A stretch of DNA of 64,000 nucleotides from contig AAUX01000001.1 of the NCBI GenBank assembly GCA_000168995.1, positions 620,001 to 684,000 on the forward strand. Direction: 5' to 3'. The position numbers were made by a program, and so were the translations under genes. Source of the stretch: Methylophilales bacterium HTCC2181 (GTDB lineage: Bacteria; Pseudomonadota; Gammaproteobacteria; Burkholderiales; Methylophilaceae). This document shows, piece by piece, positions 1-64,000 of the stretch (within the stretch, counting starts at the first letter, position 1; every line of letters begins with the position of its first letter). The notes beneath the pieces are model-generated. The model was not told where the DNA came from. It saw nothing but the letters and a program-made list of their open reading frames with translations, and did no database searches.

Positions 1-1
1 A

Positions 2-415
2 ACCTATATGGATCAGGTAACAAAAAAAGATTTCTTGAAAATTTACGGCTCAGACAAAGATCTTCGTGCTATTCGAGTCAGCAAGAAAAATCTTACTTTA
101 GCGGGTTTTGAAAATTCAGTACAGTTGGTATGCAAACAGTTTTCAGAAATAACCCCTCCTTACAGCGAAGGCGTCTTAGTGACGAACCCTCCCTATGGTG
201 AACGCATAGGAGAGGAATTAGATAGTGCTTACCCAGAATGGGCAACCAGCCTCAAGCAATCATTCGCTGGATGGCGAACCTATTTTCTGACGAACGATTT
301 TAGAATGCCTAAATTAATGCGCCTATCACCAAGCAAAAAGACCCCATTATATAACGGGGCCTTGGATTGCCGTTTGTTTGAAATCAAGATGGTTGCAGGC
401 AGCAACCGAAAGTAA
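2..415 (+). CDS. RlmL-like 23S rRNA (guanine-N2) methyltransferase, C-terminal part
   Basis: The reading frame is already open at the left edge, so this is the C-terminal 137 codons of a longer gene. The NPPYG motif at 185-199, preceded by LVT, is the substrate-base and cofactor loop of class I SAM-dependent methyltransferases acting on exocyclic or ring amino groups. The sequence after it (GERIGEE, then a FLTNDFRMPKLM-type strand) fits the catalytic half of the THUMP/RlmL family (COG0116), which methylates 23S rRNA. The THUMP half would lie outside the window. The exact target guanine cannot be told from this fragment. It converges on tpx, with 9 nt between the two stop codons. Confidence 0.75.
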   Translation, partial: TYMDQVTKKDFLKIYGSDKDLRAIRVSKKNLTLAGFENSVQLVCKQFSEITPPYSEGVLVTNPPYGERIGEELDSAYPEWATSLKQSFAGWRTYFLTNDFRMPKLMRLSPSKKTPLYNGALDCRLFEIKMVAGSNRK

Positions 416-424
416 TGGAGTGGT

Positions 425-928
425 TTATTTCAATGCACTTAAGGCATTTTCATAATTAGGCTCTTCTGTTATCTCTGCTATAAGCTCACTGTAAATTACT
501 TTATTCGATTCATCTAAGATTATTACCGCTCGTGAGGTAAGACCTCGCAAACTACTATCTAAGATAGCGACACCATAAGCATGGGTAAACCCAGCAATAT
601 CCCTAAAAGCAGAAAGTGTTTCAATACTTTCAACTCCCTCAGCACCACAGAATCGCTTTTGTGCAAAAGGTAGGTCAGCTGATATGCAAAGAACTACGGT
701 ATTGTCTAGTGTTGCCGCCTCATCATTAAATCGTTTGACCGATAAAGCACAGGTTGGTGTATCGACGCTAGGAAAAATATTTAATATTTTCTTTTTACCC
801 GCATAGTCATTAAGGCTTACATCTTCGCGTTTAATGTTGGCTAGGAGGAAATCGGGCGCTACCGAACCGGGTGCTGGAAAGGTGCCACCAATTGATACTG
901 CCTCTCCTTTTAGTGTGACTTGACTCAT
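425..928 (-). CDS. tpx: Thiol peroxidase (atypical 2-Cys peroxiredoxin)
   Basis: A 167-residue protein of standard Tpx length. It reduces hydroperoxides with electrons from thioredoxin. The peroxidatic cysteine is C60 in the family motif SVDTPTC, and the resolving cysteine is C94 (RFCGAEG), at the spacing typical of Tpx. The start is the ATG at 928, preceded by a clear purine-rich AAGGAG ribosome binding site. Single-gene unit transcribed away from dnaE. Nothing unusual. Confidence 0.95.
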   Translation of the reverse strand: MSQVTLKGEAVSIGGTFPAPGSVAPDFLLANIKREDVSLNDYAGKKKILNIFPSVDTPTCALSVKRFNDEAATLDNTVVLCISADLPFAQKRFCGAEGVESIETLSAFRDIAGFTHAYGVAILDSSLRGLTSRAVIILDESNKVIYSELIAEITEEPNYENALSALK

Positions 929-1008
929 AATATTCTCCTTAAAAAATAATCTAAAAAATTAGTAATTGAAAACATTCTACCAAAGCTTCTCAGGTAAAAT
1001 AATTTAAT

Positions 1009-4000
1009 ATGTCAGATTCTACTCAACCATCTTTTATTCACCTTCGCTGCCATAGCGAATACTCTATTACTGACGGTATAGTCAGAATACCTGAGTACAT
1101 TAAAAAAGCGGTGGACACCGGTATGCCTGCGCTGGGACTGACCGACCTTAGTAATTTATTTGGAGCAGTTAAATTTTATAAGGCGGCAACGCAATCAGGC
1201 ATTAAGCCTATACTGGGATGTGATGTTTGGATAGAAAATGAGACTAATCCCGATCAGCCGTATCGGATGGCATTGTTTTGTCAGAATCAGCAAGGCTATA
1301 TTCATTTATCGGAACTGTTGTCAAAAGCCTTTTTAACCAATCAGTCTCGTGGCAAAGCAATACTAAAGAAAAGCTGGGTTCTAAATGCCCATGACGGTTT
1401 GATTGCCCTCTCGGGGGCACTCAAGGGCAACATTGGCTATCTTTTAGATCAAAATAAAATCGATGAAGCTCAAGAAGAGTTAAGTGCTTGGAGGGCAATA
1501 TTTGGGGACCGGTTTTATTTAGAGATTCAACGATACGGATCCGATGCAAGGAAAAAAAAACAAGAAGAATACATCCAGAAAGCGATTTTTTTGGCGGTTA
1601 ATAACCAAGTGCCTCTGGTTGCTACCCACCCCATCCAATTTATGCATACCGATGACTTTAGGGCACACGAATCTAAAACCTGTATTGCAGATGGGTATGT
1701 TCTTGCGGACCAAAGGCGACCCAAAGATTTTACCCCGGAGCAGTACTTTAAAACCCCAGAAGAAATGCTAGAGCTGTTTCATGATATTCCCTCCGCCACC
1801 CATAACACGGTCACCATTGCTAAGCGTTGTAATTTTCAGTTTCAGTTAGGTGAAATTTTCCTTCCAGATTTCCCTATACCCAACGGCACAAAGATCGAGG
1901 ACTATCTTCTGATTGAGGCAAAAAAAGGCTTAGATCAGCGCTTAGAAGACCTCTACATAGATCTTAAGGAAAGAGAGGATCAAATACCTAAATACCTCGA
2001 CCGACTTAACTTTGAAGTGAAGGTAATTAATGAGATGGGGTACGCTGGATACTTCCTTATTGTTGCTGACTTTATTAATTGGTCTAAATCCAATCACATT
2101 CCTGTGGGACCGGGCAGAGGCTCGGGTGCGGGATCAGTTGTTGCCTATAGTTTGGGAATTACCGATTTAGATCCTCTTGCTTACAATCTACTCTTCGAAC
2201 GGTTTTTGAATCCCGATCGTGTATCTATGCCTGACTTTGATATTGATTTTTGTCAAGAAGGCAGGGATAGGGTGATTGATTATGTTAAACAAAAGTATGG
2301 CTCAGACTCCGTTTCACAGATCGCTACTTTCGGTACCATGGCCGCCAAAGCAGTACTTCGGGATGTTGGAAGAGTATTAGATCTTCCTTATAATTTTGTG
2401 GATACCATTGCGAAATTGGTCCCACTAGAATTAGGCATTACCTTGAAAGATGCCATTGAGAAAGAACCTCAAATTAAAGACCGCATCAAAAAAGAAGAGG
2501 AGGTCAAAGAGCTTTTTGATTTAGCATTACGTTTAGAAGGGTTGGTGAGAAATGTCAGTATGCATGCAGGAGGCGTACTTATTGCCCCAACGAAAATCTC
2601 AGCATTCTCTCCTATATATTGCCAACCAGGCGCCGAAGGTATTGTGAGTCAGTTTGATAAGGATGATGTGGAGGCAGTAGGTTTGGTGAAGTTTGATTTC
2701 TTGGGACTAAGGACATTAACCATTGTGGCCATGGCGTTGGAAAATGCCAACCATATCCGCTCGCAGAAAGGAGAGGACCCATTACAATTAGAGTCTATTC
2801 CAATTGACGACAAGCCTACATTTGATCTTTTAAAAGCATCGAATACGACGGCAGTTTTTCAGCTTGAATCAAGAGGTATGAAGGATATGCTCAAGCAAGC
2901 AAAACCCGATTGTTTTGAAGACATTATCGCACTTGTAGCCCTTTACCGCCCCGGGCCTATGGACCTCATCCCAGATTTTTGTAAAAGAAAGCACGGGCAG
3001 CAACAGGTTAAGTACCCCCATCCTGCGACGGAGTCTATTCTTAAAGAAACCTACGGCATTGCGGTTTACCAGGAGCAGGTGATGCAAATTGCACAGGTGG
3101 TTGCAGGTTATACACTGGGTGGGGCTGATTTACTTCGGCGAGCGATGGGTAAGAAAAAAATAGAGGAAATGGATGCGCAGCGAGCCACGTTTGTTGAGGG
3201 AGCATTGAAGCATGAGCTTAATCAGAGACAGGCCACCGACTTATTTGATTTGCTAGAGAAGTTTGCGGGATACGGGTTCAATAAATCCCATGCTGCTGCT
3301 TACGCCATGATTGCTTATCAAACCGGATACCTTAAAGCGCATTACCCATCCGCCTTTATTGCCGCATCAATGTCTGCTGATATGAACAATACCGATAATG
3401 TGCACATGCTGTTTGATGATTGTGTACTCAACAACATCACCCTTCTTCCTCCTAATATCAACAAGAGTGAGTATAAATTTGTTCCCGTTGACCATGAAAG
3501 CATACTGTATGGCTTAGGCGCGGTAAAAGGAACTGGGCTTTCTGCTATCGATATTATTATCGATGAAAGAAATGCGAACGGACCGTTTACCTCATTATTT
3601 GATTTTGCTGCGAGACTCGATTTACGTAAAGTGAACCGGAAAGCTTTTGAGTCCTTGATTAGGTCGGGCGCTTTTGATGAAATAGAACCCAACAGAGCTA
3701 CGCTGTTAGCCAGTGTTAATCTGGCAATCACGAAAGCCGAGCAAGCCAATGCTCATCAAGGCCAAAATGCCTTGTTCGAAGAGTTCGAGACAACCGAAGT
3801 GCCTTTAGTAGAGGTTGGTCTGTGGGAAGAGAGAAAGCAGTTAGCCGAAGAAAAAATTGCACTCGGCTTTTATTTTAGTGGCCATCCATTCAAATTTTAT
3901 GAAAAAATGATCCGACAATTTGTTCCTAACAAATTATCTGAACTCACTCCCAGAGATGCTACTTACTTGATTGCAGGTATTATTTCAACCATCCATATGC

Positions 4001-4473
4001 GTATGACCTCACGAGGTAAGATTGCTATTGTGACTTTGGACGATGGGGTAGGGAGAATTGACGTGGTCATCGGAAATAAAATCTTGACTGAGGTTTATGA
4101 CTTGGTGAAAGAAGATAAGTTGCTGGTAGTTGAGGGTAGGGTGAGTCATGATGACTTTACCGGAGGCAATCGTGTGAGTGCTATGAAAGTCAATGACCTC
4201 TTAACCATTCAAAGCGCTAAAGCCGCTCTGCTTTCCATTGCATTAAAGCAACAGGATGACGGAGTTAAACTAAAGGCCTTGCTAAAACCCTACTGTAATG
4301 GCGCTTTCGATAGTAGAATCAATAAATGCAAGGTAAGAGTGGAGTATGAAAATCATAAAGGTAAGGTCGAACTACTCCTTGGTTCGGACTGGGACGTCAC
4401 CCTTCACGAAGAATTAATTATTGGTTTATCTAAAACCTTTCATGATGAAAACGTCAAAATAATCTATAATTAA
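1009..4473 (+). CDS. dnaE: DNA polymerase III alpha subunit
   Basis: 1154 residues, matching proteobacterial DnaE1 (about 1160). This is the replicative polymerase subunit of the holoenzyme. An N-terminal PHP domain starts at HLRCHSEYSITDG. The palm domain holds the catalytic aspartates in PDFDIDF (residues 408-414; metal ligands D409 and D411) after the GPGRGSGAGS loop. Fingers (PGPMDLIPDFCKRK), a helix-hairpin-helix and a C-terminal OB fold (IAGIISTIHMRMTSRGK) follow. The start ATG at 1009 places the protein directly at the PHP domain. accA begins 24 nt downstream, so dnaE-accA-tilS probably form one transcript, an order common in Betaproteobacteria. Confidence 0.98.
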   Translation: MSDSTQPSFIHLRCHSEYSITDGIVRIPEYIKKAVDTGMPALGLTDLSNLFGAVKFYKAATQSGIKPILGCDVWIENETNPDQPYRMALFCQNQQGYIHLSELLSKAFLTNQSRGKAILKKSWVLNAHDGLIALSGALKGNIGYLLDQNKIDEAQEELSAWRAIFGDRFYLEIQRYGSDARKKKQEEYIQKAIFLAVNNQVPLVATHPIQFMHTDDFRAHESKTCIADGYVLADQRRPKDFTPEQYFKTPEEMLELFHDIPSATHNTVTIAKRCNFQFQLGEIFLPDFPIPNGTKIEDYLLIEAKKGLDQRLEDLYIDLKEREDQIPKYLDRLNFEVKVINEMGYAGYFLIVADFINWSKSNHIPVGPGRGSGAGSVVAYSLGITDLDPLAYNLLFERFLNPDRVSMPDFDIDFCQEGRDRVIDYVKQKYGSDSVSQIATFGTMAAKAVLRDVGRVLDLPYNFVDTIAKLVPLELGITLKDAIEKEPQIKDRIKKEEEVKELFDLALRLEGLVRNVSMHAGGVLIAPTKISAFSPIYCQPGAEGIVSQFDKDDVEAVGLVKFDFLGLRTLTIVAMALENANHIRSQKGEDPLQLESIPIDDKPTFDLLKASNTTAVFQLESRGMKDMLKQAKPDCFEDIIALVALYRPGPMDLIPDFCKRKHGQQQVKYPHPATESILKETYGIAVYQEQVMQIAQVVAGYTLGGADLLRRAMGKKKIEEMDAQRATFVEGALKHELNQRQATDLFDLLEKFAGYGFNKSHAAAYAMIAYQTGYLKAHYPSAFIAASMSADMNNTDNVHMLFDDCVLNNITLLPPNINKSEYKFVPVDHESILYGLGAVKGTGLSAIDIIIDERNANGPFTSLFDFAARLDLRKVNRKAFESLIRSGAFDEIEPNRATLLASVNLAITKAEQANAHQGQNALFEEFETTEVPLVEVGLWEERKQLAEEKIALGFYFSGHPFKFYEKMIRQFVPNKLSELTPRDATYLIAGIISTIHMRMTSRGKIAIVTLDDGVGRIDVVIGNKILTEVYDLVKEDKLLVVEGRVSHDDFTGGNRVSAMKVNDLLTIQSAKAALLSIALKQQDDGVKLKALLKPYCNGAFDSRINKCKVRVEYENHKGKVELLLGSDWDVTLHEELIIGLSKTFHDENVKIIYN

Positions 4474-4497
4474 CCTTTTAGCACCAACCGTATATTT

Positions 4498-5466
4498 ATG
4501 AAAAAAACTTACCTTGAATTTGAAAAATCAATTGAATCCATTGAAACAAAAATCGAAAGCTTAAAAGCCGCGCAAGATGATCACCCTTCTATTGATATCA
4601 ATACCGAACTCAAACAATTAGAGAAAAAGGCAGACAAATCCTTACATGATATTTATGACAATCTTAGTGCATGGCAAATTTCACAAGTAGCAAGACACCC
4701 ACAAAGACCTTACACCCAGGATTATATTGAACATATTTTTACCGATTTTGAAGAATTGCATGGGGATAGGTCGTACGGGGATGATCCAGCTATTATTGGG
4801 GGTATAGCGGCATTTGAAGGTCGGTCCGTCATGGTGATTGGTCATCAAAAAGGCAGAGATGTGAAAGAAAGACAACATCGAAACTTTGGCATGCCCAGAC
4901 CAGAAGGTTACCGTAAAGCTTTACGTCTTTATAAGCTAGCAGAAAAATTTAAGCTTCCAATTATTACCCTTATTGATACTCCTGGTGCCTACCCAGGTAT
5001 TGGTGCCGAAGAACGAGGTCAATCAGAGGCAATTGCACGAAATCTGTATGTGATGGCAGAACTCAAGACTCCGATACTTGGTGTAGTGATCGGTGAAGGT
5101 GGTTCGGGAGGTGCGCTAGCGTTAGGTGTGGTAGACCATTTAATGATGTTGCAGCATGCGATTTACTCAGTCATATCACCGGAAGGATGTGCTTCTATAT
5201 TGTGGAAAAAACAAGAAAAAGCGGCAATTGCTGCGGATAAACTAGGCATTACGGCAGAACGATTGAAAGATTTTGGCTTAACAGACAGTATTGTCCCTGA
5301 GCCATTGGGGGGTGCACATCGCGACATCCCTAAAGCGATGGAAAATGTTAAGGCAGCCATAAAAAGAGAGCTAGATAAGCTGACACAACAACCCATTGAT
5401 ATATTGTTAGATGTTCGTTATCAGAAGCTTATGAGTTACGGTCAAGTTACCGAAAGTGGCAGTTAA
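4498..5466 (+). CDS. accA: Acetyl-CoA carboxylase carboxyltransferase subunit alpha
   Basis: 322 residues, the usual AccA length. With AccD it transfers the carboxyl group from carboxybiotin to acetyl-CoA, the first committed step of fatty acid synthesis. An N-terminal coiled coil (about residues 1-50) is followed by the crotonase-like carboxyltransferase domain with [16 protein letters not shown] and the glycine-rich [12 protein letters not shown] oxyanion-hole region. tilS starts inside the last codons of accA (11-nt overlap), so the two are translationally coupled. Confidence 0.97.
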
Positions 5467-6796
5467 AAAAGACGCGCTGATTGATGCTATTCGAGCCTCA
5501 TATCTTGCCAATATCACCAAACAAAATATCCAGCCAAAAATAGACATTGCCTTGAGTGGAGGTTGTGACTCCATGGTCTTGATGTATGCGCTCAACCAGC
5601 TAAAAGATGAACTCAAACTATCAATAAAAGCGCATTATATTCATCATGGATTAAGTGCCTATGCGGATGAATGGCTCGCCTTTTGTGAAGCAGCCTGTAG
5701 AAAACTAAACATCCCTTTTGATAGCATGCGTGTCGATACAAATACATTGCCCTCGCTAGGTATCGAAGGGGCTGCCAGGAAATTACGGTACGAAGCTTTA
5801 GCCCAATTGAGTGTCGGTGTTATTGCTACTGCACATCATGAAAATGACCAGGCAGAAACTTTGCTGTTGCAACTGATTAGAGGTGCCGGCTTAAAAGGGT
5901 TGGCGGCTATGCCAGAATACGATAAAGAAAAAAATCTTTGGCGCCCTTTATTGAGGGTCCAACGCCAAGTGATCGAAGACTTTGCTGATATATATGAGAT
6001 CGTTTTCATAGAAGATGACTCCAATGAAGATACGCGATTTGATCGCAATTTTTTGCGTAAAAATATTTTGCCTCAGCTCTACGAGCGATTTCCTCATGCA
6101 GCTAATACGATAGCCCGATCGGCAAAATTGATTGCCAGCGGTCTTGATCTGCATCAGTCTATTGCAGAATCTGATAGTGAGTCATATTTTTCCAAGGATC
6201 TAGCCCGGCTGAATTTAATGATGATGCGCGATCTGAATCAGGAGCGAGTGATCAACTTGATCCGGTGGTGGTTAGAAAAACACCGTTACAAGATGCCGAC
6301 CTTAAAGGTGATGCAGGAAGCATATAAGCAAATTAAGGATAGACGAAAGGATGCACAAATCAATATCCAGATTGCTCCTAATGTATCTATTCGGGCCTAT
6401 AAGAATGAGTTGTGGCTGGTTGAAAACGTTACCAATGCAGCCGATTTTGAAATCTATTGGCGTGGGGAGGATACAATAACCTTACCAGACGCCAGTAAGT
6501 TGTCGTTCACTAAAACAATAGGGGATGGTATTTCGGTTGATAAATTGGGAACCCAGACTATCCGAATACAAAACAGACGAGGTGGTGAGCGTTTTAAACC
6601 GGCTGCCAATCAACCGACACGTACTCTCAAGCATCTATTACAACAATCACCCCTCGCCCCATGGGAAAGGGAAATGCTGCCAATGTTGTTCTTGGAGGAT
6701 CAGCTTATTGCGGTCCCTCACTTTGGTGTCCACTGCAACTTTCAAGCGAAAAAATACGAAGAATCGTATCAAATTAGTTGGTTAAGGGATATTTGA
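5456..6796 (+). CDS. tilS: tRNA(Ile)-lysidine synthase
   Basis: 446 residues. It attaches lysine to C34 of the CAU-anticodon tRNA(Ile), converting it to an AUA reader. The N-terminal PP-loop ATP pyrophosphatase motif SGGCDS lies at residues 34-39, followed by [11 protein letters not shown] and the [25 protein letters not shown] block diagnostic of TilS. The C-terminal substrate-binding domain (GGERFKP, then LKHLLQQ) is intact. The start is a GTG at 5456 that overlaps the end of accA, and no better ATG lies before the PP-loop. Confidence 0.95.
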
Positions 6797-6874
6797 GGAA
6801 AAATTCCTGAACAAAACCCCGTATTGTTCTGTAAAATCGTTGTTTTTTAAATATTTTAAACTGAAAATAACATT

Positions 6875-9169
6875 ATGTTAAAAAAATTATCTGCCTCCAT
6901 TCTTCTCGCCCTTAGTTATAATATATCGGCAGATGAGCCCTATAAGATTGGGATAATTGATGTTTATACCAACACCCCACTGCCCTCTATTGGACTTCCC
7001 ATTAATATGGTGCCGTCAAGCATTCAGACCGTAAATGGTCAGGAAATTAATCAGCAAGCAGGCGTTAGTGTCGCTGACTATATGGTTAATAACTTGCAAG
7101 GTGTGACTGTTAATGAGGTGGGAGGTAACCCTTACCAACTAGAAATTAATTTCCGTGGTTATAATGCCACTCCTATATCAGGAAATCCTCAAGGCCTTTC
7201 GGTGTATGTGGATGGTGTAAGAATGAATCAACCTTTTAGTAATACCGTTTTATGGGATCTTATTCCTGATTTTTCAATTGAAAGTATGCAAATGGTGGCC
7301 GGATCGAATCCTGTTTACGGACTCAATACCTTGGGTGGTGCGATCTCTATGCAGACAAAAAGCGGCCGCACATTTAATAAAAAAGCCATCGATTTTAGCG
7401 CAGGATCGTGGGGAAGACAGACTTCACTTATGGAGGCAGGGGGTATTTCGGAAGATGGGAGTTACGATTACTACATAGGCTATCAGCATTTTACCGAAGA
7501 CGGATGGCGCGATTACTCTCCCTCCCATGTGAATCAATTATTCACTAAAGTAGGATGGGAGTCAGACACCTCCCGTTATGAGGTGAGTTACTCGGGTGCG
7601 CATAACTTACTAATCGGTAACGGTCTAACCCCCAAGGATTTATTAGGTTCAGACTTAGAGGGGATCCATACGCTCGAAGATGAAACCAAAAATAATTACG
7701 GAAAATTAGTTCTGTCAGCCACTGAGTTTTGGGATGATGACACCATGTTCTCGGGGAATGCTTATTGGTTGAGGTCGGATCGAAAAACTGGCAACGGGGA
7801 CTTAAATGATGAATTCTGTGATGGGGCTTCCTGGGATGAGGATGAATGTACAGATGCCCAACTGTCATTGAATAAAGATGATGCACAAAACCTAAACCAA
7901 GGAGTTCAAAACAGCACCAGCACCAAGCAAGACGCTTATGGCGCGAACGGACAAATTACCTTTGATCAGGATTGGCTCGGCCGAAGAAACCAACTGGTGG
8001 TTGGTACTGGTGTCGAGTACTCGCTCATAAAATTTATGCAATCAGAGGAAGAGATAGCAACGCTCCTAGCGAATGGTTTTTTTGGCGGAGATCGTGAAGA
8101 CCCTGAACAAAGTACTGGACTTACGGGAAAAACCAAGACATTCAGCTTGTTTGCTACCAACACGCATGCATTAAACGATCAGTGGAATATTAATACCGCC
8201 GCACGGTATAACTTTATTCAGGTGGATAACCAAGATACTTTCAACCCTCCGGGTGGCGCTTCTTCGTTGTCAGGCAAGCACCACTATGAGCGAGTGAACC
8301 CATCGGTTGGCCTAACCTTCCACCCAACAGACAATTACACTACCTATGCCTCATACAGTGAATCAAATAGAGCCCCTACGAGCATTGAGCTCGGTTGCTC
8401 AAATGAAGCTCAGCCCTGTAACCTTCCCACACAAATGGCCGACGATCCACCATTGGAAATGGTAGTAGCAAAGACTGTAGAGTTTGGTGCAAGAGGAAAA
8501 ATAGCAAACAATATGAGCTGGAATGCCGCTATTTACTCAGGTAAAAATAAGGATGATATTTTATTTGTGTACGCGAATGCTTCGAATGGTTTGGGGTATT
8601 TTACCAATGTCGATGAAACCACCAGAGAGGGCATTGATTTAGGCTTTAGTGGACAATTTGATGACCTAAGCCTGGCCGTTAATTATGGTTTTGTCATGGC
8701 CCGCTATGGCAGTGATTTCACTATCGCTAACGAGGTAAACACCTCAAGAGATGGCGCCTCCATCCAAGTAAGTGATGGCGATTATTTACCTAATATCCCA
8801 AAGCATCACATGAAGATTCGGGCAAATTATAGGGTTAATCCCTCATGGTATGTGGGCGCAACGGTATCGGCGTTTAGTAAGTCGTACATGATGGGTAACG
8901 AAAATCAAGGCCATGATGCAAGTCAGGGTCTTCAGGGTGAGACCCCAGGTTATGCGGTGATGAACCTGGATTCGCAATATTATATCGGTGAAAATTGGCA
9001 GCTATCATTAAAGGCGATCAATATCTTTGACAATGAGTATTACACGGGTGGTCGTTTAGCACAAACACGGGTACAAACAGACAGATCATTTGATGATGAA
9101 AGAAATGTTGCTTCGCTTATCCCAGGCGCTCCAAGGGCCGCATGGATAGGTCTTAGGTATGAATTTTAA
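6875..9169 (+). CDS. TonB-dependent outer-membrane receptor
   Basis: 764 residues. The signal peptide ends near ISA-DE. There is no N-terminal signalling (STN) domain. The plug spans about residues 45-165, with FRGYNATPISG, LSVYVDGVRMNQPF and AGSNPVYGLNTLGGAISMQTK. The 22-strand barrel ends in the outer-membrane signature WIGLRYEF. One extracellular-type loop (residues 306-327) is very acidic: D309, D312, E313, D316, D321, E322, D323, E324 and D327, with cysteines C315 and C325. The substrate cannot be read from sequence; iron chelate, cobalamin or a metal-lanthanide chelator are all possible. A strong terminator follows, then a two-component system. Confidence 0.93.
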   Translation: MLKKLSASILLALSYNISADEPYKIGIIDVYTNTPLPSIGLPINMVPSSIQTVNGQEINQQAGVSVADYMVNNLQGVTVNEVGGNPYQLEINFRGYNATPISGNPQGLSVYVDGVRMNQPFSNTVLWDLIPDFSIESMQMVAGSNPVYGLNTLGGAISMQTKSGRTFNKKAIDFSAGSWGRQTSLMEAGGISEDGSYDYYIGYQHFTEDGWRDYSPSHVNQLFTKVGWESDTSRYEVSYSGAHNLLIGNGLTPKDLLGSDLEGIHTLEDETKNNYGKLVLSATEFWDDDTMFSGNAYWLRSDRKTGNGDLNDEFCDGASWDEDECTDAQLSLNKDDAQNLNQGVQNSTSTKQDAYGANGQITFDQDWLGRRNQLVVGTGVEYSLIKFMQSEEEIATLLANGFFGGDREDPEQSTGLTGKTKTFSLFATNTHALNDQWNINTAARYNFIQVDNQDTFNPPGGASSLSGKHHYERVNPSVGLTFHPTDNYTTYASYSESNRAPTSIELGCSNEAQPCNLPTQMADDPPLEMVVAKTVEFGARGKIANNMSWNAAIYSGKNKDDILFVYANASNGLGYFTNVDETTREGIDLGFSGQFDDLSLAVNYGFVMARYGSDFTIANEVNTSRDGASIQVSDGDYLPNIPKHHMKIRANYRVNPSWYVGATVSAFSKSYMMGNENQGHDASQGLQGETPGYAVMNLDSQYYIGENWQLSLKAINIFDNEYYTGGRLAQTRVQTDRSFDDERNVASLIPGAPRAAWIGLRYEF

Positions 9170-9189
9170 AAAAAAATTTAATATTTAAT

Positions 9190-9213
9190 AAAGGGCCTAC
9201 TGGGCCCTTTTTT
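9190..9213 (+). terminator. Rho-independent terminator after the TonB receptor
   Basis: Perfect 8-bp stem AAAGGGCC (9190-9197) / GGCCCTTT (9203-9210) with a 5-nt loop, running into a T tract. It lies 20 nt after the receptor stop codon and separates it from the histidine kinase gene. Confidence 0.9.
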
Positions 9214-9253
9214 ATTTTCAGGTATATTGTTACTTTTAGTGAGAAACAACGGC

Positions 9254-10585
9254 ATGAGCTTAAAACAACGACTGCTAATTTATATCAATGCTTTATTGGT
9301 GGGATCGATTTTGATTGGCTTTACGGTCATCATGGCTGTAGCAAAGAAAGAGGTGCGTGAAGAAGTACTATCAACTCAAGCATTGGCAGTATTCGCCATA
9401 GAGAATGGTATTAAAAATAATCCTGACTATTACTTATTTCATCAAGATAATGCTGCATTTGGTTTATCCGGTTTGTCTGAGATTAGGCATCTTAATATTG
9501 CATTTATTGATACCGATGGCGTGACTATGGATCAAACAAAACCTCACCTGGATTTAGCCAATGATCCCCCAGCCTGGTTTCAGAATGCTCTCGCAATAAT
9601 GTCCGCTCCCCTTTCATCCAAGACGATTGATATTACTCAAGGGAGTCAATTAGTCGGTCATGTTCGTATACAGCCAAATCCTGTGTATGAATATACCGAA
9701 ATATGGGAACACATTAAGATAGGGCTATGGGTCATTTTCATTTTTGTTATTCTGATTAATTCTTTTGTCTACCTTTTATTTTCTTATATGATCAAACCGA
9801 TTGATCATATTATCCAAGGGTTTGATAACCTCGAAAAGGGTAACTATAAAGCTCGGGTAAGTAATTCCGGTATTACCGAACTCAATCTGATTGGGAACAA
9901 ATTTAATGGCATGGTTATTAAATTAAGGCAGGCCAACCAAAAAATACATAAGTTAAGCCAAGACCTTCTCAGCGTTCAAGAACTAGAGAAGCAAGAGCTT
10001 GCTAGAAATCTTCATGATGAACATGGTCAGGTATTGACGGCTATTCAAACAGAGGCGACATCAATCCGAAGCGCTAAAACCATCCAATCAAGAAATAAAT
10101 CTATTGATAGCATTATCAGTCTTTCAAAAAATATGATGTTATCTACCCGTTCTATTATTAAAAATTTAAGTTTAGGCTTGATTGATGAGCTTGGACTCGA
10201 GGATGCCTTGATTGATCTGATAGAGAGCTGGAAAAGTCGGTTTACTAATGCACAACTCACTTATACGATAGATAAAAGTATTATTAATGCCATTAACCCC
10301 CAACAACAGGCACATATTTACCGGATCATTCAAGAGGGAATAACAAACATTGAAAAACATAGCAAACCTAAAAATGTATCGATTAAAATAACCGTATTAG
10401 GTCCAAAAAAGCAGCTTAGGATCGAACTGATAAATGACGGAATCAAGAAAGATGCTAAGAAAAATTTTGACAGGGGTGTGGGTTTGATGAGTATTGAGGA
10501 GCGTGTTAGCCAACTAAATGGCCGTTGTAAGATCAGTATTAATCGAGTTTTTAAGATTACTATTGATCTAGGAATTACACATTGA
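9254..10585 (+). CDS. Membrane sensor histidine kinase (HisKA_3/NarX-UhpB type)
   Basis: 443 residues from the ATG at 9254. A TTG nine codons upstream is open too but would add only MLLLVRNNG before a typical start. TM1 is at about residues 7-29, a periplasmic sensor segment of about 125 residues follows, then TM2 (about 156-180), a HAMP linker, and a HisKA_3 dimerisation helix with the phospho-acceptor H254 in LARNLHDEHGQ. The HATPase domain has the N box IIQEGITNIEKHS and a G box GVGLMSIEERV. This is the NarX/DegS subclass. The stop overlaps the start of the response regulator, so the pair is co-expressed. The signal sensed is unknown. Confidence 0.93.
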   Translation: MSLKQRLLIYINALLVGSILIGFTVIMAVAKKEVREEVLSTQALAVFAIENGIKNNPDYYLFHQDNAAFGLSGLSEIRHLNIAFIDTDGVTMDQTKPHLDLANDPPAWFQNALAIMSAPLSSKTIDITQGSQLVGHVRIQPNPVYEYTEIWEHIKIGLWVIFIFVILINSFVYLLFSYMIKPIDHIIQGFDNLEKGNYKARVSNSGITELNLIGNKFNGMVIKLRQANQKIHKLSQDLLSVQELEKQELARNLHDEHGQVLTAIQTEATSIRSAKTIQSRNKSIDSIISLSKNMMLSTRSIIKNLSLGLIDELGLEDALIDLIESWKSRFTNAQLTYTIDKSIINAINPQQQAHIYRIIQEGITNIEKHSKPKNVSIKITVLGPKKQLRIELINDGIKKDAKKNFDRGVGLMSIEERVSQLNGRCKISINRVFKITIDLGITH

Positions 10586-11187
10586 GTAGACTGCTTATAG
10601 TAGACGATCATGCCATAGTAAGGGATGGTCTGAGGCGCTTACTCGAGAGTATGTCTAGTATTTGCCATATTGAAGAATGTTCCTCAGGAGAAGAGGCCTA
10701 TCAGTACCTCCAAAATAATTCCACGGATATTGTTATTATGGATATCTCCATGCCGGGTAAAGGGGGCCTAGAATCAACCTCGTTAATTAAAAAACGCTAC
10801 CCGAAAATCAAAGTCCTTATATTATCTATGCATGACAGCAGCCTAATGATTCAAAAGGCAAAAAATGCTGGGGCTAATGGATATATTTTTAAAAATGAAA
10901 TATCTGATAATTTATTAAAAGGGATTCAAAAAGTTTTGGAAGGAAAAGATGCCTTTCCATCAGTTCAGGCTCAAGAAAAAGTTAATACATTAGAATTATT
11001 GAATGGAAAGGAGTTTGAAATTTTTAGATTCATTGCTAACGGTAAGAATATACACTTTATCGCAGATAAAATGAACATGAGCTATAAAACGGTTGCTAAT
11101 TACCAGACGGCTATCAAGAAAAAATTAAATATCGAGAGTGTATTGGAATTTTATACTATCGCTAAAGAGCATAGTGTAATTATGTAA
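10582..11187 (+). CDS. NarL/FixJ-type response regulator
   Basis: 201 residues. The receiver domain has the acidic pocket D8/D9 and phospho-acceptor D54 (IVIMDISMPGKGG), with the conserved lysine in GYIFKNE. The C-terminal LuxR-type helix-turn-helix includes FIADKMNMSYKTVANYQTAIKKKLN. The start is a TTG that overlaps the kinase stop (TTGA), making a coupled two-gene operon. It should be phosphorylated by the adjacent kinase. Regulation of the upstream TonB receptor is suggested only by proximity. Confidence 0.93.
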   Translation: MSRLLIVDDHAIVRDGLRRLLESMSSICHIEECSSGEEAYQYLQNNSTDIVIMDISMPGKGGLESTSLIKKRYPKIKVLILSMHDSSLMIQKAKNAGANGYIFKNEISDNLLKGIQKVLEGKDAFPSVQAQEKVNTLELLNGKEFEIFRFIANGKNIHFIADKMNMSYKTVANYQTAIKKKLNIESVLEFYTIAKEHSVIM

Positions 11188-11214
11188 ATAATTACGGTGG
11201 AGTAACTCGACCGT

Positions 11215-11223
11215 TGCTATAAT
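11215..11223 (+). promoter_or_regulatory. Extended -10 promoter element for purT
   Basis: TGCTATAAT is an extended -10 (TGnTATAAT), 32 nt upstream of the purT ATG. No good -35 is visible at 17 nt spacing, as is usual for extended -10 promoters. Confidence 0.6.
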
Positions 11224-11254
11224 AGTTCATAACACTTACTGAATGTGATTATCT

Positions 11255-12454
11255 ATGAATCTAGGAACCCCTCTATCACCGTTATCCCTCAGAGTTATGC
11301 TCTTGGGCAGTGGCGAGCTGGGTAAAGAGGTTATTATCTCCCTTCAAAAACTAGGTGTTGAGGTGGTAGCTGTCGATCGATATGCCAATGCTCCAGGACA
11401 TCAGGTAGCACATCGCTCACATGTTATCGACATGACTGATGCCGGTAAGCTAAAAGCAATTATTCAGCTTGAACAGCCTCATTATATTATCCCTGAAATC
11501 GAAGCGATAAACACTGCTGTGTTGGAAGAAATAGAAAATGCAGGAAGTGCCATTATTATTCCTAGTGTTAAGGCCGTGCAACTGACGATGGATCGTGAAG
11601 GTATTCGCAAGCTAGCTTCTGAATCATTATCACTTCCTACCTCAAGCTATGGTTTTGCTCGGAGCTTGGATGAACTGCGTGAAATTATTCTCAGCAAAGT
11701 TGGATTCCCTTGTTTTATTAAGCCAACTATGTCGTCTTCCGGCAAAGGCCAATCAAAAATTTACTCAGAACAAGAAATAGCCAAAGCTTGGGATTATGCT
11801 GCATCTGGTGGAAGGGTTGATCAGGGTGTGGTAATTGCCGAAGGGATGGTTGATTTTGATTACGAAATAACTCTATTAACGGTCAGGGCAAAAAATAGCC
11901 AGGGATTCATCATAACGCATTACTGTGAGCCTATTGGACATAAGCAAGAAAACGGGGACTATGTAGAGAGTTGGCAGCCGCAACCCATGAGCGAAAAAGC
12001 ACTTCTCAAGTCAAAAGAAATGGCAAAAAAAGTGACAGATGCGCTCGGTGGTTTAGGTATCTTTGGCGTGGAATTGTTTATCAAAGGTGATGATGTATGG
12101 TTCTCTGAGGCTAGCCCCCGACCTCACGATACGGGCATGGTAACCATGATGACCCAAAGGCAATCTGAATTCGAATTGCATGCAAAAGCTATTCTTGGAT
12201 TTCCGGTAGATACCAAACTCATCAATCCTGGGGCAAGCGCTGTGATTTATGGCAACCTCGATGCCGAAGCTATAATGTTTGAAGGAGTCGATAAAGCTCT
12301 AGCTATTGCAGGGGTAGATGTTAGGTTATTTGGTAAACCTCAGTCTTTTAAAAGAAGGCGCATGGGGGTTGTTCTTGCAGAAGGAACAAATATTAGTGAA
12401 GCGCGAGCAAGCGCTCAACAAGCTCAAAGACTTATCAAAACAAAAGTAAAATAA
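11255..12454 (+). CDS. purT: Formate-dependent phosphoribosylglycinamide formyltransferase
   Basis: 399 residues, full length. It makes formyl-GAR from GAR, formate and ATP in purine synthesis, bypassing 10-formyl-THF. The N-terminal pre-ATP-grasp domain has [16 protein letters not shown]. The ATP-grasp core has [14 protein letters not shown], and the metal-binding end has [28 protein letters not shown], which is specific for PurT over PurK. Use of free formate fits a methylotroph, where formate is an oxidation intermediate (inference). Monocistronic, with its own extended -10 promoter. Confidence 0.97.
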
Positions 12455-12490
12455 AACCTATTTTTGCAACATCCAAGCCAGCTCTTTATA

Positions 12491-12499
12491 TGCTAAAAT
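12491..12499 (+). promoter_or_regulatory. Extended -10 promoter element for typA
   Basis: TGCTAAAAT, an extended -10 closely resembling the one upstream of purT, 31 nt before the typA start codon. The -35 is not recognisable. Confidence 0.5.
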
Positions 12500-12530
12500 C
12501 CGCCCTCAATAAATTTTTTGGTAGCCTTAC

Positions 12531-14339
12531 ATGTCACGTCAGATAAGAAATATTGCAATCATTGCCCATGTTGATCACGGAAAAACCACCTTGGTTGATA
12601 AGTTGCTCCAACAATCAGGAACGTTCGCTGAACATCAACAGGTCAATGAGCGGGTGATGGATTCTAATGATATCGAAAAAGAGCGAGGTATAACTATCTT
12701 AGCAAAAAATACTGCTGTCAATTATGAAGGTTGCCATATTAATATCATTGATACGCCCGGCCATGCTGACTTTGGGGGAGAAGTAGAGCGTGTGTTGGGA
12801 ATGGTAGATGGTGTAGTTCTTTTGGTAGATGCGGTTGATGGACCTATGCCTCAAACACGTTTTGTCACCAAAAAAGCATTAGCCCTGGGTCTTAAACCAA
12901 TCGTGCTCATCAATAAAATAGACCGCCCTGGTGCACGATCAGACTGGGTTATTAATCATACCTTTGATTTATTTGCTAATTTAGGTGCGACAGACGAACA
13001 GTTAGACTTCCCGGTTGTTTATGCATCAGCTTTGAATGGCTATGCAAAATTGAAGGAAGAAGATGAATCAGATTCAATGAAGCCGTTATTTGAAACAATT
13101 ATGAGCCATGTAGAAAGTCCTGAAGGCGACCCTACAGCCCCTCTGCAATTTCAAATTTCAGCATTGGATTACTCTACTTATACCGGACGTATGGGAATTG
13201 GTCGTATTAGAAATGGTGTTCTGAAATCAGGTAGCCCGGTTGCGGTCATGTTAGGCGATAAAAAAATAGGCCAAGGACGCATTAATGAGGTTTTTTCTTA
13301 TAAAGGTTTAGAGAAGGTCAGCGTTCCTAACGCTCAGGCTGGTGATATTGTTATTGTGACTGGCATTGAAGAAGTGGGAATTGGAGTGACGATTGCGGAC
13401 ATGGATAAGCCGATAGGTTTGCCTGTTATCCCTGTTGATGAACCGACACTAAATATGGATTTTATGGTGAATACTTCACCACTGGCAGGCAAAGAGGGAA
13501 AATTTGTTACGAGCCGGCAAATTAGAGAGCGATTAACGAAAGAATTATTAGTGAATGTCGCTTTAAGAGTCGAAGATACCGATGATGCCGATGTATTTCG
13601 TGTATCTGGAAGAGGGGAGCTACACCTCACTATTTTATTAGAAAATATGCGACGTGAAGGCTATGAAATTGCTGTGGGAAAACCGCGTGTAGTCTATAAA
13701 GAAATCGACGGCGTTAAGTGCGAGCCTTACGAGAATTTAACTGTAGATGTAGAAGATGAAACTCAAGGAACCGTGATGGAGGAGCTTGGTCGGAGAAAAG
13801 GGGAGCTTACCAATATGGAATCCGATGGTCTTGGAAGAACACGCCTTGAATACAAAATTCCCGCAAGAGGCCTTATTGGTTTTCAGGGAGAATTTTTAAC
13901 CATGACCAAGGGTACGGGGCTCATGTCTCATGTGTTTGAAGAATATTCAGCGGTTAAATCAGAGATACCAGGAAGACGAAATGGTGTATTAATTTCTTCT
14001 GAAAAAGGTGAAGCAGTTGCCTATGCCTTATGGAAACTTCAGGATAGAGGCCGTATGTTTGTGTCTCACGGTGACAAGCTTTATGAAGGAATGGTTATAG
14101 GAATACACAGCAGAGACAACGATCTGATTGTTAATCCCATCAAAGGAAAGCAATTAACTAATGTACGATCTTCGGGTACGGATGAGGCGGTGCGATTGGT
14201 GCCACCCATTTTAATGACGCTGGAATATGCAGTAGAATTTATTGATGATGATGAGTTGGTAGAGATAACCCCGCAATCACTTCGTATTAGAAAAAGATTT
14301 CTAGTCGAACACGAAAGAAAGCGTGCCGCAAAAACCTAA
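12531..14339 (+). CDS. typA: Ribosome-associated GTPase TypA/BipA
   Basis: 602 residues, standard BipA length. It is a translational GTPase of the EF-G family that acts on the 50S subunit in assembly and stress adaptation. G1 is AHVDHGKTT near residue 14, switch I carries RGITI, G3 is DTPGHADF and G4 is NKIDRPGA. Domain II, domain III ([19 protein letters not shown]) and the BipA-specific C-terminal domain ([17 protein letters not shown]) are all present. Start ATG at 12531 ([17 protein letters not shown]). Confidence 0.97.
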
Positions 14340-14403
14340 CAATATTGTGCATGCAGCGAGCTAGTCATTCATGTATTATTTTATTCATGCATAAGAGTTT
14401 TTC

Positions 14404-15675
14404 ATGAAAAAAAATAAGAAAATAGCAATTATAGGATTGGGATATGTTGGCCTACCTTTAGCAGTCGAATTTGGCAAAAAAAGGGAGGTTGTAGGATTTG
14501 ATATTGATGAAAAAAGAATCCAAGAGCTAAAGAGCGGAATCGATAACACCAAAGAAATATCTCCTGGCGATCTAAAAAACTCTAAAAATACGATTTTCAC
14601 CTCCAAGTTGAGCGATATTGCAGAATGCTCTATTTTTATCGTAACAGTCCCGACACCAGTCCATGTAGATAAAGGCCCTAATTTAACCCCACTCATTAGT
14701 GCTAGTGAGATGATAGGGGGTATTTTGAAAGTAGGAGATTTAATAATATATGAATCTACTGTTTACCCTGGTGCTACAGAAGAGGTGTGCGTCCCTGTAT
14801 TAGAAAAAATTTCCAACCTTGCTTTTAATCAAGATTTTTATTGTGGCTACTCCCCTGAACGAATCAATCCAGGTGATAAAGCTATGCATGTTACCGATAT
14901 TGTTAAGGTTACCTCGGGATCAACGCAAGAAACTGCTCAAGAAGTAGATGACTTATACAGCGAAATCATCACTGCAGGGACACATCAAGCTGAATCTATT
15001 AAGGTAGCAGAAGCCTCAAAGGTGATTGAGAACACCCAAAGAGACCTGAATATCGCCTTGATTAACGAGCTATCAATTATCTTTGACAAATTAGGTATTG
15101 ACACTGAATCCGTACTCAAAGCTGCAGGCACTAAATGGAACTTCCTTCCCTTTAGACCAGGTTTAGTTGGTGGTCACTGCATAGGTGTTGATCCTTATTA
15201 CCTGATCCACAAATCGAAAGATGTGGGCTATACACCCGAGCTTATTTTATCTGGAAGAAAGATTAACGAACATATGGGGCAACACCTAACTGAACGAGTA
15301 TCGCAATTAATGACGAAAAAAAATATCACCGTCAGCGGAGCGCGTATCTTAATTATGGGCTTTACTTTTAAAGAAAACTGCCCAGATATTCGTAATACTC
15401 GTGTCGTTGATGTGTATAACAATTTCAGGAAGCTGGGTTGTGATGTGGATATATTTGACCCCTGGGTCGATCACGCTGAAGTAAGGCGAGAATATCAAAT
15501 CGATGCAATTAATGCACCTGAAAAAAATGGCTATGACGCCATTTTAATCGCTGTAGCCCATAATGAATTTAAGGAATATACCCCAGAAATACTCAGTAAT
15601 TTTGCGAAACCTAACTACGTTTTATTCGATGCAAAGTACCTGTTAAATAAAGAAGATGTTGATGGAAGATTATAA
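14404..15675 (+). CDS. tviB: UDP-N-acetyl-hexosamine 6-dehydrogenase (TviB/WbpO family)
   Basis: 423 residues. It oxidises C6 of a UDP-N-acetylhexosamine to the uronic acid, using two NAD+. The Rossmann motif is IAIIGLGYVGLPLAVEFG and the nucleotide-discriminating acidic residue is in VGFDID. The catalytic cysteine is C259 in GGHCIGVDPYYL. The long blocks SPERINPGD and VIENTQRDLNIALINELSIIFDKL are typical of Vi-antigen TviB and Pseudomonas WbpO. It is an orphan here, with no epimerase or polymerase beside it. The product probably feeds surface polysaccharide made from elsewhere in the genome. It converges on the ABC-F gene, with 18 nt between the two stops. Confidence 0.9.
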   Translation: MKKNKKIAIIGLGYVGLPLAVEFGKKREVVGFDIDEKRIQELKSGIDNTKEISPGDLKNSKNTIFTSKLSDIAECSIFIVTVPTPVHVDKGPNLTPLISASEMIGGILKVGDLIIYESTVYPGATEEVCVPVLEKISNLAFNQDFYCGYSPERINPGDKAMHVTDIVKVTSGSTQETAQEVDDLYSEIITAGTHQAESIKVAEASKVIENTQRDLNIALINELSIIFDKLGIDTESVLKAAGTKWNFLPFRPGLVGGHCIGVDPYYLIHKSKDVGYTPELILSGRKINEHMGQHLTERVSQLMTKKNITVSGARILIMGFTFKENCPDIRNTRVVDVYNNFRKLGCDVDIFDPWVDHAEVRREYQIDAINAPEKNGYDAILIAVAHNEFKEYTPEILSNFAKPNYVLFDAKYLLNKEDVDGRL

Positions 15676-15693
15676 TATAAATCAATAGCTTAT

Positions 15694-17286
15694 TTAGTTT
15701 TCTTGAGAAACTACATAATCTTCATAATTACCAGAGTAGTCCATAATTTCATCTTTTTTCACCTCAAAAACACGAGTAGCAATAGAGCTAACAAATTCCC
15801 TGTCATGTGTCACAAAAAAGACTGTTCCTTTATATTTTTCCAGTGCCGTATTTAAGGATTCAATCGATTCCATATCCATGTGGTTGGTCGGTTCATCCAA
15901 TAGTAAAATATTGGGTTGTTCTAGCATCAGTTTTCCGAAAAGCATACGACCTTGTTCCCCACCTGAAAGTACTGAAACTTTTTTCTTAAAATCTTCTCCT
16001 GAAAATAGCAATCTTCCAAGCATGCTTCTAATCACCTGATCATCATCCTCGGGTTTTGCATGCTGAGTCATCCAGTCAAATACGGTTAAATCTTTTTCAA
16101 AATCCTCTGTATGATCTTGTGCGAAATATCCAATTTTTGCTTTTTCTGCCCATTTAATTTCGCCAGTATTTGGTGCCAATATATTGCCAATGACTTTCAA
16201 TAATGTTGTTTTCCCAATACCATTCTCACCAATGATAGCTATTTTTTCACCAGCCTCTACCATAAAGTTCACGTTATTAAATAGCGGTTCGTCAAAGGCA
16301 TGTGCCATTTTATTAACAATAAGAGCTTGTCGATAAAGCTTATCTTTTTCGTTGTACTCAAAACGAATGAAAGGGTATTGTCTGCTTGAAGGCTTCATAT
16401 CTTCTACTTTTATTTTATCAATCTGCTTAGCCCTAGATGTTGCTTGCTTGGCTTTAGATGCATTAGCAGAGAAACGCCTGACAAAATCCTGTAATTCTGC
16501 AATTTGCGCTTTAGCCTTTTCATTCACCTTAAGTTGTTGAGCTTTGGCCATAGTACTTGCCGCCATATATTCATCATAATTTCCTGGGTAGACAGTCAAT
16601 TTCCCATAATCCATATCTGCCATATGGGTACATACTTGATTTAGAAAGTGCCTATCATGGGAAATAATAATCATAGTTGATTTTCTAGCGTTTAGAATGT
16701 TTTCTAGCCATCGAATAGTGTTGATATCTAAGTTATTAGTAGGTTCATCTAGGAGAAGAATTTCAGGGTCAGCAAACAACGCTTGTGCTAAAAGGACTCT
16801 AAGTTTCCATCCAGGTGCTACAGAGCTCATTGGCCCGTCATGTTGTTCGAAGGGTATACCAACGCCTGCTAAAAGTTCACCTGCACGAGATTCTGCCGTG
16901 TACCCGTCATACTCCGCATAAACACCCTCCAACTCTGCTGCACGCATATAATCATCATCTGTTGCTTCCGGGTTAGCGTAAAGCCTATTTTTTTCTTCAT
17001 TCGCGGCCCACATTTCTACATGGCCCATCATCACCACATCTAGCACACGCGAATCTTCATAAGCGAACTGATCTTGTCTTAACCAAGCCATTCTTTCACC
17101 ACTCTCAAGACTCATGGTCCCTGCAGTTGCCTCAAGTTCGCCGGCAAGTATCTTCATAAAAGTCGATTTTCCGCAACCATTTGCACCAATCAGCCCATAA
17201 CGATTGCTATCGCCAAATTTAACCGAAACATTTTCAAACAGGGGTTTAGCCCCAAACTGCATCGCGATGCTATTAGTAACAAGCAT
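15694..17286 (-). CDS. ybiT: ABC-F family ATPase YbiT
   Basis: 530 residues, exactly the usual YbiT length. It is a soluble tandem ABC ATPase without membrane domains, of the ABC-F class that binds the ribosomal E site. Two Walker A motifs are present (GANGCGKST near residue 35; GENGIGKTT near 350), each paired with a Walker B LLLDEPTN, and the linker is basic. The N-terminus ([25 protein letters not shown]) matches the YbiT subfamily. It is the first of three minus-strand genes here, with 15 nt between it and the nitroreductase gene. Confidence 0.93.
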
Positions 17287-17301
17287 TCATTTATTCCTTA
17301 A

Positions 17302-17907
17302 TTATTTAAACTGATTATATTGTATGACCTGATCAAGAGCCAGTTGGCCGGATCGAGGACGAGGGTCTTGGAGGGCCTTACCAATAGCAACAAACATCAC
17401 AGGGATATGGTCACTGGGAAAATTGAGCAGCTTTTCTACTGCATCAAAATTAAATCCGTCCATAGGGCACGTATCATACCCTAAATCCTTAGCAGTTAAC
17501 ATGAGATTCATGGCTGCCATTCCGCAGGAGCGCATAACTTCGTCACGTTGAATTTCAGGTTTAGACTGATAATATTCCTTGATAGCGGGCAGCATAAACT
17601 GCTGCACTTCTGCAGGAGCATTTTTCCAGTAACGTTCAGGTGATTTATTCCAAGCCATGGTATCACCGGCAAGCACAATAAGTAGTGATGCATCTGTTAC
17701 TTGGGATTGTCCCCAGCTTACATCCCGTATTTGCTGACGTAACTCTTTATTAGTAACGACAACGAAGCGCCAGTGCTGAATGTTAAATGCCGTAGGAGAG
17801 AGAACAGCAAGCTCTAAAATTTTTTGTATTTCTGCTTCACTAATTACATGATCGGGATCAAACGCTTTTATCGAACGCCTATTTTTTATGGCTTCCTGAA
17901 GATTCAT
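17302..17907 (-). CDS. Nitroreductase family FMN oxidoreductase
   Basis: 201 residues of the FMN-dependent nitroreductase fold. The N-terminal FMN phosphate motif is NRRSIKAFDP, followed by LSPTAFNIQHWRFVVV, the MAAMNLMLTAKDLGYDTCPMDGF core, and the C-terminal GKALQDPRPRSGQL. These proteins reduce quinones, nitro compounds or flavins. The physiological substrate is not predictable. It probably shares a transcript with the Gre-like gene upstream (8-nt gap). Confidence 0.9.
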   Translation of the reverse strand: MNLQEAIKNRRSIKAFDPDHVISEAEIQKILELAVLSPTAFNIQHWRFVVVTNKELRQQIRDVSWGQSQVTDASLLIVLAGDTMAWNKSPERYWKNAPAEVQQFMLPAIKEYYQSKPEIQRDEVMRSCGMAAMNLMLTAKDLGYDTCPMDGFNFDAVEKLLNFPSDHIPVMFVAIGKALQDPRPRSGQLALDQVIQYNQFK

Positions 17908-17915
17908 TACATTCC

Positions 17916-18416
17916 TTATTTATTGTAGGTAATATTTTTTATGGTGAGTGTAACAGTGGCTGTGGGTTTGATTAATGTGACTTCATCACCCAAGCTATTT
18001 CCCATAACCGATTTTGCAAGAGGAGATACATAGCTTATTTTACGAAGTGCAAGATCTGCTTCATCCTCTCCGACTATTTCATAGCTTTCAGTTTCCCCTT
18101 TTTCATCTTCAAGCTCAATGAGGGCTCCAAAAAGCACTTTATTTTCTGCCTGCTTATCAGGGTGAATCAAGATAGCTGTTTTTATTCTTGAAGCATAATA
18201 TCGAATATCTCTCTCGATACGCATCTTTTTTTGTTTGGACATGGAATCATCCAAAAGCATTAATGTTTGTCGCTCAGCATCCAAAGTGTCTAAGATATTT
18301 TTTAATTGTTTCAGTCCGTTAGGGGTTATGTAGTTAACTTCTGTGCTGATAGGACGCTCTGGAATATCAATTCCTGCGTGCTCCATATCATTTTCCTTAA
18401 CAAAAGCTCTACTCAT
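17916..18416 (-). CDS. GreB-like transcription factor with an atypical coiled-coil tip
   Basis: 166 residues. The first residues (MSRAFVKE) and the C-terminal FKBP-like domain (ESYEIVGEDEADLALRKISYVSPLAKSVMGNSLGDEVTL) are those of Gre-family RNA polymerase secondary-channel factors. The N-terminal coiled coil is present (about residues 35-85). The tip that in GreA/GreB carries the acidic, catalytic ENAEY-type motif instead reads LLDDSMSKQKKMR, several residues shorter and without the Glu-Asn-Ala-Glu/Asp. It may therefore bind RNA polymerase without stimulating transcript cleavage (inference). I leave the symbol empty because assignment to GreB proper is uncertain. Confidence 0.75.
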   Translation of the reverse strand: MSRAFVKENDMEHAGIDIPERPISTEVNYITPNGLKQLKNILDTLDAERQTLMLLDDSMSKQKKMRIERDIRYYASRIKTAILIHPDKQAENKVLFGALIELEDEKGETESYEIVGEDEADLALRKISYVSPLAKSVMGNSLGDEVTLIKPTATVTLTIKNITYNK

Positions 18417-18535
18417 AAATTTTACTTTTAAAACAGTTATTTAAATATAAATTTTAATGTATATTATTACATATTTTTATGTACTTATGTAATTAAATTA
18501 TTTCGCTAAAAATTCAATTGGTGTATTGTTTAACA

Positions 18536-18811
18536 ATGCTCAATAAAATCAAAAATACCATATTTATACCATTTCTCATACTAATGGGTGGCGGTGTTTA
18601 TGCTGAAGAAACAATTCCTAATGCAAATGAAGACACTCGTCATTACACCCATAAAGTTTTTCGAAGTAAGATTAAGATTGAAATCCAAAAAAATATGAAT
18701 GGTGATTGCGTACCTTACAATCATAAAAGCTTCAATGAAACTGATCTATCCTTAAGTCGTTACAATTCTATTGATGATTGCATTAAATCTGGAGGAAAAA
18801 TTACTAAATAG
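18536..18811 (+). CDS. Small secreted protein of unknown function
   Basis: 91 residues from the ATG at 18536; an upstream TTG is open but precedes a poorer start. A clear signal peptide (MLNKIKN, a hydrophobic stretch, then VYA-EE) leaves a mature protein of about 66 residues with two cysteines (GDCVPYN and DDCIKSGG) that could form a disulphide in the periplasm. No family recognised. It sits alone in an AT-rich interval between two minus-strand blocks. Confidence 0.55.
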   Translation: MLNKIKNTIFIPFLILMGGGVYAEETIPNANEDTRHYTHKVFRSKIKIEIQKNMNGDCVPYNHKSFNETDLSLSRYNSIDDCIKSGGKITK

Positions 18812-18817
18812 TTTAGG

Positions 18818-19822
18818 CTAATCTTTTTTTAACATAATAAGCAGGTCTTTAAATTTTTGTTTAGAAAGGCTGCGTTTAGTAATATAACGAATATGGTCGT
18901 CCCTCATAGCTTCTTTGTTAACTTCAATACCCCACAAGCCGCTTATCTCATTGGGTAACATCGAGTATCTAATATCAACAATATGACTAGGATTGTCTGG
19001 ATCCAGCGCTAAGAAATTATTGCTAAACCATGCAAAGCGCTCTATATCTTTATACTGCTGCGAATCTTTTTCCATCCAAGGAATGTCTTTACTGAGATCG
19101 AGTTTTTTTACTTTTTTACCCACAAATATTTTTTTGGTAGGGAGAATTCGTACTCCATCTGAATAAAAGTAGCCATTTGATTCGTAGATCACTTTCCAAA
19201 TCAATAGGTTGGCAAATGTCGGTTTCGCAACAATACGAGTGATTTTGTGACCCCTTTTATCTGCAAGGCTTTTACCTTCATGCAAGGCAACTTCATTCAA
19301 TACAACTCCAAGCAATAGGTAAGATATTGCCCAAAGTAAACCTAATTGGGCTAATGACCGTTTTCTTAGATAAATGCTCAATCCTACAAACATAATGAGC
19401 GGTAGGGTGAATAATGGATCAATAATAGAAATATTGTTCCATGCAATACGCTCAAAGCTAAATGGCCAGAATATCAATGTTCCATAACTTGTACACGCAT
19501 CTAATAAACTATGTGTCCCATATCCAATAGTTGTGTAAAGCCATATTTCGCGAAAAGATAAGCTGCTAAATTTTTTGACAAACCAATAAAATATTGAAGC
19601 ACAAAGTAGGCCGCCGATAGGGATAAAAATTAGCGAATGCGTGAATTGCCTGTGAAATTCTAGAAAGAGGAGAGGGTCACTCTCTGATCGAATAAAGATA
19701 TCCAGATCGGGTGCCATACCGGATAAGAAGCCGATGATCGCTAGTATAGCTAATGAATCATTATTTTTTTGAAGGCTTTGGGTTACTGTCGACCCAATAA
19801 TTCCTTGACTGATAGGGTCCAT
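18818..19822 (-). CDS. Membrane-bound metal-dependent hydrolase, YdjM/DUF457 family
   Basis: 334 residues. The N-terminus MDPISQGIIGSTVTQSLQ, the acidic GMAPDLDIFIR and the HRQFTHSLIFIP histidine cluster are the signature of the YdjM (DUF457) putative inner-membrane metal hydrolases. About four to five hydrophobic segments follow, with GTHSLLDACTSYGT as the second metal-binding block. The C-terminal ~150 residues are soluble. The start ATG shares one base with the thrH stop codon, so the two are coupled. The substrate is unknown. Confidence 0.85.
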   Translation of the reverse strand: MDPISQGIIGSTVTQSLQKNNDSLAILAIIGFLSGMAPDLDIFIRSESDPLLFLEFHRQFTHSLIFIPIGGLLCASIFYWFVKKFSSLSFREIWLYTTIGYGTHSLLDACTSYGTLIFWPFSFERIAWNNISIIDPLFTLPLIMFVGLSIYLRKRSLAQLGLLWAISYLLLGVVLNEVALHEGKSLADKRGHKITRIVAKPTFANLLIWKVIYESNGYFYSDGVRILPTKKIFVGKKVKKLDLSKDIPWMEKDSQQYKDIERFAWFSNNFLALDPDNPSHIVDIRYSMLPNEISGLWGIEVNKEAMRDDHIRYITKRSLSKQKFKDLLIMLKKD

Positions 19823-20439
19823 TAATTGCTACTTTCTAAATCCCTTTTAGCTTTTGTAAATTCCATCCTAAATTCATCATAATTTCGTGCAACTGGAAAC
19901 TGCGGAAACTCCTGGACAACTCGTTCTGGAGGACAGAACAGTATCCCTGCATCAGCCTGTTGAAGCATCCCTGTATCATTATAAGAATCTCCGGCGGATA
20001 TAACCTGAAAGTTAAGTCCCTGGAGGGCCGTTACCGCTTTAGTTTTTTGATCATTCTGGCGGAGTTTATAGCTAATGATATTGCCTGCATCATCAGTAAT
20101 GAGTTTGTGACAAAACAGAGTTGGATAGTCGAGTTTTTTCATTAAAGGCTGGGCAAATTCATAAAAGGTATCTGACAAGATAAGAACTTGAAATTCAGAC
20201 TTCAACCACTGAAGGAAGTCGTATGCTCCATCTAATGGAGCAAGTGTATTAATGACCTTTTGAATATCCTTTAATTTAAGATTATGTTTTTTTAAAATAG
20301 CTAAACGACCTATCATGAGTTCATCGTAATCTGGGATATCTCTTGTCGTTAGCTTAAGCTCTTCTATTCCCGTTTTTTCCGCAAATTTAATCCATATTTC
20401 AGGGAGCAAAACACCCTCTAAATCTAAGCATGCTAGCAT
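19822..20439 (-). CDS. thrH: Phosphoserine phosphatase / homoserine phosphotransferase ThrH
   Basis: 205 residues of the HAD superfamily. Motif I is CLDLEGVLLPEIW, where DxE replaces the usual DxD (nucleophile D6), followed by TTRDIPDYDELM. Motif II is ILSDTFYEF and motif III/IV is SAGDSYNDTGML. These blocks match Pseudomonas ThrH closely, which dephosphorylates phosphoserine and can transfer the phosphate to homoserine. It would serve serine synthesis. Upstream of and coupled to the DUF457 gene. Confidence 0.93.
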   Translation of the reverse strand: MLACLDLEGVLLPEIWIKFAEKTGIEELKLTTRDIPDYDELMIGRLAILKKHNLKLKDIQKVINTLAPLDGAYDFLQWLKSEFQVLILSDTFYEFAQPLMKKLDYPTLFCHKLITDDAGNIISYKLRQNDQKTKAVTALQGLNFQVISAGDSYNDTGMLQQADAGILFCPPERVVQEFPQFPVARNYDEFRMEFTKAKRDLESSN

Positions 20440-20495
20440 TTCGTTGTTTCCTTTTTTTAAAGTTATAGGTTAAATGTTTATTTTGCGACGCAGGG

Positions 20496-21428
20496 TTAGC
20501 TACTGAAAAAATCAGCACCCTCTAAATCGTTAAATACCTTGGTAGACTCAAACTCAAAGTCATTGACCTTGATCGCTTTGTCTTTACAGCGAATGAATAA
20601 AGCTTTACCCATAATGCGGGCATAACCAATCTCTAAATCGTTTATATCCTCATTTATTTCCGCGTTCCATATTCGGATTTTTGTATTGTTATCTTGAACA
20701 TAAAGATAGGAACCAGGGAAGGGGGAGGAACATGATCGAATAATATTTATGACATCCTTTGCTAAAAAGACTGAAGGATCAATTTTTCCAGACGCCTCAT
20801 TTAGTGCTGGAAACGCTATAGCCGGATAATTCCCTTGTCTAGACAAAGTGATTTCCCCATTAGCAGCATCACGAATCAATCTTAATGATGAGCCCTTTAT
20901 ATGTGCTTTAGCTTTTTCTAACACGTCGGCAATGTAATCGTCTTCGTTAATATCGAATCTTAATGTTTCATATATATGGCCGGTGTCAGCATCTTCGGCA
21001 TACTTAAAGCAATTATGAAATACTTCCTTTAAACCTAATCTTATAGTCCAATTTAATGGGGACCGACCTCTGCCATTGGGAAGGTTGAAGCCTGATCCAT
21101 GCCATCCAAAAACACCTAACTTAAATGTATTTAATATTTCTTTTGGAATAAGTCTTTGCCAGCCAGTACAGATACCAAGATCGAAGGCTTGTTTAGTAAA
21201 AAAATCCTGATCATGTGCGTTTTTTAGTCCGTAGGAATCTGTTGTGTATACATTAATCCCTAATGATTCTGCCTGGCTGCAAATATTAACGTCCGAACCT
21301 GAAATTTCTATTTTACCAAAGCTTTCTTTGCTAAGTGTGGCAAGGGTGTGTGGCCTGGTATTGTTAGATGTTAGATGTTTTAACAATTCACTTGTAGCCG
21401 ATTTGTTTCCAAAGACGCATATTTTCAT
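20496..21428 (-). CDS. Formyltransferase-fold enzyme, probable sugar N-formyltransferase
   Basis: 310 residues. Residues 1-200 resemble the catalytic domain of the Fmt/ArnA formyltransferase family: a Rossmann-like N-terminus (MKICVFGNKSATSELLKHL), DLGICTGWQRLIPKEIL, and the active-site region FGWHGSGFNLPNGRGRSPLNW with an HxSxxN-like arrangement. The C-terminal domain is a small OB-like fold as in sugar N-formyltransferases. The overlap of four bases with the upstream deacetylase-like gene indicates a joint role, probably N-acyl modification of a surface sugar. The housekeeping Fmt is less likely because of the divergent sequence and context. Confidence 0.7.
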   Translation of the reverse strand: MKICVFGNKSATSELLKHLTSNNTRPHTLATLSKESFGKIEISGSDVNICSQAESLGINVYTTDSYGLKNAHDQDFFTKQAFDLGICTGWQRLIPKEILNTFKLGVFGWHGSGFNLPNGRGRSPLNWTIRLGLKEVFHNCFKYAEDADTGHIYETLRFDINEDDYIADVLEKAKAHIKGSSLRLIRDAANGEITLSRQGNYPAIAFPALNEASGKIDPSVFLAKDVINIIRSCSSPFPGSYLYVQDNNTKIRIWNAEINEDINDLEIGYARIMGKALFIRCKDKAIKVNDFEFESTKVFNDLEGADFFSS

Positions 21429-22189
21429 CTATATAACTCTTTAAAGTCAGAAAAATGCTTTGTTTCGCTATCTAAGGTTTCAATAAATTCTTTTTGATGC
21501 TCTTCAATCAATTCATTAAAGAAGAGACCGACATCCTTTTCACCCTTTTCTGTCCACTCATCGGGGTGAATAAGTATTTGAATTTTAGAAAAGGCTAAAG
21601 CATCAATGGGATGACCATAGCCCCAACGATGCTTACTATCTGCAATGTACTTTATCTGTAAAGGGTTGTCGGAAAATTCAAAAAATGAACTACCGTATGC
21701 ATTAATGGCACCACAAAAAATATCATCACGAATCTCTAAGACCCATTTAGGAGGACGATGAAAACTAAAAACATCAAAACCGAACCCAAAGCCATCCTCA
21801 AATAATGATTTTTGTTTTTCGAATTCTTTTACAAGCCCCTCCTTATCATTTTGAACAATATGCGAGACATAAAAATGCAAACCGACTTTATGACCAAGTG
21901 ATTTCAAGTGCATTATTTTTTTTAGGTTTGTATTTGAAAATGGGTTGTATGCGGGCGACTTTACCTGAAAAAAAAAGGTTGACTGCACGCTTTCTTTGGC
22001 TTCAAGAATTGCCAAATCTAGAGCTCTGTTAACGCTAAATTCGACATCATGCCTTAAGATAATAAAGTTATCTGGTAGGTTTTTTTTGAAACTCACTAGA
22101 CGTAGTTTTATTTTACTCAATAGCAATCTGTATTCATTGTAGGAAAATGAATTTTTTAACTCTTCAAGATTAATTGCTGCACTATTCAA
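21425..22189 (-). CDS. Polysaccharide deacetylase-like protein
   Basis: 254 residues. FIILRHDVEFSVNRALDLA carries the His-Asp pair of a NodB-type metal site, VGLHFYVSH supplies a further ligand, and SFHRPP and ILIHPDEWTE are the later catalytic blocks. The fold should be a distorted TIM barrel acting on N- or O-acetylated sugars. The start ATG at 22189 follows an AT-rich 251-nt region with palindromes. Its stop overlaps the formyltransferase start (ATGA), so the pair acts as a two-gene operon: deacetylation, then possibly formylation, of the same amine (inference). Confidence 0.75.
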   Translation of the reverse strand: MNSAAINLEELKNSFSYNEYRLLLSKIKLRLVSFKKNLPDNFIILRHDVEFSVNRALDLAILEAKESVQSTFFFQVKSPAYNPFSNTNLKKIMHLKSLGHKVGLHFYVSHIVQNDKEGLVKEFEKQKSLFEDGFGFGFDVFSFHRPPKWVLEIRDDIFCGAINAYGSSFFEFSDNPLQIKYIADSKHRWGYGHPIDALAFSKIQILIHPDEWTEKGEKDVGLFFNELIEEHQKEFIETLDSETKHFSDFKELYR

Positions 22190-22294
22190 TTGTTATCGGC
22201 CTTTTTTTCTTGTTTTTTAAGTCATGTATAACATTTAATTTTTTTTATAAATTATTGAATTAAAGATATAATTTTACTATTAACTAGTGAATAT

Positions 22295-22404
22295 AAGATA
22301 ACAACTCTTTATTATCTTATCCATAGTAAAAACTTTACTTACACTTTTTTATCTACAGATTCGGGTAAAATTTTAAATTTTATTAATCATGATTAGATTT
22401 TACC
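22295..22404. promoter_or_regulatory. Palindrome-rich AT spacer upstream of the deacetylase/formyltransferase pair
   Basis: The 251-nt interval 22190-22440 has no gene and is very AT-rich. It holds an inverted repeat AAGATAA (22295-22301) / TTATCTT (22312-22318) and, next to it, GGTAAAAT (22364-22371) / ATTTTACC (22397-22404) enclosing a perfect 12-bp palindrome TAATCATGATTA (22384-22395). It could be the end of the ycaO transcript, an operator, or both. Confidence 0.35.
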
Positions 22405-22440
22405 ACCAAAAAGCCTAGCTTCTTTTCTTTGAATTATCCC

Positions 22441-24642
22441 CTAATGTTTATTCTTGCTAAGGCTTCGAGCTTTATGGAGTTTTTTATAGCTGTCCATTAA
22501 ACGTTGGTGCCTATCAAGTCCTTCTAAGTTCATATTGGTGGGAGTTAGCCCAAAAAACCGTAAACTACCCTCTATTGATCCAATGACCGCATCTATTTGT
22601 TCGTTGCCAAACATCCTACGGAAATTCGATAAGTAATTTTCCAGCTCTAAGTCCTCGTTGAGTATTATGTATAGTGACACCCTTAGGGCTTGGTAAAACA
22701 ATCCGCGCTCGACGGTATTATCGTTGTATTGAAGAAATGCTTCTGTTAGCTCATAAGCTACGTCGAATTGTTTTATGGCGAGATTGATGAGTAGCTTTAA
22801 CTCAAGAACGGTTAGTTGTCCCCACACTGAATTATCATCAAATTCAACCCCAATCAACGTCCCAATGTCAGAGTACTCATCAAGCTCGTTGTTACTCAAT
22901 CGATCGAGTAATGCGGCAAGACTATTATTGTCCAGACGATGCAGATTTAGAATATCAGCGCGAAATAGTAGTGCTTTATTGGTATTATCCCAAATTAAAT
23001 CTTCGACCGGATAAACTTCAGAATAGCCAGGAACTAAAATCCTACAAGACATAGCACCTAAGTCATTATGGGTCGCCATGTAAATCTCTTTTCCTTTGCT
23101 TTGTAGAATATTAAACAAAGCTTCGGCTTGTTCTCTATTGGAGCTTTTTCCTTTGTTTGAAAAATCCCATTCGACAAAGCTGAAGTTTGATTTGTCACTG
23201 AAGAATCGCCATGACATGATTCCGGAAGAGTCAATAAAATGTTCGACAAAGTTATTGGGTTCAGTTACTGCGTTACTGACAAAAGTGGGTGGCGGTAAAT
23301 CGTTTAGCCCCTCAAAACTTCGACCTTGTAGTAGCTCGGTAAGGCTTCTTTCTAGTGCCACCTCAAAAGATGGATGCGCTCCGAAGGATGCAAAGACGCC
23401 ACCTGTTCGTGGGTTCATTAACGTGACACACATGACTGGGTACAATCCGCCCATTGAAGCATCTTTAACTAGCACAGGAAAACCCTGTTCCTCTAATCCA
23501 TGGATGCCAGCCAGGATACCTGGGTATTTCGCCAAGACCTCGTAAGGCACATCAGGCAATGCCATTTCACCTTCTATAATTTCACGTTTTACTGCCCGTT
23601 CGAAAATTTCAGACAGACATTGTACTTGTGTTTCTGCCAATGTATTACCAGCACTCATACCGTTGCTGACGTATAGATTTTCAATCAGGTTGGATGGAAA
23701 ATACACCACCTCGCCGTCAGATTTACGCACGTAAGGAAGCGAACAGATACCACGCTGTAAATTGCCCGAGTTGGTGTCGATCAGATGCGAACCCAATAAC
23801 TCGCCATCAGGATTGAAGATTTTCAGGCAGTACTCATCGAGAATTTCCACCGGCATGGAATCGTCAGGCCCTGGTTTAAACCATTTCTCATTGGGATAGT
23901 GAACAAAGGGGAGGTTAGCCATATCTTCACCCCAAAAGGCTTCGGCATAAAAGTGATTATTGCTAAGCCGTTCGATAAACTCTCCTAAAGCAGAAGCTAA
24001 TGCACCTTCCTTGGTTGTTCCTTTCCCATTAGTAAAACAGATCGGCGAATGCGCATCCCGTATATGCAAAGACCATACATTAGGAATGATATTTCTCCAT
24101 GATGCGATTTCAATCTTTATGCCTAGATCCGCCAAAATACCGGACATATTGGCAATGGTTTTCTCCAACGGCAGATCTTTACCGGTGATGAAAGTAGTCG
24201 CGTCAGTAGCAGACTTCAGGGCCAGTACGGACTGAGCATCTATATCCAGATTTTCTACTTCCTCAATGATAAAGTCTGGCCCAGCTTGCACAACTTTTTT
24301 TACTGTACAGCGTTCAATAGAACGTAAAATACCCTGGCGATCTTTTTCTGTTATGTCGGACGGAAGCTCAACCTGAATCTTAAAGATTTGCTGATAACGG
24401 TTTTCAGGATCAACAATATTATTTTGTGACAAGCGGATATTTTCAGTAGGAATATTACGGGTTACACAGTACAACTTAACAAAATACGCTGCACACAAAG
24501 CCGATGAGGCCAGAAAGTAATCAAAGGGACCAGGAGCCGAACCATCTCCTTTATAACGGATAGGCTGATCAGCGATAACCGTAAAGTCATCAAATTTTGC
24601 TTCAAGGCGAAGTTTATCGAGAAAGTTGACTTTAATTTCCAT
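22441..24642 (-). CDS. ycaO: OsmC-domain/YcaO-domain fusion protein
   Basis: 733 residues. Residues 1-125 form an OsmC-like domain (FDYFLASSALCAAYFVKLYC, with a redox-type cysteine). Residues 165-500 are the YcaO ATP-dependent cyclodehydratase-like domain (SVHIRD-type strand, CFTNGKGTTKEGALASALGEFIERLSNNHF, YVSNGMSAGNTLAE, SLTELLQGR), and the C-terminal 200 residues are the helical TPR-like end of E. coli YcaO. E. coli YcaO lacks the OsmC part and influences beta-methylthiolation of ribosomal protein S12 with RimO. The housekeeping-like C-terminus argues against a RiPP role, and no precursor peptide is seen nearby. Confidence 0.92.
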   Translation of the reverse strand: MEIKVNFLDKLRLEAKFDDFTVIADQPIRYKGDGSAPGPFDYFLASSALCAAYFVKLYCVTRNIPTENIRLSQNNIVDPENRYQQIFKIQVELPSDITEKDRQGILRSIERCTVKKVVQAGPDFIIEEVENLDIDAQSVLALKSATDATTFITGKDLPLEKTIANMSGILADLGIKIEIASWRNIIPNVWSLHIRDAHSPICFTNGKGTTKEGALASALGEFIERLSNNHFYAEAFWGEDMANLPFVHYPNEKWFKPGPDDSMPVEILDEYCLKIFNPDGELLGSHLIDTNSGNLQRGICSLPYVRKSDGEVVYFPSNLIENLYVSNGMSAGNTLAETQVQCLSEIFERAVKREIIEGEMALPDVPYEVLAKYPGILAGIHGLEEQGFPVLVKDASMGGLYPVMCVTLMNPRTGGVFASFGAHPSFEVALERSLTELLQGRSFEGLNDLPPPTFVSNAVTEPNNFVEHFIDSSGIMSWRFFSDKSNFSFVEWDFSNKGKSSNREQAEALFNILQSKGKEIYMATHNDLGAMSCRILVPGYSEVYPVEDLIWDNTNKALLFRADILNLHRLDNNSLAALLDRLSNNELDEYSDIGTLIGVEFDDNSVWGQLTVLELKLLINLAIKQFDVAYELTEAFLQYNDNTVERGLFYQALRVSLYIILNEDLELENYLSNFRRMFGNEQIDAVIGSIEGSLRFFGLTPTNMNLEGLDRHQRLMDSYKKLHKARSLSKNKH

Positions 24643-25129
24643 GGTGCAGGCTTAAAAATTACCTTCAAAATGATTTAATAGCACTTGATAGACCCCTTCG
24701 TTAGATGCCAACACATAGACATGCTAGGCAATGCACCAAAAGGTCGATATGACCTTTACTCCCACTCAGTAGTAACAGTGATAATTTTGTGTTTAATATC
24801 AATAATTTAATAAATGTTAATAGTTAGTGTGCAACTAATGTGTAACTCACCATACACTCTGCACGTTTTTCTTACGCTTGTGTAACTATTGCAATTCAAT
24901 AGTTTATGCAATCTACACTCGCACACTGTACGACGAAGAACGTGCAGAATTATACACGTTCTTCTGTTCGTTTGTTCACTTGTTCTTCAGTGTCAAACGT
25001 CTGCCAAACTGAGCTTGCTGTTCTATCAGCACATCCTACTTTGTAAGTTAAGTAATTTTATGGCTACTGATTTAGGCGGCATCACAAAGCTAACACTCCA
25101 AATCAATAGTCACCTTATGCAGCTAAGTT
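24643..25129. other. 487-nt noncoding interval with guaA-type repeat and inverted repeat
   Basis: No convincing gene. An 84-codon frame at 24889-25143 has no start signal or recognisable product. Visible structure: a short palindrome AAAGGTC/GACCTTT (24739-24757), the 12-nt guaA-end copy (24757-24768), a motif GCACGTTTTTCTTACGCTTG near 24861 that recurs almost unchanged near 26471, and a perfect 9-bp inverted repeat at 24936-24963. The interval therefore looks like the outer flank of the small insert at guaA. Confidence 0.5.
24936..24963. repeat. Perfect 9-bp inverted repeat
   Basis: AAGAACGTG (24936-24944), 10-nt spacer, CACGTTCTT (24955-24963). The GCACGTT core also occurs at both ends of the guaA insert. 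It may be a regulator operator or an RNA hairpin. It has no T tract, so it is not a terminator. Confidence 0.5.
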
Positions 25130-26239
25130 TTAAAGGCCAATAAAATTCTCATCTGCCATTGATATCATGGTTTTCAAACGTTTTTTTGATTTAATGGATG
25201 CAGAACCATATAGGCATTCTTCAGCAGCATCTATCAGCTTGTCTGTCTCGTTGTCCGCAAGATAAAACTCGTTTACGTTCTCACCGATAGTTTCAAGAAT
25301 GGCACTAATTTTTGGTGTATTTGAACTGAAATACCTAAACGGTGTTCCAATACTTAGAGCAGCTATCGAATGATGAAACCTAGCAGAGAAAAGAAATGAT
25401 GCCGATTTAAATTCATCGATCCATTGTCGCATTGATTGTGCCTGTACAACTTCAAGATTAGCTAGATTAGGATTTTCTTTAAGTTTTTTTTGCAGTATTA
25501 CATCTTCTTGGGCGGTTGAAAAATGTGCGCCTAAAAGGAATTTTACACGTACATTTTTTTTCAAGAAATGATTAATGAAATCTACCATAAGTTCATAACG
25601 ATTATCTTGAAATGAAACGCCGCCCGTTACCAAGATATTTCCAGTGGGTGCATGGCTATTCTCTTCACCATAGCGCGCAAGAAAACGAGGTAAACAATCA
25701 AAAGATTGCGCAGTCTTAACTCCGTTTGTGAATAAGATTTCATTGGATATATGATCTCTTGGTGCTATTTTATCCATATACTTAAGCACAATGGGATATA
25801 TAGTAGTATTTCCTACTGGCATCGTTGCATCGCCATTAGGAAAACATGAAAAATTTATTAAGTGAACTTTCTTATTCAAGTACTTCTTACATATATACAT
25901 AAGATAAAGAAGATTAATCGACCCTTTACTTAGCCTATGTAGAGTACCTTCTCCATTAACCACAACGACATCCGACTGATACAAAGATTGAATTAAAGAT
26001 CGGTTTTGTTCGGAAAATCTATTGTAGAACCCCTGATCGTCAAAATCAGAGAGCTGCTCTGCTGATGGTGATATGCCATGCGTAACGCCGACGCCAACCG
26101 TCTCTACATAATAATTTTTCTCTAGTAAACTGTGATAAATCTCCATCGATGTGCCATAACATCCCCAGTGATATGAACTTCCTGTGAAATTAACAAGTAA
26201 AGCTTTTTTTGATTCTAAAAAAGAGAGTTTATTGATCAC
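25130..26239 (-). CDS. Polysaccharide pyruvyl transferase family protein
   Basis: 369 residues of the CsaB/WcaK-like family, which adds pyruvate ketals to sugars of surface polymers or belongs to related GT-B-like enzymes. Visible blocks: SYHWGCYGTSMEIYHSL at the N-terminus, DVVVVNGEGTLHR (the glycine-rich donor site), PRDHISNEIL, NILVTGGVSFQDNRY, and SFLFSARFHHSIAALSIGTPF, the conserved RxH-containing C-terminal motif. The start overlaps the stop of the H-NS-like gene by four bases, so both are one cistronic unit on the guaA insert. Confidence 0.85.
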   Translation of the reverse strand: MINKLSFLESKKALLVNFTGSSYHWGCYGTSMEIYHSLLEKNYYVETVGVGVTHGISPSAEQLSDFDDQGFYNRFSEQNRSLIQSLYQSDVVVVNGEGTLHRLSKGSINLLYLMYICKKYLNKKVHLINFSCFPNGDATMPVGNTTIYPIVLKYMDKIAPRDHISNEILFTNGVKTAQSFDCLPRFLARYGEENSHAPTGNILVTGGVSFQDNRYELMVDFINHFLKKNVRVKFLLGAHFSTAQEDVILQKKLKENPNLANLEVVQAQSMRQWIDEFKSASFLFSARFHHSIAALSIGTPFRYFSSNTPKISAILETIGENVNEFYLADNETDKLIDAAEECLYGSASIKSKKRLKTMISMADENFIGL

Positions 26240-26409
26240 TTTTTCCGCCCTTCAGCCAAAGAGCCTTTCAACATCCCAGCCGTAAAGCCAAACTCCTTGC
26301 AAAGACGCTTTACTTCTTTCAGTGCGTTAGCACGTTCATTCTTCTTAGCTTCAACCATCTGCTGCTGAATTGCTTTCATTTCAGCTTTCAATTCGTCATA
26401 AGATTTCAT
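26236..26409 (-). CDS. Truncated H-NS-family protein (oligomerisation domain only)
   Basis: 57 residues from the ATG at 26409, preceded by a strong GGAGG ribosome binding site. The frame is open 8 codons further, but that start has none. The sequence is a helical, charged dimerisation segment (MKSYDELKAEMKAIQQQMVEA...NALKEVKRLCKEFGF) as in betaproteobacterial H-NS. It ends at KGSLAEGRKK, with no trace of the C-terminal DNA-binding motif (W-x-G-x-G-R-x-P type). Its layout recalls H-NST, truncated H-NS copies on enterobacterial islands that antagonise full-length H-NS. The lysine/arginine tail could still contact DNA. Confidence 0.7.
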   Translation of the reverse strand: MKSYDELKAEMKAIQQQMVEAKKNERANALKEVKRLCKEFGFTAGMLKGSLAEGRKK

Positions 26410-26557
26410 CTCACACCTCCGTAGGTTAAGCATAAGTTTTATATTATAGATTAGTTCATCATTAGAAAAGCACGTTTTTTCTACGCTTGCTGTAGTATAT
26501 GTGAAACAAATGTGTAAGTTAAATATCGTTTAATATCAATGACTTAGTAAAGAATAA

Positions 26558-28117
26558 CTACTCCCACTCAATTGTGGCAGGTGGCTTTCCAGAAATATCA
26601 TAAACAACTCGATTAATACCTTTAACTTCATTAATAATTCTGTTGGATACTTTACCTAAAAGGCTGTAGGGGAGCTCAGCCCAATGCGCTGTCATAAAGT
26701 CCGACGTTACCACCGCCCTTAATGAAACAACATATTCATAAGTCCTGCCATCCCCCATAACCCCAACCGATTTTACAGGAAGAAAAACCGTAAAAGCTTG
26801 CGACGTCTTATCATACCAGCCACTCGACTTTAGCTCTTCCATAAAGATCGCATCGGCTTTTCTTAAGAGATCGGCAAACTCTATTTTTACTTCTCCAAGG
26901 ATTCTCACACCGAGACCTGGACCTGGGAAGGGGTGCCGGTACACCATACCCTTCGGTAATCCAAGCGCAACACCAAGCTCTCTTACCTCGTCCTTAAATA
27001 ATTCACGCAGGGGTTCCAGTAATTGTAAGTTCAATGTCTCAGGAAGACCACCCACGTTATGATGGCTTTTAATGTTGTGAGCCTTCTTGGTTTTACCGCC
27101 TGCCGACTCAATCACATCGGGATAAATAGTCCCTTGAGCAAGCCACTTAACTTGATGAAATTTTTCCGCATGTTCCTGGAATACCTCAACAAAATCCCTG
27201 CCGATGATTTTACGTTTTTCTTCTGGGTCGCTTATACCCACAAGATCGGACATAAATTTATCCGTAGCATCGACATGAATGACTTTGACTCCTAGGTTCT
27301 TTTTGAAGGTCTCCATGACAATTTCAGCTTCATTGAGTCTGAGCATGCCATGATCCACAAAGATACAAGTCAGCTGAGCTCCTATAGCTCTATGTATTAG
27401 GGCCGCGGCTACTGACGAATCTACACCGCCGGACAAACCTAGGATCACCTCATCGTCTCCCACGATAGATTTAATATGGTTTACTGCCGTCTCTACGTAG
27501 TCAGGCATATTCCATTCCTGACTGCAACCAGCTATATCTATAACGAACCGGCTAATAATATTCTTGCCTTGTTTGGTGTGGGTCACTTCTGGATGGAACT
27601 GAACACCGTAATACTGCTTTTCCTTGTTACCTATGGCAGCTATCGGAGTAGAGGCATTACTGGCAATAACTTCAAAGCCAGGTGGCAGATCTACTACCTT
27701 GTCGCCATGACTCATCCATACATCAAGCAAGCCGTGTCCTTGATCATTAGTCTTGTCTTGGATACCCTTAAAAAGATCAGAATGACCTTGCGCACGAATT
27801 TCTGCATAACCAAATTCCCGCTGATTGCTGGTCGCTACTTTTCCGGCTAATTGGCTGGCCATGGTTTGCATGCCATAACATATACCAAGAATAGGGCACT
27901 GCAATGCAAAAGCAATTTTTGGGGCTTTCGGTGTGTCTTCGGCGTAAACCGAATTGGGACCACCCGAAAAAATAATGGCCTTTGGATTAAATTGTTCAAT
28001 TCGCCCAGGATCAACATCGTAGGGAAGAATTTCGCAGTACACATTCATTTCACGTACCCGTCTTGCAATGAGTTGGGTGTATTGTGACCCGAAATCTAAT
28101 ATCAATACTTTATCCAC
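26558..28117 (-). CDS. guaA: GMP synthase (glutamine-hydrolysing)
   Basis: 519 residues from the GTG at 28117, chosen because GAGAGG sits about 7 nt upstream. An upstream GTG at 28132 is also open. It converts XMP to GMP. The class I amidotransferase domain has the catalytic cysteine in GICYGMQ and its histidine in [11 protein letters not shown]. The ATP-pyrophosphatase PP-loop is [13 protein letters not shown], and the C-terminal dimerisation domain ends in PATIEWE. Lies 44 nt downstream of guaB and is co-directional with it. Its 3' end borders the mini-island. Confidence 0.97.
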
Positions 28118-28161
28118 GGCCAATCCTCTCACCTACAAGGCTATTATTTTTTATCATTATT

Positions 28162-29631
<1,470 letters not shown>

Positions 29632-29691
29632 TTATCGCGCAAAACGAAATTATACAGAAAACGGTGTGATGAATCGAGGAAAAATTGAAAA

Positions 29692-29994
29692 TTATCCGCC
29701 TTTTTTCATATCTTTGCCTTCCGCCGCTCTTTTACGGCGTATTTCTTTCGGGTCTGCAATAAGAGGGCGGTAGATTTCCACACGATCTCTATCGCGTAAG
29801 GTATGATCCAAGCTGGTCAGCTTACCAAAAATACCTACCTGATTCTCGTTAAGGTCAATGCCGTCAAATTTACTTAAAATTCCTGACAATTCAATTGCTT
29901 GCTTGACGGTACAGTCCTTGGGCGCCCGGAGAGGAATGATGAGTTGTTTTTCAGGGAGGGCGTAGGCAACCTCCACCATAATTTGATCAGGCAT
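29692..29994 (-). CDS. RnfH/RatB family ubiquitin-like protein
   Basis: 100 residues from the ATG at 29994, which has GAGG 6 nt upstream; longer open starts lie inside ratA. A small beta-grasp protein of the RnfH (UPF0125) family: VEVAYALPEKQLIIPL, then VGIFGKLTSLDHTLRDRDRVEIYRPLIADPKEIRRKRA, the last block being diagnostic. It pairs with ratA as in many Proteobacteria, overlapping its end by 8 nt. Function is unresolved. Confidence 0.9.
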   Translation of the reverse strand: MPDQIMVEVAYALPEKQLIIPLRAPKDCTVKQAIELSGILSKFDGIDLNENQVGIFGKLTSLDHTLRDRDRVEIYRPLIADPKEIRRKRAAEGKDMKKGG

Positions 29995-30421
29995 TTTCAT
30001 CCTCATTGGCTTTAGCCACAAAACTGTCAATAAAGGTGTTGGCAATCATATTAAATGCGGGAGCGATTAATTTTTCTAAGATATAGTTTTTAAACTCATA
30101 GTTTAGCTCAAATTCAATTTTTGAGGATTCTTTATCGATTGCGATAAAACGCCACTCACCTTCCAATTTTTTGAATGGACCATCAACAAGGTTAATAGTC
30201 ATCAACCCGGGGTGTTCTTTATGATTTTCGGTAGTAAAGGATTGTTTAATACCCTTAAAATGAATGATTATCTTGGCACGGGTAATATTTTCATCGCGAT
30301 GAAGCAATTCGGTACCCCCGCACCACGGTAAGAAGCGTGGATAATTTTCGACATTATCTACAAGATCAAACATACGCTCTCTTGGGTGCAGGACGATAGC
30401 CTGTTTTTTTATTCTGATCAT
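29987..30421 (-). CDS. ratA: RatA/Coq10-like START-domain protein
   Basis: 144 residues: a single polyketide cyclase/START (Coq10-like) domain with the N-terminal VLHPRERMFDLVDNVENYPRFLPWCGG signature. In E. coli the homologue is called RatA and reported to hinder 70S ribosome association. Other members are thought to chaperone ubiquinone. The gene is divergent from smpB, with 60 nt between start codons. Confidence 0.9.
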   Translation of the reverse strand: MIRIKKQAIVLHPRERMFDLVDNVENYPRFLPWCGGTELLHRDENITRAKIIIHFKGIKQSFTTENHKEHPGLMTINLVDGPFKKLEGEWRFIAIDKESSKIEFELNYEFKNYILEKLIAPAFNMIANTFIDSFVAKANEDENA

Positions 30422-30481
30422 GAGGGAATGATAATATTCATTGTATAACGTACAATTATACTTTTAATTAGCGTAGTCAAC

Positions 30482-30937
30482 ATGAGTATTGTTCAAAATA
30501 AAAAAGCATTTCACGATTATTTCATTGAAGCTAAGTATGAAGCCGGTATTGTGCTAGAGGGATGGGAGGTAAAAGCTATCAGGGATAATCGCGCCCATAT
30601 TAAGGAGGCCTATGTCATTATTCAGCGCGGTGAGATTTATCTCCTTGGGTGTCACATAACCCCTATGGGCAATGCCTCTACGCACATTAACCCTGAAAAT
30701 GTGCGGACACGTAAGTTGCTCCTTAACAACGATGAGATTGCCAAGCTGATAGGCAAGGTAGAACGGTCTGGTTACACCCTTGTTCCCCTGGATCTTCATT
30801 ATAAGAAGGGTTTTATCAAGTGTGAGATTGGTCTTGCCAAGGGCAAGAAGCAGTATGACAAGCGAGCGGTAGAAAAAGAAAAAGACTGGAACCGTGATAA
30901 AACCCGAATCATCCGGGCAGTCAACAAAGGAAAGTAG
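30482..30937 (+). CDS. smpB: SsrA-binding protein SmpB
   Basis: 151 residues. It binds tmRNA and brings it to stalled ribosomes for trans-translation. N-terminal [29 protein letters not shown], the LLLNNDEI...GYTLVPL core, and the C-terminal basic tail KGKKQYDKR...[10 protein letters not shown] that mimics the tRNA anticodon region and mRNA path. Its RNA partner gene ssrA starts only 19 nt after the stop. Confidence 0.98.
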
Positions 30938-30943
30938 TATAAT
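30938..30943 (+). promoter_or_regulatory. -10 element of ssrA
   Basis: A consensus TATAAT starts one base after the smpB stop codon and lies 13 nt upstream of the mature tmRNA 5' end. A -35 would fall in the smpB coding sequence and is weak. Confidence 0.5.
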
Positions 30944-30956
30944 TAAAACTTGTTTT

Positions 30957-31311
30957 GGGGCTGACCAGGTTTCGACGTGGGTTACAAAGCAGAATAGTGC
31001 ATACCGAGGCTTCTAGGTACCTCGTTAATAAACTAGAAAAACAGTAATCGCAAATGACGATAACTACGCTTTAGCTGCTTAATTCCAGCTAAACGCTGTC
31101 CTGATATGTCACTCGCTCAGGTTACAGCGTCATATAGAGAGACTCGGGGATTGTTGGGTTACTTAACAATCTCCTAAACATAAGGTAACTCGCTTTTATA
31201 TTTGCTTGCTTGTTGGTGAAGTGAAAGTTAAACATAAACAACATAGCTAAGTATGTAGATCTATCTGTAGAGGATTTGCGGACGGGGGTTCGATTCCCCC
31301 CAGCTCCACCA
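30957..31311 (+). ncRNA. ssrA: Transfer-messenger RNA (tmRNA)
   Basis: One-piece tmRNA of about 355 nt. The 5' end GGGGCTG (30957-30963) pairs with CAGCTCC (31301-31307) to form the acceptor stem, followed by ACCA. The T arm GGGGGTTCGATTCCCCC (31284-31300) is intact. The resume codon begins the tag frame at 31050, encoding ANDDNYALAA and ending with TAA at 31080-31082, a typical proteobacterial degradation tag. Downstream there is no terminator; instead the conserved leader of the cassette array begins directly. Confidence 0.97.
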
Positions 31312-31338
31312 TTACGTGTTTCATATCAAGCCTGTGAT
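31301..31338 (+). repeat. ssrA 3' end, copy 1 (att-like, in the genuine gene)
   Basis: Starts with CAGCTCCACCATTA, followed by CGTGTTTCATATCAAGCCTG and TGAT. It is the reference copy for the repeats at 33061 and 38326, which share the first 14 nt exactly and most of the rest. Confidence 0.75.
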
Positions 31339-31538
31339 GAGTAAAATGAACCAACAAGTTGCATCCACCCACCATCCATAGCGTATTTAAATATTCTTCT
31401 GCTTTAATGCTTCCCAATCTAAACTTGTTTCGTTATAGTGTTGATAAATATCCTTTATTAGGAATTTACCCTTTCGGATTCTGCTAACGACGCTTCTTTT
31501 ACGTTACTCTATAAATTACCTTTAATGAGAACATAACC
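31336..31538 (+). promoter_or_regulatory. Leader type A, copy 1 (module 1)
   Basis: 203 nt, the same length as and nearly identical to 35739-35941. It carries a TATAGT -10 at 31434-31439, giving a transcript leader of about 90 nt. The last 63 nt (31476-31538, from GGATTCTGCTAACGACG) are common to all modules. Inverted repeat TTACGTTACTC (31499-31509) / GAGAACATAA (31527-31536), with one mismatch, overlaps the ribosome binding site of the next gene. Confidence 0.65.
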
Positions 31539-32135
31539 ATGAAAAAAATACTTGCCCTATTAATCCTCATCATGACTGCCCAAACGGTACTTGCAGGAGC
31601 AGCCCCTGCAGAAATTACCTACAGCCATAAAGAGTCAACGGATACGCGTGCCTATGCGGGGCTAGTATGGACGTTAGGCAAGGACTTCAAGAAGACCCCC
31701 GAACTCACCCTAGGCCTCAGCGCGATCAAACAAGAGTCGGGCCTCGCCTTTACGGAGAACTGGATTGGCAATTCCCCGGTCAACCAACCAAGCGAATCGG
31801 TAGAGGGCGGCCTGGACTGGAGCCTACGTATCAACTTTGATAACGGGGTGGCCGTGGACAGCACTCGGCTGTTGTACCTGAATGGTGATAGAGACCTGTT
31901 AGGTAACATCGGGTTAGGCTACTCCTTTGCCGAGAACCGTCCCTTCGGCACCATTGGTGTCCAAGCCCCTTACTCTCGTATCGGTGTGGATGTCGCGTTA
32001 GACAACGGCACGCTCACCACCCCCGAATTCTTTGTGGAGCTACTGACCTTAGATAAAGAGGATCGGCTGATAGGTGATTATAGTTGTGACGGTAACGGCG
32101 GTTTATGCGGCCTACCTCAAGCTAAACCTCTTTAA
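31539..32135 (+). CDS. Exported protein of unknown family, module 1
   Basis: 198 residues with a signal peptide (MKKILALLILIMTAQTVLA). The mature part has alternating short hydrophobic strands (YAGLVWTLGKDF, WSLRINFDNGVAVDS, LGNIGLGYSFAENRPFGTIGVQAPYSRIGVDVAL), suggesting a small beta-sheet protein. It is clearly related to the protein encoded at 38568, at the far end of the array (shared W-T-G, then GLGY/LGF and APY-x-G-D patterns). Its coding sequence looks richer in G+C than most neighbours. Function unknown; no conserved domain recognised. Confidence 0.75.
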   Translation: MKKILALLILIMTAQTVLAGAAPAEITYSHKESTDTRAYAGLVWTLGKDFKKTPELTLGLSAIKQESGLAFTENWIGNSPVNQPSESVEGGLDWSLRINFDNGVAVDSTRLLYLNGDRDLLGNIGLGYSFAENRPFGTIGVQAPYSRIGVDVALDNGTLTTPEFFVELLTLDKEDRLIGDYSCDGNGGLCGLPQAKPL

Positions 32136-32143
32136 ATCCTAGG

Positions 32144-32908
32144 ATGCTGCCAGAACACCTTGTTTACTTGCTGCCCACCACGAGCGTAGTGGTGTTTAGC
32201 TTGGCAGAGAAGCTCCTGTTTGACCGGCAAGCGTTGAGCAGTAAAACCCAACCGATACTCCTGATCGTCCTCATCAATCTAGCAGTCTCACTCGGCTTTT
32301 CGGCGGCCTTGTTAATCCCGTTTGTCATGCTCGTCGCCCCATTACAACTCGCAAGCATCGCCCAGCTGGACATCCCGGGATTCGCGATGGTGAGCCTATC
32401 CTTGCTCATTATTGACCTTGTCTACTATGTCTCTCACCGCCTGCACCATCGCGTGCCCGTGCTATGGCGGTTACACCGACTGCACCACAGTGACACGCAC
32501 ATCAATGCACAGACCACACTCCTGCACCACCCCTTGGAGTTGGTGAGCAATAACCTGCTCGTCATCCTCGGTGCGGTCATCTTGGACATACCCGCGATTT
32601 GCCTCTTTTATTATAGCCTCATCCTCGGCCTTCACTCGGCATTCACCCACCTCCATGTCACGATACCACCGAAAGTGGAAAGGCTTATGCGTGGGTTTTT
32701 TATCACCCCGAACTACCATCGCCGCCATCACGCAAAAGCACTCAAGGTCAGCAACAGCAACTTCGGTATGGTCTTTGTTTATTGGGACTGGCTATGTAAC
32801 ACGGCCTTATTCCATGACGATAAGGACTCCATAGATTACGGTATTCAACCCGAAGAAACACCCAAAGCCATTAACCTCTGGCATTTCCTTATCAATCCAC
32901 TGAGGTAG
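32144..32908 (+). CDS. Fatty acid hydroxylase / sterol desaturase family protein
   Basis: 254 residues. A di-iron membrane oxygenase with the complete eight-histidine set: HRLHH (in YYVSHRLHHRVP), HRLHHSD, then HHPLE, and HRRHH (TPNYHRRHHAK), plus the SNSNFG block after it. About four membrane segments. Such enzymes hydroxylate or desaturate lipids, carotenoids or sterol-like hopanoids; the substrate is not predictable. It lies 8 nt after the module 1 exported protein, and its G+C-rich codon use matches that gene, so they probably arrived together. Confidence 0.9.
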   Translation: MLPEHLVYLLPTTSVVVFSLAEKLLFDRQALSSKTQPILLIVLINLAVSLGFSAALLIPFVMLVAPLQLASIAQLDIPGFAMVSLSLLIIDLVYYVSHRLHHRVPVLWRLHRLHHSDTHINAQTTLLHHPLELVSNNLLVILGAVILDIPAICLFYYSLILGLHSAFTHLHVTIPPKVERLMRGFFITPNYHRRHHAKALKVSNSNFGMVFVYWDWLCNTALFHDDKDSIDYGIQPEETPKAINLWHFLINPLR

Positions 32909-32958
32909 GGCACACACAGGGCATGGTGCCGGGAGTGAATTGATCAGCATTGGATGGG

Positions 32959-33099
32959 CCATCCAAAACACTTCATGGGTAAAAATATGGGTAAAAGCTC
33001 CCACCCCAAAACCCACAAGCCTTCCTATTTAATGAATAACAAATTAGAGGGGAGGGTGTACAGCTCCACCATTATGCGTTTCACATCATGACCTGTGAT
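32959..33099 (+). repeat. Trailer type X, copy 1, with ssrA-end copy 2
   Basis: Starts CCATCCAAAACACTTCATGG, contains GGGTAAAAATATGGGTAAAA and CCCCAAAACCCACAAGCC, then AGGGGAGGGTGTA and the ssrA-like end CAGCTCCACCATTA at 33061-33074. It is nearly identical to 38224-38363. The tmRNA T arm is absent, so this is an attachment-type copy and not a second tmRNA gene. Confidence 0.7.
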
Positions 33100-33281
33100 A
33101 AATCCACTGTGCTAATGACAATTCATCACTAACGCTTTGATTGTTAAACTGCCAGTCTCTCCAGACAGATAAAAAGACCCCATGAATGGAAAATTGACTT
33201 ATACTACGGTCAATCATGGATTCTGCTAACGATGCTTCTTTTACGTTACTCCTTAAATTAACCTTTAACGAGAACGTAACC
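33095..33281 (+). promoter_or_regulatory. Leader type B, copy 1 (module 2)
   Basis: Closely similar to 36780-36968. A -10 TATACT is at 33200-33205. The common 3' box is 33218-33281, with the inverted repeat TTACGTTACTC (33241-33251) / GAGAACGTAA (33270-33279), a 10-bp stem with a single bulged A. The only Shine-Dalgarno-like GAG, 9 nt from the TTG start, lies in the 3' arm. Confidence 0.65.
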
Positions 33282-34298
33282 TTGAAAAAAATACTTGCTG
33301 CTCGACTACTCACCCTTACTGCCATAGCTTTAACCCCTTTAAAACTGTTACCGATTCTACTCATCAGTTTGTATCCACATGTGTCTTTTGCAGAAGAAAC
33401 AATTACGGATAAAGAAATTAATGCGGCTATTGAAAGAATGAATCAGCGTGCAGAAATGATTAAATTAGGATCCATCAAAATTCAGGATGATTCTTACCCC
33501 AAGCTAAGAAGAATGTCACTTGACTACACCAAGGTAGATGGCAATATTTTTGATAATTCAGAAAGTGCATTCTTCGGTGTTCCTAATGCTAAGGGCCCTA
33601 GAGATGCGAAATCTTGGCGATTAGGAGTTGGAGTTCAGATAGACCCTGATTGGAATATTGGGCTAGGGATATCCACATCAGATGGCGACTCGAATATTAG
33701 TCAAGGTACACCAGGTATTGCTAATAAAAGCAGCTCTGATTCAAATGGTATATCTGGGGTAGTCCGTTATCAAATTAAGGACTGGTTGTCAGCAGGAATC
33801 TTTGGCGGTATTTCTACTGGTGATGTGAGTTCGACTAATACAGCAGCTCCCCCTCAAAGTGGTACCTCAACATTTAGAAGTCATAGTAAAGGAATTTTCT
33901 TAAGCGGAGTTCATGCATTGAGTGATGAATTGGTTTTAGCTGTTTCTCCATCGTATGTTCATGCTAAGAATGTTGCCAAATTTGACAACGTGGCCTTAGG
34001 AGACCTAAAGGTGACTACAACCAATGTCATGTGGAACTTAGACCATAATTTATCCTATTTTTTTATGAAGCAAAACTTTAGGGTAACTGCAGGTTATACC
34101 CATCATTGGAACGCCCTCGAGACAAAACAAGGCTCTAATGCACCAAGAGATAAATATTGGGGAACAGGATATATCGGAGCAACGTGGATGAATAAAGATG
34201 GCATCGAGGTTTATGGTAACGTTGGAAGAGATTTTAGCGATGCTGTTTACGATGATTCAAAAACATGGACGATTGGTATTGCCAAATCTTGGCGCTAA
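33282..34298 (+). CDS. Outer-membrane beta-barrel protein, module 2
   Basis: 338 residues from the TTG at 33282, chosen because the same codon position starts the homologous signal peptides in the other modules (xKKILAA). An upstream ATG at 33216 would start inside the leader repeat. A long signal peptide ends near VSFA-EE. A helical segment (EINAAIERMNQRAEMIKLG) precedes about ten amphipathic strands (WRLGVGVQIDPDWNIGLGIST, ISGVVRYQIKDWLSAGIFGGIST and others), ending in GNVGRDF-type and WTIGIAKSWR strands. The fold resembles an autotransporter-type or porin-like barrel. Cargo unknown. Confidence 0.75.
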   Translation: MKKILAARLLTLTAIALTPLKLLPILLISLYPHVSFAEETITDKEINAAIERMNQRAEMIKLGSIKIQDDSYPKLRRMSLDYTKVDGNIFDNSESAFFGVPNAKGPRDAKSWRLGVGVQIDPDWNIGLGISTSDGDSNISQGTPGIANKSSSDSNGISGVVRYQIKDWLSAGIFGGISTGDVSSTNTAAPPQSGTSTFRSHSKGIFLSGVHALSDELVLAVSPSYVHAKNVAKFDNVALGDLKVTTTNVMWNLDHNLSYFFMKQNFRVTAGYTHHWNALETKQGSNAPRDKYWGTGYIGATWMNKDGIEVYGNVGRDFSDAVYDDSKTWTIGIAKSWR

Positions 34299-34327
34299 AT
34301 AAAGTGAATATTCAAGGAAAATATAAT

Positions 34328-35065
34328 ATGAAAACATTACTAACTTTACTGTTACTTTTAAGCAGCAATATCATATTCGCAGGCGATGCTGGTTCTGATG
34401 GTGAACCAGAAATGAAATTATATAAAGGGGCGCTTGGGGATATATTTGATTTGGGCATGACAGATCAAGACACCGGAACGCAAACCCCAGAATTTAAAAG
34501 GCTTTACCTTATCGATACTGATGAAGGGAGAGACCTGTATCAGGTGCAGTTAGCTTTAGCCTATTCCGCTAGAGATACTGCGTTATTAGAAAAAAAGTAT
34601 GCTGAAAAAGGAGAATTGACCGATAAGGAGGATGCTTTAATTCAAGATGCAAGACATATAACTAGGGCCATTGCTTATATGGCGGTTGCATCGAAGGTAT
34701 ATACCGCTATGAAGAACGCTAAGGGGGATACTATAAAAAACCAATTTGCGCATTATTCGGCATACATAGACAGTGTTAACATATATGGTGAAGAGGATTT
34801 TATGACCGAAACAGCTTTTAATGCATTGAAGTGGTTAGTTCTAGAAATTTCGCCAATAGATATTGCGATTTTTTATTTTAATACTTCTAAAGATTCTAAA
34901 GATTCCTTTAAGAATGCTAATGTAACAGCTGCTTACCTATATGATTATGAAGTTAGACAGACGAATAATAGCTGGTTTGCTAGGAATGACATCCAAACAA
35001 TGCTGATGAATCTAGGACAAAGTATTTACACGACATGCGTATCCTGTCCTGAGCGCAGTAAATAA
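34328..35065 (+). CDS. Exported protein of unknown function, module 2
   Basis: 245 residues from the ATG at 34328, since earlier in-frame starts lie inside the barrel gene. Signal peptide MKTLLTLLLLLSSNIIFAG. The mature part is helical and charged, with repeated alanine/tyrosine-rich helices (YSARDTALLEKKYAEKGE, HITRAIAYMAVASKVYTAM), and ends in a CVSC motif (TTCVSCPERSK) that might bind metal or form a disulphide. No family recognised. It follows the barrel gene by 29 nt and is probably co-transcribed. Confidence 0.65.
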   Translation: MKTLLTLLLLLSSNIIFAGDAGSDGEPEMKLYKGALGDIFDLGMTDQDTGTQTPEFKRLYLIDTDEGRDLYQVQLALAYSARDTALLEKKYAEKGELTDKEDALIQDARHITRAIAYMAVASKVYTAMKNAKGDTIKNQFAHYSAYIDSVNIYGEEDFMTETAFNALKWLVLEISPIDIAIFYFNTSKDSKDSFKNANVTAAYLYDYEVRQTNNSWFARNDIQTMLMNLGQSIYTTCVSCPERSK

Positions 35066-35084
35066 TAATGAAGTAAGTAAACGT

Positions 35085-35522
35085 ATGAAGATTCTCAACA
35101 TAATTTCTTGTGGAATACTAATCATTTTTCCGACTTTTATTTTTGCGGGGTGGGAAGAAGATAGAGCCTGCCTACAAACGTTGATTTGTAATGTGAGTGG
35201 CCAATTTTTAAAAGATAATGAGGACAATAGAGATTGTATAGGAAAGCTTTTGCTTGCCCATAAAAATAAGGAAGACCAAGACACAGATCCGCCACCCATG
35301 TGTCTATCGCAACAACAAATTAACCTTAACCCTAGGATTGATTACACGGCAAATCGTACGGTGCCAATTCCTCCTGGTATCCCTGCCAAACCCTATTATC
35401 CTGCACTTAATGTAAAACCAACAGGGTTTCGTATAACGCCAATAGAAGATTTAGGTGCTACCCAAAAATACCCTCGTTTGCAAGGTGAGACTGCCGAACA
35501 GCATTATAATCGAGTGAAGTGA
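35085..35522 (+). CDS. Small exported cysteine-containing protein, module 2
   Basis: 145 residues. Signal peptide MKILNIISCGILIIFPTFIFA. Mature part begins GWEEDRACLQTLICNVSGQ and has four cysteines in its first half, then a proline-rich tail (PIPPGIPAKPYYPALNVKPTGF) ending in AEQHYNRVK. Unknown family. Last gene of module 2, 19 nt after the preceding gene. The cysteines and the proline-rich end suggest a periplasmic or surface-linked partner of the module's barrel (inference). Confidence 0.6.
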   Translation: MKILNIISCGILIIFPTFIFAGWEEDRACLQTLICNVSGQFLKDNEDNRDCIGKLLLAHKNKEDQDTDPPPMCLSQQQINLNPRIDYTANRTVPIPPGIPAKPYYPALNVKPTGFRITPIEDLGATQKYPRLQGETAEQHYNRVK

Positions 35523-35617
35523 GAATGGCAGTTTGCTAGCATTGACGACATCCATACGATGACCGGGAACGTAGATCTAGCAATAAACTTCTAGTATAAA
35601 TCAAGGAAAATTTACCA

Positions 35618-35744
35618 CACCTCCCACTATAACCGAAGGGGGTAGAGGGGATGAGGCCTTTCATCTTCTTCTACAAAGACATACGAGCTATGCAGATACA
35701 CGAACCCCCACTAGTGTCATAACGTCATCATGACCTGTGATGAG
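35618..35744 (+). repeat. Trailer type Y, copy 1
   Basis: 127 nt, almost identical to 36661-36787. It contains CCGAAGGGGGTAGAGGGGAT preceded by a C-rich run (potential C/G stem), then a CTTCATCTTCTTCTACAAAG-like stretch, and ends CATCATGACCTGTGATGAG. The interval 35523-35617 before it holds nothing recognisable. Confidence 0.65.
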
Positions 35745-35941
35745 TAAAATGAACCAACAAGTTGCATCTACCCACCATCCATAGCGTATTTAAATATCTT
35801 TCTGCTTTAAGGCTTCACAATATAAACATGTTTCGTTATAGTGTTAATAAATTTCCTTTATGGGGAATTTATCCTTTAGGATTCTGCTAACGATGCTTTT
35901 TTTACGTTACTCCTTAAATTAATTTTAGCGAGAACGTAAAC
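35739..35941 (+). promoter_or_regulatory. Leader type A, copy 2 (module 3)
   Basis: Partner of 31336-31538 at the same 203-nt length. The -10 TATAGT is at 35837-35842 and the common box at 35879-35941. Inverted repeat TTACGTTACTC (35902-35912) / GAGAACGTAA (35930-35939) lies 2 nt before the ATG. Confidence 0.65.
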
Positions 35942-36628
35942 ATGAAAAAAATCTTATTAGCCTTACTTTGTGCGACGAGCACGACAACCTTTGCCGACTC
36001 AAAGGTATTTGAAGGCCTATCAATTGACTTATCTGCCGGCTACCAAAAGACCGAAAGGGATGCAGCGTCAACCGCAACGGTCATTACCAATGGCGTACCT
36101 GTGGTTAGTAATATAATCACCTCATCAAACGACGATAGCAACACTAATATCATACTAGGCGCTGCTTATAATTTTGCCCTTAACAACAATTACCTGTTGG
36201 GTGTGGGTTTCGATTACGACTTTGCAGACCACAACATAGGAAACCCAATTATTGATAACGACCCAACTGATAATGGGGTAAACTGGGAATTGAGTAGCGC
36301 GATGAGCCTATACCTCAAGCCCCAACTGATGATAACCGACAAGAGCCAAGTCTACGCAAAGCTAGCCTACATCAGGGCAGACGTTGATATTACAGAGCCT
36401 GGTGCAGCAACTTTTGTTGGCTCCGATGGTGAGTCTATTGACGGTTACTCGATTGGAGCGGGTTATGCCAATATGATTGCTGGTAATGTATCGTTATTTG
36501 TGGAAGCTAATTACTTTAACTACGGTGAAGAGGACCCTCGTTCAAACTATACTACCTATACTGTGGCTACGCCTACGGATATTGATGGCTATAACGCCAA
36601 GATTGGTATCGCTTACACATTTAAGTAA
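35942..36628 (+). CDS. Outer-membrane beta-barrel protein (porin/opacity type), module 3
   Basis: 228 residues. Signal peptide MKKILLALLCATSTTTFA. The mature part is an eight-strand-type barrel: LSIDLSAGYQK, TNIILGAAYNFALNNNYLLGVGFDYDF, SLYLKPQLMITDKSQVYAKLAYI, YSIGAGYANMIAGNVSLFVEANYFNYG, ending in YNAKIGIAYTFK with the C-terminal aromatic signature. This resembles the OmpA/opacity-like small barrels. It is the only gene of module 3. Confidence 0.85.
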   Translation: MKKILLALLCATSTTTFADSKVFEGLSIDLSAGYQKTERDAASTATVITNGVPVVSNIITSSNDDSNTNIILGAAYNFALNNNYLLGVGFDYDFADHNIGNPIIDNDPTDNGVNWELSSAMSLYLKPQLMITDKSQVYAKLAYIRADVDITEPGAATFVGSDGESIDGYSIGAGYANMIAGNVSLFVEANYFNYGEEDPRSNYTTYTVATPTDIDGYNAKIGIAYTFK

Positions 36629-36660
36629 CATTCCCTTTCTAACAAAAAATTGACCTCCCA

Positions 36661-36787
36661 CACCCCCCACTATAACCGAAGGGGGTAGAGGGGATGAGGT
36701 GCTTCATCTTCTTCTACAAAGTATTACGAGCGATTCAGATACACGAACCCCAGCTAGTGTAATGCCTTCATCATGACCTGTGATGAG
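36661..36787 (+). repeat. Trailer type Y, copy 2
   Basis: Second copy of the 127-nt trailer at 35618-35744, with about a dozen differences by eye. Here it follows the module 3 barrel gene by 32 nt and leads into a type B leader instead of type A. Confidence 0.65.
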
Positions 36788-36968
36788 TCCACTGTAACAA
36801 TGACAACTCATAGGTAACCCTTTGATTGTTAATTCTTTAGGCTCTTCGCACAACAGATAAAAAGACCGCATGAATGGAAAATTGACTTATAATACGATAA
36901 ATCCTGGATTCTGTTAACGACGCTTCTTTTACGTTACTCCTTAAATTACCTTTAACGAGAACGTAACC
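36780..36968 (+). promoter_or_regulatory. Leader type B, copy 2 (module 4)
   Basis: -10 TATAAT at 36888-36893, 75 nt before the start codon. The common box is 36906-36968, with inverted repeat TTACGTTACTC (36929-36939) / GAGAACGTAA (36957-36966). The first gene starts with TTG, as in module 2. Confidence 0.65.
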
Positions 36969-37682
36969 TTGAAAAAAATCCTTGCTGCTCTACTATTAAC
37001 CCTGCCCACACTAGCTGTTGCTGTGGATTTAGACGGTTATTACTTCACTGCCAAAGGCGGTGTTTCCAAATCAATAGATACAGGGGTGACAAGCTTTACG
37101 AATCATGTCCCAGTTACTCAATTGCTTTCGGATGAAGATTTAGGAACGGGCACAGCTTTTGGTTTGAGTGCGGGTAAATACCTAACGGACAACTTTAGAT
37201 TAGAGCTAGAAGTAATAAAACGAGATAACTATGAATATGAGGCTCAATGGCTTGTTCTTCGTACCTTAAGTGAAAAAGCGGATATTGAGTCTACCAGTTT
37301 ATTTATCAATGGCTTTTATGATTTCCAGCCTTTTTCCATAGGCAATACCTCCATTACGCCTTATCTAGGAGGTGGTATCGGTATCTCAAGAAATAAAATG
37401 GGCACAACAATCGGACTCAATAATGGTGTTCCTGATATTGATACTAAAGAGGGTAATACTATTTCAGAGTTTGCTTATAAATTATCCGCAGGTACATTGT
37501 TTAGCTTAACGGAAAATATCTCTCTGGATGTGAATTACCAGTATGTAAATTTAGGTGAATTTGAAAGTGGCACTGCACTTTATAATGATGGAGTGTTCAT
37601 CGCTAACTTCCAACGCCCATTTAACGGCGGTGACATCAAAACCCAAGAAATAATGGTGGGACTGCAATACACATTTAAGTAG
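36969..37682 (+). CDS. Outer-membrane beta-barrel protein, module 4
   Basis: 237 residues with a TTG start. Signal peptide xKKILAALLLTLPTLAVA. The mature barrel has DGYYFTAKGGVSKSIDTG, FGLSAGKYLTDNFRLELEVIKR, TPYLGGGIGISRNK, FAYKLSAGTLFSLTENISLDVNYQYVNLG and the C-terminal IMVGLQYTFK. It is an OmpW/opacity-like eight-strand barrel, related in plan but not closely in sequence to the module 3 protein. Followed after 38 nt by a lipoprotein gene. Confidence 0.85.
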   Translation: MKKILAALLLTLPTLAVAVDLDGYYFTAKGGVSKSIDTGVTSFTNHVPVTQLLSDEDLGTGTAFGLSAGKYLTDNFRLELEVIKRDNYEYEAQWLVLRTLSEKADIESTSLFINGFYDFQPFSIGNTSITPYLGGGIGISRNKMGTTIGLNNGVPDIDTKEGNTISEFAYKLSAGTLFSLTENISLDVNYQYVNLGEFESGTALYNDGVFIANFQRPFNGGDIKTQEIMVGLQYTFK

Positions 37683-37720
37683 TATTCACTTTTTTTAGTA
37701 AAAATTTAAAAGGAATTTTA

Positions 37721-38206
37721 ATGACTTATTTATTACCCTTGTTCTTGGCGTTAAGCATGCTTGGTTGCGCTTCTATTAAAAATATTACCAATCCGTTAAA
37801 GGATGATGAGCCTAAAAAATCTCTAGAAGAAAACAATACAACCACGAAACCCGCTAACGCAGACGTTAGTGAGGCAGAGCTTTATTTTTATAGGCAAACG
37901 GACATCCTTACCATTGGCCAAACCGTTGAGCTTTATGTCAATGACGATGAGATTGGTGAGCTTGGCCATGGCGAGAGTCTCTTTAAGAAAGTCCCCATTG
38001 GTAAGTATGAGCTAATAACTAAGGTAGGGCTTAGTATAAGTATCCCAGTTACCGGTTTTGGTGGTGCATGTAAATTTGCTAAAGACTTCCCTTTGGTTGA
38101 TGCTACCCACTACTTTAAAATAAAATTTAGCCCAGGGATATTCTGTGGAGAGCATGAGGTCATTGAAATTTCGGGATCAGAATACAAAAAACTAAAAGAA
38201 AAGTAA
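37721..38206 (+). CDS. DUF2846-like lipoprotein, module 4
   Basis: 161 residues. The lipobox-like end of the signal peptide (LSMLGC, cysteine at 16) predicts a lipid-anchored protein. The mature domain (AELYFYRQTDIL, VELYVNDDEIGELGHGESLFKKVPIGKYELITKVG) resembles the DUF2846 family of small periplasmic beta-sandwich lipoproteins. Probably anchored in the outer membrane next to the module's barrel protein. No enzymatic residues are evident. Confidence 0.75.
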   Translation: MTYLLPLFLALSMLGCASIKNITNPLKDDEPKKSLEENNTTTKPANADVSEAELYFYRQTDILTIGQTVELYVNDDEIGELGHGESLFKKVPIGKYELITKVGLSISIPVTGFGGACKFAKDFPLVDATHYFKIKFSPGIFCGEHEVIEISGSEYKKLKEK

Positions 38207-38223
38207 TAACGCTCGGCTTATTG

Positions 38224-38363
38224 CCATCCAAAACATTTAATGGGTAAAAATATGGGTAAAAGCCCGCACCCCAAAACCCACAAGCCTTCCTAGTTCCTGA
38301 ATAAAAGATCAGAGGGGAGGGTGTACAGCTCCACCATTATGCGTTTCATATCATGCGTGTGAT
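38224..38363 (+). repeat. Trailer type X, copy 2, with ssrA-end copy 3
   Basis: Second copy of 32959-33099, including GGGTAAAAATATGGGTAAAA and the ssrA 3'-end sequence CAGCTCCACCATTA (38326-38339). It marks the distal ssrA-derived repeat of the array. Confidence 0.7.
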
Positions 38364-38567
38364 AAGCACACTGTGCCAATGACAACCCGTCACTCAACCC
38401 TTTGATTGTTGAGCTTCTAGGCTCTTAACACAATTAAAAAAACACCCCATAAATAGAAAGCTAACTTATAATACGATAAATCCTGGAATCTGCTAACGAC
38501 GCCTCTATTACGTTACTCCTTAAATTAACCTTTAGCGAATGTGAAAGAAAAGGAATGCTAAAAATAT
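38359..38567 (+). promoter_or_regulatory. Leader type B, copy 3, degenerate (module 5)
   Basis: -10 TATAAT at 38467-38472. The common box begins at 38485, but the 3' arm of the inverted repeat has decayed: TTACGTTACTC (38508-38518) now faces GCGAATGTGAA (38535-38545). The start codon lies further away, after a new AAAAGGA ribosome binding site region. Confidence 0.6.
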
Positions 38568-39107
38568 ATGTTACGACCTAAAATTAACTTACTCCGAATG
38601 TATGTTTTGATGGCTGTCATGCATAACCCAATCGTTCAAGCGGAAAATACTAAATCCGATAATAATATTTATGGCGCTCTTAAATGGACCTTTGGAGAAG
38701 GAATAAAACCAGAGGCCGTCGTAGGTTTGAGACGCGCTAAAATAAATACCAGTGGGAATGTTGACGGACAAGACTTCTCTTTAACCGTAAAGTTTTTTGA
38801 TGGTCTTGAGATCCAACAGGTACGTGGAAAATATTTTAATGGAAAAGAAAATATCCAAAGCGAGCTCAGTCTAGGATTTGACTTAAAAAAGGGGATGTTT
38901 TCTGGTGTCGGGCTTAATGCTCCCTACCTTAATACAGGTATTGATATTTTTCCGCTCTCTAATTATACAATTGAGACTTACCTTCATTTGGATACAGTCG
39001 CAAAATACAAGAGAATGCAATCAACCCAAGAACAATCTTTTCTTTTTGGGCAGGAAGAGCAAATTGGTGATTTCCTTGGTGGTGGGATGGATTTAAGTGG
39101 CATATAG
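38568..39107 (+). CDS. Exported protein, paralogue of the module 1 protein
   Basis: 179 residues. The signal-like N-terminus (MLRPKINLLRMYVLMAVMHNPIVQA) differs from the MKKIL type of the other modules. The mature part shares the layout of the protein at 31539: IYGALKWTFGEG, FSLTVKFFDGLEIQQVRGKYFNGKE, LSLGFDLKKGMFSGVGLNAPYLNTGIDIF, and a C-terminal glycine-rich tail (GDFLGGGMDLSGI). Probably a small beta-structured periplasmic or outer-membrane protein. Function unknown. Confidence 0.7.
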   Translation: MLRPKINLLRMYVLMAVMHNPIVQAENTKSDNNIYGALKWTFGEGIKPEAVVGLRRAKINTSGNVDGQDFSLTVKFFDGLEIQQVRGKYFNGKENIQSELSLGFDLKKGMFSGVGLNAPYLNTGIDIFPLSNYTIETYLHLDTVAKYKRMQSTQEQSFLFGQEEQIGDFLGGGMDLSGI

Positions 39108-39121
39108 ATAGCGTCATCTTT

Positions 39122-39814
39122 ATGAAAAATCCTAAGCTGGTAAGCATTTTAACCCCAACATACAATCGAAGAAGATTTATCCCTCAATATTTACATAATA
39201 TCAAACACCAAGACTATAAAGGGAACATTGAAATTATTATACTTGATGATGGGATTGATAATATCTCAGACCTTATCCCCAATGACGAGCGCTTTAAATA
39301 TATAAAGATTAATTCAAAACAACCTATTGGTTATAAGAGAAACTTTCTTTGTCATGAGGCCCGTGGCGATATCTTAATTCATATGGATGATGATGATTAT
39401 TACCCACCACAACGGATTAGTCATGCCGTTGAAACCTTATCCAACGCTGGGGACGAGACACTGATAGCAGGTTCATCCCTGATCTATTTTTACGACAAAA
39501 ACTTAGGCATTCGTCAATTTGGCAAAATTAATCTGGAACGAGGCTACCATGCCCATGCCGGGACTTTTGCTTTTTTTAAGGAGTATCTAGAGACGAATCA
39601 ATTTGATGATCAAGCACTTAAAGGAGAGGAGCTTATTTTTACTCATCACTTCACTAATCCGCTTAGCCAGCTGAATCCCCTTAAAACCATTCTGGTAACT
39701 AGCCATAACAATAATACGGTTCCAAAAACAAAATTAATGGGCATAGAGACACCGTATACGATTGAACAATTTATTAAGGATAGTCGAGCCTGTCATTTCT
39801 ATAAAACCTTGTGA
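39122..39814 (+). CDS. Glycosyltransferase family 2
   Basis: 230 residues of GT-A fold. The N-terminal LVSILTPTYNRRRFIPQYLHNIKHQDYKG, the UDP-binding IEIIILDDG, and the metal-binding DxD block HMDDDDYYPP are clear, with GEELIFTHHF as the likely catalytic-base region. Short for the family but without obvious truncation. It probably transfers a sugar to a surface glycan. It lies 14 nt after the module 5 gene and may share its transcript. Confidence 0.88.
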   Translation: MKNPKLVSILTPTYNRRRFIPQYLHNIKHQDYKGNIEIIILDDGIDNISDLIPNDERFKYIKINSKQPIGYKRNFLCHEARGDILIHMDDDDYYPPQRISHAVETLSNAGDETLIAGSSLIYFYDKNLGIRQFGKINLERGYHAHAGTFAFFKEYLETNQFDDQALKGEELIFTHHFTNPLSQLNPLKTILVTSHNNNTVPKTKLMGIETPYTIEQFIKDSRACHFYKTL

Positions 39815-40052
39815 TCTAATGCGGCCGAAATGATCTAGCAAAGGCCATAGTATTCAAGTGAGAGTAAATTAAATGTGAGATGGCCGTTCTAAGAAAGAAA
39901 ATAAAATAAGTTCAGCGGAATAATGCCACCCAGAGCTGTGTTGAGAAGCTGCCAGTTGGATTTTTATTTTTGGCTTATTAATTATTTTCTATTTAAATAT
40001 ATGAGTGATACAGTTTTTATAAAAATATTATAAAGAGGTGAAAGCCAAACAT

Positions 40053-40997
40053 TTAAAAGGGAAAGATTTCCTTATGATGAATCATTTTTAACTCCTCTTT
40101 ATTATCTAGCCGCATAATAGCTTCGATTTTATTCATGACTCTCACCAGCATTGGAAAGAGATTATGTTCGTGCATAACACTTTCTTTTGCATGCTGAAGT
40201 TGTTCTTTGAACCTAAGGTCATAATTCTCTTTAATTGCCCTGTCGATTAGTAATATTGACTCCTGAATATTATTAATATTTATCGGTTGAAAAGAATTTT
40301 CTGGAAAATAAGAGTTTAAATTAGGACATCCATAATAGATGGGGTAGGTTCCATTAATGAAACAGTCAGAAAGTTTCTCTGTAAAATAATGATCAAACTC
40401 CGCATTTTCTATAACAATTTGAAATCTATAATTTTCAAGAGACTCTATTTTGTCTGCCATCGTTCTAAACCCCCGGCCAAAAAGATCTAAACTTTCGCCG
40501 TAATGATTTTTTAATTTTTTTGCAAAGTCTATTCGTTTAATATGACCAGGTGTATATTGTTTGTTCGAAGTGATTATGGAGCATAATTTAGACTTCGGTT
40601 TATTTGCAAGCGCTTGCAATTCATAAAAATTCATACATTTTGAATCGTTTGGTTTTTGTGGATCCCAACCCAAAAACCACGTTAATCCGCCATGATGGTA
40701 TATAACCCCCTCTCTGTTCTTGATAGTTTTATCTTGAGTGATTATCCACCTAAATTGGTTGAGGTAATCAATACTATATTTAAAGAAAGAGGGCGGCTCG
40801 GTAGAAATATGTAAGGTATTCTCACTTGGACATTTAATTTTTATAGGTTCTGGTGCATTATCAAAGACCACTAAAAAGTCATAGGGTAAATTTTTTTCAT
40901 TAAAAATAAATTGCCAATCACCCCAGAAGGGTTGCGACCCAGGAAATTGCCTCAACCAAGGATTAGGATGTCTTGATACTACATTTATTGTCTTCAT
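40053..40997 (-). CDS. Glycosyltransferase family 10 (fucosyltransferase-like)
   Basis: 314 residues. The C-terminal donor-binding motif YFTEKLSDCFINGTYPIYYGCPNL is the family 10 signature (F-x-EK...G-x-x-P-IY-x-G) of alpha-1,3/4-fucosyltransferases. The N-terminal acceptor part has STEPPSFFKY and KLCSIITSNKQYTPGHIKRIDFAKKL. It would decorate lipopolysaccharide or another surface glycan. The gene converges on the GT2 gene across 238 nt in which I see nothing. No GDP-fucose synthesis gene is in the window. Confidence 0.85.
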   Translation of the reverse strand: MKTINVVSRHPNPWLRQFPGSQPFWGDWQFIFNEKNLPYDFLVVFDNAPEPIKIKCPSENTLHISTEPPSFFKYSIDYLNQFRWIITQDKTIKNREGVIYHHGGLTWFLGWDPQKPNDSKCMNFYELQALANKPKSKLCSIITSNKQYTPGHIKRIDFAKKLKNHYGESLDLFGRGFRTMADKIESLENYRFQIVIENAEFDHYFTEKLSDCFINGTYPIYYGCPNLNSYFPENSFQPININNIQESILLIDRAIKENYDLRFKEQLQHAKESVMHEHNLFPMLVRVMNKIEAIMRLDNKEELKMIHHKEIFPF

Positions 40998-41376
40998 TTC
41001 TTACGATTCGTTATTTTAAAAACCAAATTTTGTGAGTATTGTATGCGAGAAGTCCAATGTATAATGCCATTTTTATACTATAAGCTAATTGGAACTATTG
41101 AGCTATTTTCATGTTGGTAAATAGATCCTGGAGGCTTAACAAGCTTGGATTTATGGTGGGTTGTCATCGGCCAACTAGAAGCACTTATAGCCTGACTAGT
41201 AACATACCACCTGCATTACTGGTAATAGATTCTCAATTTACTAAAAGGGCATTTTCCAATACCACTATTTTGACCAAGGGTATGGTTATCAGGGGGTATT
41301 ACGCACCCATTTTGCAACTACAGACGACATTGATGCTTTCTAGATCCCCAATTTTTGATGAACTTAGGTAAATTTT
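40998..41376. other. 379-nt interval with no supported gene
   Basis: Lies between the start of the GT10 gene and the stop of ygfZ. An 86-codon frame on the plus strand (41111-41371) has no ribosome binding site or recognisable product. It is probably the right-hand boundary region between accessory DNA and the mxa-ygfZ operon. Confidence 0.4.
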
Positions 41377-42273
41377 TTAGTCAATAAGCCTTAATGAATG
41401 GCCATGTAAAGCTAGATGATCTTTTACGCTATCAACTTTAAGCTCAAAAAGAATGTCAGACTCTGATTTATCGGACGAATAATCTATTACCTGCCCAACT
41501 AAAGTTTCATTAGTGAGAATTTCATTGCCCAAATTTAACAATGTTTTATCACCGCTCCACACCCCCCTAAACAAACGTTTTTTTACCGTTCCAAGGTAGT
41601 GCGTTCTAGCCACAATCTCCTGCCCTGTGTAACAACCCTTTTTAAAGTTAATCGCATTTATTAAGTCTAAATTAAGGGACTGAGGAATAAATTTTCCTTG
41701 GGTTTCTAGGTAGATATTTGGAATCTTGTTGGTAATGCTTGTCTGCTTCCAACACTCGCAAGTCTTTTCTACGACATGTGTTTTATGAGCAGTCATAAAT
41801 GTAGTAATAGTCGAATTGTCTGCCAAGCAAAGGTAGCGTGGGTTTATGCCAGAAATCCTTGTTACATGCATACCCTCACGCAAAAACGACTGCATAGTAT
41901 TTGTATTTTCAGGGAAACCAACTTTGTCACAAAGGCCTTCTCCTGCAAACTCAAAGCCCTGCAATCGGATGGTTGTATTAATGGCAATCACGACCTTGGA
42001 TCGTAATACGTACATAGCTAGTTTTTTAGCAATATTTTCAGCAATGCATTGCGGACAAATAAGAAAAAAACTGTCATGCAGTTTAAGTATATGAAAGAAA
42101 GCTAACAGCCGTCCTTTAGGGTTACATAAACCCGCATACACACTAGTTGTCTCATTAACCAGATTTATGTCGTTAGTGATCTGACCTTGTAGAAAGGTCG
42201 AGGCATCTTCACCCGAAACTTCAATTAACGAGAATTCTTTATGGAGAGGGTAAAGGCTTAAGGTTGTTTGCAT
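41377..42273 (-). CDS. ygfZ: Folate-dependent Fe-S protein maturation factor YgfZ
   Basis: 298 residues. A GcvT-like tetrahydrofolate-binding protein that helps maintain some iron-sulphur enzymes, including tRNA-modifying MiaB. The conserved motif KGCYTGQEIVARTHY with its redox-active cysteine is present, as is the N-terminal LIEVSGEDASTFLQGQITNDI. It lies only 3 nt after the mxaL stop codon and is thus the last gene of the mxa operon, an arrangement worth noting. Confidence 0.93.
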   Translation of the reverse strand: MQTTLSLYPLHKEFSLIEVSGEDASTFLQGQITNDINLVNETTSVYAGLCNPKGRLLAFFHILKLHDSFFLICPQCIAENIAKKLAMYVLRSKVVIAINTTIRLQGFEFAGEGLCDKVGFPENTNTMQSFLREGMHVTRISGINPRYLCLADNSTITTFMTAHKTHVVEKTCECWKQTSITNKIPNIYLETQGKFIPQSLNLDLINAINFKKGCYTGQEIVARTHYLGTVKKRLFRGVWSGDKTLLNLGNEILTNETLVGQVIDYSSDKSESDILFELKVDSVKDHLALHGHSLRLID

Positions 42274-42276
42274 GGA

Positions 42277-43230
42277 TTATTTCTTAAAAAATCTTTGAAT
42301 TTTGTTAAGGGAAATAAATCGGATTAAAAAAATTACTAAGGCAAATAAAATGAGGATATGCCTTAAGGGTAACTGTGATTGGTCTCGCCATGCTGGTTTT
42401 TGTTTGCCCATAGCATCCAATACCGCTTGCTCATCAGTGGCTCTGACATACCGACCCTTAATCTCCTTGCTCAGATCAATCAGATACTTCTCGTCTAGTC
42501 GAGACAGATAACGATCGCTTGCTCCGCTTGCAACATAGTCATTCCTTGCACCAATATTACCTTGTGATATTTGTGCCATTCCCGGTTGCAATGCGAAGCT
42601 TTCATTTGACCAGTAGCCGATCAGCTGGTTCTTATTGTCATACTTGGGGATAGCGGTTCCCTCGAAGGTACCAACTCCTGCAAGAAGCCAGTCATTACCC
42701 CCCTGAAACTGTGTTAAATCCCTGGTGTTAAATACGTGCAGTTTCGGGGCCTCTTCACCATCAGTAAAATAAATCACCTGGGCAGATTCTGGGAAGCTAC
42801 GAATGAGCCTAGCAAGATTAACCATGGACTCTCTGATACGGGTATTTCCCGACCACGTTGAGCGCCAGTCAAGATTATCTATAGTGCTATTGATGGCGCT
42901 AAAGTTTTCACAAACCTCAATAGGTGTATAGGTAGCGGCAACGCTAACACCGGCAAACATACCAATACTGACTTTCGATTCACACGGAAGCCTACCAAGA
43001 ACCTTTCTCAGTGTAGCCTTGGTGTAATCAATACGAGATACCTTCTCTAAACCAACAGTCATGTCTTTTGTATTCATGCTCTGAGAAATATCGACAATAA
43101 AAATGTAATTAAAAATGTTTCGGGTTACGGGAATACTTGGGTTAATTAGTGCCAGACTAAGACATAGAAATGTCAGAAACAAAAGAAGGAGGTTGGTATC
43201 TTGTCTTAACTTCGTATAAATCTTTATCAT
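42277..43230 (-). CDS. mxaL: MxaL-like von Willebrand factor A membrane protein
   Basis: 317 residues. An N-terminal TM (about 13-30), then a VWA domain with the MIDAS motif DISQS (IFIVDISQSMNTKD) and the later T/D residues (FTDGEEAP), then a C-terminal TM (HILILFALVIFLI). Matches MxaL, one of the proteins needed for assembly or calcium loading of methanol dehydrogenase. The start overlaps the mxaK stop by four bases. A BatA/BatB-like aerotolerance protein is the alternative reading, but gene order favours Mxa. Confidence 0.8.
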   Translation of the reverse strand: MIKIYTKLRQDTNLLLLFLTFLCLSLALINPSIPVTRNIFNYIFIVDISQSMNTKDMTVGLEKVSRIDYTKATLRKVLGRLPCESKVSIGMFAGVSVAATYTPIEVCENFSAINSTIDNLDWRSTWSGNTRIRESMVNLARLIRSFPESAQVIYFTDGEEAPKLHVFNTRDLTQFQGGNDWLLAGVGTFEGTAIPKYDNKNQLIGYWSNESFALQPGMAQISQGNIGARNDYVASGASDRYLSRLDEKYLIDLSKEIKGRYVRATDEQAVLDAMGKQKPAWRDQSQLPLRHILILFALVIFLIRFISLNKIQRFFKK

Positions 43231-43775
43231 GGTAGGCCAACAGGAATATTACCCATGATCAGTCCAGGCGAGTCCGAATCGCCCACACCCGGAGTTGGAT
43301 CTCCCGGAAGCATAGTCAGCAAACGATCAAGGTTATGCTTGGCATCCCAATGCGTATTATTTAACTTCAGTGATTGGACATAGGCTTTTTTTGCCTGTCG
43401 AAACAGGTACTCTGCCTCGTCCCGAACTGTCATGCTGGTACCATTGATAATTAAGCCGCGATTAAAAAATATATTGCCGATATTGTAATGTATTGCCGAC
43501 TGTTGATCGGTATTAGCTTCTTCTACAAGATTGTTGAACAGAATGGTTGCTTCCTTAAACATGCCTTTGGTAGCAAGCCAGTAGGCAATAGAAAAACGTG
43601 ATTCAAAGCTTCGAGAAAATACTTCCGAAGAATCGCCTACTGCGACAGCCTGGTTAAAATTTTGTACGCGATACATTTTTACGCTAGAGTCCACAAGCAG
43701 ATAAAGGCTTATAACGATTGTCATAATAGACAGATAGGTTATCTTTTTGACGGTTATTAGGTCGCTTATTTTCAT
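43227..43775 (-). CDS. mxaK: MxaK-like protein
   Basis: 182 residues. One N-terminal TM (ITYLSIMTIVISLYLLV), then a helical TPR-like region (AIHYNIGNIFFNRG, AKKAYVQSLKLNNTHWDAKHNLDRLL) and a proline/glycine-rich tail ending MGNIPVGLP, which is characteristic of MxaK. It overlaps both neighbours by four bases. Periplasmic partner of the VWA proteins MxaC and MxaL. Confidence 0.8.
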   Translation of the reverse strand: MKISDLITVKKITYLSIMTIVISLYLLVDSSVKMYRVQNFNQAVAVGDSSEVFSRSFESRFSIAYWLATKGMFKEATILFNNLVEEANTDQQSAIHYNIGNIFFNRGLIINGTSMTVRDEAEYLFRQAKKAYVQSLKLNNTHWDAKHNLDRLLTMLPGDPTPGVGDSDSPGLIMGNIPVGLP

Positions 43776-44746
43776 CGTAATGATTTTACCTCAATAAATT
43801 TCAATAGTAATAATAGCAAGCTTAAAAATAGTGCTGCAAGCAGAAAAGGGAGAGAGTAACTCTTTCCCGGTATTCTTTCTGAATACGCAATCGGTTTCTT
43901 TTCCTTCAGGCTGATATCCTTAATTGCTGTCTCAAGAGACTTTGGATCTTCTGCTTCATAGGCCTTAAAGGGTGATCGAAAGGTACTAAAGTATTCATAG
44001 AGCTCAATTTGGGGTGGAAGCTGATCTTCATCTCTTGGCACATAATCTTCATCAAAAATACTAATCCCTCCCTCTTGCTTTAAGACGATCCAATAAAGAC
44101 CAATATCAAACCTATCAAACCAATCCCTGATTTTTTGTTGGGTGTTTGCGTCTATTCTTCCTGCACCATCTGACAATAAGATTACCGCCCGGGAACCTGA
44201 GTCAGCAACTTCATTAAAAAGTGCTGCACTACTCGTTAAGCCCGCCCCTATATTGGTTTGAAATAATGCATTACCGGCAGTCGCTGTAACAGCCGCTTTG
44301 ATTGCCTCTTTATTTTCTGTTAGTGGTAGAACAAACATAGCCGAGTTACTGAAGGTTATGACCCCGACCATATCATTTGTTCTGGCCTCAAAAAAATCAA
44401 TAATGAGCCGGCTTGCCGCAGCAGACTTCGTTTCACCAGCCTTGTCACCACCTCCTGAAAAAGGATCATCCATGGACGCGCTCCTATCTAAGACTAATCC
44501 AATTTGTGCTCCCTCACCAACCCTTTCAACTACTTTTTGATCAGAAAATGGTTCAGCAAGGAGGACTACGAGAAGGGCAATAATAACCGAGCTTAGAAAT
44601 TTTAATAACACACCAATAATCGTTGATAGCGGATCTGATGGAATCATTTCGTTCCATGAATAATTATTATTGCTCGATTGAAAAAAAATAAAAGGAACCG
44701 CGATAAGTGGAAGAAAAAAAAGCACCCAGGCATTAAGGAAATTCAT
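43772..44746 (-). CDS. mxaC: MxaC-like von Willebrand factor A membrane protein
   Basis: 324 residues. TM segments at about residues 5-22 and 45-65 and at the C-terminus (SLPFLLAALFLSLLLLLLKF) flank a VWA domain with the MIDAS motif DRSAS (LVLDRSASMDDP) and SDGAGRID. In the six-gene order it takes the MxaC place, between MxaA and MxaK. The start ATG shares its last base with the mxaA stop codon. Confidence 0.8.
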   Translation of the reverse strand: MNFLNAWVLFFLPLIAVPFIFFQSSNNNYSWNEMIPSDPLSTIIGVLLKFLSSVIIALLVVLLAEPFSDQKVVERVGEGAQIGLVLDRSASMDDPFSGGGDKAGETKSAAASRLIIDFFEARTNDMVGVITFSNSAMFVLPLTENKEAIKAAVTATAGNALFQTNIGAGLTSSAALFNEVADSGSRAVILLSDGAGRIDANTQQKIRDWFDRFDIGLYWIVLKQEGGISIFDEDYVPRDEDQLPPQIELYEYFSTFRSPFKAYEAEDPKSLETAIKDISLKEKKPIAYSERIPGKSYSLPFLLAALFLSLLLLLLKFIEVKSLR

Positions 44747-45738
44747 TAGCTACTCAATTTTTTTAAATCAGACGTATCAACTATGAGTTTTCTCTCACAC
44801 ATACGGCAATGCAGAGAAAATAATTTGAGCCAGGCATACGTCTTGGATAGATCGTGGGCTTTCTTTTGCTCAAAGAATACGTCCCGAGATAAGGTAAAAA
44901 ATTCATCAATCTCCGAATCTATCTTTCTGAAAGAGGGGTTTTGCTGATACAAGAAGTGTTTATTATCCATAAACAAGGTTTGGTTGATCGTTTTATCAAA
45001 GCTGGCATGTAGAGCTTTTATGAAGAGCTCTATATTAGCCTGAGAGGCTGGGATTTTTTTAAATTTTCTATAAGTATGGCTAAACCATTTATTGAGTTTT
45101 GGGACCCATGAGTATTTGCTGTAGATATAAAGCAATACTACTAAGGACAAGACAAGGGCAGTGATGGCATAGCGCATTTTTTGCAGAATAACCGTCGAAT
45201 CAATAAAGAAAGGACCTCGATAACCACTCATATCGTCTTCAACTTTTATATCACCAAATACGGCAATAGGAGATACCGCAACTGTTAGTGCAGGAATGCG
45301 ATATTTAAAGACATTATCCGGGTCAGCAGGATTAACTACCCTGTAATAATCCGCAGTAATAAATGCCGGTTTTGCCACCACATTGTTCGTAAAAATTTGG
45401 TACGTAAGACTGATGTCATAGGTTGTCCCTTCTTTCGTCGCTTTCTTGGTATGGTTAGACTCTACCAAGGACATTCCAAGTAGCTGTCCTCGATACCTTT
45501 TTTCATACCCCACTATTGGAAGGGACTCCTCAACCAAGTAGAAGGGTTTTTTAATCGTGATATTAATTTGTCGTGTAATGGTATCACCAACCGTAAATCC
45601 GACTTTTTGTTCAGGGTCTATAATGTTTAGATCAATATACTTAGGATCAATGTCGCGGAATTTTTTGGGATCTTCAAATGCACCAATTCCATTACCTAAT
45701 AAACATAGAAAAAAGATAGTGAGCAGATATCTATGCAT
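44746..45738 (-). CDS. mxaA: MxaA-like periplasmic protein
   Basis: 330 residues from the ATG at 45738, selected because it gives a normal signal peptide (MHRYLLTIFFLCLLGNGIGA). A longer frame exists inside mxaS. The periplasmic part is beta-rich (VGFTVGDTITRQINITIKKPFYL, SLTYQIFTNN), followed by one TM (AITALVLSLVVLLYIYSKY) and a helical cytoplasmic end. MxaA is required for calcium insertion into the classical methanol dehydrogenase. It resembles BatD in plan. Confidence 0.75.
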   Translation of the reverse strand: MHRYLLTIFFLCLLGNGIGAFEDPKKFRDIDPKYIDLNIIDPEQKVGFTVGDTITRQINITIKKPFYLVEESLPIVGYEKRYRGQLLGMSLVESNHTKKATKEGTTYDISLTYQIFTNNVVAKPAFITADYYRVVNPADPDNVFKYRIPALTVAVSPIAVFGDIKVEDDMSGYRGPFFIDSTVILQKMRYAITALVLSLVVLLYIYSKYSWVPKLNKWFSHTYRKFKKIPASQANIELFIKALHASFDKTINQTLFMDNKHFLYQQNPSFRKIDSEIDEFFTLSRDVFFEQKKAHDLSKTYAWLKLFSLHCRMCERKLIVDTSDLKKLSS

Positions 45739-46606
45739 GAAAATACTCATTGAAGTATTGCGACATAGCAAAGGTATCAAACTTCTCCCCCACAAAAAAA
45801 GGAGGGCAGTCATACTCAAGAAAAACCTCCTCTAAATCAGTTTTTCTTTTGCTGTAACTGGCCTTAATTTTTTCTAACATATTACCTCGGAGAAATATTG
45901 TTTGTTCTTGACCAGACTCTGGGTCATTAATAGTAATCACACCAAACTTAGGAAGATTTTCATATTCATTTTTATTCCATAAGATGACGGGTATGACGCG
46001 ATGCTTTCTTAAATGCCTAAGTGTTGAGCGGATATCAACCATAGGCATATGGAAGTCAGAGATAAGAAAAACAAGGGTCTGATCCTTTGGAATATGTTGA
46101 TATAAATTACCCATCCCTTTCTGACCAGAACTCTTTGCATGGTAACTGCTAAGCCTTTGAATTAATGCTTCCGTTCTGTGCGGCCTGTAAGATAGTGGGG
46201 AAACCCAACTCGGGTCAATTTTATCATTAAACCCAATAAATCCAATAGCATCACTTTTGGCCATCACTGAGTTGGTTATAATGGAGGCGATTTCCGATGC
46301 AAACTTATGTTTGGATTTATCTGTACCAAAATTCATGCTAGCTGAAAGGTCTGATGCAATGACAATAGGCGTAGCACTTCTTTGGTTGAAAATTCTTACT
46401 TGAACTTGTTCAAAAGGATCGCGAATGGTCTGTCTTATATCAATTCTTCTAGGATCAGGATAATCAATAATAGTGGCATGGCCAGCAAATTCAATACCCA
46501 TCCCACGCTGAGCACTTTTATGCTGACCGGGATGATAGCCCCTTGATTTCCAGTTAATATGGTAATCAAAAGTGTCGTTTAGGAATTCCATTGAATTACG
46601 GTGCAC
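45731..46606 (-). CDS. mxaS: MxaS-like DUF58 protein
   Basis: 291 residues from a GTG start; an ATG five codons later (46591) is possible and would remove the overlap with mxaR. DUF58 with the signature YHPGQHKSAQRGMGIEFAGH and a VWA-like core (VIASDLSASMNFG, VFLISDFHMPM). Soluble. DUF58 proteins pair with MoxR ATPases, here the gene just upstream. The mxaA start lies within its last codons. Confidence 0.8.
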   Translation of the reverse strand: MHRNSMEFLNDTFDYHINWKSRGYHPGQHKSAQRGMGIEFAGHATIIDYPDPRRIDIRQTIRDPFEQVQVRIFNQRSATPIVIASDLSASMNFGTDKSKHKFASEIASIITNSVMAKSDAIGFIGFNDKIDPSWVSPLSYRPHRTEALIQRLSSYHAKSSGQKGMGNLYQHIPKDQTLVFLISDFHMPMVDIRSTLRHLRKHRVIPVILWNKNEYENLPKFGVITINDPESGQEQTIFLRGNMLEKIKASYSKRKTDLEEVFLEYDCPPFFVGEKFDTFAMSQYFNEYFHA

Positions 46607-47612
46607 TCACTTTGTTGATAAGCTCATGCGTCAATTCATTGGCAATTTCAGTTCTTTTTAGTTCGTAAACAGGATTAAATACTAATCTATGCGCAACGGT
46701 TTCATGAAACACGGCATGAATATCCTCAGGTATTACTGAGGTCCTATCGTTAAGCCATGCATTCACTCGTGCACATTTCATCATCATACTAATGCCTCGG
46801 GGACTGGCACCCGATACAATCAGTCTGGTGATATCCACACCGCTAATTTTGATATCAAATAATTCCGGATTCTTAGTGGATTTCCATAAGTTAAGGGCAT
46901 ACGATTTTAATTTAGCAGAAGCACCAATGCTTGACTGAATATCATCGGATAGGGCATTTAGCTTATCAAATTTAAGTAGGTTGGATGCAGCTCCTTCCAC
47001 TAATTTATCCGCATCATGGAATTTGGTATCAAAGACAAGGTTGGTCATGATGTCATCCTGTTGAGGAATGACGATAGGTATCTCCATCATAAACCGATCT
47101 CTTGCCGCTGATGGAATTTCAAAGGTTTCTTCTTTTTCAACCTGATTACGGTCAGCAAAAACAATTAGATGGGGAAATTTAAATTCCTTGTTAAAAGCGG
47201 AGAGTGTTCTTTCAGCCATAATTCTCAGCAGTAATGAGTGAACCTGTGGTCGTGCTCGGTTAATTTCATTAAAGAAAAAGATGGAAAGATCTTCCCCTGA
47301 TTTTAATACCGGACCATTACTAACATGAGGCTTCCCATCCTCTCCGAGATAGGTATGGTAAATCAAATCGTTAGGCATCAAATCGATTGTGCCCTCAATT
47401 CGCTCGTATCCTCCCCCTATTGATCTAGCAAATGCTTTTAGTAGCGTAGTTTTTCCTACACCTACATCGCCTTCAAGCAGAACATGACCCCTGGCAAAAA
47501 TAGCAGTGGTTATAAGTCTCACTGGGCTTTCTTGTCCGACAACAACCTTATTGATTTCACCCTCTAAGTTCAGGGCAAGTTTTCGCCATTTGGCCAGATT
47601 TTGGTCACTCAT
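46596..47612 (-). CDS. mxaR: MoxR-type AAA+ ATPase, MxaR
   Basis: 338 residues. Walker A is GDVGVGKTTLLK, the Walker B region is LSIFFFNEINRARPQ, and sensor/arginine-finger regions include IPSAARDRFMMEIPI and GASPRGISMMMKCARVNAWL. MoxR was first described in methanol dehydrogenase gene clusters. It heads a seven-gene operon (mxaR-S-A-C-K-L-ygfZ) divergent from fabA. The catalytic subunit genes mxaF/xoxF and cytochrome mxaG are not in the window. Confidence 0.88.
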   Translation of the reverse strand: MSDQNLAKWRKLALNLEGEINKVVVGQESPVRLITTAIFARGHVLLEGDVGVGKTTLLKAFARSIGGGYERIEGTIDLMPNDLIYHTYLGEDGKPHVSNGPVLKSGEDLSIFFFNEINRARPQVHSLLLRIMAERTLSAFNKEFKFPHLIVFADRNQVEKEETFEIPSAARDRFMMEIPIVIPQQDDIMTNLVFDTKFHDADKLVEGAASNLLKFDKLNALSDDIQSSIGASAKLKSYALNLWKSTKNPELFDIKISGVDITRLIVSGASPRGISMMMKCARVNAWLNDRTSVIPEDIHAVFHETVAHRLVFNPVYELKRTEIANELTHELINKVSAP

Positions 47613-47632
47613 TGTGATATATTCCTAATTAG

Positions 47633-47660
47633 TTGAATCAAGATTGTTAGAGAATACTAT
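47633..47660 (+). promoter_or_regulatory. Probable promoter of fabA-fabB
   Basis: TTGAAT (47633-47638), 16-nt spacer, TACTAT (47655-47660), in the 93-nt interval between the divergent mxaR and fabA genes. Modest match to consensus. Confidence 0.4.
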
Positions 47661-47705
47661 AACCGAACAAGCTCAACAAAGTAAACTTAAACACTAGAGA
47701 AAATC

Positions 47706-48218
47706 ATGAAAAAAAATAGCTACACGAAAGAAGAGCTTTTGGCTTGCGGCCGTGGCGAGTTGTTCGGCAAAGAAAATGCTCAGCTCCCTTTACCTCCCAT
47801 GCTAATGTTCGATCGAATAATAAAAATTACCGATGATGGTGGGGCGTATGGAAATGGCCAAATAATAGCGGAAATGGATATCACCAAGGACCTGTGGTTT
47901 TTTCAGTGCCACTTTGAGGGAGATCCCGTAATGCCTGGATGTCTTGGCTTAGATGCGATGTGGCAACTTTTGGGTTTCTATTTGGGTTGGAAAGGTGGCC
48001 CTGGGAAAGGTCGTGCTTTAGGTTCTGGAGACGTTAAGTTTACCGGACAAGTCCTTCCTACCGCAAAAAAAATTACCTATACTATAGATCTGAAGCGATT
48101 AATTATGCGCAGATTGGTCATGGGTATTGCTGATGCGACCATGGAGGTGGATGGAAGATTAATATATCAAGCTACCGATCTTAAGGTAGGGTTATTTACG
48201 AGAACTGATAACTTTTAA
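47706..48218 (+). CDS. fabA: 3-hydroxydecanoyl-ACP dehydratase/isomerase
   Basis: 170 residues. It dehydrates 3-hydroxyacyl-ACP and isomerises trans-2- to cis-3-decenoyl-ACP, the branch point to unsaturated fatty acids. The active-site pair H69 ([13 protein letters not shown]) and D83 ([12 protein letters not shown]) is in place, with the hot-dog fold blocks YGNGQI and [11 protein letters not shown]. Followed after 12 nt by fabB, the classical pair. Confidence 0.97.
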
Positions 48219-48230
48219 AGGGATATCTAA

Positions 48231-49460
48231 TTGAGAAGAGTTGTTGTCACTGGAATGGGAATTGTTTCAAGCCTTGGTAATAATGTGCAAGAAGTGGAGA
48301 AAAGTTTGCAAGACTCAAAGTCGGGCATCACCTTTCAGCCTGAGTATGAGGAGCATGGCTTAAGATCACAGATTGCAGGCTCAATGAATATCGATGTGAA
48401 CCAATTAATCGATCGAAAATTGTTACGCTTTATGGCGAAAGGCCATGCCTACGCATGGATAGCAATGCAGGAGGCGATAGCAGACTCCCAGCTGAATGAA
48501 GACCAAGTTTCCAATTTTAGAACGGGCATTATTGTTGGTGCTGGAGGTACCTCAACCGAATCTATGCTTCAGGGCACCGAGACCCTCAAAGAGAAGGGTA
48601 TACGTCGAGTAGGTCCTTACATGGTGACCAAAACGATGTCTAACGGAGTTGCAGCCTGCCTTGCTACAGGGTCCAAGATTAAAGGAATCAATTACTCTAT
48701 CACTTCAGCCTGCTCGACAAGCGCACATTGCATAGGGAATGCTTATGAGCTTATCCAAATGGGCAAGCAAGATATAATGTTTGCAGGAGGAGCAGAAGAA
48801 GAGCACTGGACTATGAGTTACCTTTTTGATGCTATGGGAGCAATGTCATCTAAATACAATGATCATCCAGAGAAGGCCTCTCGTACGTTTGATACTTCTA
48901 GAGATGGCTTTGTCATCTCAGGAGGGGGCAGTGTTTTGGTGTTGGAAGAGTATGAGCATGCAGTCCAGAGAGGGGCGAAAATTTATGCCGAGATAGTCGG
49001 TTATGGAGCTACATCAGATGGGCATGACATGGTAGCCCCAAGCGGTGAGGGAGCACAACGCTGTATGGAAGTGGCGTTAGCTGAAAAAAATACGACCAAT
49101 GTAGACTATATCAACACACACGGAACGAGCACTCCAGTCGGAGATTCAGTAGAGCTTGAGGCAATCAAAAGAGTCTTTGGGGAGGGAAAGTATGGCGCCA
49201 TACCCGCAATCGCTTCAACTAAATCTTTATCAGGCCACGCGTTAGGTGCCGCTGGGTCCAATGAGGCAATATATAGCTTAATAATGATGAACAAAGGATT
49301 CTTAACGCCATCCATTAATATTGATGAGCTTGACCCTGCTGCAGAGGGACTCCCAATTTTATTAAAAAAAGAAAAAAGAGTTATAACGAGTGCAATGTCC
49401 AATAGCTTTGGTTTTGGCGGTGTCAATGCCTCGATACTATTTTCAAAGGAAAATTTATAA
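48231..49460 (+). CDS. fabB: 3-oxoacyl-ACP synthase I
   Basis: 409 residues, TTG start ([15 protein letters not shown]). A condensing enzyme that elongates the cis-3-decenoyl chain. Catalytic C161 is in [14 protein letters not shown], with the two histidines in [11 protein letters not shown] and [12 protein letters not shown], and the C-terminal FGFGGVN. With fabA it makes the unsaturated fatty acid branch. The interval after it (49461-49559) holds no clear terminator. Confidence 0.97.
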
Positions 49461-49559
49461 CGTTATGGAGCCGGGATGCCGCCGCTCACAAAATGACATC
49501 TTGGTCGAGTTTATCGCATAAAATTTCATAATTCTTAGGGCTTTTTTTGGCTGGTTTCA

Positions 49560-49588
49560 TTGGCTAAATTCTAATAGAAAGGTAAGAT
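49560..49588 (+). promoter_or_regulatory. Probable promoter of the alaA-hom-thrC-thyA-folA operon
   Basis: TTGGCT (49560-49565), exactly 17 nt, TAAGAT (49583-49588), 37 nt upstream of the TTG start of alaA. It is the only good pair in this spacer. Confidence 0.5.
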
Positions 49589-49625
49589 AACACCTGAATC
49601 TTCCATCAATTTTAACGGCAAAAAT

Positions 49626-50849
49626 TTGGCACAAGTTCTTAAATCGAAAAAACTAGACAACGTCTGCTATGACATTAGAGGGCCAGTGCTTGCGCACGCC
49701 AAAAAGATGGAGGACGATGGCCATCGAATTATTAAGCTCAATATAGGCAATCCTGCCGCATTTGGTTTTGATGCGCCTGATGAAATTACTCAGGACGTAA
49801 TAAGGAACATGTCACGCGCTTCTGGCTACACTGAAAGCCACGGCTTTTTTGAGCCTAGAAAAGCCATCATGCATTACACACAACAAAAGAATATTAAAAA
49901 TGTCGACGTGGATGACATTATTATTGGTAATGGTGTCTCAGAGTTGATTGTTATGGCGATGCAGGGACTAATAAATAATGAGGATGAGGTATTGATACCT
50001 AAGCCAGATTACCCTTTGTGGACTGCGGCAGTTACTCTTGCGGGGGGCAATCCAATCCATTATGTTTGTGATGAAGATGCCGGCTGGTTTCCTGACATTA
50101 AAGATATCGAAGCTAAAATCACTGAAAAAACTCGTGGGATTGTCATTATTAACCCAAATAATCCTACTGGAGCACTATACAGTGATGATTTGCTCAGAGA
50201 GATAATTGAGTTAGCACGAAAAAATAAATTAATAATTTTTGCAGATGAAATTTACGATAAGGTTTTGTATGATGGAGCGACGCATACATCTATAGCCTCA
50301 TTAGCCGACGACGTCTTATTTGTATCGCTAAATGGACTATCTAAGAATTACAGGGCATGTGGTTATAGAGCTGGGTGGCTTGTAGTGTCTGGAGACAAAG
50401 AAGGTGGGAGGGATTATTTAGAAGGCTTGAACATGTTAGCCTCTATGCGCCTATGCTCAAACGTGCCCGGACAGCTTGCTATTCAAACAGCGTTGGGAGG
50501 ATACCAGAGCATAAACGATCTGGTTGCCCCCTCTGGACGTTTGTTTAAACAAAGAGAGATGGCATACAACCTTCTGACCTCAATTGAAGGGGTGAGTTGT
50601 GTCAAGCCAAAGGCGGCGATGTACTTGTTCCCGAAGCTTGATCCAAAGATTTATGTCATCGAGGATGATCAAAAATTTATACTCGACATACTTATGGATA
50701 AAAAAGTTCTCCTGGTCCAAGGCTCTGGTTTTAATTGGCATGATAATAATCATCTTAGGTTGGTTTTTTTACCCAATGAGGATGAGCTTAAAATTGCTAT
50801 TCAACGTATAGCGGAATATTTAGATAACTTTAGAAAGAGAAAAAAATGA
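49626..50849 (+). CDS. alaA: Alanine-synthesising class I aminotransferase AlaA-type
   Basis: 407 residues, TTG start. A PLP-dependent fold-type I aminotransferase that most likely makes alanine from pyruvate and glutamate. Motifs: NIGNPAAFGFDAP, YTESHGFFEPRKAI, NPNNPTGALY, ADEIYDKVLYD, and the PLP lysine in LNGLSKNYRACGYRAGW. In Betaproteobacteria an AlaA-type gene commonly precedes hom, as here (ATGA overlap). The substrate is inferred from the family. Confidence 0.88.
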   Translation: MAQVLKSKKLDNVCYDIRGPVLAHAKKMEDDGHRIIKLNIGNPAAFGFDAPDEITQDVIRNMSRASGYTESHGFFEPRKAIMHYTQQKNIKNVDVDDIIIGNGVSELIVMAMQGLINNEDEVLIPKPDYPLWTAAVTLAGGNPIHYVCDEDAGWFPDIKDIEAKITEKTRGIVIINPNNPTGALYSDDLLREIIELARKNKLIIFADEIYDKVLYDGATHTSIASLADDVLFVSLNGLSKNYRACGYRAGWLVVSGDKEGGRDYLEGLNMLASMRLCSNVPGQLAIQTALGGYQSINDLVAPSGRLFKQREMAYNLLTSIEGVSCVKPKAAMYLFPKLDPKIYVIEDDQKFILDILMDKKVLLVQGSGFNWHDNNHLRLVFLPNEDELKIAIQRIAEYLDNFRKRKK

Positions 50850-52147
50850 ATGTAGGATTAATTGGTGTAGGAACGGTAGGCGGCGGTACATACAAAGTAC
50901 TCACAGAAAATTTCCAAGAAATTTTTCATAAAACTGGCATAGAAATAAAAGTTACTCTAGTTGCCGACAAAAATGTGGCTTTAGCAAAACAATTAGTTGG
51001 CACTTCGATACCTGTTGTTAGTGATGCCCTTGAGCTCATTGACAGCAAAGAGGTAGATATTGTTGTTGAGTTAATTGGTGGAACAGGCATTGCAAAAGAC
51101 CTAGTGAAGCAAGCATTGCTTAACGGAAAACATGTCGTAACGGCAAACAAAGCACTCATTGCTTTGCATGGCAAAGAGTTATTTGCAGCAGCGGAAAATA
51201 ACAATGTTCAGCTTGCTTATGAGGCTGCAGTAGCCGGTGGTATTCCAATTATCAAAGCACTCAGAGAAGGTTTGGCAGCAAATAAGATTGAATGGGTGGC
51301 AGGTATTATTAATGGTACGACAAATTATATTTTGACCGAAATGAAAGAAAACAATCTGTCATTTGATGTTGCGCTAAAGCAGGCACAAGAACTAGGTTTT
51401 GCAGAAGCGGACCCAACATTTGATATTGAGGGAGTTGATGCAGCCCACAAGATAACTATTATGGCGTCCATAGCATTTGGTATACCGATTAATTTTGATG
51501 GGGTCTTTGTTGAAGGTATAAGCAATTTAAATCAAAAAGATATTACTTATGCAGAGGAGCTTGGATATCGAATTAAGCTTTTAGCTATAGCGAAGTCTGA
51601 GCAAGACTCTGTTGAAATAAGAGTGCATCCAACATTAATACCAGAAAAAAGGCTGGTTGCGAATGTTAGTGGTCCGATGAATGCGGTTTTAGTAAAAGGG
51701 AATATGGTAGGACCAACACTTTATTATGGAGCTGGAGCAGGAGCAGAGCCAACCGCGAGTGCCGTTGTGGCAGATATTATCGATATAGCAAGGCAGTCAA
51801 AAATTTCGACAAAGTCGCTAATACCGTCTTTAGGATTTATGCCAAACCAAATAAAAAATAAAAAACTTTTAGCTATTGAGGAAGTTTGGTCAGAATTTTA
51901 TTTACGGCTCACTATGGAAAATAAATCAGGTTTGCTTGCTAAGATAACAAATATTTTTGCCAACCATAAAATATCTATTGATGCCTTGGTTCATAAAGAG
52001 GTTCAAGAGGATAATCAGGATCCGGATATATTTCTAGTGTCATCAAAAGTGCAAGAACACCAAATCAATAAAGTGATCAAAGAAATTGAAGCTCTACCTG
52101 AAAATAAAGATAAAATTATTAAATTAAGAATTGAAGAACTTAAATAA
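50846..52147 (+). CDS. hom: Homoserine dehydrogenase
   Basis: 433 residues, monofunctional form. It reduces aspartate semialdehyde to homoserine. The Rossmann motif is GVGTVGGGTYKVL, followed by VVTANKALIALHG, the catalytic domain GIINGTTNYILTEM and FAEADPTFDIEGVDAAHK, and a C-terminal ACT domain (FYLRLTMENKSGLLAKITNIF) for threonine feedback. Overlaps alaA by four bases, and thrC follows after 10 nt. Confidence 0.97.
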   Translation: MNVGLIGVGTVGGGTYKVLTENFQEIFHKTGIEIKVTLVADKNVALAKQLVGTSIPVVSDALELIDSKEVDIVVELIGGTGIAKDLVKQALLNGKHVVTANKALIALHGKELFAAAENNNVQLAYEAAVAGGIPIIKALREGLAANKIEWVAGIINGTTNYILTEMKENNLSFDVALKQAQELGFAEADPTFDIEGVDAAHKITIMASIAFGIPINFDGVFVEGISNLNQKDITYAEELGYRIKLLAIAKSEQDSVEIRVHPTLIPEKRLVANVSGPMNAVLVKGNMVGPTLYYGAGAGAEPTASAVVADIIDIARQSKISTKSLIPSLGFMPNQIKNKKLLAIEEVWSEFYLRLTMENKSGLLAKITNIFANHKISIDALVHKEVQEDNQDPDIFLVSSKVQEHQINKVIKEIEALPENKDKIIKLRIEELK

Positions 52148-52157
52148 TTAGGAATAT

Positions 52158-53579
52158 ATGAAGTACATATCTACAAGAGGAAAATCCCCAAAGCTAAACT
52201 TTTCTGAGGTGTTGTTAACCGGCCTAGCACCAGACGGGGGGCTTTATTTACCTGAAACCTATCCTAGATTTTCAGATGAAGATCTTAGCCATATGAGATC
52301 TATGTCTTATCAGGATTTAGCTTTTTTTATTTTCCAAAAGTTCATTGATGACGTTCCTGCCGATAACTTAAAAGCTATTGTAAATAAAGCATATGCATCT
52401 GATGTTTATTCATTTGGTAGACTGGAGCAAAAGGCTGAGGACATAACTCCCACATTAAAATTGAAGGATAATTTGTTTCTTCTTTCATTGTCTAATGGCC
52501 CTACATTAGCTTTTAAAGATATTGCAATGCAATTTTTAGGACATATGTTTGAGTACGTTCTAGACAAGAATGGTGAGTCTTTGAATATTCTAGGAGCAAC
52601 ATCAGGCGATACAGGACCCGCAGCCGAGTATGCAATGAGAGGAAAAAAAGGGGTAAGAGTCTTTATGTTGTCTCCTCATAGCACAATGAGCCCATTCCAG
52701 GCTGCTCAAATGTACAGCTTAATGGATGACAACATTTTTAATATAGCTATTAAAGGTGTGTTTGATGATTGTCAGGATATTGTAAAAGCAGTCTCAAATG
52801 ATCTCTCCTTCAAAGATAAATATAAAATTGGTGCAGTTAATTCGATTAACTGGGGCCGTATCCTTGCACAGATTGTTTACTATTTTAAAGGTTACTTTGA
52901 TGTAACATCGAACAACAGGGAAAAGGTTGACTTTACTGTCCCGACTGGTAACTTTGGAAATATATGCGCTGGTCATATAGCCAGAGAGATGGGCTTACCC
53001 ATAAATCATCTAATAGTGGCGACCAATGAAAATGATGTTTTAGATGAGTTTTTTAGAACAGGAAACTATGAACCAAGATCATCTGAAGAAACATTTCAAA
53101 CATCAAGCCCATCAATGGATATCTCAAAAGCTTCAAACTTTGAAAGATTTATTTTTGATTTACTTGGACGAGACAGCAATTTGCTAAGACAATACTGGGG
53201 GAACATTGATAAAGGCGGTTCATTTAAGCTTGATGATACATCTTTTCAAAAGATAAAAAATTACGGCTTCATTTCTTCGAGCAGCAAACATATAAATAGA
53301 ATTGATTTTATACGATCGGTATACAACGATTTTAATACGATCATTGACACCCATACAGCTGATGGAATTAAGGCAGCCCTTGATCATATAAAAAATATAC
53401 CTATGCTTGTTTTAGAAACAGCACTTCCTATTAAGTTTGAAAAATCAGTTTTTGAAGCTATCGGTGTTTATCCAGAAAGACCTTTCGAGTTAAAAGACCT
53501 TGAGTTAATGGACCAGCGATTCGAAGTCTTCAATAGCGACACTGAGCAAGTTAAAAACTTTATTATTAATAATAGCTAG
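52158..53579 (+). CDS. thrC: Threonine synthase
   Basis: 473 residues. A PLP enzyme converting O-phosphohomoserine to threonine. N-terminal [30 protein letters not shown], the PLP lysine in [17 protein letters not shown], the [15 protein letters not shown] substrate loop, and [15 protein letters not shown] as the phosphate clamp. Belongs to the longer ThrC class. No thrB is beside it. ThrH elsewhere in the window can phosphorylate homoserine in Pseudomonas, which might link the two (inference). Confidence 0.97.
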
Positions 53580-53580
53580 T

Positions 53581-54375
53581 ATGCATCAATACCTAGACCT
53601 TTTAAGGCATGTCAAAAGTAATGGAACAGTTAAGAAGGACAGGACAGGAACAGGCACAATTTCTGTTTTTGGCTACCAGATGCGATTTGACTTAAATGAA
53701 GGTTTCCCCTTATTAACTACCAAAAAGATTCACCTTAAATCAGTTATATATGAATTGTTATGGTTTTTAACTGGCGATACAAATGTTAAGTTTTTAAAAG
53801 ATAATGGTATTTCAATATGGGATGAATGGGCCGATGATAAGGGCAATCTAGGACCTGTTTATGGGCACCAGTGGAGAAGCTGGTCGTCACATAATGGAGA
53901 ATCCATTGATCAAATAAAGATTCTTATAGATCAAATAAAAGTTAATCCAGACTCTAGGCGTTTAATAGTGTCTGCATGGAACGTTGCTGACATCGATCAA
54001 ATGAAGCTCCCACCTTGCCATGCCTTTTTTCAATTTTATGTGGCAAATGGACGCTTATCATGCCAACTCTACCAACGAAGTGCTGATATTTTCTTAGGCG
54101 TTCCTTTCAATATAGCTTCATATGCATTACTTACTATGATGATTGCCCAAGTATGTGGGTTGAGGTTAGGTGAGTTTGTTCATACCCTTGGTGACGCACA
54201 CATTTATCTTAATCATGAAGAACAGGTGACTCAACAGCTATCAAGAGAACCTAAAACTTTGCCAATCATGACCTTAAATAAATCAATTGACAATATTTTT
54301 GACTTTACTTTTGATGATTTTTCTCTTGAAGGTTATGATCCTGAGCCTTTAATCAAGGCACCAGTCGCAGTTTAG
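53581..54375 (+). CDS. thyA: Thymidylate synthase
   Basis: 264 residues, the E. coli length. It methylates dUMP using methylene-tetrahydrofolate and yields dihydrofolate. Catalytic C146 is in [11 protein letters not shown], with [27 protein letters not shown] and the C-terminal APVAV. One base separates it from thrC, and its stop overlaps the GTG start of folA, so the folate recycling pair is coupled. Confidence 0.98.
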
Positions 54376-54860
54376 TGCAAAAAATTTCTATCATTGTAGC
54401 CATGTCAAACAATAATGTTATTGGAATTAACAACACATTACCATGGCATATACCTCAAGATCTAAAGCGGTTTAAGAGCTTAACTATGGGGAATCCGATA
54501 GTTATGGGGCGAAAAACTTTTGACTCAATAGGTCGCCCTTTGCCGGGCAGGAAAAATATTGTTATTACCCGAAATGAGGACTCTATAATTGAAGGGGTTG
54601 AGATCGTGAACTCAATTAACAGCCTTCTGGCTTTAATTAAGGATGAGGAACATGTTTTTGTTATAGGTGGAGAACAAATATACAAAATCTTTCTGGATCA
54701 CGCCACTCACCTTTATGTTACTGAGGTTGATTCGGATGTTGCTGGGGATGCCCATTTCCCAAAACTTTCAACCAGTCAATGGAAAGAGGTTGGCAGAGAA
54801 AAATTAGTGAGCAAGGATGACCTCCATTTCTCATTTGTTGACTATATCAGACAGCCTTAA
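54375..54860 (+). CDS. folA: Dihydrofolate reductase
   Basis: 161 residues, GTG start overlapping the thyA stop. It regenerates tetrahydrofolate after ThyA. Visible motifs: NNVIGINNTLPWHIPQDLKRF with the active-site acid (D in PQDL), VMGRKTFDSIGRPLPGRKN for NADPH binding, and VFVIGGEQIYKIFLD. It converges on the decarboxylase gene with a 4-nt overlap of stops. Confidence 0.97.
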   Translation: MQKISIIVAMSNNNVIGINNTLPWHIPQDLKRFKSLTMGNPIVMGRKTFDSIGRPLPGRKNIVITRNEDSIIEGVEIVNSINSLLALIKDEEHVFVIGGEQIYKIFLDHATHLYVTEVDSDVAGDAHFPKLSTSQWKEVGREKLVSKDDLHFSFVDYIRQP

Positions 54861-57100
54861 TTATCAACGACACAATCCACGTAGTAGGTTAACTTTCCAT
54901 CTATATAATTTTTAATTAAACCATGATTGTCTGTTTCAAAACCCGGAAATTTTTCATTGAAGGTTCTAGCGAACTTTAGGTAATCGACAATAATTTTGTT
55001 GAATCGCTCTCCTGGAATAAGCAGTGGTATCCCGGGTGGGTAAGGCGTTAAAAGAACAGCGGTAATTCTTCCTTCCAAATCATCAATGGGGACTCTTTGG
55101 ATTTCCTTGTGAGCCATTTTTGCAAATGCATTGGCTGGCTTCATTGCAGGAACCATATCAGAAAGGTACATTTCAGTTGTTAATCTAGCAATATCATTCT
55201 CTTTAAAAATTTCATGAATTTTGTCTGAAAGGTCTTTTAAGCCGATACTTTCATAGATAGGAAATTTCTGACTAAACTCAGGAAGAACTTTCCATATAGG
55301 TTGGTTCTTATCGTAATCATCTTTAAATTGTTGTAGTGCCGCTACTAAGGTATTCCATCGACCCTTAGTAATTCCAATGGTAAACATAATAAAGAAGGAA
55401 TAAAGTCCCGTTTTTTCGACTATAACTCCATGTTCAGCGAGATATTTTGTAACTATCACAGCAGGAATGCCCAGCTTGCCATCAAACTCACCATCAACGT
55501 TGAGTCCTGGAGTAATGATAGTAGCTTTAATAGGATCCAACATATTAAAGTTAGGGGCTAAGTTACCAAAACCGTGCCATTTCTCATTTTTGTTAAGCAT
55601 CCATGCAGCTCTTTCCTCAATACCCTCTTCAGAAAGGTCGTCTGGCCCCCATACTTTAAACCACCACCCATCCCCCCATTCTTGATCAACTTTTCTCATT
55701 GCTCTTCTGAAATTAAGAGCTTCCATAATAGATTCTTCTACTAGTGCGTTACCGCCTGGCTCTTCCATCATTGCTGCTGCTACATCGCAACTTGCAATAA
55801 TAGAATATTGTGGGCTAGTGGAGCTATGCATAAGGTAGGACTCGTTAAATAGTTCTTTATCAAGCTTATTGTTTGTAGCATCTTGCACTAGTATTTGTGA
55901 AGCCTGACTGAGTCCTGCTAGCATTTTGTGTGTCGATTGTGTTGAAAAAATCAGACTCTCTTCACATCTAGGCCGGTCCGCACCAATTGCATGATAGTCA
56001 CCATAAAAATCATGAAAAGAAGCATGTGGTAACCACGCTTCATCAAAATGCAATGCACCGATTTTTCCGTCCAACATCTCTTTGATTTCTTCAACGTTGT
56101 ACAAAATACCATCATATGTAGATTGAGTGATGGTTAGCACTCTGGGTTTGACCTCTTTGTCTTCAATAAAAGGATTGTTCTTAATTTTTTCTTTAATTCG
56201 GTCCCAGCTAAACTCTTCTTTTGGAATCGGACCTATAATACCGAAATGATTTCTTGTTGGCATAAGAAATATTGGAATTGCACCAGTCATAATAATGGCA
56301 TGTAGGACTGATTTATGACAATTTCGGTCTACAACAACTATGTCGCCTGGGGCTACTGTGGAATTCCAAACCATCTTATTTGATGTAGATGTCCCATTAG
56401 TAACAAAATAGCAATGGTCAGCCTTGTATATTCGCGCCGCGTTCTTCTCAGAAGCTTCAACAGGGCCCGTATGATCTAAAAGCTGCCCTAGCTCTTCAAC
56501 TGCATTACATACGTCTGCTCGGAGCATATTCTCACCAAAAAATTGATGAAACATTTGCCCAACAGGGGATTTTAAAAATGCTACGCCACCAGAATGACCA
56601 GGACAATGCCATGAATACGATCCATCACTCGCGTAGTGTGTAAGTGCTCGGAAGAAAGGCGGGGCTAGGCTTTCCAGGTAGGTTTTTGCTTCCCTAACAA
56701 TATATTTAGCAACAAACTCTGGAGTATCTTCATACATATGAATAAAACCATTCAGTTCTTTTAGTATTTTGTTTGGAATATGCCTGCTTGTCTTTGTTTC
56801 TCCGTGCAGAAAAATAGGGATCTCATCGTTTCGGTACCTAATTTCCTCTACGAACTTGCTAAGGCTCTCCAGGGCCTTAGGGTTTTCCTCGATAAATTCT
56901 TCATCATCAATTGCTAATATAAAAGCAGATGCCCGACTTTGTTGCTGGGCGAATGAAGATAAATCAACGTAGCTCGTTACTCCTATGACTTCAAAATCTT
57001 CTTTTTCTATTGACTCTGCAAGAACGCGAATTCCTAAGCCAGATGAATTTTCAGACCTATAGTCTTCGTCTATGATGATGATAGGGAATTTAAATTTCAT
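54857..57100 (-). CDS. PLP-dependent Lys/Arg/Orn decarboxylase
   Basis: 747 residues of the large biodegradative-type family (LdcI, AdiA, SpeF). An N-terminal response-regulator-like wing domain (FPIIIIDEDYRSENSSGLGIRVLAES) is followed by the aspartate aminotransferase fold with HFDEAWLPHASFHDFYG and PLP lysine K392 (STQSTHKMLAG), then the C-terminal YPPGIPLLIPGERF. In Betaproteobacteria a copy typically sits beside dcd, as here (2-nt gap). Lysine or arginine as substrate cannot be decided. A polyamine biosynthetic role is plausible. Confidence 0.9.
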   Translation of the reverse strand: MKFKFPIIIIDEDYRSENSSGLGIRVLAESIEKEDFEVIGVTSYVDLSSFAQQQSRASAFILAIDDEEFIEENPKALESLSKFVEEIRYRNDEIPIFLHGETKTSRHIPNKILKELNGFIHMYEDTPEFVAKYIVREAKTYLESLAPPFFRALTHYASDGSYSWHCPGHSGGVAFLKSPVGQMFHQFFGENMLRADVCNAVEELGQLLDHTGPVEASEKNAARIYKADHCYFVTNGTSTSNKMVWNSTVAPGDIVVVDRNCHKSVLHAIIMTGAIPIFLMPTRNHFGIIGPIPKEEFSWDRIKEKIKNNPFIEDKEVKPRVLTITQSTYDGILYNVEEIKEMLDGKIGALHFDEAWLPHASFHDFYGDYHAIGADRPRCEESLIFSTQSTHKMLAGLSQASQILVQDATNNKLDKELFNESYLMHSSTSPQYSIIASCDVAAAMMEEPGGNALVEESIMEALNFRRAMRKVDQEWGDGWWFKVWGPDDLSEEGIEERAAWMLNKNEKWHGFGNLAPNFNMLDPIKATIITPGLNVDGEFDGKLGIPAVIVTKYLAEHGVIVEKTGLYSFFIMFTIGITKGRWNTLVAALQQFKDDYDKNQPIWKVLPEFSQKFPIYESIGLKDLSDKIHEIFKENDIARLTTEMYLSDMVPAMKPANAFAKMAHKEIQRVPIDDLEGRITAVLLTPYPPGIPLLIPGERFNKIIVDYLKFARTFNEKFPGFETDNHGLIKNYIDGKLTYYVDCVVDN

Positions 57101-57102
57101 GA

Positions 57103-57669
57103 TTAAATTTTTGGGAGGGTAACGCCACTTTGTCCTTGGTATTTACCGCCACGGTCTTTATATGAAGTTTCACATACCTCATCTGACTCAAAAAATAGTA
57201 CCTGGGCGCAACCTTCACCTGCATATATTTTTGCCGGAAGAGGAGTGGTATTGCTGAATTCAAGTGTGACATAGCCTTCCCATTCAGGCTCAAAAGGCGT
57301 TACGTTTACAATAATTCCACAGCGTGCATAAGTTGATTTACCAACGCATATTGTTAGGACGTTTCTGGGTATTTTGAAGAACTCAACCGTTCTAGCAAGA
57401 GCAAAAGAATTTGGCGGAATAATACAATGATCACCATTAAATTCAACAAGTGAATTTGGGTCAAATGCTTTGGGGTCAACTATCGTGCTATTGATGTTAG
57501 TAAAGACCCTAAACTCCGGAGCGCACCTAATATCATAGCCGTAACTGGATGTCCCGTAGGATACTATTTTTTCCCCATCTTTTTCACGAATCATTTTTGG
57601 TTCAAATGGACTAATCATGCCATGCTCTTCTGCCATTTTTCTGATCCATCTATCTGATTTTATTGTCAT
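57103..57669 (-). CDS. dcd: dCTP deaminase
   Basis: 188 residues. It deaminates dCTP to dUTP, supplying the ThyA pathway. N-terminal [28 protein letters not shown], the catalytic-glutamate block [40 protein letters not shown], and the C-terminal [20 protein letters not shown] typical of the mono-functional E. coli-like type. Confidence 0.97.
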
Positions 57670-57748
57670 TACGACTCCTAATCCTTGGCATTAATCACAG
57701 ATTGTATACGAATTGTGATAATCGTATTAGTTTTAATTTCTAAAAAAT

Positions 57749-59191
57749 TTATCGCCAGAATTGACTGGGATCTTCAAAAATAACCTTTGATGATTCTGGG
57801 TCTGCACTTCCAGATATGTACTGATGAAGCTTTTCTTTATTTTGTGTCCAATAATTAATGATAGGATCAACAAAACTCCATTGTGCCTTAACTTCATCAA
57901 TATGAAGAAATCTTGACTGGTTACCATTGAGAAGGTCTAGCATTAATATCTCGTAAGCATCGATACTTTCATCACCATCGATACGATTCGATCCTTCAAG
58001 CTTTGTGAGCCTTAGCTCTTGATCATCAAGGCCGGGAGTTTTCGTTGTTAGCACGATTGTAGAACTTTCTCCAGGCTGAATATTAAAGATAAACCAATTA
58101 TTACTATCTCCAATCAATGAACAAGTATTCTTGAATTTAACTGAAATATTTGTTCCACTCTCATGCAACCTTTTCGCAGTTCTTAAGTAAATAGGGACAC
58201 CTTTCCACCTTGGGTTATCAATGAATATTTTCACCGCAGCATAGGTTTCAGTAATGCTATCTTCGTTTTCGAGTTCACTAAGGTAACCATTTACCTTGCC
58301 CTCACCGTGTATTTCACCTGCTGCATATTGGGCCCTGAAAGCATGGCTGCTAAATTCTCCGTCTTTGATTGGCCTAATAGACTCTAGAAGCTTTATTTTT
58401 TCATCTCTAATATGATTTGGGGAGAAGGATTCTGGTTTCTCCATCGTTGTTAATGCCATCATCTGTAATAAATGACTTTGAATCATGTCACGGAGGGCGC
58501 CTGTGGCATCATAGAATGTTGTTCTGTCTCCAACACCAAGCATCTCATGGTTTGTAATTTGTATATGGTCAATATGCTCATTATTCCATAGGGGCTCTAA
58601 AATAGAATTTGCAAATCTAGTGACAAGAATATTTTGTAGCGCAGACTTCCCTAGGTAGTGATCAATTCGATAAATTTGGTCTTCATTTAAATGTTTTGCA
58701 ATTGATTGTTGTAGCTGTATTGCGCTCTCTAAATTAGTACCAAAAGGCTTTTCAATTAACACTCTTTTCCATCCACTAGACTGATCAAGTAGATTTTCAT
58801 CAGCTAATTGATCTACGATCAATGCAAAATCTGTTGGCCTAACCGATAAAAAGAAAGCCAGGTTTTGAGCAAATTTATTACTTTCCTTAAGCCTGCTAGC
58901 AAATTTTTTGAATGCATCAGGATCATCTGGAAGGTTTGCATGATAAAGATTTCTGGCAATAAACTTTTTAAACGTCTCTTTGCAATATCCCTTCTTAAAT
59001 TTTTTATCCAACATGCTTTTAATTTCATTTTCCCATTCGCCTTGAGTTGAAGATTGCCTTCCTACAGAAAGTATTTTCATTCCTTCTGGAAGCTGTCCTG
59101 ATTCGTCTAAATGAAATAGACCAGGTATGAGCTTAACTCTTGAAAGGTTTCCCTTGGCCCCAAACAAAACTAATGTTGAATTCTCTATCAT
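57749..59191 (-). CDS. zwf: Glucose-6-phosphate dehydrogenase
   Basis: 480 residues. It oxidises glucose 6-phosphate to 6-phosphogluconolactone. NAD(P) site FGAKGNLSRVKLIPGLF, the catalytic block YRIDHYLGKSALQNILVTRFAN, and the structural-site region of C-terminal half (GVPIYLRTAKRL). Together with pgl and gnd it forms the oxidative cycle in which methylotrophs oxidise formaldehyde through the ribulose-monophosphate pathway (inference from the whole context). It follows gnd after 7 nt. Confidence 0.96.
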   Translation of the reverse strand: MIENSTLVLFGAKGNLSRVKLIPGLFHLDESGQLPEGMKILSVGRQSSTQGEWENEIKSMLDKKFKKGYCKETFKKFIARNLYHANLPDDPDAFKKFASRLKESNKFAQNLAFFLSVRPTDFALIVDQLADENLLDQSSGWKRVLIEKPFGTNLESAIQLQQSIAKHLNEDQIYRIDHYLGKSALQNILVTRFANSILEPLWNNEHIDHIQITNHEMLGVGDRTTFYDATGALRDMIQSHLLQMMALTTMEKPESFSPNHIRDEKIKLLESIRPIKDGEFSSHAFRAQYAAGEIHGEGKVNGYLSELENEDSITETYAAVKIFIDNPRWKGVPIYLRTAKRLHESGTNISVKFKNTCSLIGDSNNWFIFNIQPGESSTIVLTTKTPGLDDQELRLTKLEGSNRIDGDESIDAYEILMLDLLNGNQSRFLHIDEVKAQWSFVDPIINYWTQNKEKLHQYISGSADPESSKVIFEDPSQFWR

Positions 59192-59198
59192 TATATGC

Positions 59199-60113
59199 TT
59201 AGCCTCTTTTCTTCATGACATGCCCACCAAAGGCATTTCTCATTGTTGACAGAAGTTTATATCCATAACCTTTTTGTTTTTCTTGACTTCTAAACCTTAC
59301 CTGGAGTGCTAGCGTAAGCACTGGAGTGGGTATGCCTTGCTCAATTGATTCAACAACAGTCCATCGACCTTCTCCTGAATCAGGGACAAAAGGTGCAATA
59401 TCATCTAAGGTTGGATCATTTTTCAATGCTTCTGCTGTGAGATCTAGAAGCCAACTTCTAACTACTGAGCCATGACGCCATAATTCTGTTACTTGTGCTA
59501 CATCAATTTTAAACTCTTCTCTTCCTTTCAGAAGCTCAAGACCTTCAGCAAAGGACTCCATCATTCCATATTCGATACCGTTATGTATCATTTTTGTAAA
59601 ATGACCAGACCCAACTGGACCAACATGTAACCATCCGTTTTGTGGAGTTACTGCTAGCGCTCTTAATGCAGGCTCAACCACTTTAGCTACCTCATCGTTA
59701 GCTCCTACCATTAGGCAGTATCCATTATCAAGACCCCATACTCCTCCTGATGTTCCACAGTCCATAAAGCCAATTCCATTTTCTTCTAGCATGGCACCCA
59801 TCTTGACACTTCTTTTGAAGTTTGAGTTACCACCATCAATAATTACGTCACCTTTGTTAAGGAGAGGAACTAATTCGTGTATTTGGTTTTCGGTTATTTC
59901 TCCAGCAGGCAACATCATCCATACAATTTTTTGTTCATCTAGCTTCGATAACGCGTCCTTTACCGATGAGGCTGGGATAAGGTTTTCAGTTTCCTCAAGT
60001 TGATTTACTACTGTCTGGTTATTGTCATAACCAACCACTGAAACTCCGTTGCGAATAAGGCGCGCAGCCATATTCCCCCCCATTTTTCCTAGACCAAGCA
60101 TTGCAATTTTCAT
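59199..60113 (-). CDS. gnd: 6-phosphogluconate dehydrogenase, short NAD-type
   Basis: 304 residues, the short GntZ/YqeC-like class, not the 470-residue NADP type. The coenzyme motif is MLGLGKMGGNMAARLI, and the acidic residue in VGYDNN favours NAD+. The substrate-binding block is DCGTSGGVWGLDNGYCLMVG, and the catalytic lysine and glutamate region is HFTKMIHNGIEYGMMES. Converts 6-phosphogluconate to ribulose 5-phosphate and CO2. First gene of a gnd-zwf-dcd-decarboxylase string, divergent from pgl. Confidence 0.95.
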   Translation of the reverse strand: MKIAMLGLGKMGGNMAARLIRNGVSVVGYDNNQTVVNQLEETENLIPASSVKDALSKLDEQKIVWMMLPAGEITENQIHELVPLLNKGDVIIDGGNSNFKRSVKMGAMLEENGIGFMDCGTSGGVWGLDNGYCLMVGANDEVAKVVEPALRALAVTPQNGWLHVGPVGSGHFTKMIHNGIEYGMMESFAEGLELLKGREEFKIDVAQVTELWRHGSVVRSWLLDLTAEALKNDPTLDDIAPFVPDSGEGRWTVVESIEQGIPTPVLTLALQVRFRSQEKQKGYGYKLLSTMRNAFGGHVMKKRG

Positions 60114-60237
60114 TTTTTTCCTTTTGTTGAAGTGTAAAATTTGTTAATCTTTTGGATTAATCTTTGCTCATGTTTAACAAGAGCCAGAATTATAGCAAAA
60201 ACTCACATAAAAAATTCAACTTATTCTTGGAAAATAC

Positions 60238-60915
60238 ATGGATTACAATAGCTTTGAACATACAACCTTTGATAGCCTCGAGCAATTTGAGGATGATGCG
60301 TGTTTTTATATTTTAAAGATAGCGAATGAGAGCATTGCAGCTAAGCAGTCATTTAATCTTGTGTTATGTGGGGGAGGGACACCTAAGAACATTTATGCCA
60401 AACTAGCCAATATAGTAACTGACTGGTCTAAATGGCATATTTTTTTTGGAGACGAAAGATGTCTACCATTTGATCATTCAGAAAGAAATAGTGTGATGGT
60501 TGAGGAGTGCTTAATTAGTAAATCTTCAATTCCTCATAAACAAGTTCATTTTATTGAAGGTGAGCTAGGTAATATAGCCGCAGCAAATGAATACGACAGC
60601 CTTTTGAATGCTGTGGAAGACTTTGACCTGGTCCTTTTAGGTTTTGGGGAGGATGGGCATACAGCAAGTTTATTTCCCGGTCATGAGTGGGATAATTCGA
60701 AAAATGCCGTTGCAGTGTTTGATGCACCTAAGCCACCATCTGAGAGAGTTTCACTAACACCCTCCAGGCTAAGCAGGACTAAAAATATATTATTCCTGAT
60801 AACTGGTAAAAATAAGGTTGATGCATTTAAGCAATGGCAGACAAAAAACGATCTACCAGTTTCGGACATATCTGCTCTTAATGAGAAAAAAATATATACC
60901 TTTAATGTAGTCTAG
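60238..60915 (+). CDS. pgl: 6-phosphogluconolactonase
   Basis: 225 residues of the SugarP_isomerase-type Pgl (DevB) family. NLVLCGGGTPKNIYAKL, WHIFFGDERCLPFDHSERN and LVLLGFGEDGHTASLFPG are all conserved. It hydrolyses the lactone made by Zwf. It is divergent from gnd across 124 nt that should contain both promoters, and its stop overlaps the apbC stop by four bases. Confidence 0.95.
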   Translation: MDYNSFEHTTFDSLEQFEDDACFYILKIANESIAAKQSFNLVLCGGGTPKNIYAKLANIVTDWSKWHIFFGDERCLPFDHSERNSVMVEECLISKSSIPHKQVHFIEGELGNIAAANEYDSLLNAVEDFDLVLLGFGEDGHTASLFPGHEWDNSKNAVAVFDAPKPPSERVSLTPSRLSRTKNILFLITGKNKVDAFKQWQTKNDLPVSDISALNEKKIYTFNVV

Positions 60916-61997
60916 TTTCTTTCGATAACAATTTTTGGAAATTTATTGGCGCTGTCCTCGTTTAGGGCGGCAATTTTTAGTGATGTTTTAACGGCTATAT
61001 CCGAATAAATCTTTGTTATCTTATCATTTTTCCCACTAACAACTGTAGGTATGCCATTGTCTAGCTGTTCTCTAATGGTAATATCTAAAGGAAGACTACC
61101 TAACAAATCTACGTCGTAGTCCTTAGACATTTGTAAGCCTCCTCCTTCTCCAAAAATATGTTCTTCATGCCCACAATTACTGCATATATGAGTCGACATA
61201 TTTTCGACAATACCAACAATAGGTACATTCACTTTTTCAAACATCTTAAGGCCTTTTCTTGCATCTAGAAGAGCTATATCTTGCGGCGTTGTAACAATGA
61301 TAGCCCCAGTAACAGGTATTTTCTGGGCTAACGTTAGTTGAATGTCACCTGTTCCCGGAGGGAGGTCAATAATAAGGTAATCAAGATCATCCCATTTAGT
61401 TTCTTTGAGCAATTGTTCAAGTGTGCTTGTTACCATCGGACCTCGCCAGACCATAGGCGTCTCCTGATCAACTAAAAACCCAATTGACATAACTTGAATC
61501 CCATGAGCAATAAGAGGCTCCATTGACTTACCATCTTTACTAGTTGGCTTTTCCTGGCTTATCCCAAGCATTTTTGGTTGACTAGGACCGTATATGTCTG
61601 CATCTAATATACCAACCCGAGCACCTTCCGATAGCAATGCAAGACTAAGATTTACAGCGGTTGTGGATTTTCCAACCCCACCTTTTCCTGAAGCAATTGC
61701 GATAATATTTTTAACGCCTTTTAAGGGCGTTAGCCCTTGTTGAACTTTATGACTTTTAACATTGAAAGTAAGAGAAATATTAATTTTTATAGCAGATATC
61801 TGAGACACAACATCTGTAATAAGGCCTTGTATCATTAAAGATTTTTTTTTAGCCGCAAAATTTAATTCAATATCAATATTAATAGCAGTATCGTTAACCT
61901 CTAGTTTTTTTATACTTTTTTCCTTGATAAAGGATATGTCGGACCCAGGAAATTTGATGCGTAACAGTTCGGCTGTAATTTTTTTTTCAATGCTCAT
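60912..61997 (-). CDS. apbC: Mrp/ApbC-type Fe-S cluster carrier ATPase
   Basis: 361 residues. An N-terminal DUF59/MIP18-like domain (about 1-90) precedes the P-loop ATPase with the deviant Walker A GKGGVGKSTTAVNLSLALL. The cluster-binding CxxC motif is HICSNCGHEE, and DYLIIDLPPGTGDIQLTLAQ is typical. It assembles and transfers 4Fe-4S clusters. Divergent from metG, an order often found in Proteobacteria. Confidence 0.95.
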   Translation of the reverse strand: MSIEKKITAELLRIKFPGSDISFIKEKSIKKLEVNDTAINIDIELNFAAKKKSLMIQGLITDVVSQISAIKINISLTFNVKSHKVQQGLTPLKGVKNIIAIASGKGGVGKSTTAVNLSLALLSEGARVGILDADIYGPSQPKMLGISQEKPTSKDGKSMEPLIAHGIQVMSIGFLVDQETPMVWRGPMVTSTLEQLLKETKWDDLDYLIIDLPPGTGDIQLTLAQKIPVTGAIIVTTPQDIALLDARKGLKMFEKVNVPIVGIVENMSTHICSNCGHEEHIFGEGGGLQMSKDYDVDLLGSLPLDITIREQLDNGIPTVVSGKNDKITKIYSDIAVKTSLKIAALNEDSANKFPKIVIERN

Positions 61998-62106
61998 TTA
62001 ATTTCTCTTTCATTTAAAAATATATATATAACACATGGGAATGCCCTTACTTCTTTGTTAAAATAACATACCACTTTTAACTTACACCTATAAGCTATTA
62101 ACAACT

Positions 62107-63768
62107 ATGCGTAAAATTATTGCCACATCCGCCTTGCCTTATGCAAACGGTAGTATACACCTTGGACATCTTGTCGAATATATTCAAACTGATATATGGG
62201 TTAGATATCAGCGTCTTGTAGGTAATGAGATTCATTACATATGCGCAGACGACACGCATGGCACTCCGATAATGCTTAGGGCTGAGAAGGAAGGAATCTC
62301 TCCTGAGCAGCTAGTAGAAAATGTGCACAAGGAACACAGTGCTGATTTTTCTGATTTTAATATTTCTTTTGATAACTTCTATTCGACCAATTCAATAGAA
62401 AATAAAAATCTATCAGAAGCTTTGTACAAATCCTTAGTTGGGAACAATAAAATAGAGGCAAAAGAAATAGAGCAATTTTATGATGATAAGAAAAATATGT
62501 TTTTGCCTGATAGGTTTATTAAAGGAACATGCCCGAAATGTAAAGCCAATGACCAATACGGAGATTCATGTGAGTCGTGCGGAACAACATATAGTCCAAC
62601 AGATTTAATCGATGCTTATTCAGTTTTAACAGGATCGAAGCCCGTCAAGAAGAAGACGGAACATTATTTTTTTAAACTTTCCGAGTGTGAGAGCTTTTTG
62701 TCTGAGTGGACACAATCTGACACGCTGCAAAAAGAAGCGCTAAACAAATTGCAGGAATGGTTTAAGGCTGGTTTGGCAGATTGGGATATCTCAAGAGATG
62801 CCCCATATTTTGGCTTTGAAATACCAGGTGCACCAGGAAAATATTTCTATGTATGGCTTGATGCGCCAATTGGTTACATGGCGAGTTTTAAAAACTATGC
62901 CGACAAAAACAATCTATCTTATGATGAATTCTGGAATAAAGACTCAACTACAGAGCTGGTTCATTTTATTGGAAAAGATATACTCTATTTTCATGCGCTA
63001 TTTTGGCCAGCAACGCTAAAATATTCTGGTCACAGAACTCCGAGTAAAATTTATGCACATGGATTTCTAACGGTGAACGGTGAAAAGATGTCAAAATCTA
63101 GAGGGACTTTTATTACAGCTCGAAGTTATATAGATGCATTTAAGACACCTGACTATTTAAGGTACTATTATTTTTCGAAGCTAAATGATTCGATGGGGGA
63201 TATCGATCTTAGCTTGGATGATTTTATTGTTAAGGTTAATAGTGATTTGATTGGTAAGCTGGTCAACATCCCAAGCAGAACCTCAGGATTCGTCACTAAA
63301 TTTTTTGATAATAAAATTATGCTAACGACTTATTTCAATGAGTCTGAATCGCAGATTTTAGTCAACAACATCTTACTTTCTAAAGATGAGGTGACAAGAT
63401 TGTTTGAGGCAAGACAGTTTAGTAAGATTTGCCGCCTTCTCATTTCTCATGTTGAGTCGGTCAATGAATTTGTTAATAATAAAGAGCCTTGGATCTTAGC
63501 AAAGGATGATGCACATAAAATGAAAGACTCATATCTTCATGAGGTTTGTTCAGCAGCTCTCCAATCCTTCCGACTCTTAAGTATATATCTTTCACCAATC
63601 ATGCCAGACCTGACAAAAAAAATTGCATCATTTTTCAATCAAGAAGAATTTTCATCCATAGACAATTTACTATCTGATGTTACAACCATAAAAAATTATG
63701 AGCATCTTTTAAAAAGAGTGGAACAGAAGGATGTGGACATTATGGTTGAGTCTAATAAAAATAATTAG
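62107..63768 (+). CDS. metG: Methionyl-tRNA synthetase
   Basis: 553 residues, the short form without the C-terminal tRNA-binding dimerisation domain of E. coli MetG. A class I synthetase with the HIGH-type motif HLGH in YANGSIHLGHLVEY, the zinc knuckle CPKCKANDQYGDSCESCGTTY, and KMSKS in VNGEKMSKSRGTF. Anticodon-binding helices follow and end in KEPWILAKDD. Start ATG at 62107 (MRKIIATSALPYANG). No signs of truncation by frameshift. Confidence 0.95.
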   Translation: MRKIIATSALPYANGSIHLGHLVEYIQTDIWVRYQRLVGNEIHYICADDTHGTPIMLRAEKEGISPEQLVENVHKEHSADFSDFNISFDNFYSTNSIENKNLSEALYKSLVGNNKIEAKEIEQFYDDKKNMFLPDRFIKGTCPKCKANDQYGDSCESCGTTYSPTDLIDAYSVLTGSKPVKKKTEHYFFKLSECESFLSEWTQSDTLQKEALNKLQEWFKAGLADWDISRDAPYFGFEIPGAPGKYFYVWLDAPIGYMASFKNYADKNNLSYDEFWNKDSTTELVHFIGKDILYFHALFWPATLKYSGHRTPSKIYAHGFLTVNGEKMSKSRGTFITARSYIDAFKTPDYLRYYYFSKLNDSMGDIDLSLDDFIVKVNSDLIGKLVNIPSRTSGFVTKFFDNKIMLTTYFNESESQILVNNILLSKDEVTRLFEARQFSKICRLLISHVESVNEFVNNKEPWILAKDDAHKMKDSYLHEVCSAALQSFRLLSIYLSPIMPDLTKKIASFFNQEEFSSIDNLLSDVTTIKNYEHLLKRVEQKDVDIMVESNKNN

Positions 63769-63772
63769 CTTT

Positions 63773-64000
63773 CTATAATGTTCTTCTGATGGCCTTCAAG
63801 GCCTCGTATGGATTCGAGGAATGTGTGATAGGCCTTCCAATTACTAACATTGTGGAGCCAGATGCTAATGCATCCTCAGGTGTCGTAATTCTCTTTTGAT
63901 CATCATTTGATGAATCAATTGGACGAATACCTGGAGTTACAAAATGAAAGTTTTTGGGTAGCGAGGGCTTAAGGAATTTTATATCGTTTGCTGAGCAAAC
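63773..64000 (-). CDS. pyrF: Orotidine-5'-phosphate decarboxylase, C-terminal part
   Basis: The last 75 codons of a minus-strand gene that runs off the right edge. The translated end (VTPGIRP, then DDQKRITTPEDALASGSTMLVIGRPIT) is the C-terminal phosphate-binding region of the PyrF barrel, which decarboxylates OMP to UMP. It converges on metG with 4 nt between stops. Confidence 0.92.
   Translation of the reverse strand, partial: VCSANDIKFLKPSLPKNFHFVTPGIRPIDSSNDDQKRITTPEDALASGSTMLVIGRPITHSSNPYEALKAIRRTL

Follow-up and report, generated by a model that had tools for sequence, protein, structure and literature searches.

The window, a 64-kb stretch of DNA from a Methylophilaceae bacterium with a small genome (HTCC2181), carries behind its ssrA (tmRNA) gene an array (30957-39107, all parts on the + strand) that probably arose by accretion of cargo-only elements at ssrA, with a common export-expression leader. 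The ssrA gene itself (30957-31311; Rfam tmRNA models) is an intact insertion target, and an Rfam scan of positions 30900-40000 returned tmRNA models only. Five modules (M1 to M5) follow 3' of it in the same orientation, each with its own leader. A first-pass annotation of this DNA had proposed such repeated modules, and the repetition is real: pairwise alignments of the leaders lie 14 to 67 sd above 100 base shuffles in all 10 module pairs. Its reading of the modules as inserted cassettes for exported proteins is upheld by repeats of the ssrA end, by a right end that recurs in two other genomes and by an ssrA site that is filled in one member of the genus and empty in another.

Displaced ssrA ends and trailers

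An exact 14-nt repeat, CAGCTCCACCATTA, made up of the 11 nt that end ssrA and a following TTA, occurs three times in the window, always in the array and on one strand, against a chance expectation of 0.04 in a search allowing one mismatch. The first, att-like copy lies at 31301-31314, and the second and third, which the first-pass annotation overlooked, are displaced ssrA 3' ends at 33061-33074 and 38326-38339. Each displaced end is preceded by a right-end trailer (32958-33060 and 38223-38325; 92% identity over 133 nt) that holds a 12-bp-spaced direct repeat (32975-32995 and 38240-38260). These direct repeats are copies of one another and do not count as independent; the 12-bp-spaced repeat is absent immediately 3' of ssrA (6/9). 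A second type, the X trailer, stands before M3 (35615-35744) and M4 (36658-36787) in copies 86% identical over 143 nt, both ending in the junction motif TCATCATGACCTGTGATGAG (35725-35744 and 36768-36787). Conserved trailers and leaders, as first claimed, are thus confirmed as repeats but not as single kinds, since there are two trailer types, of which just the right-end type is ended by an ssrA fragment, and two leader types around one core. The M3 and M4 borders lack an ssrA repeat, so that insertion at ssrA accounts for the borders at M1, M2 and M5 only; the shortness of the exact repeat (14 nt) also counts against dividing the array into ssrA-bounded units, and no further ssrA repeat follows 3' of M5a within the window.

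Among the 31 genomes of the genus, the right-end trailer is present in three and the X trailer in two, the latter match in genus mate G016 covering only 46 nt, a scarcity that weighs against the unit reading. The two right-end trailers among the 30 genus mates, in G024 (97%, 110 nt) and G025 (92%, 78 nt), stop matching 2-5 nt beyond the ssrA fragment, and that of G024 stands behind an autotransporter-type beta-barrel gene. Taken together, the ssrA-end repeats behind the trailers and the G024 trailer ending at an ssrA fragment make the array look like stacked integrase-less units. We infer that cargo-only integrative units without their own integrase probably inserted successively at the ssrA 3' end, leaving ssrA 3'-end repeats behind as unit borders, the likely agent being a tyrosine integrase supplied in trans by a related element. 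Two bordered units would then span 31312-33074 (1.76 kb) and 33075-38339 (5.27 kb), and a third, open unit would begin at 38340; M3 and M4 would have been added within the second as leader-plus-gene modules, by recombination at the junction motif rather than at ssrA.

Recombinases and ssrA sites in the genus

No integrase or transfer families were detected among the ten array proteins scanned, and the only tyrosine recombinases found in this genome (95% complete) are of the XerC and XerD types, the XerC-type gene scoring 334.1 bits against a cut-off of 335.15; this lack of an integrase speaks against the unit reading. With an intact target followed by displaced target fragments, the array corresponds to an additive genomic island at tDNA (in the sense of PMC5217437 and PMC3146451), and its putative attL/attR borders at 31301, 33061 and 38326, accompanied by no integration or transfer genes, match those of a cis-mobilizable element (CIME). 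It is not an autonomous integrative element, having no site-specific integrase of its own, nor a tycheposon (as in PMC10872708), as it has no recombinase and is bordered by ssrA instead of a tRNA gene. As regards integrons, for which the integrase was the component searched, integron integrase models score far below cut-off.

The ssrA loci of 16 genus mates were read downstream, and half of them (8/16) have one or two extra ssrA 3' ends. G003 carries a 224-nt insert with no recognised gene directly behind ssrA and G015 carries none, their flanks being identical at 116 of 120 bases, so this pair represents a filled and an empty site as compared between genus mates rather than same-species strains; together with G001 they have the same first gene behind ssrA. 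G003 likewise has only two Phage_integrase genes. Behind the ssrA of G026 lies an integrase with an Arm-DNA-bind_3 domain, and there too a direct repeat is found at 12-bp spacing. Gene content behind ssrA differs among these relatives, as in an additive island at the level of the genus. The leader core is present at none of the 16 loci.

That ssrA serves as a prophage integration site (PMC9004378) would be in keeping with a phage satellite or prophage remnant, which we nevertheless regard as very improbable: nine of the ten proteins have no PHROG match at E 0.01 and the tenth matches glycosyltransferase families only, viral contigs contain neither an exact match to the leader or trailer patterns nor a relative of two cargo families, and phage records hold no relative of M2a or M2b.

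Leaders and their shared core

The leaders are of type A in M1 (31312-31538) and M3 (35745-35941), which are 89% identical over 219 nt, and of type B in M2 (33075-33281), M4 (36788-36968) and M5 (38340-38567, diverged near the start codon), M4 and M5 being 91% and 82% identical to M2 over 101 nt. Mainly a core of about 75 nt is common to the two types (31474-31548, 33216-33291, 35877-35951, 36904-36978 and 38483-38551 in M1 to M5), and it extends into the first codons. The MKKIL-type start, previously described as conserved throughout, is found in four of the five first genes (two via TTG) but not in M5. Candidate promoters, recognised by consensus match only, precede the core in M1 (31411-31439, TTCCCA-17-TATAGT) and M3 (35814-35842, TTCACA-17-TATAGT), matches to the hexamer consensus numbering 29 against 19.8 expected. 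We do not claim the core as a regulatory RNA, because its hairpin in M1 and M5 folds no better than shuffles (124/200 and 117/200 shuffles fold at least as well, against 0/200 in M2, 7/200 in M3 and 12/200 in M4) and no compensatory change occurs in 14 pairs among 7 sequences.

Downstream of the leaders the similarity largely ends: 300 nt of mature coding DNA lie within 1.5 sd of shuffles in 9/10 pairs. Conserved leaders before dissimilar mature parts are thus mostly supported, except that M3 and M4, both OMP_b-brl proteins, reach 3.9 sd, and 'unrelated genes' was too strong a description since BLASTP shows M5a to be a homologue of M1a (E 1e-12). These two relationships are what would be expected had one porin gene been duplicated in tandem and its copies diverged in their coding parts. 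Leaders 81-89% identical within types beside mature DNA at chance in 9/10 pairs speak against such a history and render it highly unlikely, as do a G+C content of M1 about 0.1 above most modules (0.52 in M1a and M1b, 0.37-0.44 in the remaining modules) and relatives of M1a in five other genera, beside an M1b relative at 7/12 loci.

A conserved leader and signal peptide followed by a variable mature part also characterise the Mycoplasma vsp/vsa and Campylobacter fetus sap families, in which one site is expressed and the others are silent or switched. The array resembles them in this pattern, which could point to a surface-antigen switching locus with cassettes moved into expression within the lineage, as in vsp, sap or pilS. 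It shows no sign of silent or switched sites, however: every module has a leader, all lie in one orientation with no signature of invertible DNA, only two imperfect inverted repeats (20-25 nt) occur in the array and no recombinase is among the ten proteins scanned, making a switching locus very unlikely. Of the surface-protein swapping system first envisaged, what stands is that different genomes carry different DNA at this place; silent copies and a switch signature were not found. As all modules are co-oriented and each has a leader, they are probably expressed together, and variation would lie among genomes rather than in switching.

A covariance model finds the leader core in 4/150 Methylophilaceae genomes, and a pattern search of genome contigs, in which the window's own genome may not be included, returned a single record (AH-273-G03). 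A 27-nt leader match in G010 from a looser DNA search (E 6.6e-4) is not confirmed by the covariance model and was not counted. In two of the relatives that carry it, G018 and G022, the core stands behind a tRNA-Leu fragment and upstream of differing OMP genes, and from this arrangement it looks like the end of a portable element. Somewhat short of an even chance is the reading that the leader originated as the 5' region native to a porin (M4a, for example) and was copied before other exported genes by homologous recombination because it drives good or co-regulated expression, with insertion at ssrA being incidental. The genus has M4a relatives at further loci, and the leader may accordingly be the porin's own control region; in G022 the core stands before a homologue of M4a (66% identity), little beyond the core is common to types A and B, and the M3 and M4 borders lack ssrA repeats. 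Against this, the G018 core precedes another OMP gene, the core is missing from three G016 porin loci and from one in G018, and the displaced tRNA-Leu fragment marks a likely element end. Leader capture is compatible with accretion at ssrA and does not exclude it.

Cargo proteins

M1a (31539-32135) is a predicted exported protein with an MKKIL start and no Pfam match, whose family occurs in 13/187 Methylophilaceae genomes, and M1b (32144-32908) is a fatty acid hydroxylase (PF04116) with OlsE as best NCBIfam model, far under its cut-off. M2a (33282-34298) is barrel-like, with a TTG start and weak barrel matches below cut-off. By eye it has two signal peptides in series where its relative has one, the leader signal peptide apparently having been fused ahead of the second. 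That relative lies elsewhere in the same genome; a search of 187 family genomes found none in other genomes, and plasmid records contain none. M2b (34328-35065) has a signal-peptide-like start by eye and no family above cut-off; its sole PADLOC match is weak (E 0.0075) and is not read as indicating a defence protein. M2c (35085-35522) is a small protein with a signal-peptide-like start, 5 cysteines and no family. M3 (35942-36628) is an outer-membrane beta-barrel (PF13505, OMP_b-brl), and M4a (36969-37682) is an opacity-type porin (PF13505, PF02462) with a TTG start and relatives in 4/30 genus mates (G013, G016, G018, G022). M4b (37721-38206) is lipoprotein-like by eye with a DUF2846 match below cut-off, and M5a (38568-39107), the M1a homologue, has no MKKIL start. 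Structure predictions are of low confidence for M1a (two-row alignment, mean pLDDT 31.5) and M2a (single sequence, 33.3).

Accretion at ssrA would thus have brought in units whose left end is a portable leader, comprising a promoter region, the 75-nt (approximate) core and the opening codons of a signal peptide (these last in 4/5 modules), with various exported proteins joined downstream; promoter activity, expression and surface location of the products are predictions from sequence. If this is right, the outer-surface variability of small-genome aquatic bacteria would be linked to short inserts that lack an integrase and sit at tmRNA and tRNA genes. It suggests a route by which foreign genes could arrive ready for expression and export, and a displaced target fragment with a 12-bp-spaced direct repeat provides a signature for seeking such units where no integrase betrays them. 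We raise more tentatively, as a possibility we do not favour, that there is a family of integrase-less units, each with a standard export platform (promoter, untranslated leader and signal-peptide start) at its left end that causes any joined frame to be expressed and exported, amounting to integron-like surface acquisition at ssrA and tRNA genes in streamlined Methylophilaceae. A second, unrelated leader, TTTGCCCACTTAATTGTCTGGGGGTAAACT, was observed in relatives, with an ATG 6 nt behind it in 6/11 copies; were the integron-like reading true, it would be a second export platform.

Comparison with known systems

The first-pass annotation knew of no described system of this form, which holds for part of the arrangement: tandem ssrA islands, and additive islands in the Methylophilaceae, have already been described (PMC3146451, PMC10872708), while the literature searched held, among the matches listed, no recognised description of the shared expression leader. 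In the same family, an additive flexible island is marked by repeated copies of the 20 bp that end tRNA-Lys, and a different variable island contains a tmRNA gene; the available text puts the additive island at tRNA-Lys and mentions neither ssrA 3' repeats nor shared leaders (PMC10872708). Additive flexible islands of Alteromonas, unlike the HTCC2181 array, have no common 5' leader in the available description (PMC5217437). The closest parallel in layout is with Dehalococcoides, where, in the portions available, multiple tandem islands lie behind ssrA bounded by direct repeats of its 3' end, and 15 of 31 islands carry no module for integration; these might be cis-mobilizable elements that grow by accretion (PMC3146451). 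The HTCC2181 array is alike in its tandem layout, ssrA-repeat borders and integrase-less units, but has 14-nt repeats and no integrase where Dehalococcoides has 20-bp repeats, a serine recombinase and rdhA-rich cargo (PMC3146451), and it differs further in its exported and outer-membrane cargo and its common expression leader.

Results

The stretch analyzed (G000:C3:620001-684000) belongs to a genome of 1.30 Mb in 3 contigs (completeness 95%), whose genus probably falls within the OM43 clade. Five leader-gene modules (M1 to M5) stand behind ssrA (30957-31311) and the array ends at 39107, followed by a family-2 glycosyltransferase gene (39122-39814) and, beyond it on the minus strand, a family-10 glycosyltransferase gene (40053-40997). 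Elsewhere in the window, positions 22441-24642 encode a long protein that, judged by eye, resembles an OsmC-YcaO fusion.

We consider it likely that the array is an accretion at ssrA of cargo-only units, that is, integrative elements without their own integrase that are bordered by ssrA 3'-end repeats. The final 11 nt of ssrA, followed by TTA, are repeated exactly at 33061 and 38326, both preceded by a trailer carrying a direct repeat (9/9 bases, spacing 12 bp). This trailer is present in 3 of 31 genus genomes, the other two being G024 (97%, 110 nt) and G025 (92%, 78 nt), in both of which the match stops 2-5 nt beyond the ssrA fragment; an autotransporter-type barrel gene stands ahead of it in G024. 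For M3 and M4, the junction motif TCATCATGACCTGTGATGAG would have served as the site of additional recombination. Among 22 stretches adjoining ssrA or other presumed borders, with spacings of 10-13 permitted, eight contain a perfect 9-base direct repeat, always at spacing 12, and 14 lack one; the eight are partly non-independent, as the repeats at M2 and M5 have one sequence in common and those of G005 and G027 another. The 14 include the stretch directly behind ssrA in the window (6/9 bases) and the one behind the tRNA-Leu fragment of the relative G022 (8/9 at spacing 11, shuffle P 0.095). In the genus mate G026, one of the eight sits between ssrA and the gene of an integrase that carries an Arm-DNA-bind_3 domain and that we take to be P4-type.

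DNA downstream of ssrA was read in 16 of 30 genus mates (only 3.4 and 0.9 kb in two of these). None of the 16 has the leader core behind ssrA, three (G001, G003 and G015) have a first gene in common, and eight possess one or two additional ssrA 3' ends. G003 and G015 represent a filled versus an empty ssrA site: the G003 insert of 224 nt lies directly behind the ssrA CCA end, terminates in an ssrA fragment and contains no recognised gene, and its right end has a second copy further on (117/120). G003 has only two Phage_integrase genes and the window's genome likewise only two, the latter being XerD and a XerC-type protein just below its cut-off.

The leaders fall into two types, A (M1 and M3) and B (M2, M4 and M5), which diverge upstream and share a core of ~75 nt extending into the first codons. 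Leader alignments score 14-67 sd above base shuffles in all 10 module pairs; over 300 nt of mature coding sequence, the M3/M4 pair alone exceeds shuffles (3.9 sd). Similarity between M2 and M4 continues to codon 16 in an ungapped comparison. M2a apparently starts with the leader's signal peptide followed by a second one, and its relative in the same genome (C3:869516-870475) has a single signal peptide only, so we read the leader as having been joined in front of an already complete gene.

A covariance model search (R1) of 150 family genomes identified the core in four: five copies in the window's genome and one each in G011, G018 and G022. In G022 and G018 it sits behind a displaced tRNA-Leu fragment, ahead of different OMP genes. 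The G022 gene is a porin between this fragment and the intact tRNA-Leu (L038:6284-7560); G018 has the same left end ahead of another OMP gene, which G022 also holds, outside and without the core. G016 has a porin at the corresponding place, again without the core. The G011 copy is near a panB-like gene (named by eye), ahead of an almost immediate stop, and a partial copy at C3:871343 leads into a TraX-like gene. These contexts show that the core belongs to no single gene, and in three genomes it adjoins a displaced tDNA fragment. A rival reading, in which the leader is first and foremost the control region of a porin and has spread through recombination, receives slightly less than an even chance from us; it is partly compatible with accretion at ssrA, and the probabilities we assign overlap, the two not being exclusive.

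A second conserved leader, TTTGCCCACTTAATTGTCTGGGGGTAAACT, was found at 11 distinct places in the loci examined (L013, L015, L016, L102, L111, L043, L045 (two), L046, L047 and L050), allowing <=7/34 substitutions and counted without a chance control. Eight of the 11 lead into a reading frame, with the ATG 6 nt behind in six and a signal-peptide-like start, by eye, in five. MKKLLLLLFLIPNLVMG-type signal peptides precede different mature proteins in 8 distinct reading frames of the loci examined, one just 26 aa long (L045, L050, L007:28-489 and overlapping loci).

The M1a family, which lacks a Pfam assignment, occurs in 13 of 187 family genomes and 6 of 24 genera, within its own genus in the window's genome only; M2a is present in 1 of 187 genomes, and 4 of 30 genus mates carry M4a relatives. 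An M1b hydroxylase relative adjoins the M1a relative in 7 of 12 outside loci, and a TraX-like gene does so in one. G+C content is 0.52 for M1a and M1b and 0.37-0.44 for the other modules. At L120 an M1a/M1b-type pair follows tRNA-Ser(TGA) and a gene resembling def, and at L062 in the window's own genome a copy of the second trailer type (X) does so (def judged by eye in both cases). The X trailer occupies 5 places in this genome; elsewhere, a 46-nt match was found in G016 only. The same genome has a second cassette-like locus (L007:1384-6732) beside a 5-formyltetrahydrofolate cyclo-ligase-like gene (by eye), comprising an M1a-family gene, a TraX-like gene, an M2a-related barrel and a decayed M2c-like remnant.

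Comparison with known systems

Among the literature matches listed, we recognised no description of exported cargo that varies behind one common leader. In the Methylophilaceae, one study describes an additive island at tRNA-Lys and a tmRNA within a variable island (PMC10872708). Tandem ssrA islands with ssrA repeats have been described, 15 of 31 lacking integration genes, in a study that also names cis-mobilizable elements and accretion (PMC3146451).
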